A stretch of 64,000 nucleotides of DNA. Origin: Corynebacterium sp. P4-C1. GTDB lineage: Bacteria; Actinomycetota; Actinomycetes; Mycobacteriales; Mycobacteriaceae. Below the pieces are notes generated by a model, which worked only from the letters and a program-made list of their open reading frames with translations, searched no databases and was not told the DNA's origin. Positions 1 through 64,000 of the stretch are shown here, in pieces. Positions within the stretch are counted from its first letter, which is position 1. Each line of letters begins with the position of its first letter. The stretch covers positions 930,001-994,000 of the forward strand of contig NZ_CP129966.1 in the NCBI RefSeq assembly GCF_030503595.1, in the 5' to 3' direction. Position numbers and translations under genes: made by a program.

Positions 1-431
1 GCCTTGATCGCGTCTACTTCATTGGTCACCGTCACCCACGCCTGAATGCCGGCGTCGTGGATGCGTGCGAATTCCGCCTCCGTGAAGCAGCCGAAGGTGC
101 AGGAAATAATCGTCGCGCGACCGTCGGCAAGCGCGAGGTCGAGTTTGTCGTGGAAGCCGAATGTGTAATCCGGCTCAGGAATCTCGGCCCCGAGCTCTGC
201 GGCGGCCGCTTCGAGGTCCTCCCGGCGCGGCTCCTCGCGCTGCGGGTAGAACAGGTTAATGCCGAACGGCTCCTCCACCCGGCTGAGTTCGTCGCGCGCT
301 TGGTCGAGCGGGCATGTCCCCCACGCGAGGAAGCCGAAGCCGACGGCATTCACGAGTTCGGGGGTACTCGGGCCGCCCGCCATGGGGGCTGCGACGATGC
401 GGGGCAGGCGTGCGGGAAGATCTGGTGGCAT
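1..431 (-). CDS. Nitronate monooxygenase-like protein, N-terminal part (runs off window)
   Basis: The reading frame is open from an ATG at 431 to the window edge, giving about 143 N-terminal residues. The start (PRIVAAPMAGGPSTPELV) is the FMN-binding first strand and loop of the nitronate monooxygenase/2-nitropropane dioxygenase TIM barrel. It is followed by GTCPLDQ, then a GINLF segment and an IISCTFGCF strand. Family members oxidise alkyl nitronates using FMN in the cytoplasm. The catalytic His region lies outside the window, so the substrate cannot be judged. It is divergent from pth with about 40 bp between the starts. Confidence 0.85.
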   Translation of the reverse strand, partial: MPPDLPARLPRIVAAPMAGGPSTPELVNAVGFGFLAWGTCPLDQARDELSRVEEPFGINLFYPQREEPRREDLEAAAAELGAEIPEPDYTFGFHDKLDLALADGRATIISCTFGCFTEAEFARIHDAGIQAWVTVTNEVDAIK

Positions 432-471
432 GACGCCCACACTAGCAACATGGCCCCTTAGACTGGGCTGC

Positions 472-1083
472 GTGTTCGATAAACTCCGCGCCCTGTTCAC
501 GTCCCGCCGGCCCACGCACAGTCCCGAGTTTCCCGATGCAGAGTGGCTCATCGTCGGATTGGGCAACCCCGGCGCGAAATACGCCGCTACCCGCCACAAC
601 GTGGGATACATGGCGCTCAACGAGCTTGTCGGCGCTGCGCTGAACCCCCTTCCCGGCTTCAAAGCGCACACAGCACCAGTTCCGGGCACGTCCGCTCTGG
701 CAGTGCGTTCGACGACCTTCATGAACAACAGCGGCGAGGGCGTCGCCCCAGTCGCGGAGAAGCTCGGAATCCCGCCAGAGCGGATCATTGTCCTGCACGA
801 CGAGCTGGACCTGCCCGCGGGCAAGGTGCGCATCAAGCAGGGCGGTAACGAGAACGGCCACAACGGCCTGAAATCCCTGACGGAGCAGTTAGGCACACGG
901 GACTACATCCGGGTCCGTATGGGCATCGGCCGCCCACCGAAAGGGATGCCAGTTCCAGATTGGATGCTTAGCCCCATCGATGACGAAGGGCTCGATGAGC
1001 AGATAGCCACCGCCGCCGAGGCAGCCCGCCTCGTCGTCGCTGAAGGTCTGCAGCGCACGCAGAACCAGATCCACGCGCGGTGA
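472..1083 (+). CDS. pth: Peptidyl-tRNA hydrolase
   Basis: This 203-residue protein releases peptides from peptidyl-tRNA dropped by stalled ribosomes. Its hallmarks are GLGNPGAKYAATRHNVGY (catalytic His in RHNVG), TFMNNSGE (substrate-binding Asn), LHDELDLP (catalytic Asp) and NGHNGLKS. The frame is open further upstream, but GTG at 472 is chosen because the N-terminus before the GLGNPG strand then matches the family length of about 190-205 residues. Corynebacteria often carry two pth genes, so this may be one of a pair. The end lies next to the convergent flavin reductase gene. Confidence 0.95.
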   Translation: MFDKLRALFTSRRPTHSPEFPDAEWLIVGLGNPGAKYAATRHNVGYMALNELVGAALNPLPGFKAHTAPVPGTSALAVRSTTFMNNSGEGVAPVAEKLGIPPERIIVLHDELDLPAGKVRIKQGGNENGHNGLKSLTEQLGTRDYIRVRMGIGRPPKGMPVPDWMLSPIDDEGLDEQIATAAEAARLVVAEGLQRTQNQIHAR

Positions 1084-1629
1084 CTAGCCGCGCAGCTTGC
1101 CTGCCATTTCCTCGAGGCGATCGCACATCGCGGCGAGCTCCTTGGCGCGGTGCGGCATCGGGTTGAAGCCGTCCTTCATTTCCATCGCCTGAATGAAGCC
1201 GAGCTGCTCGCGGATGTCGTGCATGTGGAAATTCGCGGCGATCTGGCGCCAGTGCTCGATCGCTCGGATAGCGCCGACGCCGCCGTAGCCGACGAACGCG
1301 ATGGGCTTGCCCACCCACTCCGGGCCCAGGGTGTCCACGGCGTTCTTCAGTGCGGCGGGCACGGAGTGGTTGTATTCGGGGGTGATGAAGATGAAGGCGT
1401 CGCACGCATCGATTGCCTGCGACCAGCGGGTCACCTCATCGTTGTCATACTGCTTGTTCATGAGCATGGGTAGCCCGGCGCCGTCGTAAAGCGGAAGCGC
1501 GTAATCCGCGAGGTCGATGAACTCGTAGTCGAACCCCTCCCGCTCGCCGATGCTCTCCTTCATCCAGTCCGCGACCTTCTCCGCAGTGCGTCCCTTACGG
1601 ATGGAACCGACGATCACACCGATCTTCAT
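1084..1629 (-). CDS. NADPH-dependent FMN reductase family protein
   Basis: This 181-residue flavodoxin-like protein opens with MKIGVIVGSIRKGRT, the phosphate-binding loop for FMN. It also has the family motif around FITPEYNHSVPAALKNA and a GYGGVGAIRA segment. Such proteins (ChrR/YieF/azoreductase group) reduce quinones, azo dyes or metal ions using NAD(P)H. ATG at 1629 is preferred over upstream in-frame codons because GAGGAGA lies at a good distance before it. It is divergent from the TrxR-like gene, which suggests shared redox-linked regulation, but that is inference. Confidence 0.9.
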   Translation of the reverse strand: MKIGVIVGSIRKGRTAEKVADWMKESIGEREGFDYEFIDLADYALPLYDGAGLPMLMNKQYDNDEVTRWSQAIDACDAFIFITPEYNHSVPAALKNAVDTLGPEWVGKPIAFVGYGGVGAIRAIEHWRQIAANFHMHDIREQLGFIQAMEMKDGFNPMPHRAKELAAMCDRLEEMAGKLRG

Positions 1630-1681
1630 AACGTCTCCTCTCAATTGCGTACAAGTCACCTAACTTCGCTCCCACTCTAAC

Positions 1682-1700
1682 GGAGGCCGTCACGGCCTCC
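1682..1700. promoter_or_regulatory. Inverted repeat between divergent redox genes
   Basis: Two 8-base arms (GGAGGCCG and CGGCCTCC) surround a TCA loop. The repeat sits in the 142-bp gap between the starts of the FMN reductase and TrxR-like genes. It has no T-run on either side, so an operator fits better than a terminator. No regulator can be named from sequence. Confidence 0.35.
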
Positions 1701-1771
1701 CGCTATGGAGCCCCAAGCAACTAGTGTGTTCAACGCACAAGACTGGCGGAAGAATTCCAGGGGGCTACAGC

Positions 1772-2671
1772 ATGGACGTCACCATTATCGGCGGAGGCTT
1801 TGCCGGCACGGCGGCCGCGATCAATTTGGCGCGAGCGAATCGTTCGGTTTGTTTGGTTGACGAGGGTAAGCCCCGCAACCGCTTCAGCGAGCACGCCCAC
1901 GGCATCCTTGGCCTAGACTCGATCAATCCCTCGGAGCTTCTTTCTAGAGCTCACGAAGAATTCGTGTCGTTCGGCGGAACGATTCTTCCTCAACGCGCGA
2001 ACAAGCTGACGGAGTCGCATGACGGCGAGTCTCGTTGGTCGGTCCAGCTGACTGGTGGAGAGGCTGTAAAGTCTTCCCACGTTCTCGTCGCCACCGGCAT
2101 CACAGATGTACTCCCTGATGTCCCCGGTCTGCCTGAGTTGTGGGGGAAACGTGTTTTCCACTGTCCTTACTGCCACGGGTACGAGGAGAGAGGAACGAAC
2201 CTCGCGGTGATTGGCGGAGAGAACCCCGGTTTCACGTTCCACATCTCTAAGCTCCTGACCAAATGGGCAGAAAAAGTGACGTTCTTCGCGAACGGTCTTG
2301 AACTTCCTGCGGAAGAACGCGGGTTGTTCACATCGCTGGGAATCACCGTCACCGAGGAGCCTGTCGTTTCAGTGGACGCGGCCGACGCAAGCCGTTCTGC
2401 TGTCACAATTCGCACCAGCAATAACGAGACCACTTTTGATTCCTGCTTCACAGGTCCACGCTTCCAACCGAACGATGAGCTGTTGCGCGAAGCCGGGTGC
2501 GATGTTGTTGACGGGTGGGTTCACACCGAGCGTGGGCTGACATCACAGGCTGGGCTGTGGGCCGCCGGCAATGTGATCAGCTCCCCCGACCAGGTTTCAC
2601 AAGCCGCAGGAGCGGGAGCTGCCGTCGGCATCGCGATCGACCAGGCACTATTCGCAGAGTCCCTACTCTGA
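1772..2671 (+). CDS. FAD/NAD(P)-dependent disulfide or dithiol oxidoreductase, thioredoxin reductase-like
   Basis: This 299-residue protein starts with an FAD Rossmann motif (TIIGGGFAGTAAAINLA). It has an ATG motif (VATGITD), the redox pair CPYCHGYE, a second nucleotide-binding strand (LAVIGGE) and a C-terminal FAD site (GLWAAGNV). CPYCHGYE differs from the CATC of classical TrxB and resembles the small dithiol oxidases of the GliT/HlmI type and uncharacterised actinobacterial TrxR homologues. ATG at 1772 follows a GGGGG stretch and directly precedes the Rossmann strand. It probably acts on a small-molecule or protein thiol; thioredoxin reductase proper is less likely. Confidence 0.85.
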   Translation: MDVTIIGGGFAGTAAAINLARANRSVCLVDEGKPRNRFSEHAHGILGLDSINPSELLSRAHEEFVSFGGTILPQRANKLTESHDGESRWSVQLTGGEAVKSSHVLVATGITDVLPDVPGLPELWGKRVFHCPYCHGYEERGTNLAVIGGENPGFTFHISKLLTKWAEKVTFFANGLELPAEERGLFTSLGITVTEEPVVSVDAADASRSAVTIRTSNNETTFDSCFTGPRFQPNDELLREAGCDVVDGWVHTERGLTSQAGLWAAGNVISSPDQVSQAAGAGAAVGIAIDQALFAESLL

Positions 2672-2730
2672 TTCCACTGCCCCGCACTGGTTAGCCCTGC
2701 CGCTGCCGGAGCGACTACCCTCTACAGGTC

Positions 2731-4362
2731 ATGAGCACCGTTTCCGAGGCCGCCCGCCGCCGCACGTTCGCCGTCATCGCCCACCCGGACGCCGGTAAGT
2801 CGACGTTGACGGAGGCGCTGGCGCTGCACGCGCACATCATCTCCGAGGCCGGCGCGGTGCACGGCAAGGGCAACCGCAAATCGACGGTGTCCGACTGGAT
2901 GGAGATGGAGAAAGACCGCGGCATTTCGATCGCGTCGTCCGCGCTGCAGTTCGAGTATCTGCCGGAGGGCCAGGACGGCGAGCCCTACGTGATCAACCTG
3001 GTGGACACCCCGGGTCACGCGGACTTCTCGGAAGACACCTACCGCGTGCTGTCCGCCGTCGACGCCGCAGTCATGCTCATCGACGCCGCGAAGGGACTGG
3101 AGCCACAGACCCTCAAGCTCTTCCGCGTGTGCAAGGCCCGCGGCCTGCCGATCGTCACCGTGATCAACAAGTGGGACCGCGTGGGGCGCGAGCCGCTCGA
3201 GCTTGTCGACGAGATCGTCACCGAGATCGACCTCCAGCCCACTCCCCTGTACTGGCCAGTCGGTGAAGCAGGAGATTTCCGCGGGCTCGCCCACATCAAC
3301 GACGACGGTGAGGCCGACCAGTATATCCACTTCATCCGCACCGCCGGCGGCTCCACCATCGCCCCGGAGGAGGAGTATTCCCCCGGCGACGCCCTCGCCC
3401 GCGAGGAGGATGCGTGGGAGACCGCCGTGGAGGAGGCGGAGTTGCTCGCGGCCGATGGCGCCGTGCACAACCAGCAGCTCTTCGAGCAGTGCGTGACCTC
3501 CCCGCTGATTTTCGCCTCCGCGATGCTCAACTTCGGTGTGCACCAGATCCTGGACACGCTGTGCGCCATCGCCCCCGCGCCGGAAGGGCGCGAATCCGAC
3601 CCGAAGGCAGTGGAGTCGTCGACCACCGCGATGGACACCGAGCGCGAGGTCGGCGACGAATTCTCGGGTGTGGTGTTCAAGGTCCAAGCCGGCATGGACA
3701 AGAACCACCGCGACACGCTGGCGTTCATGCGGGTAGTCTCCGGCGAATTCGACCGCGGCATGCAGGTCATCCACGCCCAGTCTGGGCGCAGCTTCTCCAC
3801 GAAGTATGCCCTCACCGTGTTCGGCCGCAACCGCGACACAGTGGAAACGGCCTTCCCTGGCGACATCATCGGCCTAGTAAACGCAGGCGCGCTCGCCCCA
3901 GGCGACACCATCTACTCAGGCAAGAAGGTCCAGTTCCCGCCGATGCCGCAGTTCGCACCCGAGCACTTCCGCACCCTGCGTGCGAAGTCGCTGGGCAAAT
4001 ACAAGCAGTTCCGCAAGGCGCTCGAGCAGTTGGATGCTGAAGGTGTCGTGCAGATTCTGCGCAACGACGCCCGCGGCGATGCCGCCCCCGTCATGGCCGC
4101 CGTCGGCCCCATGCAGTTCGAGGTCATGCAGGCCCGGATGGAAAACGAGTACAACGTCGAGACGGTCACCGAACCGATCCCATATTCCGTTGCCCGCCGC
4201 ACCGACGCCGAATCCGCACCTGAGCTGGGCCGCCAGCGCGGCGTGGAGATCTTCACCCGCACCGACGGCGAGCTCATCGCCCTGTTCGGCGACAAGTGGA
4301 AGCTCGCCTTCATCGAAAAGGAGCACCCGGAACTCACCATGGAGCCGCTCGTCGCCGACTAG
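2731..4362 (+). CDS. prfC: Peptide chain release factor 3
   Basis: This 543-residue translational GTPase recycles RF1/RF2 from the ribosome after termination. The G1 loop is AHPDAGKST, G3 is DTPGHADF and G4 is NKWDR. The N-terminal half is the G domain. An EF-Tu-like domain 2 follows (from about residue 300), and the C-terminal RF3 domain contains GPMQFEVMQARMENEYN. The length matches the family (about 525-545). It converges on the lipoprotein gene with a 9-bp gap. Confidence 0.97.
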   Translation: MSTVSEAARRRTFAVIAHPDAGKSTLTEALALHAHIISEAGAVHGKGNRKSTVSDWMEMEKDRGISIASSALQFEYLPEGQDGEPYVINLVDTPGHADFSEDTYRVLSAVDAAVMLIDAAKGLEPQTLKLFRVCKARGLPIVTVINKWDRVGREPLELVDEIVTEIDLQPTPLYWPVGEAGDFRGLAHINDDGEADQYIHFIRTAGGSTIAPEEEYSPGDALAREEDAWETAVEEAELLAADGAVHNQQLFEQCVTSPLIFASAMLNFGVHQILDTLCAIAPAPEGRESDPKAVESSTTAMDTEREVGDEFSGVVFKVQAGMDKNHRDTLAFMRVVSGEFDRGMQVIHAQSGRSFSTKYALTVFGRNRDTVETAFPGDIIGLVNAGALAPGDTIYSGKKVQFPPMPQFAPEHFRTLRAKSLGKYKQFRKALEQLDAEGVVQILRNDARGDAAPVMAAVGPMQFEVMQARMENEYNVETVTEPIPYSVARRTDAESAPELGRQRGVEIFTRTDGELIALFGDKWKLAFIEKEHPELTMEPLVAD

Positions 4363-4371
4363 CCGCTCCCC

Positions 4372-5037
4372 TTACTGCGGTGTCAAAGAGGTGTTCGGGA
4401 TCCGCCCGTCGTGGGCGACCTTGTCGCCGTCCCAGTAGTAGGTAACAGTGCTGTTGTAATTCGGCGATTCAGCGTTGCCTGCGCCAGCTTCATCCAACGC
4501 TTCCCAGTCTTTGTACAACACGGTAAAGCTGCCGTCGTCATTCGGTGTGATCTCCATCGCTTGCTGCGGGTAAAGCGAATCAACGCCGATGTACTCGCCC
4601 TTGTGGAACATGAGGATCAGCGTGCCGAACTGCGCGTTTCCCTGTTCCGCCTGGGTCACGAAAGCGTAGCTCAAATCGGCACACGAGTCGAAGTTGGTGC
4701 GCCCCGTGAATTTCCAGCCCCCGAACTTATTCGGGTATTCCTCGTTGGCCTCATCGACGGCTTTGTGGATCTCGGGAGAAGCCGGGTCCGTATCGCATTC
4801 TTCATGCTTCTCAGGCTCCTCTTGTTCGGATTGCCCTGCTTCAGTCTCAGTCTCTGTCTCGAAAAGCGTCGTGATGGTAGTGCTGCTCGTCGCCCCGTCG
4901 GTAGCTTTCACGCTGGAATCAACGGACTGGAGCGGCGGCTCCGCGATAGTGTCGTCGCTACATCCTGCGAGGAAAACAGCACACGAAAAGGAAAGCCCGG
5001 CGAGGAACCGGCGGGTGTATTGACGGTGATTGAGCAT
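4372..5037 (-). CDS. LppP/LprE-type lipoprotein
   Basis: This 221-residue predicted lipoprotein has a positively charged n-region, a hydrophobic stretch and a lipobox FLAGC, followed by a low-complexity Thr/Glu linker. The folded C-terminal domain contains NFDSCADLSYAFV, ILMFHKGEYIGVDS and YYWDGDKVAHDGRIP. This pattern matches the actinobacterial LppP/LprE lipoprotein family. Two cysteines in the domain may pair. ATG at 5037 is preferred over GTG at 5043 because GGAAGG lies five bases before it. The domain is paralogous to the protein at 6741-7295, which lacks a lipobox. Function is unknown. Confidence 0.85.
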   Translation of the reverse strand: MLNHRQYTRRFLAGLSFSCAVFLAGCSDDTIAEPPLQSVDSSVKATDGATSSTTITTLFETETETEAGQSEQEEPEKHEECDTDPASPEIHKAVDEANEEYPNKFGGWKFTGRTNFDSCADLSYAFVTQAEQGNAQFGTLILMFHKGEYIGVDSLYPQQAMEITPNDDGSFTVLYKDWEALDEAGAGNAESPNYNSTVTYYWDGDKVAHDGRIPNTSLTPQ

Positions 5038-5083
5038 GAGCACCTTCCAATTTCTTCAGGCAGTGGTTTTCAAGCCGCTTCTA

Positions 5084-5239
5084 CCGAGTCGGTGCGCCAT
5101 CGGTGACGCAGATTCCACTGGAAACGGGAGTGACCTTAGCGGGGTTGTTGAACACCGCCTTCGTCATAGCGTAATCGAGGGGCTCCTTTGGCGGCTGGTA
5201 GAGCTGGACCGATGTGGAGTCCTCCTCGTCGCCGACTAG
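5084..5239 (-). pseudogene. In-frame open 52-codon extension beyond the stop of the propeller-like gene
   Basis: After the TAG stop of the secreted protein at 5240-5242, the same frame stays open for 52 codons to a TAG at 5081-5083. The translation looks protein-like (VQLYQPPKEPLDYAM, then PVSSGICVTDGAP) rather than the Arg/Ala-rich composition of noncoding frames in this genome. It could be the lost C-terminus of the upstream gene after a nonsense mutation, or the tail of a degraded neighbour. No independent start with a ribosome site was found. Confidence 0.4.
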
Positions 5240-6652
5240 CTATTTCAGACGGAGCATCCGGGTCACTGTCCCCTGCCAGTATGCCCCGTCGGGAGTGACC
5301 ATGCCGGTGAGCTGCATCGGCAAATCCGCTGGCAACGAACCCACCTGGCGCCGAGACACTTCTTCGCCCGTATCAGCGCTGACACCGACGAGATCCACGC
5401 GCAGTCGTGCGGGATCAGAACTCAGCGACCAGATTGTGCGGTCCTGCTCGGTAAGCACCGGCAAGGTCTCTATCTTGCGCGGTTTCTCCCACTTCCTCTC
5501 GCAGTGAGCGCCGCTTTCCGTTGGGGTGACGTCGATTCGTGCGAGGCCGCCCGTAAACGGGGCGAATTCGGGGTCCGCTTTCCCCTCCACTGCCCTCGGC
5601 GGATACGTGAAGCCGTAGGTGGACGGGATGAACAGCGAATTTCCGCTGGCGATCAGGGAGTTCTCCGTGCCCGGGCCGCTCGTAGTGAACGCCGGCATGA
5701 CGCACACATCCTCACCTGTATCGGCATCGACGACGATGAGGTTCGGGGATCCGTCGGCGTTGTCGACGATCGCTTCCCATTTCCCGTCGGGTCCGAAGAC
5801 TGTCGGTGTAGTCCCCGATCCCCACGACAGCTGCCCGGGTTTGCGGGCGCTGCCGCGGTCGTAATCGCGCCGCCATTTCAGCTCGATCTTCCCGTTTTTG
5901 TATTCGACCTCGTTCAGGGAGTGGCTGGTGAGCACACTCATGCCGTCCGGCCTGCCGGTCAGCCCGTTCGCGATGGTCTCCCCTCCCGGAGCTTGTGCGA
6001 GCGGGCGGGTGACCACGCGCCCTTCGTCGATGAGTCCGATCGTCGAGTCTTTGGTGACAAACCAGGTGCGCCCCGCTTGATCCGGTGCAAGGCCGCCGAG
6101 TGACGTTCCGGAAGGTAAGCCGAGAGGCATGCGCTTATCGACGCTCAACTGCCACTTCCCGCCTTCAACCCGGTGCCCGATATGGAGGACATCGGTGCCT
6201 TCGGCGATGACCACGTTGTCGTGCTCGTCCAAGTATCCGTACACCCCGCCGAGCAGAGAGGTCTTCTGCAATTCCAGCGTGGCCAGCGGCTGGGCGGTCT
6301 CCGGATCGAAGAGGACGACCGACGGAACCACGGTGTCCAATCCCAGGTCCAATCCCAGTGCGTTCTTCTGCTTCTGTTCCGTGCCCACATACTTGGTGCA
6401 CAGGGCCAGCACCATGCCGTCCGATGCCTGAAACGTCGTCGAGCACGTTCCGAGCGGCACAGACCAGTTGATCTTCCCCGCCATGTTCGGCCCCGCCCAG
6501 GGAACCGAGTCGGAGGAGTTGATGTCGCGGTGCATCAGGCGCGTCCCCGTAGGAGCAGACTGAGTCTCGGCGTGAGCGGTTGAGCCGCCGACGGCTGCCC
6601 CGATAAGGAGCAGCGCTGCAGCGGTTTGTGCAATGCTCGATGGGTTCTTCAT
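5240..6652 (-). CDS. Exported protein of unknown function, probably beta-propeller
   Basis: This 470-residue protein has a Sec signal peptide (hydrophobic core AAALLLIGAAVGG, cleavage near AHA-ET). The mature part consists of repeated strands with short aspartate/glycine turns, such as VVLFDPETAQPLATLEL, LIVVDADTGEDVCVMP and DLVGVSADTGEEVSR. These resemble PQQ-type or WD-like propeller blades. No catalytic motif is visible. It lies between two LppP/LprE-like genes on the same strand, which suggests a small exported-protein cluster. The stop codon is followed by an in-frame open region, so the C-terminus may be shortened. Confidence 0.75.
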   Translation of the reverse strand: MKNPSSIAQTAAALLLIGAAVGGSTAHAETQSAPTGTRLMHRDINSSDSVPWAGPNMAGKINWSVPLGTCSTTFQASDGMVLALCTKYVGTEQKQKNALGLDLGLDTVVPSVVLFDPETAQPLATLELQKTSLLGGVYGYLDEHDNVVIAEGTDVLHIGHRVEGGKWQLSVDKRMPLGLPSGTSLGGLAPDQAGRTWFVTKDSTIGLIDEGRVVTRPLAQAPGGETIANGLTGRPDGMSVLTSHSLNEVEYKNGKIELKWRRDYDRGSARKPGQLSWGSGTTPTVFGPDGKWEAIVDNADGSPNLIVVDADTGEDVCVMPAFTTSGPGTENSLIASGNSLFIPSTYGFTYPPRAVEGKADPEFAPFTGGLARIDVTPTESGAHCERKWEKPRKIETLPVLTEQDRTIWSLSSDPARLRVDLVGVSADTGEEVSRRQVGSLPADLPMQLTGMVTPDGAYWQGTVTRMLRLK

Positions 6653-6676
6653 CCTTCAGGAGACTACGCCCGGCAC

Positions 6677-6716
6677 AAAAAGCGGCGCACGACTTTCATT
6701 CAGTCGGGCGCCGCTT
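6677..6716 (-). terminator. Rho-independent terminator after the exported LppP-like gene
   Basis: Arms AAGCGGCGC (6680-6688) and GCGCCGCTT (6708-6716), with inner pairing of GACT and AGTC, form a long hairpin. On the minus strand it is followed by a run of five T. It lies 25 bp after the stop of the gene at 6741-7295 and so separates it from the propeller-like gene. Confidence 0.8.
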
Positions 6717-6740
6717 GCTACCGCGGAAGAGTCCTGTTGT

Positions 6741-7295
6741 CTAGAACTCCGGGAAGGACTCGTTCGGGATGCTGCCGTGGTGGCCGACCTTGTCGCCGTC
6801 CCAGAAATAGGTCACCTCGGTGGTGAACTTGCTGGCATCCGAATTCGGTGCGCCGGCAGCCATCTGGGCTTCGACGTCGCGGTAGACGACGGTGAAGGTG
6901 CCGTCATCGTGCGGCGTGATGTGCTGGATGGTCTGCGGGTGATTGGAGTCGATGCCGACATACTGGCCCTTGTGGAACAGCAGCAGCACATTCGTCTCTT
7001 CACCGTTGCCCTGGCCGCCCTGCTTGGTGAGGGCGTAGCTCAGGTCCGCACACGGGCTGAAGGTGGAACCGCCCGCGTATGTCCAACCACCACGGTCGGT
7101 GTGGTGCTCGTCGTTGAGCTGCTTGGTGGCTGCAGCGATCTCGGGGGCGCTGGGGTTGGGGGCGCAATTGTCGGCTGGCACTGCTTCCTGGGCAGTCGCG
7201 ATGCTGGGGCTCATCAGCGCCGCGCCGACTAGCGCGGCACCTGCGAATGCCTTTGCGGTCGTGTTTCCTCGTCGCTGGGTAGTCATGATTTCCAT
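6741..7295 (-). CDS. Exported LppP/LprE-like protein
   Basis: This 184-residue protein has a Sec signal peptide (AFAGAALVGAALMSPSIATAQ-E) and no lipobox, so it is probably secreted. The domain mirrors that of the lipoprotein at 4372-5037: FSPCADLSYALT, LLLFHKGQYVGIDS, DDGTFTVVYRD and YFWDGDKVGHHGSIPN. Two cysteines are conserved between the paralogues. ATG at 7286 is an alternative start; both lack a strong ribosome site. It has its own terminator, so it is a separate transcription unit. Function is unknown. Confidence 0.85.
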   Translation of the reverse strand: MEIMTTQRRGNTTAKAFAGAALVGAALMSPSIATAQEAVPADNCAPNPSAPEIAAATKQLNDEHHTDRGGWTYAGGSTFSPCADLSYALTKQGGQGNGEETNVLLLFHKGQYVGIDSNHPQTIQHITPHDDGTFTVVYRDVEAQMAAGAPNSDASKFTTEVTYFWDGDKVGHHGSIPNESFPEF

Positions 7296-7364
7296 ACGCT
7301 TTCTGTCCCACGTGTTCGCTGTTTTGCTGTTTTGCCGGGGGCTGTCGTTGGATTTACTTTCCGA

Positions 7365-7376
7365 TCACCGCGGTGA
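7365..7376. promoter_or_regulatory. 12-bp perfect palindrome upstream of exported LppP-like gene
   Basis: TCACCGCGGTGA lies in the 227-bp gap between the start of the LppP-like gene (7295) and the stop of the patatin gene (7523). It is about 70 bp upstream of the start and may be an operator. The rest of the gap shows no gene. Confidence 0.25.
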
Positions 7377-7522
7377 AACTCACGCTACAACTGTCAGATC
7401 AGAGCACAAGATCATTAACGTCGCAGCTCGCAGACTTTGAGTTTTCTCTGGACGCACGCGCTGCACTTTCCGCCACAACAGCTTCTTCCTCAAAATTTCA
7501 TAGGCATCGTGTCACGAAGAGG

Positions 7523-8389
7523 TCACGCAAGGAAGTCCATCCACCCGTCCCATTCGCGCTCCATCTGCGCTTTGCCCAGCAGATAGTTGGCGTTGAGCTT
7601 GCCCACGTTGCGCTCCGAAGCGTCCACGCTCATGGCATCGGGAAAAAGAACTTTGGCCTTGCCCTGTTTTTCCAGCTCCAAGATCTTGTCCTTGGAAGCG
7701 TTGTAGCGCGGCGGGCGCGCGATCAACGCTTCCGCTACCGCAGGATGCTTAGTGAACAGCCGTCGCGTCGCAATCGGCCTGGTGTTGTCGGGGCGGACGT
7801 AATCCCGCTCCTTCGTGGCCAGGACGAGGAATTTGGAGAAGCCGGCGTTGAGTGCGGCGTCGATAAGCAAGCCTCCCGATACCCCGAGCGCACCGTCGAC
7901 GTAAGGGATGCCGTCGATGCTGCCCATGGGCATGACCTTCGGCAGCGTCGACGAAGCGCGGGTGACTTGCCCGATGAGCTTCGTTGAATGGAGGTCCTTG
8001 CGGTTCCACGTCACAGTGTGGCCGGTGTCCGCGCGTACGGCCTCGATGTGCACCTCAGTGTCGCGGTTGGCGTCGAAGGTCTCCCAGTCAAACGGCAAAA
8101 TATCGTTGGACCCTTCGTAGATGAACTCCGCGTTGAAGTAGCCGTTGCCGCGGGCGAGCGAGACCCACCCGCCGAATTTCTGGTGCGCAACGAAATTCGT
8201 GAACGACTCCTTCGCCCGGTGCGCATCCCGCGACGCGTAATTCACCGCGTGCGCCGCACCCGCTGAGACTCCCCCGACCCAGCCGAAACGGACATCTTCC
8301 TCGATCAGGCGGACGATCGCCGGCGCAGTGTAGGAATTGCGCATCCCGCCACCCTCGATGACTAAAGCGGTGTCGGTGGCGTCGATCAT
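7523..8389 (-). CDS. Patatin-like phospholipase
   Basis: This 288-residue protein has the patatin oxyanion-hole motif (ALVIEGGGMRN), the nucleophile elbow GVSAG (Ser about residue 43) and the dyad aspartate in a DGA motif (YVDGALG). The family hydrolyses acyl esters with a Ser-Asp dyad. There is no signal peptide, so it is cytosolic, as with bacterial RssA/YjjU-type members. It is the downstream partner of a same-strand paralogue with a 27-bp gap, so they are probably cotranscribed. The substrate is unknown. Confidence 0.9.
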   Translation of the reverse strand: MIDATDTALVIEGGGMRNSYTAPAIVRLIEEDVRFGWVGGVSAGAAHAVNYASRDAHRAKESFTNFVAHQKFGGWVSLARGNGYFNAEFIYEGSNDILPFDWETFDANRDTEVHIEAVRADTGHTVTWNRKDLHSTKLIGQVTRASSTLPKVMPMGSIDGIPYVDGALGVSGGLLIDAALNAGFSKFLVLATKERDYVRPDNTRPIATRRLFTKHPAVAEALIARPPRYNASKDKILELEKQGKAKVLFPDAMSVDASERNVGKLNANYLLGKAQMEREWDGWMDFLA

Positions 8390-8416
8390 GCGGACGATTC
8401 TAGGTCGAACCGCGGA

Positions 8417-9283
8417 TTAGTTCTCGAGGAACTCCTTGATCGCGCCCCATTCGCGGTCGAACTGCTCCTTGCCCGCGGCGAAATTCTTCTGCAGTTTGGG
8501 CACCTTGAACTCGGCATTTTCCACCATCATTTGCTCCGGGTAGAAGACATAGGCGTTGCCCTGCTCCGCCAACTCGTCGATGCGGGCTTTGGCCTTGTTA
8601 TAGGCATCCGGTCGGCCGATGGTGCGGCGGGCTACGTCCGGGTACTTCGGGAACATGCGGCGGATCATGGCGGGACGGTTCACTGGCTCACGGACGTAAT
8701 CCCGCGGCTTCGTGGCCAGCACGAGGAGTTTGGTGAATCCGGCGCGCTCAGCCGCCCCAACGAGCAAGCCGCCGTCGTCGCCGAGCGCGCCGTCAACGTA
8801 GGGCACACCGTCGATCTTCGCCATCGGCATGAGCATCGGCATCGTGGAGGAAGCGCGCATGACCAGGTTGATAGTGTCCTCGTCCTGCAGGTCCGCGTTC
8901 TGCCACACGACAGATTCGCCGGTGTCAGCGCGCACTGCCTCGATGTGGATCGGGGTCTCGTTGGCCTTGAACGCCTCGAGGTTGAACGGCAGTTCGCCGC
9001 CACGGTCCTGGAACATGAACTCCGCGTTCATCAGACCTCGCCCGAGCGCGAGCGAGCGCAGACCGCCGATCTTCGGGTGCCCCATGAAGGTGGTGAATGC
9101 TTCCTCGGTGCGCTTCGCGTCCCCGGACAAGAAGTTGATGGCGTGGATCGCACCAGCAGACACGCCGCCAACCCAGCCGAATCGCGCACGTTCCTCGATG
9201 AGCTTCATGATCGCGGGGGCGGTGTACGAGTTTCGGGTTCCGCCGCCCTCAATCACGAGGGCGGTATCGCGTGCGTCAATCAT
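8417..9283 (-). CDS. Patatin-like phospholipase, tandem paralogue
   Basis: This 288-residue protein has the same length as its neighbour and nearly the same N-terminus (DTALVIEGGGTRNSYTAPAI), the same GVSAG elbow and the same DGALG dyad motif. The two genes therefore arose by tandem duplication and have since diverged, mostly in the C-terminal half. This is the first gene of the pair. A short gap separates it from the BrkB-like gene, which is on the same strand. Confidence 0.9.
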   Translation of the reverse strand: MIDARDTALVIEGGGTRNSYTAPAIMKLIEERARFGWVGGVSAGAIHAINFLSGDAKRTEEAFTTFMGHPKIGGLRSLALGRGLMNAEFMFQDRGGELPFNLEAFKANETPIHIEAVRADTGESVVWQNADLQDEDTINLVMRASSTMPMLMPMAKIDGVPYVDGALGDDGGLLVGAAERAGFTKLLVLATKPRDYVREPVNRPAMIRRMFPKYPDVARRTIGRPDAYNKAKARIDELAEQGNAYVFYPEQMMVENAEFKVPKLQKNFAAGKEQFDREWGAIKEFLEN

Positions 9284-9304
9284 GGTTCACAAGTTTAAGG
9301 AACT

Positions 9305-10468
9305 TCACCCTCTATTTTGTGTTTTTGCCCGCGAATCTTCTTTGACTTCTTCCGCTAATTGGTGGAGCCACAGGCTGATCTTGCGCTGCCACAGCACCGC
9401 ATCTTGGGCGCGCGGGGCCGCCTGGATCATCTCTTCGGAGTCGTAGCCTGCCTGCAGCTCCTTCGCCCGGAGGATCTCCGCGTCGATCTTCACGCCGAGC
9501 AGTAGCAGGATATTCATCCACCACACCGCGACGAGCACGGCCAGCACCGTCCCGAACGCACCGTATGCACTGCGCAGCCCGAAGGTGGACAGGTACCAAC
9601 CGAAGAGACTCCACTCGGCGCCGATGACGAGCATGGCGAAGATGGCCCCGACAGTGAGCGGCCGGTACCGCCCGGGCCGCACATTCGGCGCGAAATAGAA
9701 CAGGCACGACACGAGCACGACCGCCGCCACGACAACAGCGGGATACCGCGCCCATTCCCACACGGGCAACAAAATGTGCTTCACGTAATTCACTGCACCG
9801 GTGAGCCCGAGTGGTTCCGCAATGGGGCCGAACACCGCGTCAACGATAGACTCGCGCAGCACGAGCGCCGCCACCACGACAATGAGTCCGAGCACGAGCA
9901 GCAGCGTGATGGCCCACATGGTCACCCACGTCACCACCAGGTTGCGCCCTTCCGACCGGCCGTAAATGACATTCGTGGAGCGCGAAAACGCCCGCACATA
10001 CGCGGACGCCGCCAGCAGCGACACCACGATCGACAGCACCAGCGCGACGGTGCTCTGCGCGGGGCTGCCCACCACGGTGAGCACGAGCTCGAAGGCCTGG
10101 GGGCGGAGGGTCTCAGGCACGGCCTCGTCGATAAGTCCGCCGAGCATCTCGTGCAGCGCTGCCTCGTCGGTGGGAAACAGCAGGGTCACCAGGGAGTAGA
10201 ACGCCAGGAGCAGCGGCGCGAAAGCTGTAACGCTGAAATACGTCATCGTCGCCCCACGGTCGGTGATCGCCAACGGGCCGAAGTCGAACACGGTGCGCGC
10301 GAGCACGAGTTTCCACGCTTTCCAGGACAGCCAGTTACCGCGGCGCAGCGGTTCCGGCCGCGTCTGACGGGGCCCGAGAACCTCGATCTCCCCGAGACCG
10401 TAGTGCTGCACGAATTCCGCCGCGTGCACCACGGTTTCTGTATCCTCACCCGGAGTTTCCTGGCTCAT
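9305..10468 (-). CDS. YihY/BrkB-family inner membrane protein
   Basis: This 387-residue protein has a soluble N-terminal stretch, then about six membrane segments (for example TVALVLSIVVSLLAASAYV and WAITLLLVLGLIVVVAALV) and a charged C-terminal tail. The family signature appears as FGPLAITDRGATMTYF near the first segment. These proteins were once misannotated as RNase BN; their real role is unknown, with a proposed transport function. ATG at 10468 (MSQETPG) is preferred over one 51 bp upstream, which would abut the divergent gene. Confidence 0.85.
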   Translation of the reverse strand: MSQETPGEDTETVVHAAEFVQHYGLGEIEVLGPRQTRPEPLRRGNWLSWKAWKLVLARTVFDFGPLAITDRGATMTYFSVTAFAPLLLAFYSLVTLLFPTDEAALHEMLGGLIDEAVPETLRPQAFELVLTVVGSPAQSTVALVLSIVVSLLAASAYVRAFSRSTNVIYGRSEGRNLVVTWVTMWAITLLLVLGLIVVVAALVLRESIVDAVFGPIAEPLGLTGAVNYVKHILLPVWEWARYPAVVVAAVVLVSCLFYFAPNVRPGRYRPLTVGAIFAMLVIGAEWSLFGWYLSTFGLRSAYGAFGTVLAVLVAVWWMNILLLLGVKIDAEILRAKELQAGYDSEEMIQAAPRAQDAVLWQRKISLWLHQLAEEVKEDSRAKTQNRG

Positions 10469-10517
10469 GCGTCTCACACTATCGGGAGTCCGGGCCACAC
10501 CGTTGTAGGGTTGGGCC

Positions 10518-10979
10518 ATGTCATGGGCACAAAATAGCGATCTCGGTTTTCAAACGAGCATCTGGGAACCGATCCTCATCCTCGTGATCATCTTCATGCT
10601 GATCGCGGTCCCGCTCATCGTCGTCGCGCTCGTCTTCGCGAAGAAGCGCACCCGCACCGCCGTCGTCCGCGCGCGCACCCTGTCGGTCCACACCGCGAAT
10701 CTCAGCCCGGAATCGGACGACATCATGGTGGTCGTCACCGTCGACGCGGACGCGTTCAGGAGCATTACACTTATCGACGCCCCCTTGCGCCTGACCTCCC
10801 CCGACTCCCGCCCCGTGACCTTTCAGCCGGGCGTATCCGGCCCGCCCGCCCTCGACCCGAACCAGGGCTGGCTCATTCCGATTTCCCGGGACTCCGAGGC
10901 CGAACTGCGCGCCCTGCCCGCCGGCCCCGGGGAGCACGAACTGGCCACGACGAACGTGGCCTTCATCGTCGAGCCTTAG
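10518..10979 (+). CDS. Small membrane-anchored protein of unknown function
   Basis: This 153-residue protein has one strong N-terminal transmembrane helix (about residues 18-42, PILILVIIFMLIAVPLIVV), a basic stop-transfer patch (AKKRTRT) and a soluble domain of about 100 residues rich in beta-strand sequence. I do not recognise the domain. It is divergent from the BrkB-like gene, and its stop overlaps the stop of the MFS gene by 4 bp. Confidence 0.75.
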   Translation: MSWAQNSDLGFQTSIWEPILILVIIFMLIAVPLIVVALVFAKKRTRTAVVRARTLSVHTANLSPESDDIMVVVTVDADAFRSITLIDAPLRLTSPDSRPVTFQPGVSGPPALDPNQGWLIPISRDSEAELRALPAGPGEHELATTNVAFIVEP

Positions 10980-12178
10980 CCGCGCCGCAGGTACCCCGAG
11001 CGGATCTGGACGGTGCGGATGACCGCCGAGCACAGGGCCAGCGCCGCCAGTACCCAGTACGGCGACGAGGGGCCGACGTAACCAGCGAGCCACTCGATCA
11101 GCGGCGGGTACCCGAAACCGATGTAGGTGGCCACGTAGTAGATGCCGATGACGGCACCGCGCTTTTCCGGCGGGCTGAACGTCTCCACGTCGAGCAGCCC
11201 CTCCCGCAGGCACAGCCCGTAGGCCAGCCCCAGGAACATCGACGCGACCACGAACATCGCCACCGACGGAGCCGCCCCGCCGACCGCCGCCACCGACATT
11301 CCGACAGCAGAGCACACCGCCCCGACGACGCCGGAGGACGGCCCGAACTCGAAGCGCCGCCCGAGCGCCTGGATGACAAGGCCGGAGCCGAACGCCACAA
11401 CAGCCGCCACACCGGGTAGGAATGCGCTGGATTCGAAGTGCTGCCCCACACGCCCGGACAGCACAACGATGGCACTGGTCATCGACGCGAACACCCACAG
11501 CCCCATCGGGAATGCCGTGGCCAGCGCCTTCTTCGCCGACCGCTCGTGCGCGGGTGCGCGGACCCCCTGCTCTTCTTCCTCCTTCTCCACCACTACTTCG
11601 CGGGTGTTCGGCACGTCTCCCACCATTGCGGAGAATGCCACCGCCGCGAACGACAGCAGGATCGACGCGATGTACGGGATGTAGATCGCGTTATGCGCGC
11701 TGACGAGGTGAGCAATGATGCCCGATGCAATCGGTCCGAGCATGAAGCCGGAGGTCAGAAAAATGCCTGCGAGCGTCGTGCCCGCTGCTCCCCGCAAACG
11801 TCCCGCCCACGCGGTGCCCGCGCTGACCACGAGCCCGACGCCGAGGCCGATGACGAACCTCGCGCCGAGCAGAACGGCCGGAACCTCCTGCCAAAACATG
11901 AGCGCGATATTTCCCAGCGCCGCCACCACCGCGCCGACCATCACCGCGGGTCTTGAGCCGAAACGGTCCGCGACCAGACCGCCGGCAATCAGGCACGGAA
12001 ACAGTCCGAGGGCGTAGATCCCGTAGGCGCTGTTGACCAGCAGCGTGGACATGTCCTGTTTTTCTCGTAGGACCACCAGGACGGAGGCGAAGTGGTTCGC
12101 CGACCACCCCGCCGTGATGAGAAAGGCCACAACACTGGCGAAGACCAGCTGCGGTCGAGACTTTTGCGCGTTCATCAT
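10976..12178 (-). CDS. MFS transporter
   Basis: This 400-residue carrier has about 12 predicted transmembrane segments in two halves joined by a charged, Glu-rich cytoplasmic loop (VVVEKEEEEQG). The MFS loop 2-3 motif is present as GGLVADRFGSRPAV. The substrate cannot be told from sequence. GGAGGG just before ATGATG at 12178/12175 fixes the start within one codon. It is divergent from dsdA, so export or uptake of an amino acid is possible but unproven. Confidence 0.85.
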   Translation of the reverse strand: MMNAQKSRPQLVFASVVAFLITAGWSANHFASVLVVLREKQDMSTLLVNSAYGIYALGLFPCLIAGGLVADRFGSRPAVMVGAVVAALGNIALMFWQEVPAVLLGARFVIGLGVGLVVSAGTAWAGRLRGAAGTTLAGIFLTSGFMLGPIASGIIAHLVSAHNAIYIPYIASILLSFAAVAFSAMVGDVPNTREVVVEKEEEEQGVRAPAHERSAKKALATAFPMGLWVFASMTSAIVVLSGRVGQHFESSAFLPGVAAVVAFGSGLVIQALGRRFEFGPSSGVVGAVCSAVGMSVAAVGGAAPSVAMFVVASMFLGLAYGLCLREGLLDVETFSPPEKRGAVIGIYYVATYIGFGYPPLIEWLAGYVGPSSPYWVLAALALCSAVIRTVQIRSGYLRRG

Positions 12179-12248
12179 CTGTCTCCCTCCTGCATGGAAA
12201 TGTGACCCACGTAACTCTACACCTGCGCTACTCGTACAATGGATCCCC

Positions 12249-13472
12249 ATGACCATGCCTTGGGACCGCCCAGCTCAACCCACCCCGCCGACGCGTACAC
12301 CGCTCTCGCTTATCGACGGCTTGTCCGCCCAGCACGAGATCTCCTGGACCCCCACCCCCGACTCGTCTTCCCTCGCGCCGGACGTGGTTGAAGCTGTCCA
12401 CGAGGCATCCGCCCGATTTGATCGCTTCGCCCCCTGGGTGGCCGACCATTTCCCAGAGACCGGCGACGGCACCATCGAGTCGGAGCTCGCCCCTGTTCCT
12501 GAGACCAAGGACTTCATGTCGCGCCTCATGGAGCGCGATCTACCTGGCCAGCTCTGGGTCAAGCGCGACGACTCGCTGCCGATCAGCGGCTCCATCAAGG
12601 CCCGCGGCGGCGTCCACGAAGTCTTCCGCCTCGCGGAGGAGCAGCGGTACGGCAGACTTTCCGTCGCCTCGACCGGCAACTTGGCGCTGTCCATCGGCAC
12701 CGTCGGCCCCCTGCTCGGATTCGACACAGAGGTCCACATGTCGACGGACGCGAAGCAGTGGAAGAAAGACCTGCTCCGTTCCCGTGGGGCGACTGTGGTG
12801 GAGCACCGCGGACTCTTCACCGAGACCGTGGCCGCGGCACGGGAGAGCGCGGGCGATGCTTTCTTCATCGACGACGAGAATTCCCTCGGCCTCTTCACCG
12901 GATACGCCGTCGCTGGCCAGCGACTCAAGGAGCAGTTCGCCGCAGCCGGCCAGACGTTCACCCCCGAGAACCCGCTGTTCGTCTATCTCCCCTGCGGCGT
13001 CGGCGGCGGCGCAGGCGGAGTCACCTTCGGCCTGAAGATGGCTTTCGGCGAGGCTGTCTCCTGCCATTTCGTCGAACCGACGGCTAGCCCGTGCATGACG
13101 CTCGGCGCATTCACCGGGAACCCGGATGTCACCTGCGCCGACTACGGCCTGTCCGGCCGGACCGTCGCCGACGGGCTGGCGGTGCAACGGCCCTCCCCGC
13201 TCGTGATGGAGCACGCGGCGCACCTCGTCAGCGGCTTCCACACACTTTCCGACACCACTTTCCTGGCCGCCGTCAACTGGTTGGAGCGGAGCGCCGGCAT
13301 CATCGCCGAGCCGTCAGCCACCGCAGGTCTCACCATTCCGTGGCGTCTTCCCGATGTCCCCGACACCGCCACCCACCTCGTGTGGCTCACCGGCGGCTCG
13401 CTCATCCCCGACCAGGACAAGGACCGCCTTCGCGGGCAGGCAGCTACTGCGGCGCTCCACTGGCAGCGCTAA
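12249..13472 (+). CDS. dsdA: D-serine dehydratase
   Basis: This 407-residue PLP enzyme converts D-serine to pyruvate and ammonia. The PLP lysine motif is SGSIKARGGVHEV, preceded by VKRDDSLPI. The glycine-rich phosphate loop is PCGVGGGAGGV, and the ASTGNLALS loop is the family Asn loop. These features match DsdA rather than eukaryotic-type DSD or threonine dehydratase. The protein is slightly shorter than the E. coli enzyme at its N-terminus. The stop overlaps the end of the convergent FAD dehydrogenase pseudogene by a few bases. Confidence 0.9.
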   Translation: MTMPWDRPAQPTPPTRTPLSLIDGLSAQHEISWTPTPDSSSLAPDVVEAVHEASARFDRFAPWVADHFPETGDGTIESELAPVPETKDFMSRLMERDLPGQLWVKRDDSLPISGSIKARGGVHEVFRLAEEQRYGRLSVASTGNLALSIGTVGPLLGFDTEVHMSTDAKQWKKDLLRSRGATVVEHRGLFTETVAAARESAGDAFFIDDENSLGLFTGYAVAGQRLKEQFAAAGQTFTPENPLFVYLPCGVGGGAGGVTFGLKMAFGEAVSCHFVEPTASPCMTLGAFTGNPDVTCADYGLSGRTVADGLAVQRPSPLVMEHAAHLVSGFHTLSDTTFLAAVNWLERSAGIIAEPSATAGLTIPWRLPDVPDTATHLVWLTGGSLIPDQDKDRLRGQAATAALHWQR

Positions 13473-14947
13473 TTATCCGCGGCGGCGTGCTCCCCCACCC
13501 GCTTGCCCGAGTGGATGCAGCCGCCGAGGAAGGTTCCCTCCAACGCATTCTTGCCGTGCATTCCGCCGCCCCCGAAACCGGCCGCCTCGCCGCAAGCGTA
13601 GAGGCCGGGGAAGACGGAGCCGTCGGCAAGCAATGCCCTACCGCCCAAGTCCGTCTCGATCCCGCCGAGCGTCTTACGCGTGAGCACGTGCAACTTCACC
13701 GCGATGAGCGGCCCCTTCTTCGGATCGAGCAGACGGTGCGGCTCCGCGCACCGCACGATCTTGTCCCCGAGGAAATTCCGCGCGGTGCGGATGTAGTTGA
13801 CCTGCGCATCTTTGGAGAAGTTGTTGGTCAGTTGCGCATCGCGCTCGACGAGCTGCTTGCGCACCAGATCCACGTCGACCTCTATGCCGTCGGAGCCGAG
13901 TTCGTTCATCTTGCGTACCGAGTCCTCCACTGTGTCCGCAGTGACCCAGTCCACGCCGTTGTCCATGAACGCCTTCACCGCCGGGTGCGTGCCCGGCCCT
14001 ACCTTGCCCGCGAGTTTCTTCAACGACTTGCCGGTAAGATCCGGGTTTTGTTCCGAACCGGAGAAAATGAATTCCTTGTCCGCGATGTGCTGGTTGAGGA
14101 TGAACCACGAATACCCGTGACCGGTCCTGCCGATGTGGGCGAGCGCCGCGATATCGATTCCGCGACCGTCGACGTGCTCCGGCACACCGGTGACCATGTC
14201 GTTCGGGCACGGCCCCCAGCGGTCTTCCGGCCACATCTCGCGCACCTTCGCCAGATTGCCGCCGATGCCGCCGGTGGAGATCACCACGGCCGCGCCGCGC
14301 AGTTCGAAAGGTTCGACCTCGTCGCTGTTCGAGGCGGCGCCTCGGTCACTTGAGTCATCCGCCAGCTTCACTCCCTTCACCCCCACCGCACGGCCGTCCT
14401 CGACGATGATGCCGTCGACGCGGTGGCGGAATTTGAACTCGACTTTGCCCGCCTGCTCCGCACGCTCGACTGGTTCCCGGAACACACGCACGACCTCGGG
14501 ACCCGTACCCCACGTCAGGTGGAAACGTGGCACTGTGTTGCCGTGACCGGAGGCGTCGCCCGAACCGCGCTCTGCCCACCCGACTGTCGGCAGCACGCGC
14601 AACCCCAGATCCTTGAGGTAGCCGTGCATCTCGTTGGACGCGAAGCGGACGTACTCGCGGCCCCACTCGCGCGGCCAACGGTCGTAGTCCTCGTCGTCGT
14701 AGTCCGCGGAATTCTCTCAGTCAGCCCAGGCAAGGTCCTCGAAGTCCTTCGCCCCCACGAGCTTCTGCTCCGGTGTGCCCACCATGAACAGGCCGCCCAG
14801 CGACCAGAATGCCTGTCCGCCGAGGTTCGCCCGGCTCTCCTGCTCCACGAACACGACGCGGCGTCCCGCCTTGACCGCTTCGTGTGCCGCCACCAGCCCG
14901 GCGAGGCCGGCCCCCACGATGATGATGTCTCCCGAGTATTATTTCAT
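13469..14947 (-). pseudogene. FAD-binding dehydrogenase (KstD-like flavoprotein), broken by stop codons
   Basis: The frame encodes the FAD motif (IIIVGAGLAGLVAAHEAV), EQESRANLGGQAFWSLGG, the substrate/FAD region (GWAERGSG) and a C-terminal GLYACGEAAGFGGGG. All are typical of the actinobacterial FAD-binding dehydrogenase family of about 550 residues. A TGA at 14717-14719 interrupts it where homologues have Trp (LAWAD-stop-ENSADY). The only ATG placed to start the full protein (14945-14947) is followed at codon 3 by TAA. GTG at 14917 would drop the first Rossmann strand. Both lesions keep the frame, so decay is recent, or they are sequence errors. Confidence 0.8.
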
Positions 14948-15059
14948 ACCCGAAACATACATGGATTGGCGCGCGCTGTGGCCGTTTTCCGCTTACCCGG
15001 CGCGATCGCCCGTTCCCAGGTAACGTGACCGAGAAGCTTGGAAATAGAAAGGTTGACAC

Positions 15060-16250
15060 ATGAAAATCGCGGTTCTCGGCGGCGACGGATTCTGTGGCTG
15101 GCCAGCGTCCCTCCACCTCTCCGACATCGGCCACGATGTCGTGATCGTGGACAACCTGTCCCGCCGCCGGATCGACGAGGAACTGGGCGCGGAATCGCTC
15201 ACCCCGATCGCATCCATCGACGAGCGCACCGCCGCATGGCACGAGGTCTCCGGCAAGACCATCGAATTCCGCAACATCGATGTCGCCCAGGACTACGAAG
15301 GACTGAAATCCTTCATCGACGAGTACCGCCCCGACGCGATCATCCACTTCGCCGAGCAGCGCGCCGCCCCGTATTCCATGAAGACTCCGGTGACCAAGCG
15401 CTACACGGTGGACAACAACGTCAACGCCACCCACAACCTGCTCGTCGCCGTGGTCGAATCCGGACTGCACATCCACATCGTCCACCTGGGCACGATGGGC
15501 GTGTACGGTTACGGGACCGCCGGCATGAAGATCCCGGAGGGCTACCTGGACATCAAGGTCGACAACGGCGAAGAGCTCGTCGACCAGCAGATCCTCTACC
15601 CCACCAACCCGGGCTCGGTGTACCACCTCACCAAGGTGCTGGACCAGAACCTGTTCGCGTACTACGCCAGGAATGACGAGCTGCGCATCACCGACCTGCA
15701 CCAGGGCATCATCTGGGGCACGCACACCCCGCAGACGGAGCGGGACGAGCGCCTGATCAACCGCTTCGACTACGACGGCGACTACGGCACGGTGCTCAAC
15801 CGCTTCCTCATGCAGGCGGCGATCGGATACCCGCTCACCGTTCACGGTACGGGCGGGCAGACCCGCGCCTTCATCCACATCCGCGACATGGTCAAGTGCG
15901 TCCAGCTCGCGCTGGAGAACCCGCCGGCGAAAGGCGACCGTGTCAAGATCTTCAACCAAATGACGGAGACCCACCGCGTCCGCGACCTCGCCGAGCTCGT
16001 GGCAGAGATCTCCGGGGCCGAATACGCGCTGGTGCCCAACCCCCGCAAGGAATCGGCGGAGAACGAGCTGCATGTCTCCAACGACACCTTCTTGAGCTTG
16101 GGCCTCGAACCGACCAAGCTCGCGGAGGGCCTGCTGCAGGAGGTGGAGGACGTGGCCAAGAAATACGCCGGCCGAGCCGACCGCAGCAAGATCCCGGCTC
16201 GCTCCTTGTGGACCAGCGCGCAATCTGAGGGTGTTCCGGAGAACGCTTAA
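15060..16250 (+). CDS. SQD1-like NAD-dependent epimerase/dehydratase (UDP-sulfoquinovose synthase-like)
   Basis: This 396-residue extended short-chain dehydrogenase has the variant NAD motif GGDGFCGW, the HFAEQRAAPYSM block, the catalytic Thr in LGTMGVYG (Thr145) and the YHLTK Tyr/Lys pair (188/192). It also has LHQGIIWG and GGQTRAFIHIRDMV. These blocks in this order are characteristic of SQD1/SqdB, which makes UDP-sulfoquinovose from UDP-glucose and sulfite. The Glu of TMGEYG in plant SQD1 is Val here. GAAAG precedes the start. The stop overlaps the start of the next gene (TAATG), so the two are translationally coupled. Confidence 0.8.
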   Translation: MKIAVLGGDGFCGWPASLHLSDIGHDVVIVDNLSRRRIDEELGAESLTPIASIDERTAAWHEVSGKTIEFRNIDVAQDYEGLKSFIDEYRPDAIIHFAEQRAAPYSMKTPVTKRYTVDNNVNATHNLLVAVVESGLHIHIVHLGTMGVYGYGTAGMKIPEGYLDIKVDNGEELVDQQILYPTNPGSVYHLTKVLDQNLFAYYARNDELRITDLHQGIIWGTHTPQTERDERLINRFDYDGDYGTVLNRFLMQAAIGYPLTVHGTGGQTRAFIHIRDMVKCVQLALENPPAKGDRVKIFNQMTETHRVRDLAELVAEISGAEYALVPNPRKESAENELHVSNDTFLSLGLEPTKLAEGLLQEVEDVAKKYAGRADRSKIPARSLWTSAQSEGVPENA

Positions 16251-17374
16251 TGCGCATCGCGATTTTCACGGAGGTCTTCCTGCCCAAGATTGACGGGGTG
16301 GTCACGAGGGTGATCCGCACCATCGACCAGCTCGCCGAAATGGGCCACGAGGTGATGATCTTCGCCACCGGCGACACCCCGGAGACCTACGCCGGCTTCC
16401 CGGTGGTTCGCGCCCCGAGCTTCTCCCTCCACCGCATCTACCCGGAGATCAAGGTCGGTCTTCCTTCCCCGGGCGTGGCGAAGGCACTCAAGGCCTTCAA
16501 CCCGGACGTCGTGCACGCGGTCAACCCGGTGTTCTTCGCCGGCTACGGCGCGCTCACGGCTAAGCGCCTCGGGATCCCGCTGCTCGCCTCTTTCCACACC
16601 GATGTGCCCGCCTACACCGAGGCCCTGAAGATCGGTGTGCTGAAGAAGCCCGCCACCGGCATCATCCGCCTTATGCACAACCGGGCGGACAAGAACCTTG
16701 TCACCTCCGCACCGATGCTGGACACCGCGCGGGGCTACGGCTTCCGGGACCTCGCCGTGTGGCCGAAAGCTGTGGACACCGACGGCTACCGGCCAGACAA
16801 TTACTCCGAGGCGATGCGCATGCGCCTCACCGGCGGTAACCCCGATGCCCCGCTGGTCGTCTACGTCGGCCGCATGAGCGCGGAGAAGAACCTGGGCATC
16901 CTCAACGAGGTCATGCAGGTACTGCGCGGGAAGCTTCCTGGCGCCCGTCTGGCCCTGATCGGGGCGGGGCCGCAGCTGGAGCAGATGAAAGAATCCTTCG
17001 ACCCCGAGTACACCGTTTTCACCGGTTACATGTCCGGCACGTCCTTGGCGCAGGCGTTCGCCTCGGCCGACGTCTTCGCCTTCCCGTCGCTGACGGAAAC
17101 GCTGGGCTTGGTCGCGCTCGAGTCTTTCGCCTCAGGCGTTCCCGTGGTGGGCGCACGCGCCGGAGGCATTCCTTTCGTCATCGATGACGGCGAGACAGGC
17201 ATTCTCGTCGACGAGGACGCCACCCCGGAACAGTGGGCCGACGCGCTCATCCGCGCCGCCGACTCCCCCGGCATGCGCACAGCCGCCCGCGCGGAGGCGG
17301 AGCGCTGGTCCTGGCGCGCCGCCACAGTAAAGCTCGTGGAGTACTACTCCGAGTGCATTGACGCCCACCGCTGA
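16250..17374 (+). CDS. GT4 glycosyltransferase, SQD2-like
   Basis: This 374-residue GT-B enzyme has an N-terminal EVFLPKIDGVVTRV acceptor-side motif, SFHTDVPAYTEA, a sugar-nucleotide half with YVGRMSAEKNL, and the C-terminal E-x7-E motif (ETLGLVALESFASGVPVV). The similarity to SQD2, which moves sulfoquinovose onto diacylglycerol, extends through MRMRLTGGNPDAPL. It is coupled to the SQD1-like gene by a one-base overlap. Mannosyltransferases acting on lipids (MgtA, PimB-like) are the alternative. The last 31 bp overlap the convergent manA. Confidence 0.8.
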   Translation: MRIAIFTEVFLPKIDGVVTRVIRTIDQLAEMGHEVMIFATGDTPETYAGFPVVRAPSFSLHRIYPEIKVGLPSPGVAKALKAFNPDVVHAVNPVFFAGYGALTAKRLGIPLLASFHTDVPAYTEALKIGVLKKPATGIIRLMHNRADKNLVTSAPMLDTARGYGFRDLAVWPKAVDTDGYRPDNYSEAMRMRLTGGNPDAPLVVYVGRMSAEKNLGILNEVMQVLRGKLPGARLALIGAGPQLEQMKESFDPEYTVFTGYMSGTSLAQAFASADVFAFPSLTETLGLVALESFASGVPVVGARAGGIPFVIDDGETGILVDEDATPEQWADALIRAADSPGMRTAARAEAERWSWRAATVKLVEYYSECIDAHR

Positions 17375-18513
17375 CCGGGGCGGACCACGAAGATATCGCC
17401 GCCAGCGGTGAATTCCGCCGTCACTTCTCCGTCCCCGGCGGCGAGGAACGCAGCTTCGCCGGGGCCGAGCGTTTCTTCACCGAGCCGGACCTTCCCCGCC
17501 ACCGCGAGAACGATCGCCGGACCGCGGCTCAGCTCGAGAGAACCGGATTCAGCCGTACACCGCGTCACCGCGAAATCCGGGACCGGAATCGGGAAACGCG
17601 CGCACGCTACTCCGTTCTCCACGGTCATGTCGGGTTCCAGGACCGGATCGTCGATCGGCTCGAAAATGACGATGTCTTCAAGTTCGGCGACATCGATGTG
17701 CTTGGCCGTCAGCCCGCCGCGCAGCACATTATCGGAACTCGCCATGACCTCCACGCCGAATCCGCTCAGGTAGGCGTGCATGTTTCCGGCGGGCAAGAAA
17801 AGCGCCTCACCGGGGGCCAGCTCGACGTGATGCAGCAGCAGCGCCGCCAGCACACCCACATCGCCGGGGAATTCCTCGCCGATGAAGACCAGGTTGCGCG
17901 CGACATCCGAGTTGAGTTCCGCGGCGCGTTCGAGCACAGCCTCCACGACGGGCACCGGGTCGTCGAACGCCAGCCAACCGGAGAGCACGGTGCGGAGACG
18001 CTTTTCGACGTCCACGCTGCCGTCGGCAAGCACTGCCCGGTCGTTCTCGAGCTGCGGCACCGCGAGCTCGTCGAGAAGCGCAACCGTCTCCTCCAGCGGC
18101 CGGAACCCCGCCATCGCCCTGAACGGCGTCAGCGCGATCAGGACCTCCGGCTTGTGGTTACGATCCTTGTAATTCCGGTGCGCCGCACCGCGCGGAATGC
18201 CCGCCGCGTCCTCGCGCGCGAAGCCTTCCTGCGCCTGGCTTATCGACGGGTGCGCCTGAATCGACAACGGCCGCTCCGCCGCCAGCAACTTCACCAGAAA
18301 AGGGAGTGTCCCCTCCGTGCCCAACGCACTCACGGGGTCCGCCGCGATGACCTCGTCGAGCAGCCCCGAAGCGGTCCCGGACGGGGCGGACGGGTGCGCC
18401 CCGAACCAGGCTTCCGCTTCCGGCCCGCCGGACGGCGCTCGGCCCTGCAAGGTGGCGATGCTGCTGGTGTCGCCCCAGGCGTAATCCTGAACCTTGCCCG
18501 TGAGTTTGAGCAC
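17344..18513 (-). CDS. manA: Mannose-6-phosphate isomerase, class I
   Basis: This 389-residue zinc enzyme interconverts fructose-6-P and mannose-6-P, feeding GDP-mannose for lipomannan and glycolipid synthesis. It has YAWGDTSSIATL at the start, zinc ligands in IQAHPS and HKPEVLIAL, and GNMHAYLSG with the downstream metal His. The C-terminal third is a cupin with LSRGPAIVLAVAG. Its 3' end overlaps the glycosyltransferase gene by 31 bp on the opposite strand. Confidence 0.95.
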   Translation of the reverse strand: MLKLTGKVQDYAWGDTSSIATLQGRAPSGGPEAEAWFGAHPSAPSGTASGLLDEVIAADPVSALGTEGTLPFLVKLLAAERPLSIQAHPSISQAQEGFAREDAAGIPRGAAHRNYKDRNHKPEVLIALTPFRAMAGFRPLEETVALLDELAVPQLENDRAVLADGSVDVEKRLRTVLSGWLAFDDPVPVVEAVLERAAELNSDVARNLVFIGEEFPGDVGVLAALLLHHVELAPGEALFLPAGNMHAYLSGFGVEVMASSDNVLRGGLTAKHIDVAELEDIVIFEPIDDPVLEPDMTVENGVACARFPIPVPDFAVTRCTAESGSLELSRGPAIVLAVAGKVRLGEETLGPGEAAFLAAGDGEVTAEFTAGGDIFVVRPGQRWASMHSE

Positions 18514-18526
18514 TGTTACTTCCCCC

Positions 18527-20011
18527 CTAGCGGATCTCCTGCGGGTCCTTGCGGGTCGGCAGGATCTTCGGGCGGACGCCCGCGATCTCCTCGACGATGC
18601 GGATCACCTGGTTGGAGTAACCGAACTCGTTGTCGTACCAGACGTAGAGCACCAGGTGGTTGCCGGAGGCGATGGTGGCCAGGCCGTCCACGATTCCGGC
18701 GTGGGTGGTGCCCACGAAGTCGGTGGACACGATGTCCGGGGACTGGATGTAGTCGATCTGCTGGCGCAGGTTCGAGTCGGTGGACACGCGGCGCAGGTAG
18801 TTGTTGACCTCCTCGCGGTCGACCTCGGAGTCCAGGTCCAGGTTGAGCACTGCCATGGACACGTCCGGGGTGGGAACGCGGATGGCGTTACCGGTCAACT
18901 TGCCCTCGAACTCCGGGAGAGCCTTCGACACTGCCTTGGCGGCACCGGTCTCGGTGAGCACCATGTTCAGGCCGGCGGCGCGGCCGCGGCGCGGGCCCTT
19001 GTGGAAGTTGTCGGCCAGGTTCTGGTCGTTGGTGTAGGAGTGGACCGTCTCCACGTGGCCATGCTTGACGCCCCAGCGGTCGCTGACGACCTTGAGCACC
19101 GGGGTGATCGCGTTGGTGGTGCAAGACGCGGCGGACAGAACGCGGTCCTGCTCCGAGTCGTCGATGGTGGCGTGGTTGATGCCGTAGACGATGTTCTTCA
19201 CGTCACCCTTGCCCGGCGCGGTCAGCAGTGCGCGGGTCACGCCCTTGGACTGCAGGTGCTGGGACAGGCCGGCGCGGTCGCGCCAACGGCCGGTATTGTC
19301 CACCACGATCGCGTCGTTGATGCCGTACGCGGTGTAGTCGATGGCGGCCGGGTCGTCCGAGTAGATCATCTGGATCGGGGTGCCGTTGGCCCAGATAACC
19401 TCGTTTTCCTTGTCCACGGTGATGGTGCCGTTGAAGGCCCCGTGGACCGAGTCACGGCGCAGCAGGGACGCGCGCTTGATCACGTCGTCGTCGCCCTTCT
19501 TGCGCACGACCACGGCGCGCAGGCGCACGCCGCCGTACTGTGCCTCGCGGGCGATGAGGATACGGGCCAGCAGGCGGCCGATGCGGCCGAAGCCGTACAG
19601 GACGACATCGCGCGGGACGCGGTGGCTGTCGGCGCCGATGACCTCAGCCAGCTCCTCCTCGAGGAAGGAGCGCAGCTCCGCACCCTCGGTGCGGGAGTAG
19701 TTCTTGGCCAGGCGGCCCAAGTCGATGGAGGCGGTGCCCAGGTTCATCTGGGTCAGCTCGCGAAGGATCGGCAGCGTGGCGTCCAGCGGCAGCTCGCGCG
19801 CCACGACACGGCGGGCGTAGCGGTGCGCCTTGATGATCTCGATGTCCGTCATGCCCACAAGGAGACGGCCATAGATGGACGTCACCACGTTGTTCTCGCG
19901 GTGGAGCTGGCTGATCAGCGGCAGCATCTCCTGTGCCAGCTGCAGTTTGTGGTTCCAGTCGTCCATCGGGTTGTCGTGCGGGTTCGGATTGACCGGGCTT
20001 TCAGCGTTCAC
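18527..20011 (-). CDS. gapB: Glyceraldehyde-3-phosphate dehydrogenase, long form
   Basis: This 494-residue protein has a GAPDH core with YGFGRIGRLLARI, catalytic Cys in SAASCTTNAITP, HSYTNDQNL and WYDNEFGYSNQV. It is preceded by an N-terminal extension of about 130 residues that is absent from the glycolytic enzyme. This matches the second GAPDH of Corynebacterium (GapB/GapX), which favours gluconeogenesis. GTG at 20011 is chosen over GTG at 20026 because AAAGGA lies six bases before it and inside the longer reading. manA follows after 13 bp, so cotranscription is likely. Confidence 0.93.
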   Translation of the reverse strand: MNAESPVNPNPHDNPMDDWNHKLQLAQEMLPLISQLHRENNVVTSIYGRLLVGMTDIEIIKAHRYARRVVARELPLDATLPILRELTQMNLGTASIDLGRLAKNYSRTEGAELRSFLEEELAEVIGADSHRVPRDVVLYGFGRIGRLLARILIAREAQYGGVRLRAVVVRKKGDDDVIKRASLLRRDSVHGAFNGTITVDKENEVIWANGTPIQMIYSDDPAAIDYTAYGINDAIVVDNTGRWRDRAGLSQHLQSKGVTRALLTAPGKGDVKNIVYGINHATIDDSEQDRVLSAASCTTNAITPVLKVVSDRWGVKHGHVETVHSYTNDQNLADNFHKGPRRGRAAGLNMVLTETGAAKAVSKALPEFEGKLTGNAIRVPTPDVSMAVLNLDLDSEVDREEVNNYLRRVSTDSNLRQQIDYIQSPDIVSTDFVGTTHAGIVDGLATIASGNHLVLYVWYDNEFGYSNQVIRIVEEIAGVRPKILPTRKDPQEIR

Positions 20012-20049
20012 GCTGCGTCCTTTCACATGTCACGTTGCTCAAACGGCCC

Positions 20050-21048
20050 TTATTCTAGTACGTCCCGGTACTTTTCCGGACCTGGCTCGGGGGCGAACGA
20101 CGGGTCGTTGCTCTTGTCCACCAAAACAGCGCGCACGCCCTCGCTGAAATCCGGCTCGCGGAGGAGCATTTCGGCGTAGCGGCGTTCGTTGTCCAGCGCG
20201 GCCGCCAGATCGTGCCTGGAATTAGCCATCATCAGCTCCGCCGTCGCTACCAGCGACGATGGCGATGCCTGCTTGAGCAGCGGCGCCACGACCGCCACCA
20301 ATTCCGGGTCGGAATCAATGGTGTTCGCAATTTCGGACCAGGGGGAGCTGAACCGTCCGTCGATAAGCGGGGAGAGCTTCTCCAGCTCCGACTCCCCGGG
20401 CGCGACCGCCACCTCATCCAGTACCCCCGCTCCCTGAGCGACGATTCTGTCTTTGAGTCCGTCGAGTGATTCCACGAGGTGGGTTGCCAGCCCGGTGGCC
20501 ATCATGTCGCCGGCGTTCATCCGGTACCCCGTCAGTGCGAGGAACATGCCGAGGTCCAGCGACGGCTTTCCAGGCAGGTTCTGCAACCGGTGGCTCATTC
20601 CCACGTCGGTGAAGAAGCCGATATTCATCTCCGGCATCGCCGCCGACACATCCGGGGTGACCACGATGTGGCTGCCGTGGGCGGAGAGCCCGAGCCCGCC
20701 GCCCATGACGACGCCGGAAATCAGCGAGATATACGGCTTCGGATACTCCGAAATCATCAGGTTCATCCCGTATTCGCGGGAGAAGAACTCGTCAGCTTCC
20801 TCTCCCCGGCCGTCGAGGACCGTCTCGCGTGCATAGCGGACGTCGCCGCCCGCGCAGAAGTGCTTGCTTGTCGACGCCACCACGACCTGCTCCACCGCAT
20901 CATCGTCGCGCCACGCTTCGAGCGCCTCGATGACGGGAAAGAGAATCTCCGGGTTGATGGAGTTCAACGCCTTGGGTCTGTCCAGAGTGATCACTCCGGT
21001 AGACTGCTCGACGGCAATATGTACTGGTCCGGTGGTGCTTTCTGCCAT
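20050..21048 (-). CDS. Enoyl-CoA hydratase/isomerase family, 3-hydroxyisobutyryl-CoA hydrolase-like
   Basis: This 332-residue crotonase-fold protein has the oxyanion-hole segments FCAGGDVRYA and ISGVVMGGGLGLSAHG, then AMPEMNIGFFTDVG and FLALTGYRMNAGDMM. The long C-terminal half matches 3-hydroxyisobutyryl-CoA hydrolases of valine degradation rather than the shorter enoyl-CoA hydratases of about 260 residues. ATG at 21048 is the start nearest the conserved fold, and the longer reading would cross the divergent HAD gene. Confidence 0.85.
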   Translation of the reverse strand: MAESTTGPVHIAVEQSTGVITLDRPKALNSINPEILFPVIEALEAWRDDDAVEQVVVASTSKHFCAGGDVRYARETVLDGRGEEADEFFSREYGMNLMISEYPKPYISLISGVVMGGGLGLSAHGSHIVVTPDVSAAMPEMNIGFFTDVGMSHRLQNLPGKPSLDLGMFLALTGYRMNAGDMMATGLATHLVESLDGLKDRIVAQGAGVLDEVAVAPGESELEKLSPLIDGRFSSPWSEIANTIDSDPELVAVVAPLLKQASPSSLVATAELMMANSRHDLAAALDNERRYAEMLLREPDFSEGVRAVLVDKSNDPSFAPEPGPEKYRDVLE

Positions 21049-21082
21049 GAAGCCAGTGTTCCACAGCGTGCAAAGGACTGCT

Positions 21083-21883
21083 ATGACTTTTCCCCGCATT
21101 GTCGTCTTGGACATGGACGGGACCCTCGTCGACCCGGACGGGAACATCCCCGAGGAGTTCTGGTCCGTCTTGGAGGACGCGAAGGAGAAGGGCATGGTGA
21201 TCGCCCCGGCGTCGGGCCGTCAGCTGGCCACGCTGCAGGACATGTTCGACGGGCGCGGCATCGAGACCTTCATCGCGGAAAACGGGGGCGTGGTGTGGCA
21301 CCGCGGCGAGGTTGTCTCCACCAAGCCGATGAATGAGGAGGCGGTCGGGGCGGTCCTCCGCGCCGCGGCTGAATCCGACTCCCCCGTGCACCCTGTGGTG
21401 TGCCAGCCGGAATTCGCCTTCGTCGCCGAGGACATCCCGGAATCAGCGGCGGCGGAGACCGAGAAGTACTACCACTCGCGGCGCAGCGTACCTTCCCTCG
21501 TGGAGGCGGCGGAACAATCCGGCGGCCCGACCATTAAGGTGGCCCTCTACGTCGAAACAGACGCCGAGACCGACGGTCTGCCAATCGCCATGGCGGCAAC
21601 GGGCCAAAGCATCGCCGTGTCCGGCGCGAACTGGGTCGACGTCATGTCCCCGGACACCAACAAGGGCCGCGCCCTGCAGTCCCTCACCGATTCCCTCGGG
21701 GTCGCCATCGCGGACACCGCCGCCATCGGCGACTACCTGAACGACTTCGAGATGCTCGAGGCCGCCGGCACCGCCGTGGCGATGGTGAACGGCCACGAGA
21801 AACTCAAAGCTATCGCGGACATTATCGCCGCTTCCAATGCCGATCACGGCGCGATCAAGCAGCTGCAGGCATGGCTGGCATAG
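21083..21883 (+). CDS. Cof-type HAD-superfamily phosphatase
   Basis: This 266-residue protein has HAD motif I (VVLDMDGTLVD), motif II near APASGRQ, and motifs III/IV in IGDYLNDFEMLEAAG. The large cap between motifs II and III marks the Cof (class IIB) subgroup that dephosphorylates sugar phosphates or flavin/PLP-type metabolites. AAAGGA lies shortly before ATG at 21083. The end overlaps the mpg start by 13 bp, so the two genes are coupled. Confidence 0.9.
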   Translation: MTFPRIVVLDMDGTLVDPDGNIPEEFWSVLEDAKEKGMVIAPASGRQLATLQDMFDGRGIETFIAENGGVVWHRGEVVSTKPMNEEAVGAVLRAAAESDSPVHPVVCQPEFAFVAEDIPESAAAETEKYYHSRRSVPSLVEAAEQSGGPTIKVALYVETDAETDGLPIAMAATGQSIAVSGANWVDVMSPDTNKGRALQSLTDSLGVAIADTAAIGDYLNDFEMLEAAGTAVAMVNGHEKLKAIADIIAASNADHGAIKQLQAWLA

Positions 21884-22437
21884 ATTTCACCGCCCCCGCC
21901 AACGTCGTCGCACCACAATTGCTCGGCTGCTGCGTCAGCCACAACGGCGTGACCGTCCGGCTGACGGAAGTCGAGGCCTACCTCGGTGCCGAAGACGCCG
22001 CCGCCCACACATACCGGGGCCGGACCAAACGCAACGCCGCCATGTTCGGCACGCCCGGCCGCTTCTACGTTTACCTGTCCTACGGCATCCACTTGAACGG
22101 CAACATCGTCTGTGCGCCGGAGGGCACCGGCCAGGGGTGCCTCATGCGCGGCGGGGAGATCGTCGGGGGAGAGCAGCTCGCCCGCAGCCGTCGACAAGTG
22201 AAAGACCGCGCCCCAATTCCTTACGAAAACCTCGCCCGCGGACCTGGAAATCTCGGGCGCGCCCTCGGCCTAGCCCTGGACGACAACGGCACACCCGTCC
22301 AGCTCACAATGCGCACCGAGGAACCCGAATGGGTGGTTGGCCCGCGCATCGGAATCAGCAAGAACGCGGGCGCGCCCTACCGTTTCTGGATCCCCCGCAA
22401 CAAAACGGTCAGCACGCCCCGCGGCTACCCGAAATAG
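21871..22437 (+). CDS. mpg: 3-methyladenine DNA glycosylase, AAG/MPG type
   Basis: This 188-residue enzyme removes alkylated purines and starts base excision repair. It has the family start PQLLGCCV, the catalytic Glu in LTEVEAYLG, HTYRGRTKRNAAMF, the intercalating YVYLSYGIH segment, and RGPGNLGRAL. ATG at 21871 lies within the 3' end of the HAD gene. Its last 21 bases are part of a 35-bp direct repeat that recurs beside ppk2. Confidence 0.93.
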   Translation: MAGIDFTAPANVVAPQLLGCCVSHNGVTVRLTEVEAYLGAEDAAAHTYRGRTKRNAAMFGTPGRFYVYLSYGIHLNGNIVCAPEGTGQGCLMRGGEIVGGEQLARSRRQVKDRAPIPYENLARGPGNLGRALGLALDDNGTPVQLTMRTEEPEWVVGPRIGISKNAGAPYRFWIPRNKTVSTPRGYPK

Positions 22438-22451
22438 CTATTTCTTCTTGC
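22417..22451. repeat. 35-bp direct repeat, copy A
   Basis: It is identical at 34 of 35 positions to 24354-24388. The copy holds the 3' end of mpg including its TAG, then CTA and TTCTTCTTGC, which read on the minus strand match the last codons and stop of ppk2. So this copy carries the ends of both genes that now flank the phosphatase locus. Confidence 0.9.
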
Positions 22452-22602
22452 TATTTCCTCCCACTCGGTCGTGTCCTCGATCCGAGCGTCGATAAAAACA
22501 CAAACAGTGGCGGATGTTCACATCGGTGTAACCAGCTTTTCACCAGGGGCTTTTAAGCTGTAATTCCTGTTGTTTCCCCCCGTTTCCACTAAGGAGTTCC
22601 CC

Positions 22603-24240
22603 GTGCCACACTCCCCAGCACTGGCCCGTCGCGCCATCGCCCTCGCCACTGTCGCAGCCACTGCAGCGACACTCGTTCCTGCTGGTGCCGCCGAGGCAGC
22701 GACCTACTATTCCACCAAACAGCCATATTCCCCCGCCGCCCCCATCTCCTCCTACAGCCAACCTCCCGCTGGTTTCCACCAGATTTACACCGCCTCCGTG
22801 GGCCGTCACGGTTCCCGCGGCTTGTCCGGTTTCAAATACGACGACCTCGCCGGCCAGATGCTAGCTTCCGCTAAAGAGCGTGGAGAGTTGACCCCGCTCG
22901 GCGAGAAGTTAATCCCTCAGGTGGAGGCGATGTCTCGCGCAAACGAACAGCTCACCGGTCCGGGGGAAGGTGGCTACGGCAACCTGACCACGTTCGGCCG
23001 CAACGAATTGCGCGGTATCGGCACCCGCAATGCGGCCCGCAACCTGACATTCTTGGAATCGGTGTCTCAGAGCGATACCGACCAGGTGAAGTTCATGTCC
23101 TCCGGCGCGGACCGCGCGAAGGAATCCGGCGAGCTTTTCGGGCAGGGGTTGCTCTCGGCTGTTCCAGAGCTGTCTGACAACCTAGCCGACGGCATGACCA
23201 ACAACACCGTCAACGTCGAGGACCGATTCGACCTGCTGCACGCCCACTCCGACGAGAATTCTCCGCGTTACGCGGCGTACTCCGAGTGGACCGAGAGCGA
23301 CACCCTCGACGAAAAGGTGAACAAAGCCAAGAATTCCGAGGCATCCCAGCAGGCGGCGACTCACCTGCTCACCAAGATCTTCGACCAGAAGTTCATCGAC
23401 GACCTCGACAACGGGACGCTGAAGTTTGTCGGCGCCAGCGGTAAGAAAGTTAAAGGCACCGCCGACGCGGCACTTCAGTTCTACAACCTGTACATCATCG
23501 CCCCCGCGATGGAGAACGAGCCCGCTAAACCGGCCGAAGGCTGGATCTTCGACCAGTTCATGGATGATGAGGACGGTCGACAGCTCGCTTACTTACTCGA
23601 CGTAGAGAAATTCTACGGAAGCGGCCCGGGTATCGAGGGACAATCGGTGTCCTACGACATCTACGAACCCCTCCTCGATCATATGATCAAGGGGGTCCAG
23701 GATCGCGCCGCCGGCGGCAACATCGCAGCCGAGTACCGGTTCGGCCACGCCGAGACCATCGCCCCGCTCGCCGCCTTGCTTAAGCTGCCTGGTTCCGAGA
23801 AAGGTGTGCCCGCCGAAGAGGTCATGTCTTACGACAATTCCACTTGGCGCGGCGACAAGGTTACGCCGATGGGCGCGAACATCCAGTGGGACGCGTTTCA
23901 GAATGACGCGGGTGTCACCCTCGTTCGCATGCTTTACAACGAGGCGGAAACCCCGTTCCACGCGGGATGCATGCCCGTGGCAGATGACTCGGCTTTCTAC
24001 ACCATCGACGAGTTGGCGGACTGCCTGCCGCTCGGTTCCACTTCCGACCACTCCAAAGCCCGCCCCGACAGCGCGCCCCAATCCGGCTCGGAAAGTTCAA
24101 CCAGCTCCACCGGTTCTTCGACTGGTGGCACCGTCGCCCTCATCCTCGCAGTACTCGCTTTTGTCAGCGCCGCCCTCGGCTTGGGCGCGGTGCAGTCAGG
24201 CCTTATCGACGTGCCGGCACTGCCGCCCCTGCCGTTCTAA
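22603..24240 (+). CDS. Exported, membrane-anchored histidine acid phosphatase
   Basis: This 545-residue protein has a Sec signal peptide (ALATVAATAATLVPAGAAEA), the catalytic RHGSRG motif soon after, and the proton-donor HAET motif (RFGHAETIAPL) near residue 385. HAET rather than HD places it with the MINPP-like branch, whose members cleave inositol phosphates or other phosphomonoesters. A Ser/Thr-rich linker leads to a C-terminal transmembrane helix (TVALILAVLAFVSAALGLGAV). GTG at 22603 follows AAGGAG at a good distance. The gene lies between two copies of a 35-bp repeat. Confidence 0.88.
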   Translation: MPHSPALARRAIALATVAATAATLVPAGAAEAATYYSTKQPYSPAAPISSYSQPPAGFHQIYTASVGRHGSRGLSGFKYDDLAGQMLASAKERGELTPLGEKLIPQVEAMSRANEQLTGPGEGGYGNLTTFGRNELRGIGTRNAARNLTFLESVSQSDTDQVKFMSSGADRAKESGELFGQGLLSAVPELSDNLADGMTNNTVNVEDRFDLLHAHSDENSPRYAAYSEWTESDTLDEKVNKAKNSEASQQAATHLLTKIFDQKFIDDLDNGTLKFVGASGKKVKGTADAALQFYNLYIIAPAMENEPAKPAEGWIFDQFMDDEDGRQLAYLLDVEKFYGSGPGIEGQSVSYDIYEPLLDHMIKGVQDRAAGGNIAAEYRFGHAETIAPLAALLKLPGSEKGVPAEEVMSYDNSTWRGDKVTPMGANIQWDAFQNDAGVTLVRMLYNEAETPFHAGCMPVADDSAFYTIDELADCLPLGSTSDHSKARPDSAPQSGSESSTSSTGSSTGGTVALILAVLAFVSAALGLGAVQSGLIDVPALPPLPF

Positions 24241-24325
24241 CGGACAGGCCAAAGTCACCGTCACCGTGGGAAACACCCCGCAAGACGACGTCGACAAGCT
24301 AAGGACCGTGCCCTAATCCGCTAAT

Positions 24326-24361
24326 CCGCGGGGGAGCTCCACGTTTCTGGCTCCCCCGCGG
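24326..24361 (+). terminator. Hairpin after the phosphatase gene
   Basis: Perfect 12-bp arms CCGCGGGGGAGC (24326-24337) and GCTCCCCCGCGG (24350-24361) surround a 12-base loop. No clear T-run follows, so it may work as a weak or factor-assisted terminator. The right arm is partly built from repeat copy B. The 85 bases between the phosphatase stop and the hairpin hold a short coding-like stretch in another frame, but no gene I can support. Confidence 0.55.
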
Positions 24362-24388
24362 CTACCCGAAATAGCTACTTCTTCTTGC
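24354..24388. repeat. 35-bp direct repeat, copy B
   Basis: This is the partner of 22417-22451, with one mismatch. It contains the last codons of ppk2 with its stop at 24375-24377, and to the left a sequence identical to the final codons and TAG of mpg, here in noncoding DNA. See the finding on the phosphatase insertion. Confidence 0.9.
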
Positions 24389-25229
24389 GTTTCTTCGTGC
24401 TTTTCTGCTTGCCCTTTTCCAAGTTGGCGGCCACGTCGGGCACGTAGCGGAACTCCGCGCGCGGCGGCCGCTCGTAATCGTCGGACTCTGGGCGCTCCGG
24501 CACATCCGGCAGGTCCGGCTCGATGTGCTCGTACGGGATGGTGGACAGCAGGTGCGAGATCACGTTGATGCGCGAACGCTTCTTGTCCTCGGATTCCACG
24601 GTGTACCAGGGAGCGGTCGGGATGTCGGTGTGAATGAACATCTCGTCCTTCGCGCGGGAATAGTCCTCCCACTTGGTGATGGACTCCAGATCCATCGGCG
24701 AGAGCTTCCACTGGCGCAGCGGATCGTTGCGGCGGGACTCGAAGCGGGCGTGCTGTTCCTCGTCGGAGACGGAGAACCAGTACTTGCGCAGGTGGATACC
24801 GTCCTCCACGAGCAGGCGCTCGAAGATCGGTGCCTGGTGGAGGAAACGGCGGTACTCCTCCGTGGTGCAGAAGCCCATGACGCGCTCCACACCGGCGCGG
24901 TTGTACCAGGAGCGATCGAAAATCACGATCTCGCCGGCAGCGGGAAGCTTCTCGACGTAACGCTGGAAGTACCACTGCGTCTGCTCGCGTTCCGTCGGTT
25001 TCGGCAAAGCCTCAATACGGCACACGCGCGGATTCAGGTACTGGGTAATGCGCTTGATCGCCGACCCCTTGCCCGCTGCGTCGCGGCCCTCCATGACGAC
25101 GACGATGCGCGCGCCAGTGGCCACGACCCACTGCTGCATCTTGACCAACTCGGCCTGGAGGCGGAGCAGTTCCTCCTCGTAGGCCTTCTTGGACAGCTTC
25201 GGCGGTTTATGCGTGTTCTCGGATGTCAT
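24375..25229 (-). CDS. ppk2: Polyphosphate kinase 2
   Basis: This 284-residue P-loop kinase transfers phosphate between polyphosphate and nucleoside di- or monophosphates. It has Walker A (EGRDAAGKGS), the lid region (PRVCRIEALPKPTEREQTQW), Walker B (IVIFDRSWYNRAGVERVMGF) and WKLSPMDLES. One PPK2 domain is present, as in class I enzymes. The C-terminus is a lysine-rich tail (KSTKKRKKK). ATG at 25229 is favoured, as the upstream codons lack conservation. It converges on the phosphatase locus, and a phosphate-metabolism link between the two is suggestive only. Confidence 0.95.
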   Translation of the reverse strand: MTSENTHKPPKLSKKAYEEELLRLQAELVKMQQWVVATGARIVVVMEGRDAAGKGSAIKRITQYLNPRVCRIEALPKPTEREQTQWYFQRYVEKLPAAGEIVIFDRSWYNRAGVERVMGFCTTEEYRRFLHQAPIFERLLVEDGIHLRKYWFSVSDEEQHARFESRRNDPLRQWKLSPMDLESITKWEDYSRAKDEMFIHTDIPTAPWYTVESEDKKRSRINVISHLLSTIPYEHIEPDLPDVPERPESDDYERPPRAEFRYVPDVAANLEKGKQKSTKKRKKK

Positions 25230-25363
25230 ACCTACAACGGTAATACGCCTGCTCCCGCTCATTGAACTCGGTCATCGACCCCGCTACGTTTCGGCGCACA
25301 ATGTGGAGCCTATTGGTGTCCGGGGTCTTTGCCTGAATCCACGGAGAGGTGGGTCACTAGACT

Positions 25364-25384
25364 GTTATGAGTATTTTCCATAAC
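25364..25384. promoter_or_regulatory. Inverted repeat upstream of the 5-oxoprolinase operon
   Basis: GTTATG and CATAAC arms are separated by 9 bases, ending 18 bp before the pxpA start. The spacing and position suit a dimeric repressor site, but no regulator gene lies beside the operon. Confidence 0.35.
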
Positions 25385-25402
25385 TCTGAAAGTTGGTGAA
25401 TT

Positions 25403-26161
25403 ATGAACGAGCACATCGACCTCAACGCCGATTTGGGCGAAACCACTGCTGGCAACCCGGTTGCCGACGATGCGGCCATGCTGGAGATGGTCTCGAGTGC
25501 GAACGTGGCCACGGGTTTCCACGCGGGCGACCCACACTCCATTAGCCGTACTCTCGTGGACGCGAAACAAAGAGACGTCGTCGTCGGCGCCCACATCGCG
25601 TATCAGGATCCCGCTGGTTTCGGCCGTCGTTTTATCGACTACGACCCGGCCGAGCTTGCCGACGAAACGCTGTATCAGATCGGCGCGCTGGATGCCCTTG
25701 CCCGGGCTCAGGGACTTCAGGTTCGCTACATCAAGCCGCACGGTGCGCTCTACAACACCATCGTCCACAACGAGAAGCACGCTCAAGCCGTAGTCGCCGG
25801 GATCAAAGCATTCGGTGATTTGCCCGTCATGCTGCTCCCCGGCGGCATTGCCGTGGAAATCGCGGAAAAGGCCGGTTTGAGGGTTATCCGCGAAGCTTTC
25901 GCCGACCGCGGGTACAACCCCGACGGCACCTTGGTGTCGCGCCGCGAACCGAACGCGGTGATGACCGACGCACAGCAAGTGGCAGACCGGGTGCTGCAGG
26001 TCGCGTCAACGGGTGCCGTGACGGCTATCGACGGCAGTGTCGTCGACGTTCAAGCAGAATCCGTCTGCGTCCACGGCGATTCCCCGGGTTCGGTGGAGCT
26101 GACCCGCAGTGTGGTGGCTAGGTTGAAGGACGAAGGAATCGAGATCAGGAGTTTTCTGTGA
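25403..26161 (+). CDS. pxpA: 5-oxoprolinase subunit A (LamB/YcsF family)
   Basis: This 252-residue protein begins with DLNADLGE and continues with MLEMVSSANVATGFHAGDP, VVVGAHIAYQDPAGFGRR, YIKPHGALYN and EAFADRGYNPDGTLVSR. All are hallmarks of PxpA/YcsF. With PxpB and PxpC it hydrolyses 5-oxoproline (pyroglutamate) to glutamate using ATP. The stop overlaps the start of pxpBC by 4 bp (GTGA), which implies tight coupling. Confidence 0.95.
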   Translation: MNEHIDLNADLGETTAGNPVADDAAMLEMVSSANVATGFHAGDPHSISRTLVDAKQRDVVVGAHIAYQDPAGFGRRFIDYDPAELADETLYQIGALDALARAQGLQVRYIKPHGALYNTIVHNEKHAQAVVAGIKAFGDLPVMLLPGGIAVEIAEKAGLRVIREAFADRGYNPDGTLVSRREPNAVMTDAQQVADRVLQVASTGAVTAIDGSVVDVQAESVCVHGDSPGSVELTRSVVARLKDEGIEIRSFL

Positions 26162-27699
26162 GAAGAGACATCAGACGCGTCGGCACACGCGCACTCATGA
26201 TCGACCTAGACAGCCTCGAAGAGGTTATGGACTTCTACGGAGCACTGAACACCTCTCCGCTCGAACGCCAGACTGACGTTGTCGCTGGCGCCCGGACCGT
26301 ACTGGTCACCTTCGATTCGACGTCCGCGGCAAAGGAAGCCGCAGAGTTTCTGCGCACCTTCACGCCGGAGGCTGCCGAGGCCCAAAAGTCACGCGAGATC
26401 GAGATCGAGGTCTGCTACGACGGCGAAGACCTCGACGAACTCGCCCAGCTGCTCGGTAAGACTCCCGAAGAACTTATCGAGTGGCACACATCCACGGTCT
26501 GGAAAGCCGGTTTCGGCGGCTTCGCTCCCGGGTTCACCTATTGCGTTCCGGCCGATGAGGCTAATGCACTCGATGTGCCCCGCCGTTCCTCCCCACGCAC
26601 CGAAGTGCCCGCGGGCGCAGTTGCGCTGGCAGGCGATTTTTCGGCTGTCTATCCACGCACGTCCCCTGGCGGGTGGCAGCTGATCGGCACGACCACGACG
26701 CCGATGTGGGATTCAACCGCCGAACCGCCGGCGCTCGTTAGCCCAGGAGACACGGTGCGCTACGTTCGCGTCGATAAGCTCACCGACGAGCAGGAGACCA
26801 GCCACTATAAGCTGGACACTCCCCCGCGGATGCCCTTGTTCACCGTCGACGAGGCCGGGTTGCAAACCCTTTACCAAGATCTCGGAAGGCAAGGATACGG
26901 CAGTCTCGGAGTGACTACGTCTGGCTCTTCCGATAGAGCATCCGCCCGCATCGCCAACGACGTAGTGGGAAATAAGCGCAACGCGACGCTTCTGGAGAAT
27001 ATCGGCGGTTTGTCCATGACCGCATTGGCCGAAGCCGTCGTGTGCGTCACCGGTGCAGACAGCGACGTCTTCGTGGGGCAGCAACCTTTCCCGTTGGCAA
27101 CCCCGATCATTGTTCCCGCAGGCGCCCAGCTCGTGGTTTCCCCACCAAGGACGGGCATGCGCTCCTATGTCGCTGTGCGCGGTGGATTGATCGCCGACAC
27201 GGAGCTCAACTCCGCCGCCACCGACCTGCTTTCCGGGCTCGGACCCGCACCAATCCAGGCCGGCGACACGGTCTCGGTGGCCATGGGAAATCCTGGCACC
27301 GCAACCGATCTGCTTTCGAACCCGCTGCGCGTGACCAAAGACGTCTCCACCGTGCGCTGCGTCCTCGGCCCACGCGATGACTGGTTCAACAAATCCGAAG
27401 TCGAAAAATTCCTCGATACCACCTTCACGGTGACCGGCGAGTCCAACCGAGTCGGTGTCCGTTTGGAGACCGACGAGCCATTGCAGCGCGAGCGCGGTGG
27501 TGAGCTGCCCTCAGAGGGAATGGTGGCTGGAAGTGTCCAGGTGCCGCCGAGCGGGCTGCCGGTGGTATTCCTCCGCGACCACGCCGTGACAGGCGGCTAC
27601 CCCGCTATCGCCACTGTGATCAGCGAAGATGTCGACATCGCTGCCCAGCTCTCCCCCGGTTCCACTATCCGCTTCGAACTCTACAGCGAAGGAGAATAA
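26158..27699 (+). CDS. 5-oxoprolinase subunits B and C fused
   Basis: This 513-residue fusion has a PxpB (KipI-like) N-terminal domain of about 210 residues with GFGGFAPGFTYC and VPAGAVALAGDFSAVYP. A PxpC (KipA-like) domain follows, starting near FTVDEAGLQTLYQDLGRQGYGSLGVT and including SYVAVRGG. The two subunits are separate proteins in E. coli and B. subtilis, but fusions are known. GTG at 26158 sits in a GTGA overlap with pxpA. The carboxylase gene follows 4 bp after the stop. Confidence 0.93.
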   Translation: MRRDIRRVGTRALMIDLDSLEEVMDFYGALNTSPLERQTDVVAGARTVLVTFDSTSAAKEAAEFLRTFTPEAAEAQKSREIEIEVCYDGEDLDELAQLLGKTPEELIEWHTSTVWKAGFGGFAPGFTYCVPADEANALDVPRRSSPRTEVPAGAVALAGDFSAVYPRTSPGGWQLIGTTTTPMWDSTAEPPALVSPGDTVRYVRVDKLTDEQETSHYKLDTPPRMPLFTVDEAGLQTLYQDLGRQGYGSLGVTTSGSSDRASARIANDVVGNKRNATLLENIGGLSMTALAEAVVCVTGADSDVFVGQQPFPLATPIIVPAGAQLVVSPPRTGMRSYVAVRGGLIADTELNSAATDLLSGLGPAPIQAGDTVSVAMGNPGTATDLLSNPLRVTKDVSTVRCVLGPRDDWFNKSEVEKFLDTTFTVTGESNRVGVRLETDEPLQRERGGELPSEGMVAGSVQVPPSGLPVVFLRDHAVTGGYPAIATVISEDVDIAAQLSPGSTIRFELYSEGE

Positions 27700-27703
27700 G
27701 CCC

Positions 27704-29446
27704 ATGTCCACTCCCGCACCAGAAACCTCGCTCAAAGCCGTTCTCATCGCCAACCGCGGCGAGATCGCAGTTCGCATCGCCCGCTCGGCGCGTGACTTGG
27801 GTATTCGGTCCATCGCCGTTTACTCCGACGCTGACACCGGCGCGCTGCACACCTTAGTCGCCGACGAGGCCTACCACCTCCCCGGCAACAGCGCGTCCGA
27901 GACTTACATGAATGTGCCCGCATTGATCTCTCTCGCACACAAGGTGGGCGCGGACTGCGTGCACCCCGGCTACGGCTTCCTTTCGGAGAATTCAGACTTC
28001 GCTCGCGCTGTCGTCGACGCGGGGCTCACTTGGATCGGCCCCACTCCCGAATCTATCGATCTGCTCGGCGATAAGATCGCAGCCCGGCGCGTCGCCGTTG
28101 AAGTCGGTGCTCCGCTGGCCCCGGGCACCGAGGATCCGATCGATAACTGGGAAGAGGCCCGCGCGTTCGCAGAAGAGCACGGCATGCCGATCGCTATCAA
28201 GGCAGCCTACGGCGGCGGCGGTCGCGGCCTCAAGGTCGTGTATGACGAAGCAGACATCGAAGATGCATTCGCCTCCGCCGGACGCGAAGCCAAGGAAGCC
28301 TTCGGCCGCGCAGAATGCTACGTGGAGAAATTCCTCATCCATCCCCGCCACGTCGAAGCCCAGGTACTCGCCGATACGCACGGCAATGTCGCGGTCCTAG
28401 GCACCCGAGATTGCTCTACTCAGCGCCGCTTCCAGAAACTCATCGAAGAAGCCCCCGCACCCTTCCTGACCGAGGAACAACGCAACAGCATCGAGAACGG
28501 CGCACGCGAGATCTGCCGCTCCGCCAACTATATCGGCGCCGGCACCGTCGAATACATCGTCTCAGAGGACGGCACTGTCTCCTTCCTCGAGGTAAACACT
28601 CGTGTGCAGGTCGAGCACCCAGTCACGGAAGTAGTCACGGGCGTAGACATCATCGCAGAGCAGTTCCGCATCGCCGACGGCCAAGAACTGTCTTTTGGCG
28701 GCGACCCGGAAATCACCTCGCACGCCTTCGAATTCCGCATCAATGCCGAGGATGTCACCAATGGTTTCGCTCCGTCGCCGGGCACGGTCACGCGTTTCGA
28801 CGTCCCCACTGGACACGGCATCCGCGTCGACTCCGGTGTGCGCACCGGTAGTGAGATTCCGGCTTATTACGACTCGCTCATGGCCAAGCTAATCGTCATC
28901 GCACCGACCCGCGATGCTGCGCTGGCGCGTTCCCGCCAGGCTCTCAAGGAGTTCACCATCGAGGGCGTGCGGACGGTACTTCCGTTCCACCGCGACATGG
29001 TGGACGCACCGGAGCTGAACGGCGATTCCCTCGACCTTTACACCGACTGGGTTGACGGAAATTACTCGCCGAGCGCCAACCACGAAACCAGCGATATTGA
29101 GCATCTTTACGACGAGCGGGAGACCGTCGTCATCGAAATCGACGGCCGCTTGCACCAGATCGGTATCCCCCGCCGCATGTGCTCTGGAGGTGGCGGTCCA
29201 CAAACGAGCGAGCCAGAGTCTTCCGGGACTAGTGGAGAGGGTGCCGTTACCGTGAAGTTTGATTCCACCATCGTGAAGTGGATGGTCAGCGACGGCGACT
29301 CAGTGGAAAAGGGTCAACCGCTGGCCGTTGTCGAGGCCATGAAGATGGAGTCGACGCTGAAGTCGCCTACGGCTGGCACAATTTCTGTTTCCGCTAACGA
29401 AGGCGACCGCGTGAAACCGGGCGTAGCCATCGCCACCATCGTTTAA
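27704..29446 (+). CDS. Biotin carboxylase with C-terminal biotinyl domain
   Basis: This 580-residue protein has a biotin carboxylase N-domain (IANRGEIAVRIARSA), the ATP-grasp segment KAAYGGGGRGLKVV, LGTRDCSTQRR and the catalytic EVNTRVQVEHPVTE. A Gly/Ser/Pro linker (CSGGGGPQTSEPESS) leads to a BCCP domain with the biotinylation site EAMKME. It carboxylates biotin on itself, but no carboxyltransferase gene is present in the cluster. GGAG lies 10 bases before ATG 27704. Homologues occur in pxp/ycs clusters of other bacteria, where the acceptor is unknown to me. Confidence 0.92.
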   Translation: MSTPAPETSLKAVLIANRGEIAVRIARSARDLGIRSIAVYSDADTGALHTLVADEAYHLPGNSASETYMNVPALISLAHKVGADCVHPGYGFLSENSDFARAVVDAGLTWIGPTPESIDLLGDKIAARRVAVEVGAPLAPGTEDPIDNWEEARAFAEEHGMPIAIKAAYGGGGRGLKVVYDEADIEDAFASAGREAKEAFGRAECYVEKFLIHPRHVEAQVLADTHGNVAVLGTRDCSTQRRFQKLIEEAPAPFLTEEQRNSIENGAREICRSANYIGAGTVEYIVSEDGTVSFLEVNTRVQVEHPVTEVVTGVDIIAEQFRIADGQELSFGGDPEITSHAFEFRINAEDVTNGFAPSPGTVTRFDVPTGHGIRVDSGVRTGSEIPAYYDSLMAKLIVIAPTRDAALARSRQALKEFTIEGVRTVLPFHRDMVDAPELNGDSLDLYTDWVDGNYSPSANHETSDIEHLYDERETVVIEIDGRLHQIGIPRRMCSGGGGPQTSEPESSGTSGEGAVTVKFDSTIVKWMVSDGDSVEKGQPLAVVEAMKMESTLKSPTAGTISVSANEGDRVKPGVAIATIV

Positions 29447-30222
29447 GGGACCTGATAGTACCGATCCGGGATATCGGTAATGAGCATCTTGCCCGGAGCA
29501 TGGCAGATAGCCAGCTCCGGCTTTGAACTCATCACAGCCGACTGGGGTGTGACACCGCACGCCCAGAACACCGGAATCGTTCCGGCTGGGATCTCCACCG
29601 GGTCGCCGAAATCGGGGGCTTCGAGGTCTCGAATGCCGATCGCTGCCGGATCCCCGACGTGCACGGGTGCCCCGTGCACTGCCGGATAGCGCGAGGTAAT
29701 GCGAACGGCATCCGCTACTCGGTTCGCTGGGATCGGTCGCATTGAGACCACCATCGGGCCCCCAAAAATACCGGCACGTTCCGTCTCGATATTCGCCATG
29801 AACATCGACACATTCCGCCCCTGCTCGATGTGGGCGACAGGAATCTCCTCTGCCAGCAGCGCGTCTTCGAATGTGAATGAGCATCCGATGAGAAAAGCTA
29901 CCGTGGAATCGGTCCAGTAACCGGTCGCGTCGGTCACTTCGTCGATAAGCTGCCCTTGTTTGTAGATCTTGTACGCGGGGATATCGGTACGGATATCTCC
30001 TCCAGGCATGAGGCTCGACTCCAGCTGCCCGGCCTCGAGAACCCCTAAGACAGGACATGGCTTCGGGTTACGCTGGGCATAAAGCAGGAAGTCGAACGCA
30101 TACTTCTCATCCACAGCGATGAGATTCGCTTGTGCGTACCCCGGCGCCCACCCCGCAGTGGTGCCGACATCATGAGTGCGGAAAAACTCCCGTGCGCGGG
30201 CGGGTTCCTTCTCTACGCCCAA
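29443..30222 (-). CDS. YcsI-type (DUF1445) putative hydro-lyase
   Basis: This protein of about 259 residues has the family signature GTTAGWAPGYAQANLIAVD, then QRNPKPCPVLGV, GGDIRTDIPAYKIY, FLIGCSFTFEDAL and FWACGVTPQSA. The homologue in B. subtilis, ycsI, lies beside ycsF (pxpA), as here. No in-frame ATG or GTG exists in the expected region, and TTG at 30222 is the best start. It overlaps the end of the NRAMP gene by 10 bp, so translation may be coupled. Its stop overlaps the carboxylase stop by 4 bp on the opposite strand. The reaction is unproven. Confidence 0.8.
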   Translation of the reverse strand: MGVEKEPARAREFFRTHDVGTTAGWAPGYAQANLIAVDEKYAFDFLLYAQRNPKPCPVLGVLEAGQLESSLMPGGDIRTDIPAYKIYKQGQLIDEVTDATGYWTDSTVAFLIGCSFTFEDALLAEEIPVAHIEQGRNVSMFMANIETERAGIFGGPMVVSMRPIPANRVADAVRITSRYPAVHGAPVHVGDPAAIGIRDLEAPDFGDPVEIPAGTIPVFWACGVTPQSAVMSSKPELAICHAPGKMLITDIPDRYYQVP

Positions 30223-31427
30223 ATCTCTGACAACCCTGCGAGCGAACGAACACCCATGCAGAAGGTTCCAGCGAGCACAATCACTCCGACGACCTTCATC
30301 CACACCGGGTAGTTGTACCCCTTGAGCAAATCCTTGCGGAAAAGCGCGGCCCACATGACCACGGCGAAACCAATCGGCAGGATCAACCCGTTGAACGCGC
30401 CAGCGAAAATCAGCAGTTTTTGCGGCGCAGCACCGACGAAGAGGAAGAGGATCGTGCACGCCACGATGAACGCCACCGTGAGCCAGTTACGCAGCTTCAC
30501 TCCCATCTTCTGAGTGGTCACGAATGTCAGCGAGGTGTAGGACGCACCAATCACAGATGACAAGCCTGCCGCCCACAGCACCAGACCGAAAGCACGAAGG
30601 CCGAACTCCCCGGCGGCCTGATAGAAGGCATCGGCGGCCGTATTATCTTTCGAAAGCGCCACGCCGGTAGCCACGACACCGAGCACAGCGAGGAAGAGAA
30701 GTACTCGCATAATGCCGATCACCACGATGCCCAGCACAGATGCATTCGAAATATTCTTGATATTTTCTACACCGGTCTGACCCGAATCAATGATGCGGTG
30801 GACACCGGCGAAGGTGATGTAGCCGCCAACCGAACCGCCAATCAGCGTGACGATGATCGCGAAATCCACTTGTTCAGGCAGGAACGTCTGCTTCAATGCA
30901 TCGCCGACGGGCGGCTGGGAGACAATAGCGACGTACAGCATGAGCAGGATCATGATTGCGCCGAGCCCCACAACAATGCGGTCTAGGGCAACACCTGCGC
31001 GTTTGGACAAAAAGATGAACACGGCGATGGCCGCTGAGATCGCACCACCGATCTTCGGGTCGATCCCCAACATCGCATTCATGCCCAGCCCCGCTCCGGC
31101 GATGTTGCCGATATTGAAGATCGCACCGCCAGCGAAGACCAGTATCGACATCACCCAACCCAACCCGGGGAGCACCGAGTTGCCGAGCTCGTTCGCGCGC
31201 AGTCCCGAAATACCGAGCACGCGCCACACATTCAACTGGATAGCGATGTCCACGAGAATGGAAATAAGAATCGCGAACGCGAAGGCAGCCCCCAACCGAA
31301 CGGTGAACACACTGGTCTGTGTGAGAAATCCCGGGCCGATCGAGCTGGTTGCCATGAGGAACACGGCGCCGAGAAGTGGGCCGAGCCCCTTCCTCCCTAC
31401 CTCGGCGGCCACTTCCTGTGAAGACAT
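30213..31427 (-). CDS. NRAMP-type transporter (YcsG-like)
   Basis: This 404-residue membrane protein has about 11 transmembrane helices. NRAMP-like motifs are SSIGPGFLTQTS in helix 1 (NRAMPs have DPGN there; this protein lacks the metal-binding DPGN) and SVIGASYTSLTF later. The missing metal ligands and its position beside pxp/ycsI genes suggest the substrate may be an organic compound such as a lactam or amino acid instead of manganese. The start at 31427 follows GGGAGGG. Confidence 0.85.
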   Translation of the reverse strand: MSSQEVAAEVGRKGLGPLLGAVFLMATSSIGPGFLTQTSVFTVRLGAAFAFAILISILVDIAIQLNVWRVLGISGLRANELGNSVLPGLGWVMSILVFAGGAIFNIGNIAGAGLGMNAMLGIDPKIGGAISAAIAVFIFLSKRAGVALDRIVVGLGAIMILLMLYVAIVSQPPVGDALKQTFLPEQVDFAIIVTLIGGSVGGYITFAGVHRIIDSGQTGVENIKNISNASVLGIVVIGIMRVLLFLAVLGVVATGVALSKDNTAADAFYQAAGEFGLRAFGLVLWAAGLSSVIGASYTSLTFVTTQKMGVKLRNWLTVAFIVACTILFLFVGAAPQKLLIFAGAFNGLILPIGFAVVMWAALFRKDLLKGYNYPVWMKVVGVIVLAGTFCMGVRSLAGLSEIWA

Positions 31428-31533
31428 AGGCCCTCCCTTTCCTAAGCAGATCTAGTTCAAATACTGCGCACAGTTTAAGGGGCCAGCGAACCGATGCGGG
31501 AATGAATCCTCTGACCTAGAAAACACGGGGGGG

Positions 31534-31854
31534 CTAAACCTGGAACTCCGCCATCTCGTCCCACTCGAGCTTGCCGTCGATCAGGGTGTTGATGATGTCT
31601 GGGGTTTTCTCCAGAATCTGCGGGAACAGCTCCTGGGCCGCTTTGAAGTGGTCGGAATTGACGTGCGCTTCAGCGGCATCGTCCTTGAATGCTTCGACCA
31701 GGATGTACTCGCGCGGGTCGTCGGTGTTGCGGTACCACTCGAAGAAGAGGTTGCCCTCTTCCGCGCGGGAGGCCTCCGTGAACTCGGCGACGAGCTCGCG
31801 GAAATTCTCGGTGTTCTCGGGCAGGGGACGGAAACGGACGTTGATCAAAATCAT
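31534..31854 (-). CDS. ABM-family monooxygenase (putative quinol monooxygenase)
   Basis: This 106-residue dimeric ferredoxin-like protein has MILINVRFRPLPEN, EASRAEEGNLFFEWYRN, YILVEAFKDDAAEAHVNS and HFKAAQELFPQIL, as in the YgiN/antibiotic biosynthesis monooxygenase family. Members oxidise quinols or aromatic intermediates without a cofactor, or act as dimeric accessory proteins. ATG at 31854 is chosen because the conserved strand begins there. The neighbour upstream is the ceramidase gene on the same strand, 17 bp away, so the two may be cotranscribed. Confidence 0.88.
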   Translation of the reverse strand: MILINVRFRPLPENTENFRELVAEFTEASRAEEGNLFFEWYRNTDDPREYILVEAFKDDAAEAHVNSDHFKAAQELFPQILEKTPDIINTLIDGKLEWDEMAEFQV

Positions 31855-31871
31855 GGACCCCAGTCTACGAG

Positions 31872-33905
31872 CTAAACCACTCTCACTTCCGTGCTGCCGG
31901 TAAACGGGGTAAGCGAGCCGCCGATATCGCGGGACACGCCCTTCGCGCTCACGGTGTATGTGCCGGGCGAAACCCCATCGGTGTCCCATGAAATGCGGGC
32001 GTTGACCACGTCGGCGTTCTTCACGAATTCGATAATGGTGGACGAGTTGAAGTCGTCCGCGACGATCTTTCCTGCCCCGTCCGTGATGGTGTGGTAGCCG
32101 ACCCCGCGGCGCAGATCCGAATTGGGGTTGGCAAACGAGAACGTCACTGACGCAGTATCCCCTGCTTTGACCTGTTCGGTCGCGGTGATCACGTCGCCGA
32201 AGCGCTTACCCCAGGCCGGCCGGTCGATTCCGGGCAGCCCCGACAGCGATGTCGGGATCCAGCCGGTCAGGTCGCCCGCAGGCGCACCTGGATCGACCCG
32301 GGACTCGTCACGCAGGGATACCGCCAGCCCGTCGTAGACCTGCACCATCGCGCACAGCTCGTGGCGTCCAAAGATAGTGGCGCCACCTTCGTAGTCCTGG
32401 TTGTCGTATTCCTCCGGCGTGGCCACATAGTGGGCGTACCCGCTGGTGTAGCCCTGGCACACGACGGTCTCCAACGGCACCCCGAGCACCTCGGCCACAC
32501 GTTTGCGCATGCGGTAGCCGGCCATCGAGGTCGGCTCCATTGAGTTCGTGATGATGGTCAGGCCCGCAATTTGCGTGATGGAGAACATCAGCACCTGCTG
32601 GATCATGCCGTCGACGTAGCCCAGCGGCAGCAGCATCTCCTTTGCTCCGTGGATCTCCTTCCAGTCGTCGGGGACCGTGACATTATTCAGTTCTTTCACC
32701 CAAGGAGTGCCGCCCCGCTCCCCCTCGTTGAAGATGGGCACCTCCAAGCCGCCGCCGTCTTCCTGGCTGGACGCTGCGAAAGCCGCGCCGAGGATCGCCG
32801 GGCCTGTGCGCTGTTCTGTGCCGTCGGGCGTGAACTCTCCGCGGATCTTGATGTCCCTCATGTCCACCCACTGGTGTCGGTTCCTCACCCTCGCTCCACC
32901 GGTAGAGATATCCACCAGCCGCCCTTCGGTTGCGTCGATCTGCCGGTCGCCGAGGATCTGCGCGGACTTCGCCTCGTCCTCGTAGCCCGGCCCCGTTTTG
33001 GGCTCCAGCCCCGCATTCGGAGTGATATCGCCCTGGGGTGAAGCAGAGAAAGCAGCGACGAATGGCGGGTCCTCGACATCTCGGTGAATAACTCCGCGCT
33101 CCGTTTCCATGCGCCATGAGGGCCAGCCTTTATGGTCGCCGTCGATAAGCGTGTGCTCGTGGCCGAAGCTCGTGGCATGCAGGCCGTACCAGTTGATCAG
33201 GCCGACGTCCTTGCCGCCACGGCTGATACAAAGCGTCAAGCTTTCCGGGTTCACTCCGTTCGGAAACGCGCGGAGTTCTTCTGCCGGGTTGCGCTTGAAC
33301 GCCTGGAACGAGCGGTTCGCGCCCGCGTCCTTCACTTCGCCGCGCACCAGGCGCAGGTTCGACGGCTGCTTGTCCGCGTGCGCTCTCTCGACAGCCTCGA
33401 CGATCCCTTGGACTGTCGCTTCGAAAGTGACGGGGCGGAAGCCCAGCGTGGTCAGGTCCACCATGAGGTGGCCGGACGTGCCGCCGGGGCCGACGTGGGT
33501 GTGGGTGGCGGTGATGAACACGTTCGACTCGTTGTATTTGCCGTCAAATAACTCGCGCAGGCGGCGCAGCACTTCCAACTGAATCGACTGGAACATCAAG
33601 CCCATCTCCGCGATGACGAACACGCTGCTGGTGCCTTGGGCGTCCTCGAAGATGAAGGCGCGGGCGAACTGGCGGAAGCGGATCCCGGTCGTGGACTGCT
33701 TCATCACCGCATAGCCATTCATTCCTGCGCCCAGCGGCTCACCTGTCATGTCCGCCATACCGCGGCCGACAGTGAGCACGGCCTCCTGGCCCCTCGCCCG
33801 CGGCACCCCCATCGCCGCTGTCGCGGCGGCGAGTCCCGTCCCAGCCAAGAACGTGCGGCGCGCGAAATTGAATCCTTTTGTGACTGAGCTCACCATGTTC
33901 CCCAT
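31872..33905 (-). CDS. Neutral ceramidase, Tat-exported
   Basis: This 677-residue protein has a twin-arginine leader (ARRTFLAGTGLAAATAAMG). Next comes GRGMADMTGEPLGAGMNGYA, typical of the neutral/alkaline ceramidase N-terminus. Zinc-site histidines lie in FITATHTHVGPGG and NWYGLHATSFGHEH, and the nucleophile region is FSASPQGDITPN. The C-terminal immunoglobulin-like domain is present (TASVTFSFANPNSDLRRG). The family cleaves ceramide to sphingosine and fatty acid. Export by Tat agrees with folding around zinc. ATG at 33896 is an alternative start. It suggests use of host skin or mucosal sphingolipids. Confidence 0.92.
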   Translation of the reverse strand: MGNMVSSVTKGFNFARRTFLAGTGLAAATAAMGVPRARGQEAVLTVGRGMADMTGEPLGAGMNGYAVMKQSTTGIRFRQFARAFIFEDAQGTSSVFVIAEMGLMFQSIQLEVLRRLRELFDGKYNESNVFITATHTHVGPGGTSGHLMVDLTTLGFRPVTFEATVQGIVEAVERAHADKQPSNLRLVRGEVKDAGANRSFQAFKRNPAEELRAFPNGVNPESLTLCISRGGKDVGLINWYGLHATSFGHEHTLIDGDHKGWPSWRMETERGVIHRDVEDPPFVAAFSASPQGDITPNAGLEPKTGPGYEDEAKSAQILGDRQIDATEGRLVDISTGGARVRNRHQWVDMRDIKIRGEFTPDGTEQRTGPAILGAAFAASSQEDGGGLEVPIFNEGERGGTPWVKELNNVTVPDDWKEIHGAKEMLLPLGYVDGMIQQVLMFSITQIAGLTIITNSMEPTSMAGYRMRKRVAEVLGVPLETVVCQGYTSGYAHYVATPEEYDNQDYEGGATIFGRHELCAMVQVYDGLAVSLRDESRVDPGAPAGDLTGWIPTSLSGLPGIDRPAWGKRFGDVITATEQVKAGDTASVTFSFANPNSDLRRGVGYHTITDGAGKIVADDFNSSTIIEFVKNADVVNARISWDTDGVSPGTYTVSAKGVSRDIGGSLTPFTGSTEVRVV

Positions 33906-33977
33906 GGCGGAAACGGTACAGAGAACTCAGCTTTGTTTTTGGATTTTGAACTATTTTTCCCAAAAATCTAGTCCGGA

Positions 33978-35777
33978 TCAGCCTTCCAGCCGTTCACCGA
34001 GGTCGAGCCACTCCAATTCGAGCTCCTCGCGCCGAGCGCGCAACTCCGCGACATGCCCTGTCTTCGCGCCGATCGCCTGGAAGTCAGGGGCTTCCTCCCC
34101 CGACATCGCGGTGATTTCCGCTTCGAGCGCGGCCGCTTCCTCGTCGAGCTTCTCCATCTTGCGGTCGAGGGACTTCATCTTCTTGGTCAGTTCACGCCGC
34201 TCCTGCCCGCTGAGTGCGTCCGCGGGCTTCTCCTTCGGCGCCGTGTCCCCGAGGTCGAGCACCCCGGAATCCTCCGACATAGCTTTCCTGCGCTCGAGAT
34301 ACTGCTCGATCCCGCCCGGCAAGTTCGTCAGAGCCCCGTCGCCGAACAACGCGTAGGTGACGTCGGCAATGCGCTCGATCAGGTAGCGGTCGTGCGAAAT
34401 CACCACCAGCGTTCCCGGCCACGAGTCGAGCAGGTTCTCCAGTTCCTGGAGGGTGTCGATGTCGAGGTCGTTGGTCGGCTCGTCGAGAAGCAGCACATTC
34501 GGCTCGCTCATGAGCACGCGGGTCAGCTGCAGGCGGCGCCGCTCGCCCCCTGAGAGATCTCCCACCGGAGTTCGCTGCCGCTTCGAGGAGAATCCGAGGC
34601 GCTCTGCCAGTTGGGACGCGGACATCTCCTTCTTCCCCAGCGTGATGTAGGTGGCCACGTCTTCGACCGCGTCGATCACACGGCGCGACGGGTCGAGGTC
34701 GTCCAGCTCCTGACGCAGCCACCCGATCTTCGTTGTCTGCCCCTCGATCCGCTTTCCCGCGGCGAGCGGGTAGTCCCCGGCGATCGTGCGCAGCAGGGTC
34801 GTCTTACCGGAGCCGTTCACGCCGACGAGACCGATGCGCTCGCCCGGCGCGAGCCGCCACGTCAAGTGGTCGACGAGCGTGCGGCCGTCGGGGGATTCAA
34901 TCCGCGCGTCCTCCAGCTCCACAACGACGCGGCCTTGGCGCTGCTTGGAGAACGCCATGAGTTCCACCGTGTCGCGCGGTGCCGGCACGTCGGCGATGAG
35001 GGCCTCCGCCGCCTCGATCCGGTAGCGCGGTTTCGATGTACGGGCGGGTGCTCCGCGCCGCAGCCACGCGAGCTCCTTGCGCGCGAGATTCTGACGGCGT
35101 TGCTCGATCGCGTCCGCCTGCCGGGCGCGCTCCGCACGGGCGAAGGTCCAGTCGTTGTAGCCGCCCTCGTACACGTCGACTTTTCCGTCATGGACCTCCC
35201 AGGTCAGAGTGGCGACGGTGTCGAGGAACCAGCGGTCGTGCGTGACAACCACGATGGCGACCTTGCGCTTGAGCAGGTGGTCGGCAAGCCACTGCACGCC
35301 TTCCACGTCCAGGTGGTTCGTCGGCTCGTCGAGCACGATCAAATCCAGGTCCTGCACGAGCGCCGCCGCGAGGTTCACCCGGCGCCGCTCACCGCCGGAG
35401 AGGTTCCCCACCGGAGTGTCCAGGCCCAGCTCCGCCACGCCCGTGCCCGCGAGCACTTCGCGCACCTTCGCGTTCGACGCCCATTCAAAGACTTCCAGAC
35501 CGAGCGGCTCCACAACCGCCTGGCCGACAGTCACGTCGTCCGGGAGCGTGAATCGCTGCGTCACCACCGCCATGCGCAGCCCGTTCGTGTGGGAAACGCG
35601 CCCCTCGTCCGGCGGCTCGATGCCGGTGAGCACCTCCAGCAGCGTGGTCTTGCCGCCGCCGTTGAGCCCCACAACGCCGATACGGTCGCCGGTCTGCACA
35701 CCAAGCGACACTCCATCCAGCAGGGTCTTCAGGCCCCACGTCTTGGACACATTTTCCAGGTTGATCAGGTTCGCCAT
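33978..35777 (-). CDS. ABC-F family ATPase, Uup-like
   Basis: This 599-residue protein has two ABC domains: Walker A GLNGGGKTT and GVNGSGKTT, signatures LSGGERRRV and LSGGERRRL, and Walker B LIVLDEPTNHLD and VLLLDEPTNDLD. A linker rich in Arg/Lys lies between them, with no membrane segments. A C-terminal charged coiled coil (about the last 75 residues) resembles the Uup DNA-binding tail. ABC-F proteins act on the ribosome or nucleic acids. ATG at 35777 lies just before the first strand. It is the last gene of a run with rpf2, ksgA and ispE. Confidence 0.93.
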   Translation of the reverse strand: MANLINLENVSKTWGLKTLLDGVSLGVQTGDRIGVVGLNGGGKTTLLEVLTGIEPPDEGRVSHTNGLRMAVVTQRFTLPDDVTVGQAVVEPLGLEVFEWASNAKVREVLAGTGVAELGLDTPVGNLSGGERRRVNLAAALVQDLDLIVLDEPTNHLDVEGVQWLADHLLKRKVAIVVVTHDRWFLDTVATLTWEVHDGKVDVYEGGYNDWTFARAERARQADAIEQRRQNLARKELAWLRRGAPARTSKPRYRIEAAEALIADVPAPRDTVELMAFSKQRQGRVVVELEDARIESPDGRTLVDHLTWRLAPGERIGLVGVNGSGKTTLLRTIAGDYPLAAGKRIEGQTTKIGWLRQELDDLDPSRRVIDAVEDVATYITLGKKEMSASQLAERLGFSSKRQRTPVGDLSGGERRRLQLTRVLMSEPNVLLLDEPTNDLDIDTLQELENLLDSWPGTLVVISHDRYLIERIADVTYALFGDGALTNLPGGIEQYLERRKAMSEDSGVLDLGDTAPKEKPADALSGQERRELTKKMKSLDRKMEKLDEEAAALEAEITAMSGEEAPDFQAIGAKTGHVAELRARREELELEWLDLGERLEG

Positions 35778-35790
35778 GATGGGGGCCATT

Positions 35791-36786
35791 CTAGGGTCGG
35801 AGCAACGCCGCCCCGCCAACAGGTCCGTGCGCGACGAACGCTTCCACGCTCTCGGACGCAAGCTTATCGACGACAGCCCCCGCCCCCTCCTCGTCCGCGC
35901 ACAGCGCCGCGACGGTCGGGCCTGAACCGGACACCATTGCGCGGATCGCGCCGGCATCCTCGGCATCATGAATGAGTTGCTGCAACGACGGCCGCAGCGC
36001 CAGTGCCGCAGCCTCTAGGTCGTTGTGCATGGCGGCCCCCACCAGCTGTGGGTCTCCGGAGACGAGTGCCCGCGACAGTGTGGTGGTGTCCATGTGCGGG
36101 ACCATGGAGGCGTAGTTGAAGCGGAGATCGTCCAGCTTCTCAAACACCGCCTTCGTGGACAGGCCGACCTTCGGGTTCAGGAAAGCGAACCAGTATTTCC
36201 CCCGTCCCATCATGGGCACGAGTGAGTCCCCGCGGCCGGTTCCCAGCGCGATGCCGCCCATCTGAGCGAAGGGCACGTCCGCCCCAAGTGCCGGCACAAG
36301 ATAGTTGAACAGCTCGTCGGGAAGCGGCCTGTCGTAGTGGGCGATGAGGGCCCGGATCGCCTCCACGGCCGCAGCAGCGTCCGCCGACCCGCCAGCCATG
36401 CCGCCGGCGACCGGCACCTTCTTGTCGATGTCCAGCCTCATAGGTGGCAGGTCCGGTTTGATGTCCTCCCGCGACATATCCTGCGCGAGAATGCCCATGT
36501 AGCCGGTGCAGATGGAATCCACGGCCTTCCACGCCAGGTTCTTCGACGTATCCAGGTCTTCGTCCGGTTCCTGCACGTGGTAGGTGGTGCGCATCTCTGT
36601 GATGAAGCTCAACGGGGACGCATCCGGGTGTTTTTCCACTTCACCCTGGAGAGTCGTCAACGTGACCGTCTCGGGCCGGTCCACCGCCATAAAAACGGTG
36701 GACAGGTCGTGGTAGCCGTCGCTGCGTACCTCTCCCACCCCGAGGTGTAGATTCACCTTGCCGTTCGCGCGTGCGGTGAATTTCAT
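35791..36786 (-). CDS. ispE: 4-diphosphocytidyl-2-C-methyl-D-erythritol kinase
   Basis: This 331-residue GHMP kinase of the MEP isoprenoid pathway phosphorylates CDP-methylerythritol. It has [12 protein letters not shown] with the substrate lysine, the Gly-rich ATP loop [27 protein letters not shown] and the C-terminal [12 protein letters not shown]. The length is slightly above the family average, owing to an insert around residues 85-105. It overlaps ksgA upstream by 4 bp, as in other corynebacteria. Confidence 0.96.
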
Positions 36787-37658
36787 TTCTCGCTCACCCC
36801 GCTCCCTTTGCCCACTTCCGCCAGCCGCACGAAATCTTCGACTGCGAGCTTCTCGCCGCGCAGCTGCGGGTCAATACCCGCGGCACGCAACGCTTCCTCG
36901 GCGGCAGCACCTGAGCCGTAGATCCCGCTCAAGCAGGCGCGGAGGGTCTTGCGGCGCTGGGCGAATGCTGCGTCGATAAGCGAAAAAACGCGGTCGCGCA
37001 ACGAGAGCGGCCAGCCTTTCTCGCGGATGTCGATACGCACGAGCCCCGATTCGATGTTGGGCGCAGGCCAAAAGACGTTCTTGCCGATGTTGCCTGCTTT
37101 ACGCACGTCCCCGTAAAAGGCCGCTTTGACGCTGGGCACACCGTAGATTTTCGAGCCTGGCCCAGCCGCCAGACGGTCGGCTACCTCGAGCTGAACCATC
37201 ACCAGCACGTGGCGGATGCCGGGGAATTCCTCGAGCAGGTGAAGCAAGACAGGAACAGCGACGTTATAGGGCAAATTCGCCACGAGTGCCGTCGGCTCCG
37301 GAATGTCCCCACGGGAGACTTTCAACGCGTCCGCGTTAAGCACATCGAGGTTGCCCGCCACCTCGGGCGCGAACTGCGCGACCGTCTCAGGCAGGCGCTG
37401 AGCTAAGCGCGAATCGATCTCCACGGCCGCGACACTGCAGCCCACTTCGAGCAGGCCGAGGGTGAGCGATCCCAGCCCCGGTCCAACCTCGAGGACGGTG
37501 TCTTCGCCGGAGATGTCCGCCGCCGCCACGATGCGGCGCACCGTGTTGGGGTCGTGGACGAAATTCTGACCCAGTTTCTTCGTCGGGGTGACCCCGAGCT
37601 CGTCAGCGAGGGCCCGGATCTCCACCGGGCCGAGCAACTGGATGTCGGGGCTTGTCAT
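36783..37658 (-). CDS. rsmA: 16S rRNA dimethyladenosine transferase
   Basis: This 291-residue KsgA protein dimethylates two adjacent adenines near the 3' end of 16S rRNA. It has [14 protein letters not shown], the SAM motif [15 protein letters not shown], the catalytic [12 protein letters not shown] and [21 protein letters not shown] precedes ATG at 37658. It overlaps ispE by 4 bp and lies 11 bp after rpf2, so rpf2-rsmA-ispE-ABC-F may form one transcript. Confidence 0.97.
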
Positions 37659-37669
37659 GCCCTTCGAGG

Positions 37670-38806
<1,137 letters not shown>

Positions 38807-38959
38807 TCACTGGGGAAGGGAATGAAGAACTCATGTAACAATACGGTAAAGATCGCTCGGAGACCAGAAATTCGTTGGGTCGGCAACCACAAACACCACA
38901 TCCGCCACCACTGGCCCCTGTGCCACCGGCCACCAGCAACAACGCTAACGTGTGCTATG

Positions 38960-39796
38960 TCACACTCCGAAGATGCGCCCGAAGGTGGCGTTGACCTCCT
39001 GCGCGAGATCCTCCACTGCCATTCCCCGAGCTTCAGCCACCACTTTCGCGGTGTGCCCGATCAGGGACGGTTCGTTGCGCGCGCCGCGGAACGGTTCCGG
39101 CGTCATATAAGGCGCATCCGTCTCGATCAGCAGCTGGCCGACTGGGGCAAGTGCCGCAGCTTCGCGCAGCCCGTCGTTTCGCTTGAAGGTCACGTTCCCT
39201 GCGAAAGACAGGACGTAGCCGCGGTCGATGGCCTCGCGGGCGACGTCGACAGGCGAAGAAAAGCAGTGCAGCATGACATGTTCGGGACGCGGGGAATCAG
39301 CGAGAATCCGCATCATTTCCTCATCACCTTCGCGGTTGTGGATCATCAGCGCCTTGCCCGAATCAACGGCCAGTTGAATGTGCCAGCGGAATGCCTCCTC
39401 CTGCACGTCGAGCGGCGCAGTTCCCTCGGGATCATGCTTGATCCAGTAGGTGTCGATGCCGGTCTCCCCCACCGCCACGCACCGCTCGTCGGCCGCCATT
39501 TCCGTCAGCCGCTCACGCGCCGCCCCGTCCAGCTCGCCCGCCCGCGTCGGGTGGATCGCGCACGCCGCGAACACGCGCTCATCGAAGTGCGCGGCCTGCA
39601 ACGCGAGCTCAGCTTCGTCGAGCCCGTCACCGACAGTGCAGAGCTTTTCGACGCCCGCATCCACCGCCCTGCGCACCATCTCCCCGACTTCAGCTTCGGT
39701 GCGGGCATTGGCTGAGGCGAGGTGCGTGTGGGCGTCGATAAGCCCGGCAATTCGCTCGGCCGGAACGGGCGTGGGACGCGGTTTCTTCTTCGACAT
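38960..39796 (-). CDS. tatD: TatD-family metal-dependent deoxyribonuclease
   Basis: This 278-residue TIM-barrel hydrolase has IDAHTHLASAN (first metal ligands), CAIHPTRAGEL, CVAVGETGID (bridging Glu), LMIHNREGDEEM, HCFSSP and LIETDAPYMTPEP. These are all family motifs. It is a 3'-5' exonuclease family with roles in DNA repair and protein quality control. ATG at 39796 is used, and longer frames upstream belong to the opposite strand. It is divergent from the DUF3806 gene with a 24-bp gap. Confidence 0.93.
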   Translation of the reverse strand: MSKKKPRPTPVPAERIAGLIDAHTHLASANARTEAEVGEMVRRAVDAGVEKLCTVGDGLDEAELALQAAHFDERVFAACAIHPTRAGELDGAARERLTEMAADERCVAVGETGIDTYWIKHDPEGTAPLDVQEEAFRWHIQLAVDSGKALMIHNREGDEEMMRILADSPRPEHVMLHCFSSPVDVAREAIDRGYVLSFAGNVTFKRNDGLREAAALAPVGQLLIETDAPYMTPEPFRGARNEPSLIGHTAKVVAEARGMAVEDLAQEVNATFGRIFGV

Positions 39797-39820
39797 GCGT
39801 TCCAGCCTATCCTCGGGCGC

Positions 39821-40213
39821 ATGAAGTTCCACGACATCGATGCCGCCACCCGCTCCCAGCTCGACCGCGATCTGGCGGAAGCCGCCGTCGCAGGCATCAA
39901 TGGCTCGCTCGACGACATCGTCGCCTCCTTCGAGGACACCTTGACCGATTATCTCGCCCTCGAACCCGACCTCCGCCGCGCCTATTCCCGCGGCGACGTC
40001 GCGCGCATGTACGGCACCGCGCTCGGCGACGCGTTCATCCGCGAGCACGGCTTCACCTGGCAACTGCTTATCGACGACTACGGCACCGACCTCGTCGTCA
40101 CCTCCCCCGACCACGACATGTACACCGCTCCCCTGGTCGTCGTGGACGCCCGCTTCGAAGACGACGAACCAGGGAAGCTGACCGCCTTCATTAAGCAGTT
40201 CTTGGGGCGCTGA
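39821..40213 (+). CDS. DUF3806-like protein
   Basis: This 130-residue soluble acidic protein has MYGTALGDAFIREHGFTWQLLIDDYG and LVVTSPDHDMYTAPL, resembling the DUF3806 family. No catalytic motif or membrane segment is seen. ATG at 39821 is the first codon clear of the divergent tatD start. Function is unknown. Confidence 0.75.
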   Translation: MKFHDIDAATRSQLDRDLAEAAVAGINGSLDDIVASFEDTLTDYLALEPDLRRAYSRGDVARMYGTALGDAFIREHGFTWQLLIDDYGTDLVVTSPDHDMYTAPLVVVDARFEDDEPGKLTAFIKQFLGR

Positions 40214-40450
40214 CTTTCCCGCCCTTCCCACCTATCCCATCCTTCCTGGCGTTCGAAGCCGTTCTCTCACGACCTGGCATTTCGGACATGTTTTCGACAC
40301 TTTGTTCGAATCTGGACGGATTTCCACAGGCTTGGTTCACCCCATGTGAAAGACTGTTCGCACGACTAGAAAACAAAGTCATAAGTCCATACGTCATTGA
40401 GGGGGAAGCAATGCAACTGCACATCACGGAAACGGGAAGGGTGGGGCCCG

Positions 40451-41803
40451 ATGGAACCGTTCTTCGAAACTGAGAATCCGGACGACACCGACGCCATTCT
40501 GGGGATGGCGCTGAGGAAATCCCACCACGCGGTGTTCCGCCACTATGCCGAGGACGGTTTCTGCGGTTCCCACGACCACGACTTGGAAATGGCCCGCATG
40601 CGCACCGCCACCGGCATTCCTGTCAACGAGGTCAAGGCAGCTGTCTACGCTTACATGACGCTCGGCTCCTTGCCGCGCCTCAAACAGCTGCAGGAGGAAA
40701 CTGCTCGCCTGGACCTCTCCCGGCTCAAAGCCATCGACCGCGCCGTGGGCATGCTCGGGCACGACATCGACCAGTCCATCCACGACATCATCGACGACAT
40801 GCTCGTGGACCTGTTCACCCCGGACAAACCTCACCAGGAGCTGCCTAGCGCCCACAAGGTGACCAGTCGGCTGCACAAACTCATCGGCAGCATCGACTCG
40901 TCCGTCGCGCACGACAAGCGCAAGCCCAAGGCCCGCGAAAGCGCCGCCCCCGGCCAGTACGACCTCGCCTTTCACGACGGCATCGCTCACGGAACCTCCG
41001 GAATGACCCTGTCCGGAGACCACACCAGCATGGCCGCCATCAAGGAATTCATCCGGGAAGCCTCGAAGGAGCACGAAATCACCGAGGTGGAAGCCGTGGT
41101 GCAGCTCCTCACCGGCGCGATCACCCCACCGGCGAATGTGACCATTTTCGCCTACGCGCCGCTTGACGCAGACGGAACTCTCGATGAATCCGCATCTGCA
41201 TTCATCCCCGGCTACGGCCACACCACCGCAGCCGGAACCGAGATGGTGCACAGCATGGGAACCACCGTCGTCGATATCCGCCCCGCGAAAGAGCACACCG
41301 TTGCTGGATACGTCCCGCCACCGTCGGTGCGCGCATACGTCCAGGGGCGCGACAGCACCTGCATCTACCCGGGGTGCGACCAGCCGGCGTGGAACTGCCA
41401 GCTCGACCACCGCATCCCGTACGAGGAAGGTGGACAGACCGCGGCGGCCAACCTGTTCTCCCTGTGCCAGCACCATCACAACTGCAAAACCGACCGCCGT
41501 GCGTTCTATGTGCCCGACCCGGTCACCGGCGACATTGTATGGCTTTTCGCGGACGGCACCTACGCGCTGGTGGACCCGGACGGAATCTTCGCCCGCCACA
41601 CCACCCCGACGGCACCGCGGTGGAAATGCACGCTCGACGACATCCAGCGCCTCAAGCGCGACCGTGAGCAGTTCTTCGCCAAGGGTCACGCAATTCTGGA
41701 CGCCTACGACATCGACGGCGACTACGAAGCGTGCGTCCCGGCCCTGATCGACCTGGAACGGGAATTCAGGCTCGACTTCCCTTTCTTCCCGGAGGTGAAG
41801 TGA
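40451..41803 (+). CDS. HNH endonuclease-domain protein (13E12/DUF222-like)
   Basis: This 450-residue protein has a helical N-terminal region and a C-terminal HNH nuclease motif: RDSTCIYPGCD (zinc cysteines), CQLDHRIPYEEGGQT (catalytic His) and NLFSLCQHHHNCKTDRR. The layout matches the actinobacterial 13E12-repeat proteins that occur in many copies per genome and vary strongly between strains. Their target is unproven. ATG at 40451 follows AAGGGTGGGG. The 237 bp upstream hold no other gene. A downstream gap of 7 bp separates it from the convergent metG. Confidence 0.88.
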   Translation: MEPFFETENPDDTDAILGMALRKSHHAVFRHYAEDGFCGSHDHDLEMARMRTATGIPVNEVKAAVYAYMTLGSLPRLKQLQEETARLDLSRLKAIDRAVGMLGHDIDQSIHDIIDDMLVDLFTPDKPHQELPSAHKVTSRLHKLIGSIDSSVAHDKRKPKARESAAPGQYDLAFHDGIAHGTSGMTLSGDHTSMAAIKEFIREASKEHEITEVEAVVQLLTGAITPPANVTIFAYAPLDADGTLDESASAFIPGYGHTTAAGTEMVHSMGTTVVDIRPAKEHTVAGYVPPPSVRAYVQGRDSTCIYPGCDQPAWNCQLDHRIPYEEGGQTAAANLFSLCQHHHNCKTDRRAFYVPDPVTGDIVWLFADGTYALVDPDGIFARHTTPTAPRWKCTLDDIQRLKRDREQFFAKGHAILDAYDIDGDYEACVPALIDLEREFRLDFPFFPEVK

Positions 41804-41810
41804 CCAGAAA

Positions 41811-43664
41811 CTACTGCACCGGAGCCCACTCGGGGCCGGTCTCTCCAAGTTCCGGGTCGAGCTTGGCAATCAGCGGCTGCGGCTTCTCCAGCTTGGTGCC
41901 CGGCACCACATCGACGCGGGCCCACACTGCTTGCTGGGATGCGTAATCACCGGTGATCACCGGGTAAGTCTGGCCCTCTTCAGGCAAACCGACACCGACC
42001 AAATCGAGTTCTTCGTCATCGATGACCTCCTCAACCCGCGGGGACGCAGCCCAGATACCGTCGCGGCCGAGGGTTTCGTGAACCTTCTGCGCGGTGTGCG
42101 GGATGAACGGGGTCAGCAGGGCGTTGCAGTCCGAGACGACCTGGAGGGCAGTCCACAGGACAGTGGCCAGCCGCTCGCGCTGGGACTCGTCTTTGGCGAG
42201 CTTCCACGGCTCCTGGTCGGCGATGTACGCATTCGCTTCACCGACGACGTGCATAACCTTGGTGATGGCGGCCTTGAAGTGGGCGAGGCCGAGTTCTTTG
42301 CCAGCGGACTCGAAGGTCTGGGAGGCCAGATCGAGGATGGCGCGGTCGACGTCGAGAAGCTCACCGGGCTGCGGCACCTCGCCGAAGTTCTTGTGCGCCA
42401 TGGACACGGTGCGGTTGACCAGGTTGCCCCAGCCGTTGGCGAGCTCGTTGTTCACGCGGCGGACAAACTCGTCCCAGGTGAAGTCCGTGTCGTTGTTCTC
42501 CGGGCCGGCGACGGCGATGAAATACCTCAGCGGATCAGGGCCGAACTCGGCAAGGAAATCCTTGACGTAGATGACCACGCCCTTGGACGACGAGAACTTC
42601 GAACCCGACATCGTGAGGAACTCCGAGGAAACGACCCCCGTCGGCAGGTTGAGCTCGCCGAGCTCGTGGACCTCGCCGCCCTTCGATCCCTTGCCGGCGT
42701 AACCGAGGAGCTCGCCCGGCCAGATCTGGGAGTGGAACGTGATGTTGTCCTTGCCCATGAAGTAGAAGCCCGGGGTTTGCGGATCCTGCCAGAACTGCTT
42801 CCACGCGTCGGGGTTGCCGGTCCTCGCCGCCCACTCGATGGAGGAGGACAGGTAGCCGATGACGGCGTCGAACCAGACGTAGAGCTTCTTGCCCGGGTCG
42901 TTCTCCCAGCCCTCGACGGGCACCGGAATGCCCCAGTCGATGTCGCGTGTCATGGAGCGGGGACGCATGTCCTCCAGCAGGTTCAGGGAGAATTTGAGCA
43001 CGTTCGGGCGCCAGTCTTGGCGGGCCTCGAGCCACTGCTTCAAGGCGTCGTGAAGCGAAGGCAGGTCGAGCATGAAATGCTCGGTCTCGATGAACTCCGG
43101 GGTCTCCCCGTTGATCTTGGACACCGGGTTGATCAGGTCGACCGGGTCGAGCTGATTGCCGCAGTTGTCGCACTGGTCGCCGCGGGCATCGTCGGCGCCG
43201 CACAGCGGGCAGGTGCCCTCGATGTAGCGGTCCGGCAGGGTGCGGCCGGTCGACGGGGAGATCGCGCCCTGGGTGACCTCCTTGATCATGTAGCCGTTGG
43301 CGTACAGGCCCTTGAACAAGTCCTGCACCACCGCGTAGTGGTTGCGCGTGGTGGTGCGGGTGAACAAGTCGTACGACAGGCCGAGTCCCGCAAGGTCCTC
43401 GACGATCTGGCGGTTGTAGCGGTCAGCGAGCTCCTTGACCGTCACGCCTTCCTTATCCGCCTGGACCAGAAGTGGCGTGCCGTGCTCGTCGGTGCCGGAT
43501 ACCATGAGCACGTTGTTCCCCAGCATGCGCTGGTAGCGCGCGAACACATCGGAAGGGACACCGAAGCCGGCGACGTGGCCGATGTGGCGCGGCCCGTTCG
43601 CATAGGGCCACGCCACGCACACGAGGACATTTTCGGAGGTGGAGTTGTTCGGGGAGACAGTCAT
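41811..43664 (-). CDS. metG: Methionyl-tRNA synthetase
   Basis: This 617-residue class I synthetase has the HIGH-like motif [22 protein letters not shown], the zinc knuckle [18 protein letters not shown] and the KMSKS-equivalent KFSSSKG. The C-terminal part is helical and there is no tRNA-binding EMAP domain. ATG at 43664 (MTVSPNN) is preferred over one 12 bp upstream, because it is nearer a GGGAG-like sequence. The BCCT transporter is on the same strand upstream, 18 bp away. Confidence 0.96.
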
Positions 43665-43682
43665 ACGCCCCAGCATAAGTGA

Positions 43683-45476
43683 CTACTGCTCAGTGCCGAA
43701 CATGCGCTGACGTTTACGGGCCTTGGCGAGCGCATCGCGGTGCATACGGCGCTCGATGGCCAGCTGGTGATTGAAGCGCTGCTGTTCCTTCAGGTCCAGG
43801 TAGATGGTGTCGTTGCTGACATCCTTGACGATTGCGAACATCAGCAGAATAAGGATTAAAAGGAACGGTGTCGCGGCAGCGATGGTGACGCTCTGCAGAG
43901 AATTCAGGGCATCGTCACCACCGGCGATGAGCAGGGTCAAGCCGACAGCTGCGGTGGCCAGGCCCCACATACCGGTGAGCAACGGCTTCGCGTCGGTCTT
44001 GCCGTTCTGAGACAGCGAGCCCATCACAGTCGAGGCGGAATCCGCCGAGGTGATGAAAAAGGTGCCCAGCAGAATCAGGGCGACAATACCCATGAGGAAG
44101 CCGCCCGGCAGGTTGTGCAGCAGGTTGAACAGCTGCTCCTCAGAGGTGCCTTCGCCGTAGATGGATTCGCCGTTCTGCTCCATGTGGATGGCGGTGCCGC
44201 CAAAGATGCAGAACCATATGGTGGACAGGCCAGCTGGGACGAGGGTCACGCCGAGGCAGAACTCACGGATTGTGCGGCCGCGGGAGATACGGGCCAGGAA
44301 GCTGCCCACGAACGGGGACCAGGAGATCCACCATGCCCAGTAGAAGATGGTCCAGCCGCCCAGCCACTCCCCTGCTTCAGTGTCCGCGGACTCGGCAGTG
44401 CGGGAGGCCATGAGGAAGAACTGGTCCAAGTACGAAGCGACCGCGGTGGGCAGCAGGTTGAGCTGCGTCAGGGTCGGGCCGAACACGAAGACGAAGATGG
44501 CGAGCACTGCCGCGACAATGAGGTTGAAATTGGACACCCACTGGATGCCCTTGCCCACACCGGACATTGCCGACAGCAGGAAAGCGAGCGTCAGAACACT
44601 CACGATTCCGACGGTGAGCATCGTCGACGGCGAATCGACGACGCCGGACGCCTCCAGGCCGGTGGAGATCTGCAGGGCGCCGAGCCCCAGGGAACACGCG
44701 GTGCCGAAGATGGTGGCGAAGATGGCGAGGCCGTCGATGAGCTTGCCCAGCCAACCAGCGGCCCGCTTCTCGCCGATCAACGGGATGAACGCGCTGGAGA
44801 GCAGCTGCTTACGTCCCAGACGGAACGTGGAGTAGGCGATGGCGAGACCGATGATCGCGTAGACGGACCACGGGTGGAGGGTCCAGTGGAACATCGTCTG
44901 CGCCATCGACGTGCCGACGGAATCCGCGCTATCCATACCTGGAATGCCGTCACGGTAGAAGTTGAGCGGCTCAGACGCACCAAAGAACATCAGGCCGATA
45001 CCCATGCCGGCAGCGAACATCATGGCGATCCACGACATGGTGCTGAACTCCGGCTGCTCGTCGGTGGCTCCCAGCCGGACCTTGCCGAACTTGGACAGCG
45101 CGATCACGAGGATGAACACCACGAAGACGCTGCCGAAGAAGACGTACGCCCAACCGAGGTTCTCGATGACCCAGCTGAACGACGCGTCGGAGAATGCGCT
45201 GAAGCTCTCTTTCGCGGCAAGGCCCCAGACCACGATGGCGACGACGACCGCAGCGAGCGGAGCGACAATCGTCCAATCGATTTTCAGGTTCTCGTCCTCC
45301 GAGGCCATCTCCACGGCATCTTCAGGGGAGGCGATTGCTTGCTGTTGACCGTCTTTCCTCGCGTCGAGGAGGTCCTGGAGTTCAGCGGTTGCCGTACGGT
45401 CGCGCTTAATGGGGTCCTCGGTGTGAGGAGTCGCATCGGGGTCGTGCGGGTCTTTGATCATCTCTTCACTGCTCAT
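43683..45476 (-). CDS. BCCT-family betaine/carnitine/choline transporter
   Basis: This 597-residue carrier has about 12 transmembrane helices, a soluble acidic N-terminal tail and a basic C-terminal tail ([19 protein letters not shown]). The key helix reads [17 protein letters not shown], and GMGIG is the sodium-type motif of BetP-like carriers. The aromatic substrate box lies around [18 protein letters not shown]. It probably takes up glycine betaine, ectoine or proline as an osmolyte. The basic tail is the osmosensing region in BetP. MscL elsewhere in the window provides the opposite osmotic response. Confidence 0.93.
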
Positions 45477-45537
45477 TGGGTTCCTTTCTCACGCCAATGA
45501 CCGTAACGAAGATGTGCACAGCGTGCACAATTGCTGA

Positions 45538-46380
45538 CTAGGAACTGCGAGAGGCTATGTAGGCGTCATAAAGCTCGCCCGATTTGATGCCCGCGCTTTT
45601 CGCGACCTCCTTGACCGCGTCTTTCGCGCGCATGCCGTCATCGACGCGCTGCTGCACGAGCGCAAGGACGTCTTCCGGCTCCGCGGTATCAGTGCCACCG
45701 TCGATCACTACCGTGACCTCGCCTTTCACACCGCCTTTCGACCATTCGGCGAGTTCGGCGAGCGTACCCCGCTTGACCTCCTCGAATGTCTTGGTCAGCT
45801 CGCGGCACACCGCCGCCTGGCGGTCGCCGAGTATCCGGGCGGCTTCCGCCAGCGTGGTCTCAATGCGGTGCGGGGACTCGAAGAAGCACACGGCGCGTTT
45901 CTCGTTCCTCAGGGATTGCAGCCAGGCCTTCCGCGCGCCGGGCTTGCGGGGAGCGAAGCCGTCGAAGATGAACTGTCCGACGCCGAGACCGGACAGGGCG
46001 AGAGCCGTGGTCACTGCGGAGGGCCCAGGCAGGCAGGTCACGGGGATCTGCGCGGCGTGGGCCGCCGCGACGAGGGAGTGCCCCGGGTCGGAGACCAACG
46101 GCATCCCAGCGTCGGTGACGATGAGGACGGTTGAGCGGCGGGCGGCGTCGATAAGCTCAGCTACGCGTTTGTCCTCGTTGTGGTCGAAATTGGAGACGAC
46201 CTTGCCGCGGATCTCCACGTCGAGGGCTGTTGCGAGATTGCGCGTGCGGCGGGTGTCTTCGGCGGCGATCACGTCGGCGTTCTCGAGCGCGTACTTCAGG
46301 CGCGGGGACGCGTCACCGATATTGCCAAGCGGAGTCGCCGCGAGCACGACCCCGCGGGACGGCAGTGAATCCGTTTCCAT
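45538..46380 (-). CDS. rsmI: 16S rRNA (cytidine-1402 2'-O)-methyltransferase
   Basis: This 280-residue tetrapyrrole-methylase-fold enzyme has VLAATPLGNIGDASPR, AEDTRRTRNLATAL, SNFDHNEDKR, VTDAGMPLVSDPGH and CLPGPSAVTTALALSGLG. These match RsmI. It methylates a residue in the ribosomal decoding centre. ATG at 46380 follows the GGC-rich upstream sequence. It is divergent from pmt with a 40-bp gap. Confidence 0.96.
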   Translation of the reverse strand: METDSLPSRGVVLAATPLGNIGDASPRLKYALENADVIAAEDTRRTRNLATALDVEIRGKVVSNFDHNEDKRVAELIDAARRSTVLIVTDAGMPLVSDPGHSLVAAAHAAQIPVTCLPGPSAVTTALALSGLGVGQFIFDGFAPRKPGARKAWLQSLRNEKRAVCFFESPHRIETTLAEAARILGDRQAAVCRELTKTFEEVKRGTLAELAEWSKGGVKGEVTVVIDGGTDTAEPEDVLALVQQRVDDGMRAKDAVKEVAKSAGIKSGELYDAYIASRSS

Positions 46381-46420
46381 GCCCCCAAGCTTTGCACACC
46401 CACCCGCTAAGATCATTGCC

Positions 46421-47962
46421 GTGAGTTCGACAGTGGCTACCGGCATTCCCTTCGGCATCAGCAAACCTGAACCAACGGCCCCCGTGACGGTGCCGTGGTC
46501 GAAGCGGGATACGGTCGCCACACTCGTCATCGGAATCCTCGCCCTGTTCACCCGCTTCGTCGGGCTGACATCCGCGCATTCGAGCGACACCCCGGTCTTC
46601 GACGAGAAGCACTACGTCCCGCAGGCGTGGGATATCGCCCGGTCCTGGTTCAATCCGGTGCTCGGCGGCATCGAGTCGAATCCTGGCTACGGCCTCGTCG
46701 TGCACCCTCCCCTGGCGAAGAGAATCGAGGCGCTCGGGGAGATGGTCTTTGGCTACACGCCGCTCGGCTGGCGGTTCATGGCGGCCCTCTTCGGATCCGC
46801 CGTCGTCGTGTTCACGATGCTCCTCGCGCGGCGATTGTCCCAGTCAACGATGATCGCCCTTTTCGCGGGCACAATCGCGCTTTGCGACGGAGTGTTGCTG
46901 GTCATCGGCCGCTTCGGCATGCTCGACGTGTTCATCCTCCTGTTCATCGTCATGGCCGCCTGGACCTTGGCCGGCGACATGCGCGATGTGCATCAGCGCT
47001 TCCACGACGCCTACGTGGAGGGCGAGATTAATCCCCGCCTGGGCTTCCGCTGGTGGCGCTTCGCCACCGGCGTGCTGCTCGGATGCGCGCTGGCCGTGAA
47101 ATGGTCCGGGCTGTACTACATCGCATTCTTCGGACTATTGTCGTCCTTTTACGACCTGTGGCTGCGGCACCGATACGGGGTGAAGAACCCGGTCCGGGAA
47201 ACCCTGCTCAAGGATGTCCCTTCGGCTCTCGCGTCGATCGTCCTCATTCCAGCTGTGCTCTACGTGTGGTCGTGGCGCGCGTGGTTCGCGTCCGAAACTG
47301 CTGTATACCGCCACGCGCTTTCCGACGGCACCATTGCCAACTCCGACTGGCCCGGGCTGGCCAAACTGCCCGAGGCACTCGCCGGCTGGTTCTACTACCA
47401 CCTCTCGGTGCTGAGATTCCACTCCGAGCTGACGTCGTCGTCGGGCCATTCCCACCCCTGGGACTCCAAGCCGTGGTCGTGGCTGGTGGCTTCCCGCCCG
47501 ATCCTCTACTTCTCCGCCAACGGTGATGATTCCCGCCGGATGATCTACCTCTTCGGCACTCCCGCCATCTGGTGGTTGACGGTGCCCGTCCTGCTGTGGG
47601 CCGTCTGGGCCTGGGTGACGCGCAAAGACCGTCGGGTCATTCTTCCATTGGTCGGCTTCGCCGCCGGTTTTCTTCCTTGGTTAGCCGCCTTCGACCGACA
47701 GATGTATTTCTTCTACGCCGCCCCCCTCGCGCCGTTCACGATCGTGCTGCTCGCCCTCGCGCTCGGTGAGCTCTCCAAACGTGGCACATACCTCGAGCGG
47801 GTGGGCAAGTACGTCGGCCCCATCACTTCAGGGCAGCTCGGCGTGGTTGTCTACCTCGCCGTCGTGATCGGAATGTTCTTGTACTTCTCCCCGATCCTCT
47901 ACGGGTTCTCGATCCCGGAAAGCTACTACAACCAGCTGATGTGGCTGCCGAGCTGGAAATAA
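46421..47962 (+). CDS. pmt: Protein O-mannosyltransferase
   Basis: This 513-residue GT39 membrane enzyme moves mannose from polyprenyl-phosphate-mannose to exported proteins. The catalytic Asp-Glu pair is in DTPVFDEKHYVPQAW after the first helix. There are about 11 helices and a periplasmic PMT-type loop (SSGHSHPWDSKPWSW). It is equivalent to mycobacterial Rv1002c. Rpf2 and other exported proteins with Ser/Thr-rich linkers are plausible substrates. GTG at 46421 is the start. The rsmI-pmt divergent arrangement is conserved in corynebacteria. Confidence 0.94.
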   Translation: MSSTVATGIPFGISKPEPTAPVTVPWSKRDTVATLVIGILALFTRFVGLTSAHSSDTPVFDEKHYVPQAWDIARSWFNPVLGGIESNPGYGLVVHPPLAKRIEALGEMVFGYTPLGWRFMAALFGSAVVVFTMLLARRLSQSTMIALFAGTIALCDGVLLVIGRFGMLDVFILLFIVMAAWTLAGDMRDVHQRFHDAYVEGEINPRLGFRWWRFATGVLLGCALAVKWSGLYYIAFFGLLSSFYDLWLRHRYGVKNPVRETLLKDVPSALASIVLIPAVLYVWSWRAWFASETAVYRHALSDGTIANSDWPGLAKLPEALAGWFYYHLSVLRFHSELTSSSGHSHPWDSKPWSWLVASRPILYFSANGDDSRRMIYLFGTPAIWWLTVPVLLWAVWAWVTRKDRRVILPLVGFAAGFLPWLAAFDRQMYFFYAAPLAPFTIVLLALALGELSKRGTYLERVGKYVGPITSGQLGVVVYLAVVIGMFLYFSPILYGFSIPESYYNQLMWLPSWK

Positions 47963-47980
47963 GCCAAATATTCCGGAAAT

Positions 47981-48601
47981 CTAGATCGGCCGCGCGTTGA
48001 GCACGCGGAGCGGGTTACCGTAATCCACGGCCCACATCGCCACAAGAACGGCACAGGTGAACAGGAGCGTCAGGAGCGGTGCCCACTGTGCGGTGCCGCC
48101 GGTCACTGCCTCAAGAACCACAAAGCCGAAGCTGAAGCCGAACATCGCTCCGACGATCAAGAGCACGCCGGGGATCTGCGACGGCTTCCAGCTGACGAAG
48201 AGCAGGGCCGACGCGATGCCCACGCGCACCGACGCCGCGCCCAGCACCAAATCCGTCATCTCGGTGGACAGCAGGCGGCCCGCCCACACGATGTAGACGA
48301 CCGCCAGCAGCACCAGCAGCACACGACACATGGTCATGAGCAGCACACGGCGGGCCGAAACACGGTGGAATTCGGATTCGACACCGGCGTAGATGACCTC
48401 CGAGAGATCCTCCGGCGGAGACATCGAGCTGTCTGCTCGCGTGCCGTTGAGCGTGCGCGACAGCTCCAAAGATTGCTCCCAGTAGCGGCGGCACTCCGGG
48501 CACTCGGCGAGGTGCGCGTCCACCACATCGTTTGCGAGTCCGGTCTCTTCACCGTCGATGCGTGCCGACAGGGCAGCCTGCACGTCACTGTGGTCAACCA
48601 T
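47981..48601 (-). CDS. Membrane protein with N-terminal zinc-finger (anti-sigma-like) domain
   Basis: This 206-residue protein has a ZAS/zf-HC2 motif (DAHLAECPECRRYW: His-x3-Cys-x2-Cys) in the first 40 residues. A soluble linker follows, then four predicted transmembrane helices (for example VLLVLLAVVYIVWAG). The motif is typical of anti-sigma factors that bind ECF sigma factors, though no sigma gene is adjacent here. The first 8 bp overlap the end of doxX, so the two are coupled. Confidence 0.82.
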   Translation of the reverse strand: MVDHSDVQAALSARIDGEETGLANDVVDAHLAECPECRRYWEQSLELSRTLNGTRADSSMSPPEDLSEVIYAGVESEFHRVSARRVLLMTMCRVLLVLLAVVYIVWAGRLLSTEMTDLVLGAASVRVGIASALLFVSWKPSQIPGVLLIVGAMFGFSFGFVVLEAVTGGTAQWAPLLTLLFTCAVLVAMWAVDYGNPLRVLNARPI

Positions 48602-49001
48602 CGACGAGCACCTTATCCAGGCTCACCCGGCCCGACCCGAAGACGACGACCAGCCCCAGAACGACGGCGAGCACCAGCGGATATTCGAAGCCGCCTCGGT
48701 CGGCGAAGAAGCCGGCGTCGATATGCATGAAGTACCCGGCGGCGAGCACCATCAGTGCGAGGACACCCGCGACGATGGTGGTGAGCAAGCCGATGATCAG
48801 CATCGCCCCACCGACGAGCTCGACGGAGCCGGTGAGGTACGCCGCCAATTGCGGCTGCGGCACTCCCGCCTGGTCGAATTGCTCGGCGGTCTGGCGCATA
48901 CCGTGTCCGATCCAGTGCTGGTAGCCGTGGGCGATGAACACAACGCCGAGCACAAGCCGCGCCACGAGCAGGGCGAAATCGCGGAGGGCGGGGCTATTCA
49001 T
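48594..49001 (-). CDS. DoxX-family membrane protein
   Basis: This 135-residue protein has four transmembrane helices. It has LVARLVLGVVFIAHGYQHW at the start and a conserved GGAMLIIGLLTTIVAG helix pair, as in DoxX/SURF4-like proteins. Members are linked to redox homeostasis in mycobacteria. Function is otherwise unclear. It is transcribed ahead of the zinc-finger protein with overlapping ends. Confidence 0.88.
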   Translation of the reverse strand: MNSPALRDFALLVARLVLGVVFIAHGYQHWIGHGMRQTAEQFDQAGVPQPQLAAYLTGSVELVGGAMLIIGLLTTIVAGVLALMVLAAGYFMHIDAGFFADRGGFEYPLVLAVVLGLVVVFGSGRVSLDKVLVDG

Positions 49002-49055
49002 GTGTTAAAGACTACAACGTGGAACCTTTGGGCGGTGGAGACAGTCAAAGTAGGT

Positions 49056-49481
49056 ATGACGACACTTTTACTTGACGACGACACGCACGCCTTCGAACTG
49101 CTCGCCCTCGAAGTATTTCTCCCAGGGCTGTCCTGGGAGTTGATAGAGAAGAAACGTGGCGCCCTCAAAGACGCCTTCGCCGGTTTCGACCCACACCGTG
49201 TGGCAGCCTTCGAGGATGAAGACGTCGAGACCCTCCTGAAGAATCCGGCCATCATCCGCAACCGGCACAAGATCAACGCCGTGATCACCAACGCCCGCGC
49301 GGCGGTGGCGATGTGGGAGCGCGGTGAATCGCTGGGCGGGCTCATCGCGTCCTTCGCCGACGGATTCACCCCCGGCGACGAGCTGCAGCTCACCGCCGAA
49401 TTGCGGACTTACGGCTTCGTCTTCATCGGGCCCACGACGATGAAGGGGATGATGGAGATGGTTATTTCTTCTTCGCAGTGA
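49056..49481 (+). CDS. Shortened DNA-3-methyladenine glycosylase I (Tag)-like protein
   Basis: This 141-residue protein aligns with the core of Tag: AFELLALEVFLPGLSWELIEKKR (with the active-site Glu), FDPHRVAAFEDEDVETLL, PAIIRNRHKINAVITNA and FVFIGPTTM. Tag is normally about 185-195 residues. The N-terminal Cys and the C-terminal His/Cys that bind structural zinc are absent at both ends. Frame and codon use look intact, so it is probably a divergent short form; truncation is the alternative. ATG at 49056 follows an AGG. The end overlaps the convergent DUF4442 gene by 20 bp. Confidence 0.75.
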   Translation: MTTLLLDDDTHAFELLALEVFLPGLSWELIEKKRGALKDAFAGFDPHRVAAFEDEDVETLLKNPAIIRNRHKINAVITNARAAVAMWERGESLGGLIASFADGFTPGDELQLTAELRTYGFVFIGPTTMKGMMEMVISSSQ

Positions 49482-49986
49482 TCCAGACGTCGATCTCCGC
49501 GGTGATCGGCTCCACTCCGGCATCGTCGACAATCTCGCAGTCGATGGTGACCAGACGGCCGCCTGTTTCGCGGGTGATCTCGGAGAAGTCCGGGAAGTCC
49601 GCCGTGGCGGTAATAGTCAGGCCGCCGGTGGACTTCGCCGGATAATCCGCGCGCATTCCTCGGGGGATCCAGCGGTGCGTGTCCGGCACGGACACCTCGC
49701 ACAACAGACCCATCGCGGCTTCCGCACCGTTCAGGCCGGCAATGACGTGGAAAGTGCCGATATGGTTCTGCACGCCCCACCACTTGCCCAGGCGCACCAC
49801 GCAGCGTCCCGGCTCAGCGAGCTGAACGCGCGGCATGACGGTGCGGAAATACGGCGCCTTGACGGAGTAGAAAGCAGAGAAGATCAGCCGCTTGAGCTTC
49901 GTGTCGCTGAACTTCTCCCACAGCTGGGCGGACTTGCCAGGGTCAGTGTTCACCTGTTGTGTGTGAGTAGAAAAAGAGGTCGTCAT
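49462..49986 (-). CDS. DUF4442 hotdog-fold protein
   Basis: This 174-residue protein has FYSVKAPYFRTVMPRVQ, NHIGTFHVIAGLNGAEAAMG (the hotdog helix with a potential catalytic Asn/His) and two beta-rich stretches. The family is related to acyl-CoA thioesterases. No partner is obvious from the neighbours. Confidence 0.82.
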   Translation of the reverse strand: MTTSFSTHTQQVNTDPGKSAQLWEKFSDTKLKRLIFSAFYSVKAPYFRTVMPRVQLAEPGRCVVRLGKWWGVQNHIGTFHVIAGLNGAEAAMGLLCEVSVPDTHRWIPRGMRADYPAKSTGGLTITATADFPDFSEITRETGGRLVTIDCEIVDDAGVEPITAEIDVWITAKKK

Positions 49987-50032
49987 ACCTGGTGATGTTA
50001 CCGGCTACAACGACCTCATATTGGCGGAAAAA

Positions 50033-51070
50033 CTAAGCGATTTCGCGCATCCGCTCCGTTTCCTGGCGGGGTGCGGTGTAGACCGGCAGGTTCGCGAAGT
50101 CGGCGCTCTCGTCGTCGACCTCCACGACGACTGCCCCCGGGCGTCGCATGTGCGGCGGAACCGGCGCATCCTCAGCGGACGACACAACGCCCAGACGTGC
50201 GCGACGCAACTGGCGCACGCGGCGGGCACGGAGCGCACGCTCCTTTTTCACAGTCGTGCGCAGTGCCGTCAGGAACCATGCCAGCAGTCCCGCAGCCGCG
50301 GCCGGGGCCGCCCATGCCCAGCCGCCGGACACGATCGCGAAGACGAAGCTCACACCGAACAGGATGACAAGGCCGAGCAGCGTGCGCTGGCGACGGCGGA
50401 AACGGTCCTCACGCACCCGTTTCGCTTTCTCCGGATCCCAGCCGCCGCGGCCGCGGCGCGCACGCGCGAACTCGAGCTCGTCCTCCGTCGGCTCCGGGGA
50501 ATCGGAGACGGTGTCTTCCTCGTGTGCAGCTTCGGACTCGTCGCTCGTGCCTGTGTCTGTGGCAGTTTCAGTCTCGAGCTCGGTGACGGTGGTGTAGCCG
50601 TAGTCCTCCGGGGAGAGGTACGACTCGTCGAGCTCGTAATCGGAAGCAGTTTCGGGGGCAGATTCAGAGGCGGTTTCAGCGTCTGTTTCTGTCTCTGTGT
50701 CTGTTTCTGTTTCTGTCCCTGTTTCTGCCTCTGGCTCTTCGAGTTCGACGACTTCGCCGTCGACGGACTCTTTGCGGGTGAAGAGCTTCTTCAGGGAGGT
50801 GGAGCCGGAGGTGTCGTCGATAAGCACTGCCTCGTCGGCCTCAACGACCTCGTAGCCGTCTTCCTCGTCGAAGCTGTGGATGTCCGCCTTAGTCACGCGC
50901 GGGCGACGACGACCCTGCAGGGGTGCAGCTCCCTCGTGCAGGACGCGGGTCTCGTCATAACCTTCGCCGGAGCGCCGAATCGGCTTCGAGTCCCCCATCA
51001 CCATCGGGGCGAGAACAATCGCCCACACCACCACGATGAGGACGATGATCAGGCTCAGGCTGCCGGACAT
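50033..51070 (-). CDS. glpR: GlpR/SepX-like membrane protein
   Basis: This 345-residue protein has an N-terminal transmembrane helix (LSLIIVLIVVVWAIVLAPMV), a long acidic Thr/Glu-rich linker (about 110-200), and a basic RRGRGGWDPEKAKRVREDRF segment. Two membrane helices (about 235-275) and a soluble tail follow. This layout and its place two genes from a gephyrin-like gene match the C. glutamicum membrane receptor for Glp and SepX of Streptomyces, which links Glp to the divisome and polar growth. The Thr-Glu stretch is low-complexity. Confidence 0.8.
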   Translation of the reverse strand: MSGSLSLIIVLIVVVWAIVLAPMVMGDSKPIRRSGEGYDETRVLHEGAAPLQGRRRPRVTKADIHSFDEEDGYEVVEADEAVLIDDTSGSTSLKKLFTRKESVDGEVVELEEPEAETGTETETDTETETDAETASESAPETASDYELDESYLSPEDYGYTTVTELETETATDTGTSDESEAAHEEDTVSDSPEPTEDELEFARARRGRGGWDPEKAKRVREDRFRRRQRTLLGLVILFGVSFVFAIVSGGWAWAAPAAAAGLLAWFLTALRTTVKKERALRARRVRQLRRARLGVVSSAEDAPVPPHMRRPGAVVVEVDDESADFANLPVYTAPRQETERMREIA

Positions 51071-51172
51071 GTGCCACGACCTTTCTGCTTTCCGGGCAAG
51101 ATTTCCAGGCTGACATTATCCACTCTCGATCAGGCGGTGACCGACCCACGCCGCGAAAACCCGGGGCAATTT

Positions 51173-51826
51173 CTAGATCCAGCAGCGGCCCCGGGTCGCG
51201 AGCCGTTCCACGGCGGATCCAGGCAGGTCGTCGATGTTCTGCGCGACGAAATGGTGGTCGCGCCACGCACCGTCGATATGCAGGTTCTGGTGCAAATAGC
51301 CCTCCTCGCGGAAACCAGAATTCGCGAGGACCTTGCCCGAAGCCGGGTTGTCCGGCAGATAGGTCGCCGTGACGCGGTGCAGACCGATCCTGGCGAAAGC
51401 GTGGTCGACCCCGAGCGCGCAGGCGACGGTGGCGATGCCGCGCCCCGAATAGCGGGAATAGACCCAGTAGCCGATCCAGCACTCCCCGATCGCGCCGTGC
51501 TGGATGTTGCCGAGGGTAACTTGGCCGATGAAACGGCCGTCCAGCTCAATCGCGAGCGGGACGATGATGCCGTCCTGGGCGAACTTCCGCAGGTTCTGCC
51601 AGTTCACACGCCACGCCGCCGGTGAGTGAGCCTCCTCCCACGTGCCCGGCACGGTGGGCTCCACAGGACGCAACACAGCCTCGTCCCGGATGCGCATGCG
51701 CGACCAGTCTTTCCCGTCGCGGGAATTGAGCGGACGCAAGCGCACAGTGGAAACGCCGGGGATGTGGACGGTCGGGGACGCTTCGGGCCAACCCGGGTGG
51801 CTCGCCCGTCCGAAGAAACTGAACAT
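51173..51826 (-). CDS. RimJ/RimI-type N-acetyltransferase
   Basis: This 217-residue GNAT protein has RLRPLNSRDGKDWSRMR, FIGQVTLGNI, the acetyl-CoA pyrophosphate loop YSRYSGRGIATVACALGVD and NPASGKVLANSGFREEGYL. It probably acetylates a protein N-terminus, often a ribosomal protein. It lies 2 bp after the glp stop and just upstream of glpR, as in other corynebacteria, but a role in division is not implied by sequence. Confidence 0.9.
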   Translation of the reverse strand: MFSFFGRASHPGWPEASPTVHIPGVSTVRLRPLNSRDGKDWSRMRIRDEAVLRPVEPTVPGTWEEAHSPAAWRVNWQNLRKFAQDGIIVPLAIELDGRFIGQVTLGNIQHGAIGECWIGYWVYSRYSGRGIATVACALGVDHAFARIGLHRVTATYLPDNPASGKVLANSGFREEGYLHQNLHIDGAWRDHHFVAQNIDDLPGSAVERLATRGRCWI

Positions 51827-51828
51827 GT

Positions 51829-53088
51829 CTAGGCCCGCTGCTGGAGGAAGAGAACATCCACGATATCGCCTGGACGGACCTCTGAGACATCGGCGGGAAT
51901 CCGGATGATCGCGTTGGCCTCCGCAAGCCCCGCCAGCAGGTGGGCCGGGCTTCCGGACACGCCGCCCATACCGTCGACGAGGTAGTCGTGGGTCTCCGCG
52001 TCGCGCATCAGGCGGGCGCGGATAAAACCGAGGCGGCCAGGAATGGACTCGATGCGGCCCAAGGCACGCGCCTTGACGGTGCGGCGGGTGGGCACGCGCT
52101 TGCCCAGGGATGTCCGGATCGCCGGACGGATGAGTGCCTCGAAAATGACGAGCGCGCTCACCGGATTCGACGGCAACAGGAAAACAGGGATACGGTCCTC
52201 CCCGATCAGGCCGAAGCCCTGGGCGGAACCCGGGTGCATTGCCACACGCGTGGTGTCGATGTCGCCCAGCTCCCCCAGCGCATCCTGGATCGGCTTGGCG
52301 CTCGACCCGCCGACGGCGCCGGTCATGACCATGAATTCACTCTTCTGCGCCTGGACCGCGAGCTGCTCTTTGAGGCGGCGCGGCTCGGCGTTGATGATAC
52401 CCACGCGGTTCACTTCCGCGCCCGCGTCCTTCGCGGCGGAGGCGACAGCATAGGAGCTGACATCGAAGACTTGGCCCAGGCCCGGCTTCCGGTCGATGTC
52501 GACCAGCTCCAGGCCGTAGGACATGACGGTCACCCGGGGACGCGGGTAGACGAGGACTTTGTCGCGGCCGGTGGCGGCGAGCAGCCCGATCTGGGCCGGG
52601 CCGAGCACAGCGCCGGAACGCACCGCGATATCGCCGGGCTGGATGTCATCGCCCTCCCGGCGGATGAAGTCACCGGAGCGCACAGGGCGGTGCGGGGTGA
52701 CGCGCTTGCGGCCGCGGTCTGACCACTCGAGGGGCAGCACTGCGTCGGCGAGCGTGGGCAGCGGGGCACCCGTGGCCACGCGCACTGCCTGGCGCGGTTG
52801 GAGGCGCAAAGGCTTCTGGGATCCGGCAGCGACCTCGCCCACCACGGGAAGAGAGGCCTCCGGGGCAGGAGCGTCCTCCTTCTGACCGAGGCTCTTACCG
52901 CCGCCGACGTCGACCGCGCGGACTGCGTAGCCATCGACGGCCGCCTGGGAAAAACCAGGCAGGGGCGCATTCGCCTGCACCTCTTCGGCGCACATCAGGC
53001 CGAGTGCATCGGTGATGCCGATGCGGATCGGCTCAGGCGTCATCGTCGCATCGATGATCATGGCGAGGTGGTCGTCGACACTGCGCAT
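51829..53088 (-). CDS. glp: Gephyrin/MoeA-like protein (Glp)
   Basis: This 419-residue protein has the MoeA fold: PLPGFSQAAVDGYAVRAVD, RRGD-like FIRREGDDIQPGD, a MoCF domain, AMHPGSAQGFGLI and FLLPSNPVSALV. Residues that MoeA uses for molybdate insertion are altered: the TGDEL block reads SYGLEL, and the GGVSVGDxD block reads TGAVGGSSAKPIQ. That favours the non-enzymatic gephyrin-like Glp, which pairs with GlpR and Wag31 in C. glutamicum. glpR is two genes downstream, and galU is 9 bp upstream on the same strand. Confidence 0.82.
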   Translation of the reverse strand: MRSVDDHLAMIIDATMTPEPIRIGITDALGLMCAEEVQANAPLPGFSQAAVDGYAVRAVDVGGGKSLGQKEDAPAPEASLPVVGEVAAGSQKPLRLQPRQAVRVATGAPLPTLADAVLPLEWSDRGRKRVTPHRPVRSGDFIRREGDDIQPGDIAVRSGAVLGPAQIGLLAATGRDKVLVYPRPRVTVMSYGLELVDIDRKPGLGQVFDVSSYAVASAAKDAGAEVNRVGIINAEPRRLKEQLAVQAQKSEFMVMTGAVGGSSAKPIQDALGELGDIDTTRVAMHPGSAQGFGLIGEDRIPVFLLPSNPVSALVIFEALIRPAIRTSLGKRVPTRRTVKARALGRIESIPGRLGFIRARLMRDAETHDYLVDGMGGVSGSPAHLLAGLAEANAIIRIPADVSEVRPGDIVDVLFLQQRA

Positions 53089-53097
53089 GGTCCCCTC

Positions 53098-54045
53098 CTA
53101 CCGAATGTCCGGGCTCTCCGCCTCGAAGTCTGCCACGATCTGCTTGATCGCCTTGTACAGAGCCGGGCCGTACTTCTCGTGGTGCAGGCCGAAGTCGACG
53201 TTCGCGGGAATATAGCCCGCCGGGTTGCCCAGGTCGTGGCGCTTCCCGTCGTGAACGACCACGTGGACCGGGTGCCCCTCGCTGATCATCAACTCGATCG
53301 CGTCGGTGAGCTGAAGCTCGCCGCCCTTGCCCGGGGTGATGCGCCGCAAAGCGTCGAAAATCCCGCGGTCGAGCAGGTAGCGGCCGGTGGCCACGAAGTT
53401 TGAGGGAGCGTCGGCCGGGTCTGGCTTCTCCACCATGCCCACCACACGCTTGACGCGGTCGGCGTCTAGACCGGAATCGGCGTCGACTTCACGGACATCG
53501 AAAACGCCGTAGTTGAACACCTCGTCCGGCCTCACCCCGAAGGCGCACAGCACGGAACCGCCGAGCTTCGCGCGCACATCCGCCATCTTCTCCATCACAC
53601 CGGTGGGCAGCACCAAGTCGTCGGGAAGCATGACGGCGACGACATCCTCATCGTCGTCGAGAATCGACTCCGCGCAGCCCACTGCATGTCCGAGGCCGAG
53701 CGGTTCTTCCTGCACCACGGCTTCCGCGGCGATGATCTCAGCGGCGCGGGAGACCTTTTTCGCCTGCTCTTCCTTACCGCGCAACAGCAACGTGGAGCGC
53801 AGGTGCTCGAAGTCGCCGAAATGCTCCATGACCTCGCCTTTACCCGGCGCGGTCACGATCGCGAGGCGCTGTGCGCCGGCCTGCGCCGCCTCCTCGGCGA
53901 TCAGCTCGATCCCCGGTGTGTCCACCACGGGGAGCAGCTCCTTCGGAACAGTCTTAGTCGCCGGCAGGAACCGGGTGCCCATGCCGGCGGCCGGCACGAC
54001 GACAGTTTTCACGCGCGAGTGCGGGCTCTGGTCGGAATTCTGCAT
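53098..54045 (-). CDS. galU: UTP-glucose-1-phosphate uridylyltransferase
   Basis: This 315-residue nucleotidyltransferase makes UDP-glucose for glycolipids, trehalose and arabinogalactan, and for the SQD1-like enzyme in this window. It has the loop VVPAAGMGTRFLPATKTVPKE, LGLGHAVGCAE, VMLPDDLV, NYGVFDV, VEKP and HDLGNPAGY. The start at 54045 lies 28 bp from the divergent folate gene. Confidence 0.96.
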   Translation of the reverse strand: MQNSDQSPHSRVKTVVVPAAGMGTRFLPATKTVPKELLPVVDTPGIELIAEEAAQAGAQRLAIVTAPGKGEVMEHFGDFEHLRSTLLLRGKEEQAKKVSRAAEIIAAEAVVQEEPLGLGHAVGCAESILDDDEDVVAVMLPDDLVLPTGVMEKMADVRAKLGGSVLCAFGVRPDEVFNYGVFDVREVDADSGLDADRVKRVVGMVEKPDPADAPSNFVATGRYLLDRGIFDALRRITPGKGGELQLTDAIELMISEGHPVHVVVHDGKRHDLGNPAGYIPANVDFGLHHEKYGPALYKAIKQIVADFEAESPDIR

Positions 54046-54061
54046 GAATGAGCAGTTTACC

Positions 54062-54067
54062 TACAAT
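54062..54067 (+). promoter_or_regulatory. Probable -10 element of a leaderless folate cyclo-ligase mRNA
   Basis: TACAAT is followed six bases later by GTG at 54074, which would be the transcription start. No ribosome site precedes that GTG. Leaderless mRNAs are frequent in corynebacteria. The element sits in the 28-bp gap to galU, so the -35 region lies within the galU coding sequence. Confidence 0.5.
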
Positions 54068-54073
54068 GATGGC

Positions 54074-54658
54074 GTGTTCGGTGTAGGCCACTCCGCGAAA
54101 GAAGCAATCCGCGCAACGACGCGCAGGCAGCGTGCGACAATGGAACATTCGCTTATCGACGTCACCCTGACTGACCATCTCCTCGACTGGCTCGGCCCCA
54201 CCTCCCGTGTGGCCGCGTACTCCCCCCTCCCGGGCGAACCGGGCGGTGTGGAACTCGTCGCCGCGTTGGCGGCGAAGCACGATCTCTGGCTGCCCATCAC
54301 TCCTAAAGAGGGGGATCTGCGCTGGGGGCGTTTCGTAGGCGAACTCCATGAAGGAGCTCATTTCGGCATCGGGGAACCGGAGGGGCCCGGGGAGGCGTCG
54401 TTAAGCATGCTTTCGTGCGATGCCGTGATCGTGCCCGCCCTCGCTGTGGACCGCCACGGCGTCCGTCTGGGGCAGGGTGCGGGCTATTACGACCGCGCCC
54501 TCGACGGCGTGAAATGCCCCGTTGTGGCGCTGGTTTACGACTCGGAGGTCTACGACGAACTTCCCTGTGAGCCGCACGACCAGCCTGTCGATGCGGCAGT
54601 GACGCAATCGGGGTTCATGTGGTTGGGAACCGGACGGGGCGGTGCGGCAGTCCAATAA
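54074..54658 (+). CDS. 5-formyltetrahydrofolate cyclo-ligase
   Basis: This 194-residue enzyme recycles 5-formyl-THF to 5,10-methenyl-THF using ATP. It has AAYSPLPGEPGGVELV, WLPITPKEGDLRWGRF and the Gly-rich RLGQGAGYYDRAL near the C-terminus. The first residue is set at GTG 54074 because the ATG 30 bp upstream lies inside the galU start, and a TACAAT box just before 54074 suggests a leaderless transcript. The SAF-domain gene follows after 3 bp. Confidence 0.9.
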   Translation: MFGVGHSAKEAIRATTRRQRATMEHSLIDVTLTDHLLDWLGPTSRVAAYSPLPGEPGGVELVAALAAKHDLWLPITPKEGDLRWGRFVGELHEGAHFGIGEPEGPGEASLSMLSCDAVIVPALAVDRHGVRLGQGAGYYDRALDGVKCPVVALVYDSEVYDELPCEPHDQPVDAAVTQSGFMWLGTGRGGAAVQ

Positions 54659-54661
54659 GGC

Positions 54662-55285
54662 ATGGGTCTTATTGATGATGCCGCTGATTTCCTCCGCACC
54701 CCCGGCTACCGCCGGTCCGTTGCGCTGCGCCGGGGAGCCGCCGCTGTGCTCGTGGCCGGCGCGGCGGTGAGCGCGCTCCTCAGCCGGGCGAATGCCGATC
54801 CCGGCGTCGTTGTTTTCGCCCGCGATGTGCATCCCGGCGATGTCGTCGAGGCGGGCGATCTCGCCGTGCGCTCCCTGCCCGAGGAATTCACGCCGCCGTC
54901 CGCCGTAGCGTCGGTTGAGGCTGCGGAAGGCCAGGTCATCGCTTCGCATGCATCCTCCGGTGAGGTGGTCACCTCCACACGGCTGCTGGGGCCGGATCTC
55001 GTCGGCGCACTGGTCGGCGACGATGCTGAGGCGTACACGATGGTGCCCGTTAAACTCGCTGACCCCGACATCATCCCGATGCTGCACCACGGGGCCCGCG
55101 TCTCCGTTGTCACCGCCGGCGACGGCACCCCGCAGACAGTAGCTGAATCCGGCACAGTCGTGATCGCCGGAGCTCCGGGAGAGGAGGACAGCTCCAGCGT
55201 CCTGCTCCTGCTCCGCCACTCCGATGCCGCCACCGTCGCCGCCGCATCTCTCACTTCACCTTTGGCGGTGGTGCTGGGTGTCTAA
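54662..55285 (+). CDS. SAF-domain membrane protein, CpaB-like
   Basis: This 207-residue protein has one N-terminal transmembrane helix (AAAVLVAGAAVSALLS) and a SAF domain (VVVFARDVHPGDVVEAGDLAVRSLP). A C-terminal region follows that resembles the RcpC/CpaB domain found in Flp pilus assembly. Isolated CpaB-like proteins are common in actinobacteria without pilus genes. It is translated from the same mRNA as the folate enzyme (3-bp gap). Confidence 0.82.
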   Translation: MGLIDDAADFLRTPGYRRSVALRRGAAAVLVAGAAVSALLSRANADPGVVVFARDVHPGDVVEAGDLAVRSLPEEFTPPSAVASVEAAEGQVIASHASSGEVVTSTRLLGPDLVGALVGDDAEAYTMVPVKLADPDIIPMLHHGARVSVVTAGDGTPQTVAESGTVVIAGAPGEEDSSSVLLLLRHSDAATVAAASLTSPLAVVLGV

Positions 55286-55400
55286 GGCTGAGAGTCCCCG
55301 TGGATATTTCCGCAAACTTAGGCCTCCGATAACGGTGTTCTAGGAGTCTCTGTAGTAGCTTCTGTCGGGCCAGATCCTTTAGACCCCAGGAGGGACCCCC

Positions 55401-55811
55401 ATGCTCAAGGGCTTCAAAGACTTCATCATGCGCGGCAACGTCATCGACCTCGCTGTCGGTGTCGTGATCGGTGCCGCATTCACCGCTATCGTCACCGCGT
55501 TCACCGACAACATCATCAACCCGCTAATCAACTCCGTGGGCGGCGCCGACTTCTCCTTCGGCTTCAAGATCATCTCCGGCGACGAGTCCACCTTCATTGA
55601 CTTTGGCGCTCTCGTCACCGCCATCATCAACTTCCTGCTGATCGCAGCTGTCGTCTACTTCCTCATCGTCGCCCCGATGAACAAGCTCGACGAGCAGCAG
55701 AAGCTCCGCAAGGGCATTGACCCAAAGGCGACCGACCCGACCGAGCAGGAGCTCCTCACCGAGATCCGCGACCTGCTCGCCGGCGGCAACAACCCGCAGA
55801 TCAAGCACTAG
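55401..55811 (+). CDS. mscL: Large-conductance mechanosensitive channel
   Basis: This 136-residue channel relieves turgor on hypo-osmotic shock. It has the amphipathic N-terminal helix (MLKGFKDFIMRGNVIDLAV), TM1 (VGVVIGAAFTAIVTAF), TM2 (IINFLLIAAVVYFLIVAP) and the C-terminal helix (TEQELLTEIRDLLA). It is convergent with the mogA/htrA/two-component operon, a layout conserved with mycobacteria. CAGGAGGGA lies just before the start. Confidence 0.97.
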   Translation: MLKGFKDFIMRGNVIDLAVGVVIGAAFTAIVTAFTDNIINPLINSVGGADFSFGFKIISGDESTFIDFGALVTAIINFLLIAAVVYFLIVAPMNKLDEQQKLRKGIDPKATDPTEQELLTEIRDLLAGGNNPQIKH

Positions 55812-56002
55812 CCTCCGTGGTGTGGCGGCCGTTCCTCTTCGTAATCGGCAGCCTCACTCGACTCTGATCCGGGCAGCGAATCATCAAACTCGACGATGCG
55901 CTCGGCATCACCAGCGGACCGTCCACGATCAGGACGGTCCGCTTTTCTGTCGTAATCGGCATCGGAGATGCGCTTCACCCGGCGCCGCGCGCGCTGTGCC
56001 AT
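55808..56002 (-). CDS. Possible small charged protein downstream of mogA
   Basis: This is a 64-residue frame, starting 11 bp after the mogA stop with an AAGAAAC-type sequence before ATG. It contains a basic start (RARRRVKRISDADYDRKADR) and an acidic tail. The frame ends with a 4-bp overlap of mscL. Against it, the mscL terminator hairpin lies within it. Such short charged proteins do occur beside mogA in relatives, but I cannot confirm it from sequence alone. Confidence 0.4.
   Translation of the reverse strand: MAQRARRRVKRISDADYDRKADRPDRGRSAGDAERIVEFDDSLPGSESSEAADYEEERPPHHGG
55913..55946 (+). terminator. Rho-independent terminator of mscL
   Basis: Perfect 12-bp arms (AGCGGACCGTCC and GGACGGTCCGCT) flank a 7-base loop and are followed by TTTT. 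The direction fits mscL, whose stop lies 102 bp before. It lies inside the possible 64-residue frame on the other strand. Confidence 0.85.
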
Positions 56003-56012
56003 CGCGTTTCTT

Positions 56013-56579
56013 CTACTGGACGCTGTACTTGCGCAGCTCGCTGATCAAGTGGGCGACGAGCGGAGCGATCGTGGACATGCCGTCCCGAATCGCGGCGCGC
56101 GATGGTGCGAGATTGACCACGACGGTAGAACCGGAAACACCGCAGATTCCGCGCGACGTGCAGGCGTCGACTGCGCCGCAGGACTGGCCGGAGGCGCGGA
56201 CCGCCTGGCCCACACCTGGGACGAGCTGGTCGATGACCGCGCGTGTGGCCTCCGGAGCTTTGTCGCGGGGACCCACGCCCGTCCCCCCGACCGTGACCAC
56301 CAGGTCGACTCCGCCCACGACCGCGGTCTCGATGACCTTACGGATCTCGGACTTCTTCGACTTCACGCTGACCACGCCGTCGACTTTGTAGCCCATCTCC
56401 TGGAGCAGCTCGAAGACCAGCTGGTCGGTCCCTTCGGCGATGGCGCCGTTGCGCTTGTGGTCGCTGATCAGCACCGCGAGAGCGCACGGTTGCGCCGGTA
56501 GTTCCACCTCCGCCTCAGCGGCGAGCAGGAAGGCCTCGTCGGGCTCTTTGAGGTCTAGCGCGTCGAGAGTGTTAGACAT
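56013..56579 (-). CDS. mogA: MogA/MoaB-family molybdopterin adenylyltransferase-like protein
   Basis: This 188-residue protein has CALAVLISDHKRNG, VVSVKSKKSEIRKVIE, LVVTVGGTGVGPRDKAPEAT and the C-terminal GSTVVVNLAPSRAAIR. These match the MogA/MoaB fold, which activates molybdopterin. The NLPG loop of classical MogA is NLAPS here. It is downstream of htrA on the same strand, equivalent to Rv0984 (moaB2). Confidence 0.9.
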   Translation of the reverse strand: MSNTLDALDLKEPDEAFLLAAEAEVELPAQPCALAVLISDHKRNGAIAEGTDQLVFELLQEMGYKVDGVVSVKSKKSEIRKVIETAVVGGVDLVVTVGGTGVGPRDKAPEATRAVIDQLVPGVGQAVRASGQSCGAVDACTSRGICGVSGSTVVVNLAPSRAAIRDGMSTIAPLVAHLISELRKYSVQ

Positions 56580-56642
56580 GGTCGGGGCTCCTCATGGGCT
56601 TCGCGGGGTCGTGCTTCTCAGCTATTCAGCTACTTAGTGAAT

Positions 56643-57863
56643 CTACTCGGAACTTAGAGTCACCTCCACCGTTCTGGACTCCTTTGAATCCTTATTATGG
56701 GCTTCGATCTTCACGGTCTCGCCGAAATCGAAGGAGCGGGTTGCCGCGACGAGGGCGTCAGAGGACTCAATCGGACGGTCGTTGATGCGGGTGACGACAT
56801 CGCCGGCCTTGAGCCCTCCCTTTTCAGCGGGGCTGCCCGGCTGCACGTTACTGACCAATGCACCACCGGTGGTGTGGCGGATGTCCACCTCCACGCCCAT
56901 CATCGGCTGGTGAGCCTTTCCCTCGTTGATGAGCTGGTCAGCCACGCGGCGCGCGAAATTCGAGGGAATGGCGAAGCCCAAGCCGATCGAGCCCGCTTCA
57001 CCGGATTCCCCCTGGGACAAAGACGCGATCACAGAATTCATGCCGATCAGGTGGCCATTCATGTCCACCAACGGTCCACCGGAGTTACCCGGGTTGATTG
57101 CCGCGTCGGTCTGGATGCCGTCCATCAAGGAGCTCTCCCCGCCGCCCTGGGCAGCACGGACCGGGCGGTTGAGGGCGGAAACGATACCGGTGGTGACCGT
57201 GGCGGACAGCCCCAACGGGGAACCGATGGCGACGATGGACTGGCCTACAGCGAGACTGTCCGAATCGCCGAACTGGATCGTCGGCAGATCCTTCACGTCC
57301 TCAATCTGGATCACGGCGATGTCGGTGTTGACGTCGGAGGCGATGAATTTCGCGGAGTGCTTGGTGCCGTCGTTGAGCGTGACCTGCATCTGCGCGCCGC
57401 CTTCAGCGGCCTCGGCGACAACGTGGTGGTTCGTGAGCACCATGCCGTCGGAGCTGATGATGGAGCCGGAGCCTTCCGCCCCGCCCTGGCGGGTCGCGAC
57501 CTCGATGGACACCACTGCGGGGAGGACCGACTCGGCGACCTTTTCCACTGACCCGTCGGGAGCAGGCTCGCGCTGCGTCTTCACCGGAGCGTCGAGGGAG
57601 TTTTCGTTGCTGCTGGCGCCGATACCAGAGCTCTGCGACGACTCGTCCTTACCGGAGACCAGTGTGCCGCCGAGGGCACCTCCGCCGATCCCTGCGACGA
57701 GGCCGGTGACGAGAGCTATCGCGAAGGCAGTGCCTGCCCCCACTCCCTTTTTCTTTTGGCGGACGGGCGTTTGCTGGACAGGAGCAGGTTGCTGCTCACC
57801 GTAGGGCGGCGGGGCCATGGGGCCGCCGAAACCTGGGTTAGTGGGATATTCCGGAGTTGTCAT
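56643..57863 (-). CDS. HtrA-type membrane serine protease (PepD-like)
   Basis: This 406-residue protein has a Pro-rich cytoplasmic tail (about 1-40), one membrane helix (AFAIALVTGLVAGIGGGALGG), a trypsin-like domain with TNHHVVAE (His), NTDIAVIQI (Asp) and PGNSGGPLVD (Ser), and a C-terminal PDZ domain (GGLKAGDVVTRINDRPI). It degrades or refolds damaged envelope proteins. It is placed directly downstream of the two-component genes and is probably under their control, as for mycobacterial MprAB-PepD. Confidence 0.95.
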   Translation of the reverse strand: MTTPEYPTNPGFGGPMAPPPYGEQQPAPVQQTPVRQKKKGVGAGTAFAIALVTGLVAGIGGGALGGTLVSGKDESSQSSGIGASSNENSLDAPVKTQREPAPDGSVEKVAESVLPAVVSIEVATRQGGAEGSGSIISSDGMVLTNHHVVAEAAEGGAQMQVTLNDGTKHSAKFIASDVNTDIAVIQIEDVKDLPTIQFGDSDSLAVGQSIVAIGSPLGLSATVTTGIVSALNRPVRAAQGGGESSLMDGIQTDAAINPGNSGGPLVDMNGHLIGMNSVIASLSQGESGEAGSIGLGFAIPSNFARRVADQLINEGKAHQPMMGVEVDIRHTTGGALVSNVQPGSPAEKGGLKAGDVVTRINDRPIESSDALVAATRSFDFGETVKIEAHNKDSKESRTVEVTLSSE

Positions 57864-57939
57864 GATCGGTCATTGTCCTCTTCAACGCTGTGCCGGTTCT
57901 CATTTCCAGTCCGTCCCTATCGTAGTAGTTGCTGAACGG

Positions 57940-59349
57940 TCACTGTGAGACTTTTTCCGGCCTACCGGGGAAGATGACACGGATGCGGGCACCGCCGTCA
58001 TCAGAGTCCTCGATGCTGATGACGGCGCCATGGCGTTCAAGCACCTGAGCTGCGATAGCCAACCCCAATCCCGAGCCCGGCATGGAGCGCGATTCGGGAG
58101 CGCGGTAGAAGCGCTCGAAGACGTTCTCCCTCTCCTCCGGCGGAATTCCGGGGCCCGAATCGTCGATGATCAACACGGCGCTGCGCTTCCCGGCGCGGAG
58201 TGAAACGCGCACGACTCCGCCCGGCGGGGACCACTTGGCCGCGTTGTCGAACAGGTTCACCGGGGCACGCGACAAGGCAGCACGGTCGGCATCCAGCACC
58301 CATGGATCGACGCGGAAGCGGAAATTCACGTCGGGGCGCCGCCGCTGCACACGGGTCACGGCTTCCTTAATGACCTCATCGAGGCGCACCGGCTCGAATT
58401 CCTTCTGCAGGTCATCCTCCCGCGCGAGGTCGACAAGGTCGCCGATCAGGGTGGTCAATTCCTTCATCTGCCCGTTGACATCGTCTTCGAGCTCGTTGAG
58501 ATCCTCTTCTGACATCTGGGCCATCTGCCCGGAGCGGTGCAGCATGATCAGCAGCTCGATATTCGTTCGCATCGAGGTCAAGGGCGTGCGCAGTTCGTGT
58601 CCGGCATCGACCACAAGCTGGGCCTGGCGCACACGGGATTTGTCGAGCGACTCCATCAAGCCGTTGAGGGACTCGGTCAACTTCGCGTACTCGTCACTGC
58701 CGGCGACCTCGATCGGCTCCAGCGTGCCCTCGGAGGAAACACTGTCGACGGCGCGGCGGAGACGCGTGATCGGGCGCACGGTCACCCGGGCGATGATGAC
58801 TCCAGTGAGAGCAGCCAGCAAGGTGCCCAGACCGACGATGCCCGCGAGGGTCGCCTTCAGACGGCTCTTCAGGTGGGCGAAATCCGCGCGGTTGTGCGCC
58901 ACGGCGACGGTCGTGCCGTCGCCGTCTCGCAGGATGGACACCATCTCGTCGCCGTTCTCCATCCGCGACCAGTTAGCAGCGTCGCCGTCGCGCGCCATCC
59001 GGTCGACGGGCAAGGGATCACCTACGAAGGAGCTCCGCTCTTTGGGGGAGACGGCTGCACGGTAACCCGGGTTATCGACCCGGAATTTATCGACGATCGC
59101 GTCCAGCGCTGCCTCATCCGCGTTGTCGTCCTCCACCTGCCGCATCAACGCGATGGTGCGGGTGTTCAGCGCACTGAGCTCATGGTCTTCAATCGCACCG
59201 AAAACTGCGGCATAAGACATCACCGCCGTGGCACCGACCACCGCCGCTACACCGGCACCGGCGAATGCCGCGATCTTCCCGCGGATGGAAGAACTGCGGG
59301 CGGGACGCAGGAGAGCATCCCCGCCCGCATCGAGGCGGCGGAGAATCAC
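57940..59349 (-). CDS. Envelope-stress sensor histidine kinase (MprB/CgtS2-like)
   Basis: This 469-residue kinase has an N-terminal membrane helix, an extracytoplasmic sensor of about 130 residues, a second helix ([20 protein letters not shown]) and HAMP. HisKA follows with [18 protein letters not shown] (phosphoacceptor His). The ATPase domain has [24 protein letters not shown] and [12 protein letters not shown]. It overlaps the response regulator gene by 4 bp, so the two are coupled. In mycobacteria MprB senses envelope damage. Confidence 0.94.
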
Positions 59350-60047
59350 GGAGCGGTCTCCCGCAGCACGTAGCCGACGCCCCGGACAGTGTGAATGAGG
59401 CGGGATTCGCCGCCGGCCTCCGTCTTACGGCGCAAATAGCCGATGTACACCTCGAGGGCGTTGCCCGAGGACGGGAACTCGTAGCCCCAGACCTCCTCGA
59501 GGATCTTCTGCCGGGACAATACGCGGCGGGGATTTCGTAGGAGCAATTCCATCAGTGAGAATTCCGTGCGGGTGAGCGAGACGTGACGGTCACCGCGGTA
59601 GACATCCCGGGTGATCGCGTCAAGCCGCAAATCCTCGAAAACCAGCTCCGCCGCCGGACCATTGTTCGCCGGCATCACGGTGTCGGCTTGAGCACGGCGC
59701 AGGAGCGAGCGCACGCGCGCCAGCAACTCTTCAAGAGCGAAAGGCTTGGGCAGGTAGTCATCTGCGCCAGCATCCAGGCCGGCGACCCGCTCAGCTACAC
59801 CGTCCCGGGCGGTGAGCATGAGGATGGGCCGGTCGTACCCGGTGGAGCGTAATTCACGGCACACCCCGAGCCCGTCGAGACGCGGCATCATCACATCCAG
59901 AATGGTCAGATCCGGCTGCTCCGTCTCGATGGCGGCGAGAGCTTCAACACCGTTTTCCGCCAGCGCAACCTCGTATCCATTGAATTTGAGGGAGCGTCGC
60001 AGGGATTCACGGACTGCCTGCTCGTCGTCGACCACCAAAACCTTCAT
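59346..60047 (-). CDS. OmpR-family response regulator (MprA/CgtR2-like)
   Basis: This 233-residue protein has a receiver domain with [17 protein letters not shown], the phospho-Asp in [13 protein letters not shown] and switch LTARDG. A C-terminal winged helix has [36 protein letters not shown] and [10 protein letters not shown]. The start at 60047 is preferred to 60056: a CATAAT box at 60055-60060 on the minus strand would place the transcription start near 60048 and produce a leaderless mRNA. The mobile island begins at about 60069, only 21 bp upstream. Confidence 0.94.
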
Positions 60048-60070
60048 ACCCTCCATTATGGCAATCTTGG

Positions 60071-60294
60071 GTTAAACGACAGAAAGTGTGTCTGGATTCG
60101 GTGATTTGTAGTGCTTGACCTCTAGGTTTCAGGAAAATATATGCTCCGGGAGCATATATCTGACTCCGGGACGGTAAATCCTCGGTGTGGCAGCAGTGAT
60201 GTGCTACACGCGGCGTGGTGTGGTGTCGCAATGTCAAAGAACCAACCACGCTGCCACTGCGGCGGTGAGATGAAACGCAACGGCACCACCAGCA
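60071..60294 (+). repeat. 224-bp identical repeat, first copy
   Basis: By eye this segment is identical to 61453-61676, at a constant offset of 1382. It covers the IS left end, the promoter region and the first 21 codons of the transposase. Perfect identity argues for recent duplication or gene conversion. Confidence 0.9.
60137..60159. promoter_or_regulatory. 23-bp perfect palindrome in the IS left end, copy 1
   Basis: Arms ATATATGCTCC and GGAGCATATAT surround a single G. It lies about 70 bp before the transposase ATG (60231), and a CTCCGGGA repeat of part of the arm follows it. Possible roles are a repressor site or an mRNA hairpin limiting transposase expression. It is repeated at 61519-61541. 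Confidence 0.5.
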
Positions 60295-60702
60295 CTGGAC
60301 GAAGCAGCAGCATGGGGTACACAACTGCACGAATTCTCCACAATCTACCGCTCCTGGATGGACGAGAAAACGGTGGTCAAAGACCCAAAAACAGGTACAT
60401 GGACCCGCACGCGGACACATCACAACGTGCGCAAGGCCTACAACAGCCTCAACCACCTCTGGCGCTCCGACCTGCTGCTTGTCTACCTCACCCCACCAGA
60501 AGGTGTGCTGGAGAAAAACCGGATTAAATCCACCACCAACAGTCTCGAAGGCGACATCAACTCCCAGATCAAACTACTTGCCAGAACACACCGCGGAAGA
60601 TCAGGCGAACGACAACGCCGGATGCTGGATTGGTGGCTCTACTTAAAAACCGAACTGCCCGACGATCCAGCACGAATCGCCAGGCAGTCCAACTGGGGCT
60701 AA
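60231..60702 (+). pseudogene. IS1249-type transposase remnant: 5' end joined out of frame to the 3' end
   Basis: The first 21 codons carry the zinc-ribbon start (MSKNQPRCHCGGEMKRNG). After 60294 the sequence resumes in the +1 frame with the C-terminal portion: HEFSTIYRSWMDEKTVV, NSLNHLWRSDLLLVYL, NSLEGDINSQIKLLARTHRG and a TAA at 60700-60702. The catalytic middle is gone. It has the C-terminal part that copy 2 lacks. Confidence 0.85.
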
Positions 60703-60960
60703 GACCAACTCGCCAAAGTTTCCACCCTGACCCAACACGAGAACCAAACCGACCCCCTCTACGACAACGGTATCCCAACCGAGCCCCAACACAACATAGG
60801 AATGCGCAAAGGCCCCATGCAGTAAAAACAATGCCCGCCCGACGACACGCCGAGCCAGACACACATTCTGTCATTTAACCTTTATTTAGCAAAGGAGATT
60901 GCAATACGAAAACCCCAGTTCCATAGAAGAAATCTTGGGCGAAAAAATTCTTATTGAGAG

Positions 60961-61287
60961 CTATCGTATCTCGTACCCTACGACGTCAATTCCACGGCTA
61001 TTTTCACATGTTGCGCTGGATACCTGTCCATCTCCTACCCATTCGCCCCGCACTTTGTGGTAAATGTTCTCCCAGCGAATGACATCAAATCGCCTACAGG
61101 ATACAACTACTCGGTGTGAATGGACTCCCTTGCATGATGCGAACCCAGTTTTTCCTTCCTGCCACGTTTTGCAGCTAGGGGCAGCACTGGCCTCCGGGGT
61201 GGAAGGGATGGAGATAAGGCCAAGGGAAACGATTGCGGCGGCAGCAAGTCTCTTTGCTGCATTTTTGGAAGTGTTCGAGTGAAGCAT
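60961..61287 (-). CDS. Small exported cysteine-containing protein, island cargo
   Basis: This 108-residue protein has a Sec signal peptide (AAKRLAAAAIVSLGLISIP, cleavage near ASA-AP) and a mature part of about 75 residues with four cysteines (SCKTW, ASCKG, VSCRR, ATCEN), presumably two disulfides. It contains HSHRVVVSCRR and GEWVGDGQVSSATC, a layout seen in small secreted actinobacterial proteins of unknown role. ATG at 61311 is an alternative start. The DNA is clearly more AT-rich than the chromosome. It is the only intact gene between the IS copies. Confidence 0.7.
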   Translation of the reverse strand: MLHSNTSKNAAKRLAAAAIVSLGLISIPSTPEASAAPSCKTWQEGKTGFASCKGVHSHRVVVSCRRFDVIRWENIYHKVRGEWVGDGQVSSATCENSRGIDVVGYEIR

Positions 61288-61452
61288 GTCCTCGATTTTA
61301 GCAAAAATCATACTTGGGTCAATCTTAGTTTCTAAATCGTGATCTATAGGTGTGCTCTATAAGTATATCGTTTTTACTGAAGGGCCTATCTTTTTAGCTG
61401 AAATAAAACCCTCAATATGCGGGTATCTAGACGGGGTTAAACGCTAGACGGA
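61288..61452. other. AT-rich spacer between the cargo gene and IS copy 2
   Basis: The 165-bp stretch upstream of the exported protein holds its presumed promoter: TAAGAT is found 10-15 bases before the upstream ATG on the minus strand. Near its right end are two tandem copies of a 17-bp unit. No gene is seen. Confidence 0.5.
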
Positions 61453-61460
61453 GTTAAACG
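61427..61460 (+). repeat. 17-bp tandem repeat at the left end of IS copy 2
   Basis: CTAGACGGGGTTAAACG (61427-61443) is followed directly by CTAGACGGAGTTAAACG (61444-61460), 16 of 17 identical. Each unit ends in the first bases of the IS terminus (GTTAAACG). The first unit therefore looks like the scar of an extra IS end or slipped duplication at the element border. Confidence 0.65.
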
Positions 61461-61676
61461 ACAGAAAGTGTGTCTGGATTCGGTGATTTGTAGTGCTTGA
61501 CCTCTAGGTTTCAGGAAAATATATGCTCCGGGAGCATATATCTGACTCCGGGACGGTAAATCCTCGGTGTGGCAGCAGTGATGTGCTACACGCGGCGTGG
61601 TGTGGTGTCGCAATGTCAAAGAACCAACCACGCTGCCACTGCGGCGGTGAGATGAAACGCAACGGCACCACCAGCA
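61453..61676 (+). repeat. 224-bp identical repeat, second copy
   Basis: This is the partner of 60071-60294. The identity ends where copy 1 has its deletion junction. Confidence 0.9.
61519..61541. promoter_or_regulatory. 23-bp palindrome in the IS left end, copy 2
   Basis: It has the same arms and centre as at 60137-60159, lying about 70 bp before the transposase ATG at 61613. Confidence 0.5.
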
Positions 61677-62154
61677 AAGGAACTACGAGGTGGCGATGCA
61701 AACACTGCGGCGCGTCGAGTGTGAAGCGCCGCATCGACATCACCAATTCCACGGGTTTTACCGCCTTCATTGACCACCTGACCACTGGCGCCAGCCTCGA
61801 TACCATTGCCAGCCGTGTGGGATGCTCGCCGCGCACACTGCAACGCCGCTTCGAACCCTTCTGGCTCGTTGACGTACCCGATCCCACCATCGGACATATC
61901 GGGCGGGTCTACGACCAGGTGTTTCTAGACGGTACCTATACCGCCGGCGGCTGTTTGATCATTGCCGCCACTATCGACCATGTCATCGCCTGGCACTGGT
62001 GCAAACTCGAAACCACGCGCGACTACCAACGACTTCTCGAGCGCATCGAAGCCCCACTTATCGCCGTTATCGATGGCGGCCAGGGAGCGTTTAGCGCGAT
62101 CAAAAAGTGCTGGCCCACCACGAAAATCCAGCGTTGCCTCGTGCACGCCCAACG
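61613..62154 (+). pseudogene. IS1249-type transposase, N-terminal 180 codons
   Basis: It begins with a zinc ribbon (CHCGGEMKRNG then WRCKHCG), followed by a helix-turn-helix-like stretch (DTIASRVGCSPRTLQRRF) and the first part of the DDE domain: VFLDGTYTAGGCLIIAA (first Asp) and VIDGGQGAFSAIKK (second Asp region). At 62155 the IS3-type inverted repeat cuts the gene; the frame runs into a TAG at 62171-62173 inside the inserted element. Confidence 0.88.
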
Positions 62155-62204
62155 TGAAGTGTCCTGGGTTTAGTTCCGATCATTTCTAGAGAAAGATTGG
62201 AATC

Positions 62205-62522
62205 ATGCCAAGGAAGTACAGTGACGAGTTCAAGACCAAGGCAGTGCGCTTGGCTGAGGACCTCGTTGAGCTCGAAGGGTGTTCGAAATGGGGTGCAGCC
62301 GTAGAGATCGGTGAAAAGCTCGGCATTCCAGCGCACACGCTCAACGATTGGCTGAAGCCGAATATGGTCTCATCCGATGTTGAGATTGGCGCCGGCGAGT
62401 CAACGGCTGACGAACTGAAGCGGCTGCGGAAAGAGATTAAGGAGCTACGCAGGGCTAATGAGATCTTGAAAACCGCGTCAGCTTTTTTCGCGGCGGAACT
62501 CGACCGTCCCACCAGAAGATGA
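62205..62522 (+). CDS. IS3-family transposase OrfA
   Basis: This 105-residue protein has an N-terminal helix-turn-helix (KYSDEFKTKAVRLAEDL, IPAHTLNDWLKP) and a C-terminal leucine zipper (ELKRLRKEIKELRRANEIL), as usual for OrfA. It binds the IS ends. Its 3' end overlaps orfB by 4 bp. A frameshift to make OrfAB is typical of the family. Confidence 0.92.
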   Translation: MPRKYSDEFKTKAVRLAEDLVELEGCSKWGAAVEIGEKLGIPAHTLNDWLKPNMVSSDVEIGAGESTADELKRLRKEIKELRRANEILKTASAFFAAELDRPTRR

Positions 62523-63396
62523 TCGAATACATCGATGCGTATCGCGATCGCTTCGGGGTCGAGGCTATCTGTCGCACATTGAAAAAGACAGAATGTGGGT
62601 TCATCACCTCTCGCGGTTACCGAGCAGCGAAAACACGAGCACCGTCGGCGAGAAGTTTGTCAGATGCGCTGCTTATTCCTGAATTGGTGAGGGTCTACGA
62701 GGACAACTTCAGCGTCTACGGGATCCGCAAGATGTGGAAGGCCATGCAGCGCGCCGGCTGGAACATCGGTCGTGATCAGACCGCGCGTTTGATGAAGCAA
62801 GCTGGCATTTACGGCCGCAGGCGTGGCCGCACACCGATGACAACGCTTCGGGCCAACGTGCCAGATTGCCGCCCTGACCTGGTCAACCGTGATTTCACTG
62901 CCCCCGCACCGCACCGGTTGTGGGTCGCTGACATTACCTATGTACGCACCTTGTCTGGTTTTGCCTACACCGCGTTTATCACCGATGTGTACTCCAGAAA
63001 GATCGTCGGTGTCGCGACCCGGGCGAGCATGCGTACCGATGAACTGCCGCTGGAGGCCTTTGAGCACGCCCTGTATCACGCTGGTGATCTTCGCCCAGAA
63101 GGGCTTGTCCACCACAGTGACCGCGGCTCGCAGTATGTGTCGATCCGTCTGTCGGCACCGTTGGCGACTCCTATGACAACGCGTTGGCTGAAACGGTCAA
63201 CGGGCTCTACAAAACAGAGCTGATTTATCCCCACCGGCCGTGGGCATCGGTCGGTGAAGTCGAGATTGCCACCCTTCGCTGGGTGCACTGGTGGAACAAC
63301 CAGCGACTTCATCAATCCCTAAGATATATCACTCCACAGGAGATGGAGGACGCTTACTATCAACGATCAGGCGCTCAAACGTTGGGCGTTAAATAA
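62519..63396 (+). pseudogene. IS3-family transposase OrfB, disrupted by an internal deletion
   Basis: The HTH_21 region (YEDNFSVYGIRKMWKAM) and the first two catalytic Asp (LWVADITYVRT, HHSDRGSQYVSI) are intact. After 63148 the frame is wrong. The expected continuation (VGTVGDSYDNALAE, with the catalytic Glu) follows at 63151 in another frame and runs to the stop at 63396. The Asp-to-Glu spacing is about 22 residues instead of about 35, so some 37-40 bp are missing. The element cannot make an active transposase. Confidence 0.88.
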
Positions 63397-63543
63397 GCGG
63401 AACGAAAACCAGGACGCTTCAGAGCCCCAACACTACATAGTAATGCGCAAAGGCCCCATGCAGTAAAAACAATGCCCGCCCGACGACACGCCGAGCCAGA
63501 CACACATTCTGTCTTTTAACGCGCAATCTTCCCTGCACAAGCG

Positions 63544-63576
63544 AAAAGCCGGCCACCACAAAAGTGGCGACCGGCT
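63544..63576 (-). terminator. Rho-independent terminator of rpmF
   Basis: Arms AGCCGG...CAC and GTG...CCGGCT with a short internal mismatch lie 14 bp after the rpmF stop and are followed on the minus strand by TTTT. Before the island inserted, the response regulator gene would have begun about 25-35 bp beyond it. Confidence 0.75.
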
Positions 63577-63589
63577 GTGCGTGAAGAGC

Positions 63590-63763
63590 TTAGAACTGCT
63601 CGACGTCGATCAGGCCCTGCTCGGCAGCCTTGATCAGGCGGCGCGGGATACGCACGGTCTGGCCGTCGATCTTGACCTCCTGCAGAGCGGCGTTGTCAGC
63701 CTTCCACTGCGAACGGCGGTGGTGCGTGTTCGAGCGGGACTTGCGGAACTTCGGGGTTGCCAT
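63590..63763 (-). CDS. rpmF: 50S ribosomal protein L32
   Basis: This 57-residue protein opens [20 protein letters not shown] and ends [14 protein letters not shown]. The N-terminal MA-PK-RKSR...RRSQWK is the L32 signature. It lacks the zinc cysteines found in some L32 forms. GGAGGAAAG lies upstream of the ATG at 63763. It follows rpmE on the same strand. Confidence 0.93.
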
Positions 63764-63800
63764 AGTGTCTTTCCTCCTTTACCGGGGTATCTCGCGCTAG

Positions 63801-64000
63801 TTAGCGGACTTCTTCTTGCGGCGGGCCATGCCGCCGAAGCGGCGGTTGAACTTCTCAACACGGCCAGCGGTGTCCATAACGCGCTGTGCGCCGGTCCAGA
63901 ACGGGTGCGACTCGCTGGTCACGTCGACGACGATGAGCGGGTACTCATTGCCGTCCTCCCACTGGGCGGTACGGCCGGAGGTTGCGGTGGAACGGGTCAG
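63801..64000 (-). CDS. rpmE: 50S ribosomal protein L31 type B, C-terminal part (runs off window)
   Basis: The visible 66 codons include [40 protein letters not shown] and [15 protein letters not shown] at the stop. SHPFWTG...GRVEKF is the L31 core. The type B form lacks the CxxC zinc ligands and is typical of zinc-independent ribosomes. The start lies beyond the window edge. It is cotranscribed with rpmF (37-bp gap). Confidence 0.9.

What the first reader, a model, noticed from the sequence alone, without database searches (positions are those of the whole stretch)
60061..63530. Composite IS1249-like island bounded by an 8-bp direct repeat
GCAATCTT appears two bases outside the left inverted repeat of copy 1 and two bases outside the right inverted repeat of copy 2. 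No equivalent pair flanks the inner ends. This is what a single insertion of the whole 3.45-kb unit would leave. The copies are in direct orientation, share 224 identical bp and enclose a cargo gene. An alternative is one ordinary IS insertion, later expanded by recombination with another copy.
Basis: partly seen in the sequence, partly recalled or inferred. Interest (0 to 1): 0.75.

Follow-up and report, generated by a model that had tools for sequence, protein, structure and literature searches.

The report
Decayed IS1249-type composite transposon remnant
A pair of jumping genes carrying one small, almost unknown secreted-protein gene most likely landed as a single unit between two ordinary Corynebacterium genes and has since broken down; it is a new example of a known kind of element.

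Summary
GCAATCTT stands at 60061-60068 and 63523-63530. Intact relatives show IS1249-group ends as GG...CC, so the repeat abuts the element exactly; 12 of 19 readable copies in the genus have a perfect 8-bp duplication there. The inner flanks share none. The one same-species genome held lacks the island and has a single GCAATTTG at that point. 18 of 18 other-species loci examined lack it too.

Of four other IS1249 clusters looked at, two have matching outer 8-mers. Tn5432 matches at 7 of 8 in a Cutibacterium acnes plasmid but only 3 of 8 in pTP10. Best reading: a composite transposon that inserted once. One IS insertion followed by recombination with a circle of cargo plus IS would look the same and is not excluded.

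The parts
60061..60068 (.). left outer 8-bp target duplication GCAATCTT
   Evidence: length and position rule
60069..60881 (+). copy 1: IS1249-group remnant, 813 bp, with both ends but an internal deletion (junction after 60294) of about 569 bp relative to a 1388-bp relative
   Evidence: alignment to L020-L027 and pTP10, gap table; the 114-aa frame 60358-60702 matches NF033544 positions 227-340 of 382
60882..61450 (.). 569-bp segment between the copies, 45.5% GC against 63% for the window
   Evidence: no DNA match in 241 other genomes of the genus, PLSDB plasmids or phages
60961..61311 (-). cargo ORF, 116 aa, putative signal peptide and four cysteines in the mature part; a start at 61287 is also possible
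   Evidence: relative P0001 89% identical over the full length; promoter-like TTGACC-16-TAAAAT at 61322-61295
61427..61460 (.). 17-bp imperfect tandem duplication (16 of 17) spanning the inner left edge of copy 2
61451..62154 (+). copy 2, left piece: 704 bp of the IS1249-group element, transposase cut off
   Evidence: 97.0-97.8% identical over 691-702 nt to L020-L024; NF033544 positions 1-177 of 382
62155..63421 (+). IS3-family element, 1267 bp, inserted in copy 2, lacking 37 bp relative to a full copy elsewhere in this genome
   Evidence: NF033516 and rve domains; 1261 of 1267 aligned bases identical to L002; ends and flanks
63422..63522 (+). copy 2, right piece: 101 bp ending in the right inverted repeat
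   Evidence: 96 of 99 identical to 60781-60879
63523..63530 (.). right outer 8-bp target duplication GCAATCTT

Best explanation
A composite transposon made of two direct copies of one IS1249-group (IS256-family) element around a 569-bp segment with one small gene was inserted once, by the transposase acting on the two outermost ends, into the gap between rpmF and mprA. The 8-bp target GCAATCTT was duplicated. Afterwards the island decayed: copy 1 lost its middle; copy 2 received an IS3-family element and lost DNA beside it; the IS3-family element lost 37 bp. No complete transposase remains in the island, so it should not move unless a transposase is supplied from elsewhere. Shown: anatomy, repeat, empty site, deletions. 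Inferred: the single event, its transposase, the order of the decay steps and present immobility.
For: Exact 8-bp repeat directly outside the two outermost ends; 12 of 19 relatives with readable ends have perfect 8-bp repeats at the same offset; inner flanks unrelated. Empty site with one GCAATTTG and a gap of about 72 bp in the same species, and 18 of 18 other-species loci examined have rpmF 94-515 bp from mprA without the island. Both copies share a diverged right tail (96 of 99) not seen in the seven relatives aligned with them, and an exact 30-mer of it occurs in no genome contigs record, so they come from one IS variant. Outer 8-mers match in two other IS1249 pairs, AGAAAAGT around a pair with tetAB-like genes in G054 and TCCTGTTC around a pair with a tet(W)-type gene in G159, and at 7 of 8 around Tn5432 in C. 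acnes plasmid AP025555.
Against: The empty-site 8-mer matches at 6 of 8, not 8. pTP10's Tn5432 has outer flanks agreeing at only 3 of 8, and the other two clusters looked at (L086 with masked bases, L087) do not show the signature, so paired copies do not always carry it. Three of the four IS ends here deviate from the group's GGGTTAAACGACAG form, the outer right one included. No second instance of this unit was found.
Confidence: 0.7

Rival explanations
1. Stepwise growth: a single IS1249-group element inserted between rpmF and mprA and made the GCAATCTT repeat; later a circle carrying cargo plus one IS copy recombined into it by homology, giving IS-cargo-IS inside the same repeat.
For: It predicts the same outer repeat, direct orientation and near-identical copies. 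Single copies with their own 8-bp repeats are common in the genus (12 of 19).
Against: No same-species genome with a single copy at the site was available; the only one held is empty. It needs two events where one suffices.
Confidence: 0.22
2. Two independent IS insertions next to each other, the cargo being old DNA of this site and the outer 8-bp match a coincidence.
For: Two IS copies near each other occur elsewhere in the genus.
Against: Each copy should then have its own flanking repeat; inner and outer flanks agree at only 2 of 8 and 3 of 8. The 569-bp segment has 45.5% GC against 63% and is absent from the same-species genome. Chance identity of two 8-mers is about 5e-5.
Confidence: 0.03
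3. The whole arrangement is an assembly artefact between IS copies.
For: IS-rich genome, and its contig ends lie inside an IS3-family copy.
Against: Single closed-size contig; no other IS1249 copy of this variant in the genome to misassemble with, only cousins at about 70%; the matching outer 8-mers and the fitting empty site in a sister genome would be unexplained.
Confidence: 0.03

Closest known systems
Tn5432 (IS1249-erm(X)-IS1249)
   Same: Two direct IS1249-group copies around a short cargo; in C. acnes plasmid AP025555 the outer flanks agree at 7 of 8.
   Different: Cargo is not erm(X); IS sequence only about 79-80% identical to pTP10's IS1249; both copies broken; outer repeat is exact, whereas pTP10's Tn5432 has 3 of 8.
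IS1249 (IS256 family)
   Same: Transposase fragments match NF033544, 8-bp target duplications, similar ends.
   Different: About 80% DNA identity; fragments fall below the model's whole-protein cut-off of 300 bits (134.6 and 253).
IS1249-type elements of genomes G037, G069, G102, G126, G127
   Same: Left half 97.0-97.8% identical to copy 2.
   Different: Right part about 87% identical to copy 1, with a different tail.
Lactococcin 972 (bacteriocin), fold only
   Different: No Pfam match; profile comparison with four corynebacterial family members gives probability 0.3%; those members keep different conserved residues.

Membership tests
Composite transposon (class I) | Two copies of one IS flanking a segment with a gene | tested here: met
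   both copies are now defective
Composite transposon (class I) | Target duplication of the IS's usual length outside the outermost ends only | tested here: met
Composite transposon (class I) | Unit found at another site, or shown to move as a unit | tested here: inconclusive
   no second instance found in genus genomes, plasmids, phages, genome contigs or viral contigs; movement itself cannot be tested here
IS1249 group of the IS256 family | IS1249-family transposase | tested here: inconclusive
   two fragments match NF033544 at 4.6e-39 and 5.1e-75 but below the whole-protein cut-off
IS1249 group of the IS256 family | 8-bp target duplication and group inverted repeats | tested here: met
   three of four ends carry changes
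IS1249 itself | near-identity to the named IS (the 95% naming rule is recalled) | tested here: not met
   79-80% to pTP10 IS1249, up to 87.6% in the first 226 bp
Tn5432 | erm(X) between two IS1249 copies | tested here: not met
   the segment holds only the 116-aa orphan ORF
IS3 family (element inside copy 2) | IS3 transposase with rve domain | tested here: met
   NF033516 174 bits in orfB (cut-off 160), PF00665, PF13683; frame broken by a 37-bp deletion
IS3 family (element inside copy 2) | 3-bp target duplication | tested here: not met
   ACG against GAG here; 5 of the 6 other long copies in this genome have a 3-bp repeat, the one across the contig ends does not
Lactococcin 972 bacteriocins | Family profile PF09683 | tested here: not met
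   no match at E<=1; 6 of 61 genomes of the genus have family members, this genome none
Lactococcin 972 bacteriocins | Beta-sandwich fold | tested here: inconclusive

The most novel reading that the evidence does not exclude
A composite transposon of the Tn5432 kind carrying, in place of drug resistance, a secreted lactococcin-972-fold protein (a bacteriocin or its relative): IS1249 composites would then spread weapons of bacterial competition among corynebacteria as well as resistance.
Probability: 0.08. Interest if true: 0.5.

Novelty: new member of a known kind. Interest (0 to 1): 0.3.

Why it matters
It adds a composite in which the IS1249 group carries a cargo other than drug resistance, with an unusually complete record for a small element: exact duplication, a same-species empty site, and readable later decay. 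With the G054 and G159 pairs it suggests that IS1249-group copies capture segments repeatedly. The island also sits four bases upstream of the first ATG of mprA and may have replaced that regulator's promoter, which is testable.

Tried and rejected
Looked for a second instance of the cargo or unit without success: cargo protein in genome contigs, viral contigs, plasmids, phages; cargo DNA in 242 genomes of the genus, only its own matched; plasmids and phages in distant mode; a 30-bp piece of the IS tail in genome contigs. The relative P0001 lies on contigs of at most 1356 bp, whose surroundings I could not see.

Distant cargo relatives: 7 of 241 other genomes give weak matches; only G164 (38% over 80 aa, signal part in another frame) and G143 share the C-TW-G-T pattern by eye. 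A second protein search from alignment A2 gave 2 hits, P0001 and P0002; P0002 is a 96-aa Corynebacterium camporealensis protein, the same length as the G143 protein already in the query alignment. PHROGs gave nothing better than E 0.2 for the cargo. A sequence profile search against the PDB gave no match.

Lactococcin 972 was considered as the cargo's family and not adopted. The Formosin D entry (9hkj) could not be identified: the one paper found (listing only) was not opened.

Considered and rejected: an outward promoter of the left IS end driving mprA; the scan lists no promoter-like site there, but it covers sigma-70 patterns only. An IS excision footprint as the source of the 17-bp tandem duplication was considered; a plain tandem duplication is simpler and neither was tested. 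The original Tn5432 paper (Tauch 1995) is not held; I saw only its reference entry in PMC1590026.

Notebook entry 1 is wrong in four details, and this report replaces it: the copy-1 end (60881, not 60882), the size of its deletion (569, not 541), the tandem-duplication coordinates (61427-61460), and the statement that both inner flanks were compared for G159, where only one is readable.
Full report
What was claimed and what is there. That is correct: the 8-mer is exact at 60061-60068 and 63523-63530. The window holds a third copy at 48469, and 13 of 100 shuffles have three or more, so the word is not rare; its position makes it meaningful. The inner flanks are TTATTTAG after copy 1 and GCTAGACG before copy 2, agreeing with GCAATCTT at 2 and 3 of 8 positions. 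Two random 8-mers of the window agree fully at a rate of about 5e-5.

Where the IS ends. In intact relatives the element begins GGGTTAA and ends TTAACCC or TTAAGCC, and the two outermost bases belong to it. I scanned 29 loci (L020-L048), mostly one copy per genome; 19 gave a copy with both ends and both flanks, and 12 of the 19 have a perfect 8-bp repeat right outside those bases (printed for both strands as 24 of 38). Seven do not: L020, L028, L031, L033, L034, L038 and L039. L033 and L034 are right-hand members of the pairs below. So 8 bp is the group's usual duplication, and the window's repeat sits exactly where it should. Passages read in PMC7780238 describe the IS256 family as copy-out/paste-in elements that form circles, and say that most copies of its member ISCth4 have 8-bp duplications.

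Anatomy. The element spans 60069-63522, 3454 bp. Copy 1 (60069-60881, 813 bp) has both ends but lacks about 569 bp of its middle and a further 18 bp relative to the 1388-bp copy in L021. Copy 2 begins at 61451; its left piece ends at 62154, where an IS3-family element of 1267 bp (62155-63421) begins, and only 101 bp of IS1249-type DNA follow (63422-63522). Comparing those 101 bp with copy 1, which carries the same stretch at 60781-60881, puts the loss in copy 2 at about 595 bp. The IS3-family element agrees with another copy in this genome at 1261 of 1267 aligned bases but lacks 37 bp, which breaks its reading frame. Five of the six other long copies in this genome have a 3-bp duplication (GAG, GGT, CTT, CCC, GTG); the sixth, lying across the contig ends, does not, and the copy here does not either (ACG and GAG). 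That fits a deletion beside the inserted element. Neither IS1249-type copy encodes a whole transposase: the fragments match positions 227-340 and 1-177 of the 382-position IS1249 model, below its whole-protein cut-off. The genome has an intact 394-aa IS1249-family transposase in a cousin element at about 70% DNA identity; whether it could act on these ends is unknown.

The two copies are sisters. They share 224 identical bp at the left and 96 of 99 at the right. The left 691-702 bp of copy 2 are 97.0-97.8% identical to elements in G127, G037, G126, G102 and G069, whereas the right part of copy 1 is about 87% identical to the same elements; pTP10's IS1249 is 79-80%. The right tail of both copies differs from all seven relatives aligned, and an exact 30-mer of it is in no genome contigs record. 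One variant IS therefore gave both copies.

The empty site. One genome of the same species is held (G035). It matches the mprA side at 97.1% and the rpmF side at 99.8% and has 72 bp between those matches where the window has about 3.5 kb. The bases there read GGCAATTTGCAG: one 8-mer, GCAATTTG, agreeing with GCAATCTT at 6 of 8, in line with other differences in that short gap. In other species, one search found a match to the mprA end in 52 of 61 genomes, own and same-species included; I examined the 18 other-species loci that were fetched. All 18 have rpmF near mprA, with gaps of 94-515 bp and no island. So the island is an addition in this strain or lineage.

Controls. I looked at four places where two IS1249-group copies lie close together, picked by eye from the listed matches, a list that is cut. 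In G054 (L084) the outer 8-mers are both AGAAAAGT and the inner ones AAAATTTG and TGTTCGAC; the pair encloses tetAB-type transporter genes, pyrD and mshC among others. In G159 (L085) the outer 8-mers are both TCCTGTTC around a tet(W)-type gene; the left copy is truncated, so one inner flank only is readable. L086 contains masked bases at its inner ends and has different outer 8-mers. L087 has a copy with its own repeat beside another left end. For Tn5432 itself, the C. acnes plasmid AP025555 has outer flanks GTCGGTGT and GGCGGTGT, 7 of 8, while pTP10 has 3 of 8. The outer-only signature is thus a recurring but not constant feature of IS1249 pairs.

How it arose. One insertion of a composite unit explains the outer repeat, the unmatched inner ends, the shared variant and the empty site with a single event. 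The rival, an IS insertion followed by homologous recombination with a circle of cargo plus IS, leaves the same marks. Only strains with intermediate states, or the same unit at another site, would separate them. I put the first at 0.7 and the second at 0.22. The order of the later steps is inferred, except that the IS3-family element must have entered copy 2 after that IS existed.

Literature. I read passages, not whole papers: PMC1590026 (IS1249 as part of Tn5432, preferring triple A or T targets), PMC8304765 (Tn5432 as an IS1249 composite carrying erm(X)), PMC10383950 (IS1249 of 1385 bp in Bifidobacterium). Searches for IS1249 or Tn5432 (56 papers, 20 listed) and for IS1249 with composite transposon or target duplication (150 papers, 10 listed) showed no title about an IS1249 composite with this cargo; unlisted papers were not seen.

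Organism. The window lies in a 2.31-Mb Corynebacterium genome with one contig. The best named match of its sensor kinase is Corynebacterium genitalium at 65%, so the species is probably not among those named in that list.

Noticed in passing
window 60047-60068: The left target duplication ends four bases from the first ATG of mprA (60056; a second ATG at 60047), so the island separates this two-component regulator from its former upstream DNA.
   Followed up: partly
window 61427-61460: CTAGACGG is repeated 17 bp apart with nine bases of an IS left end between, an imperfect 17-bp tandem duplication at the inner edge of copy 2. CTAGACGG is 8 bp, the length of a target duplication; origin unexplained.
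   Followed up: partly
L084 860-12883 (G054): IS1249 pair with identical outer 8-mers AGAAAAGT around about 9.2 kb holding tetAB-type transporter genes together with pyrD and mshC.
   Followed up: partly
L085 1129-6254 (G159): IS1249 pair, left copy truncated, with identical outer 8-mers TCCTGTTC around a tet(W)-type gene.
   Followed up: partly
L070 5993-6000 and L088 8133-8140: In Tn5432 the inner flank of the second IS1249 is TGCAATCT, sharing seven letters with the window's GCAATCTT; judged a coincidence, since the window's 8-mer belongs to the host site.
   Followed up: no
G000:C1:1329947-1331252 with 1329815-1332127: An IS3-family copy lies inside one of two IS1249 cousin elements of this genome; the other cousin (1358900-1360700, L081) has an intact 394-aa transposase frame.
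   Followed up: partly
G000:C1 ends (L007, L008): The contig starts and ends inside an IS3-family copy whose outer 3-bp flanks differ (CTC and GAC), perhaps a joining point of the assembly.
   Followed up: no
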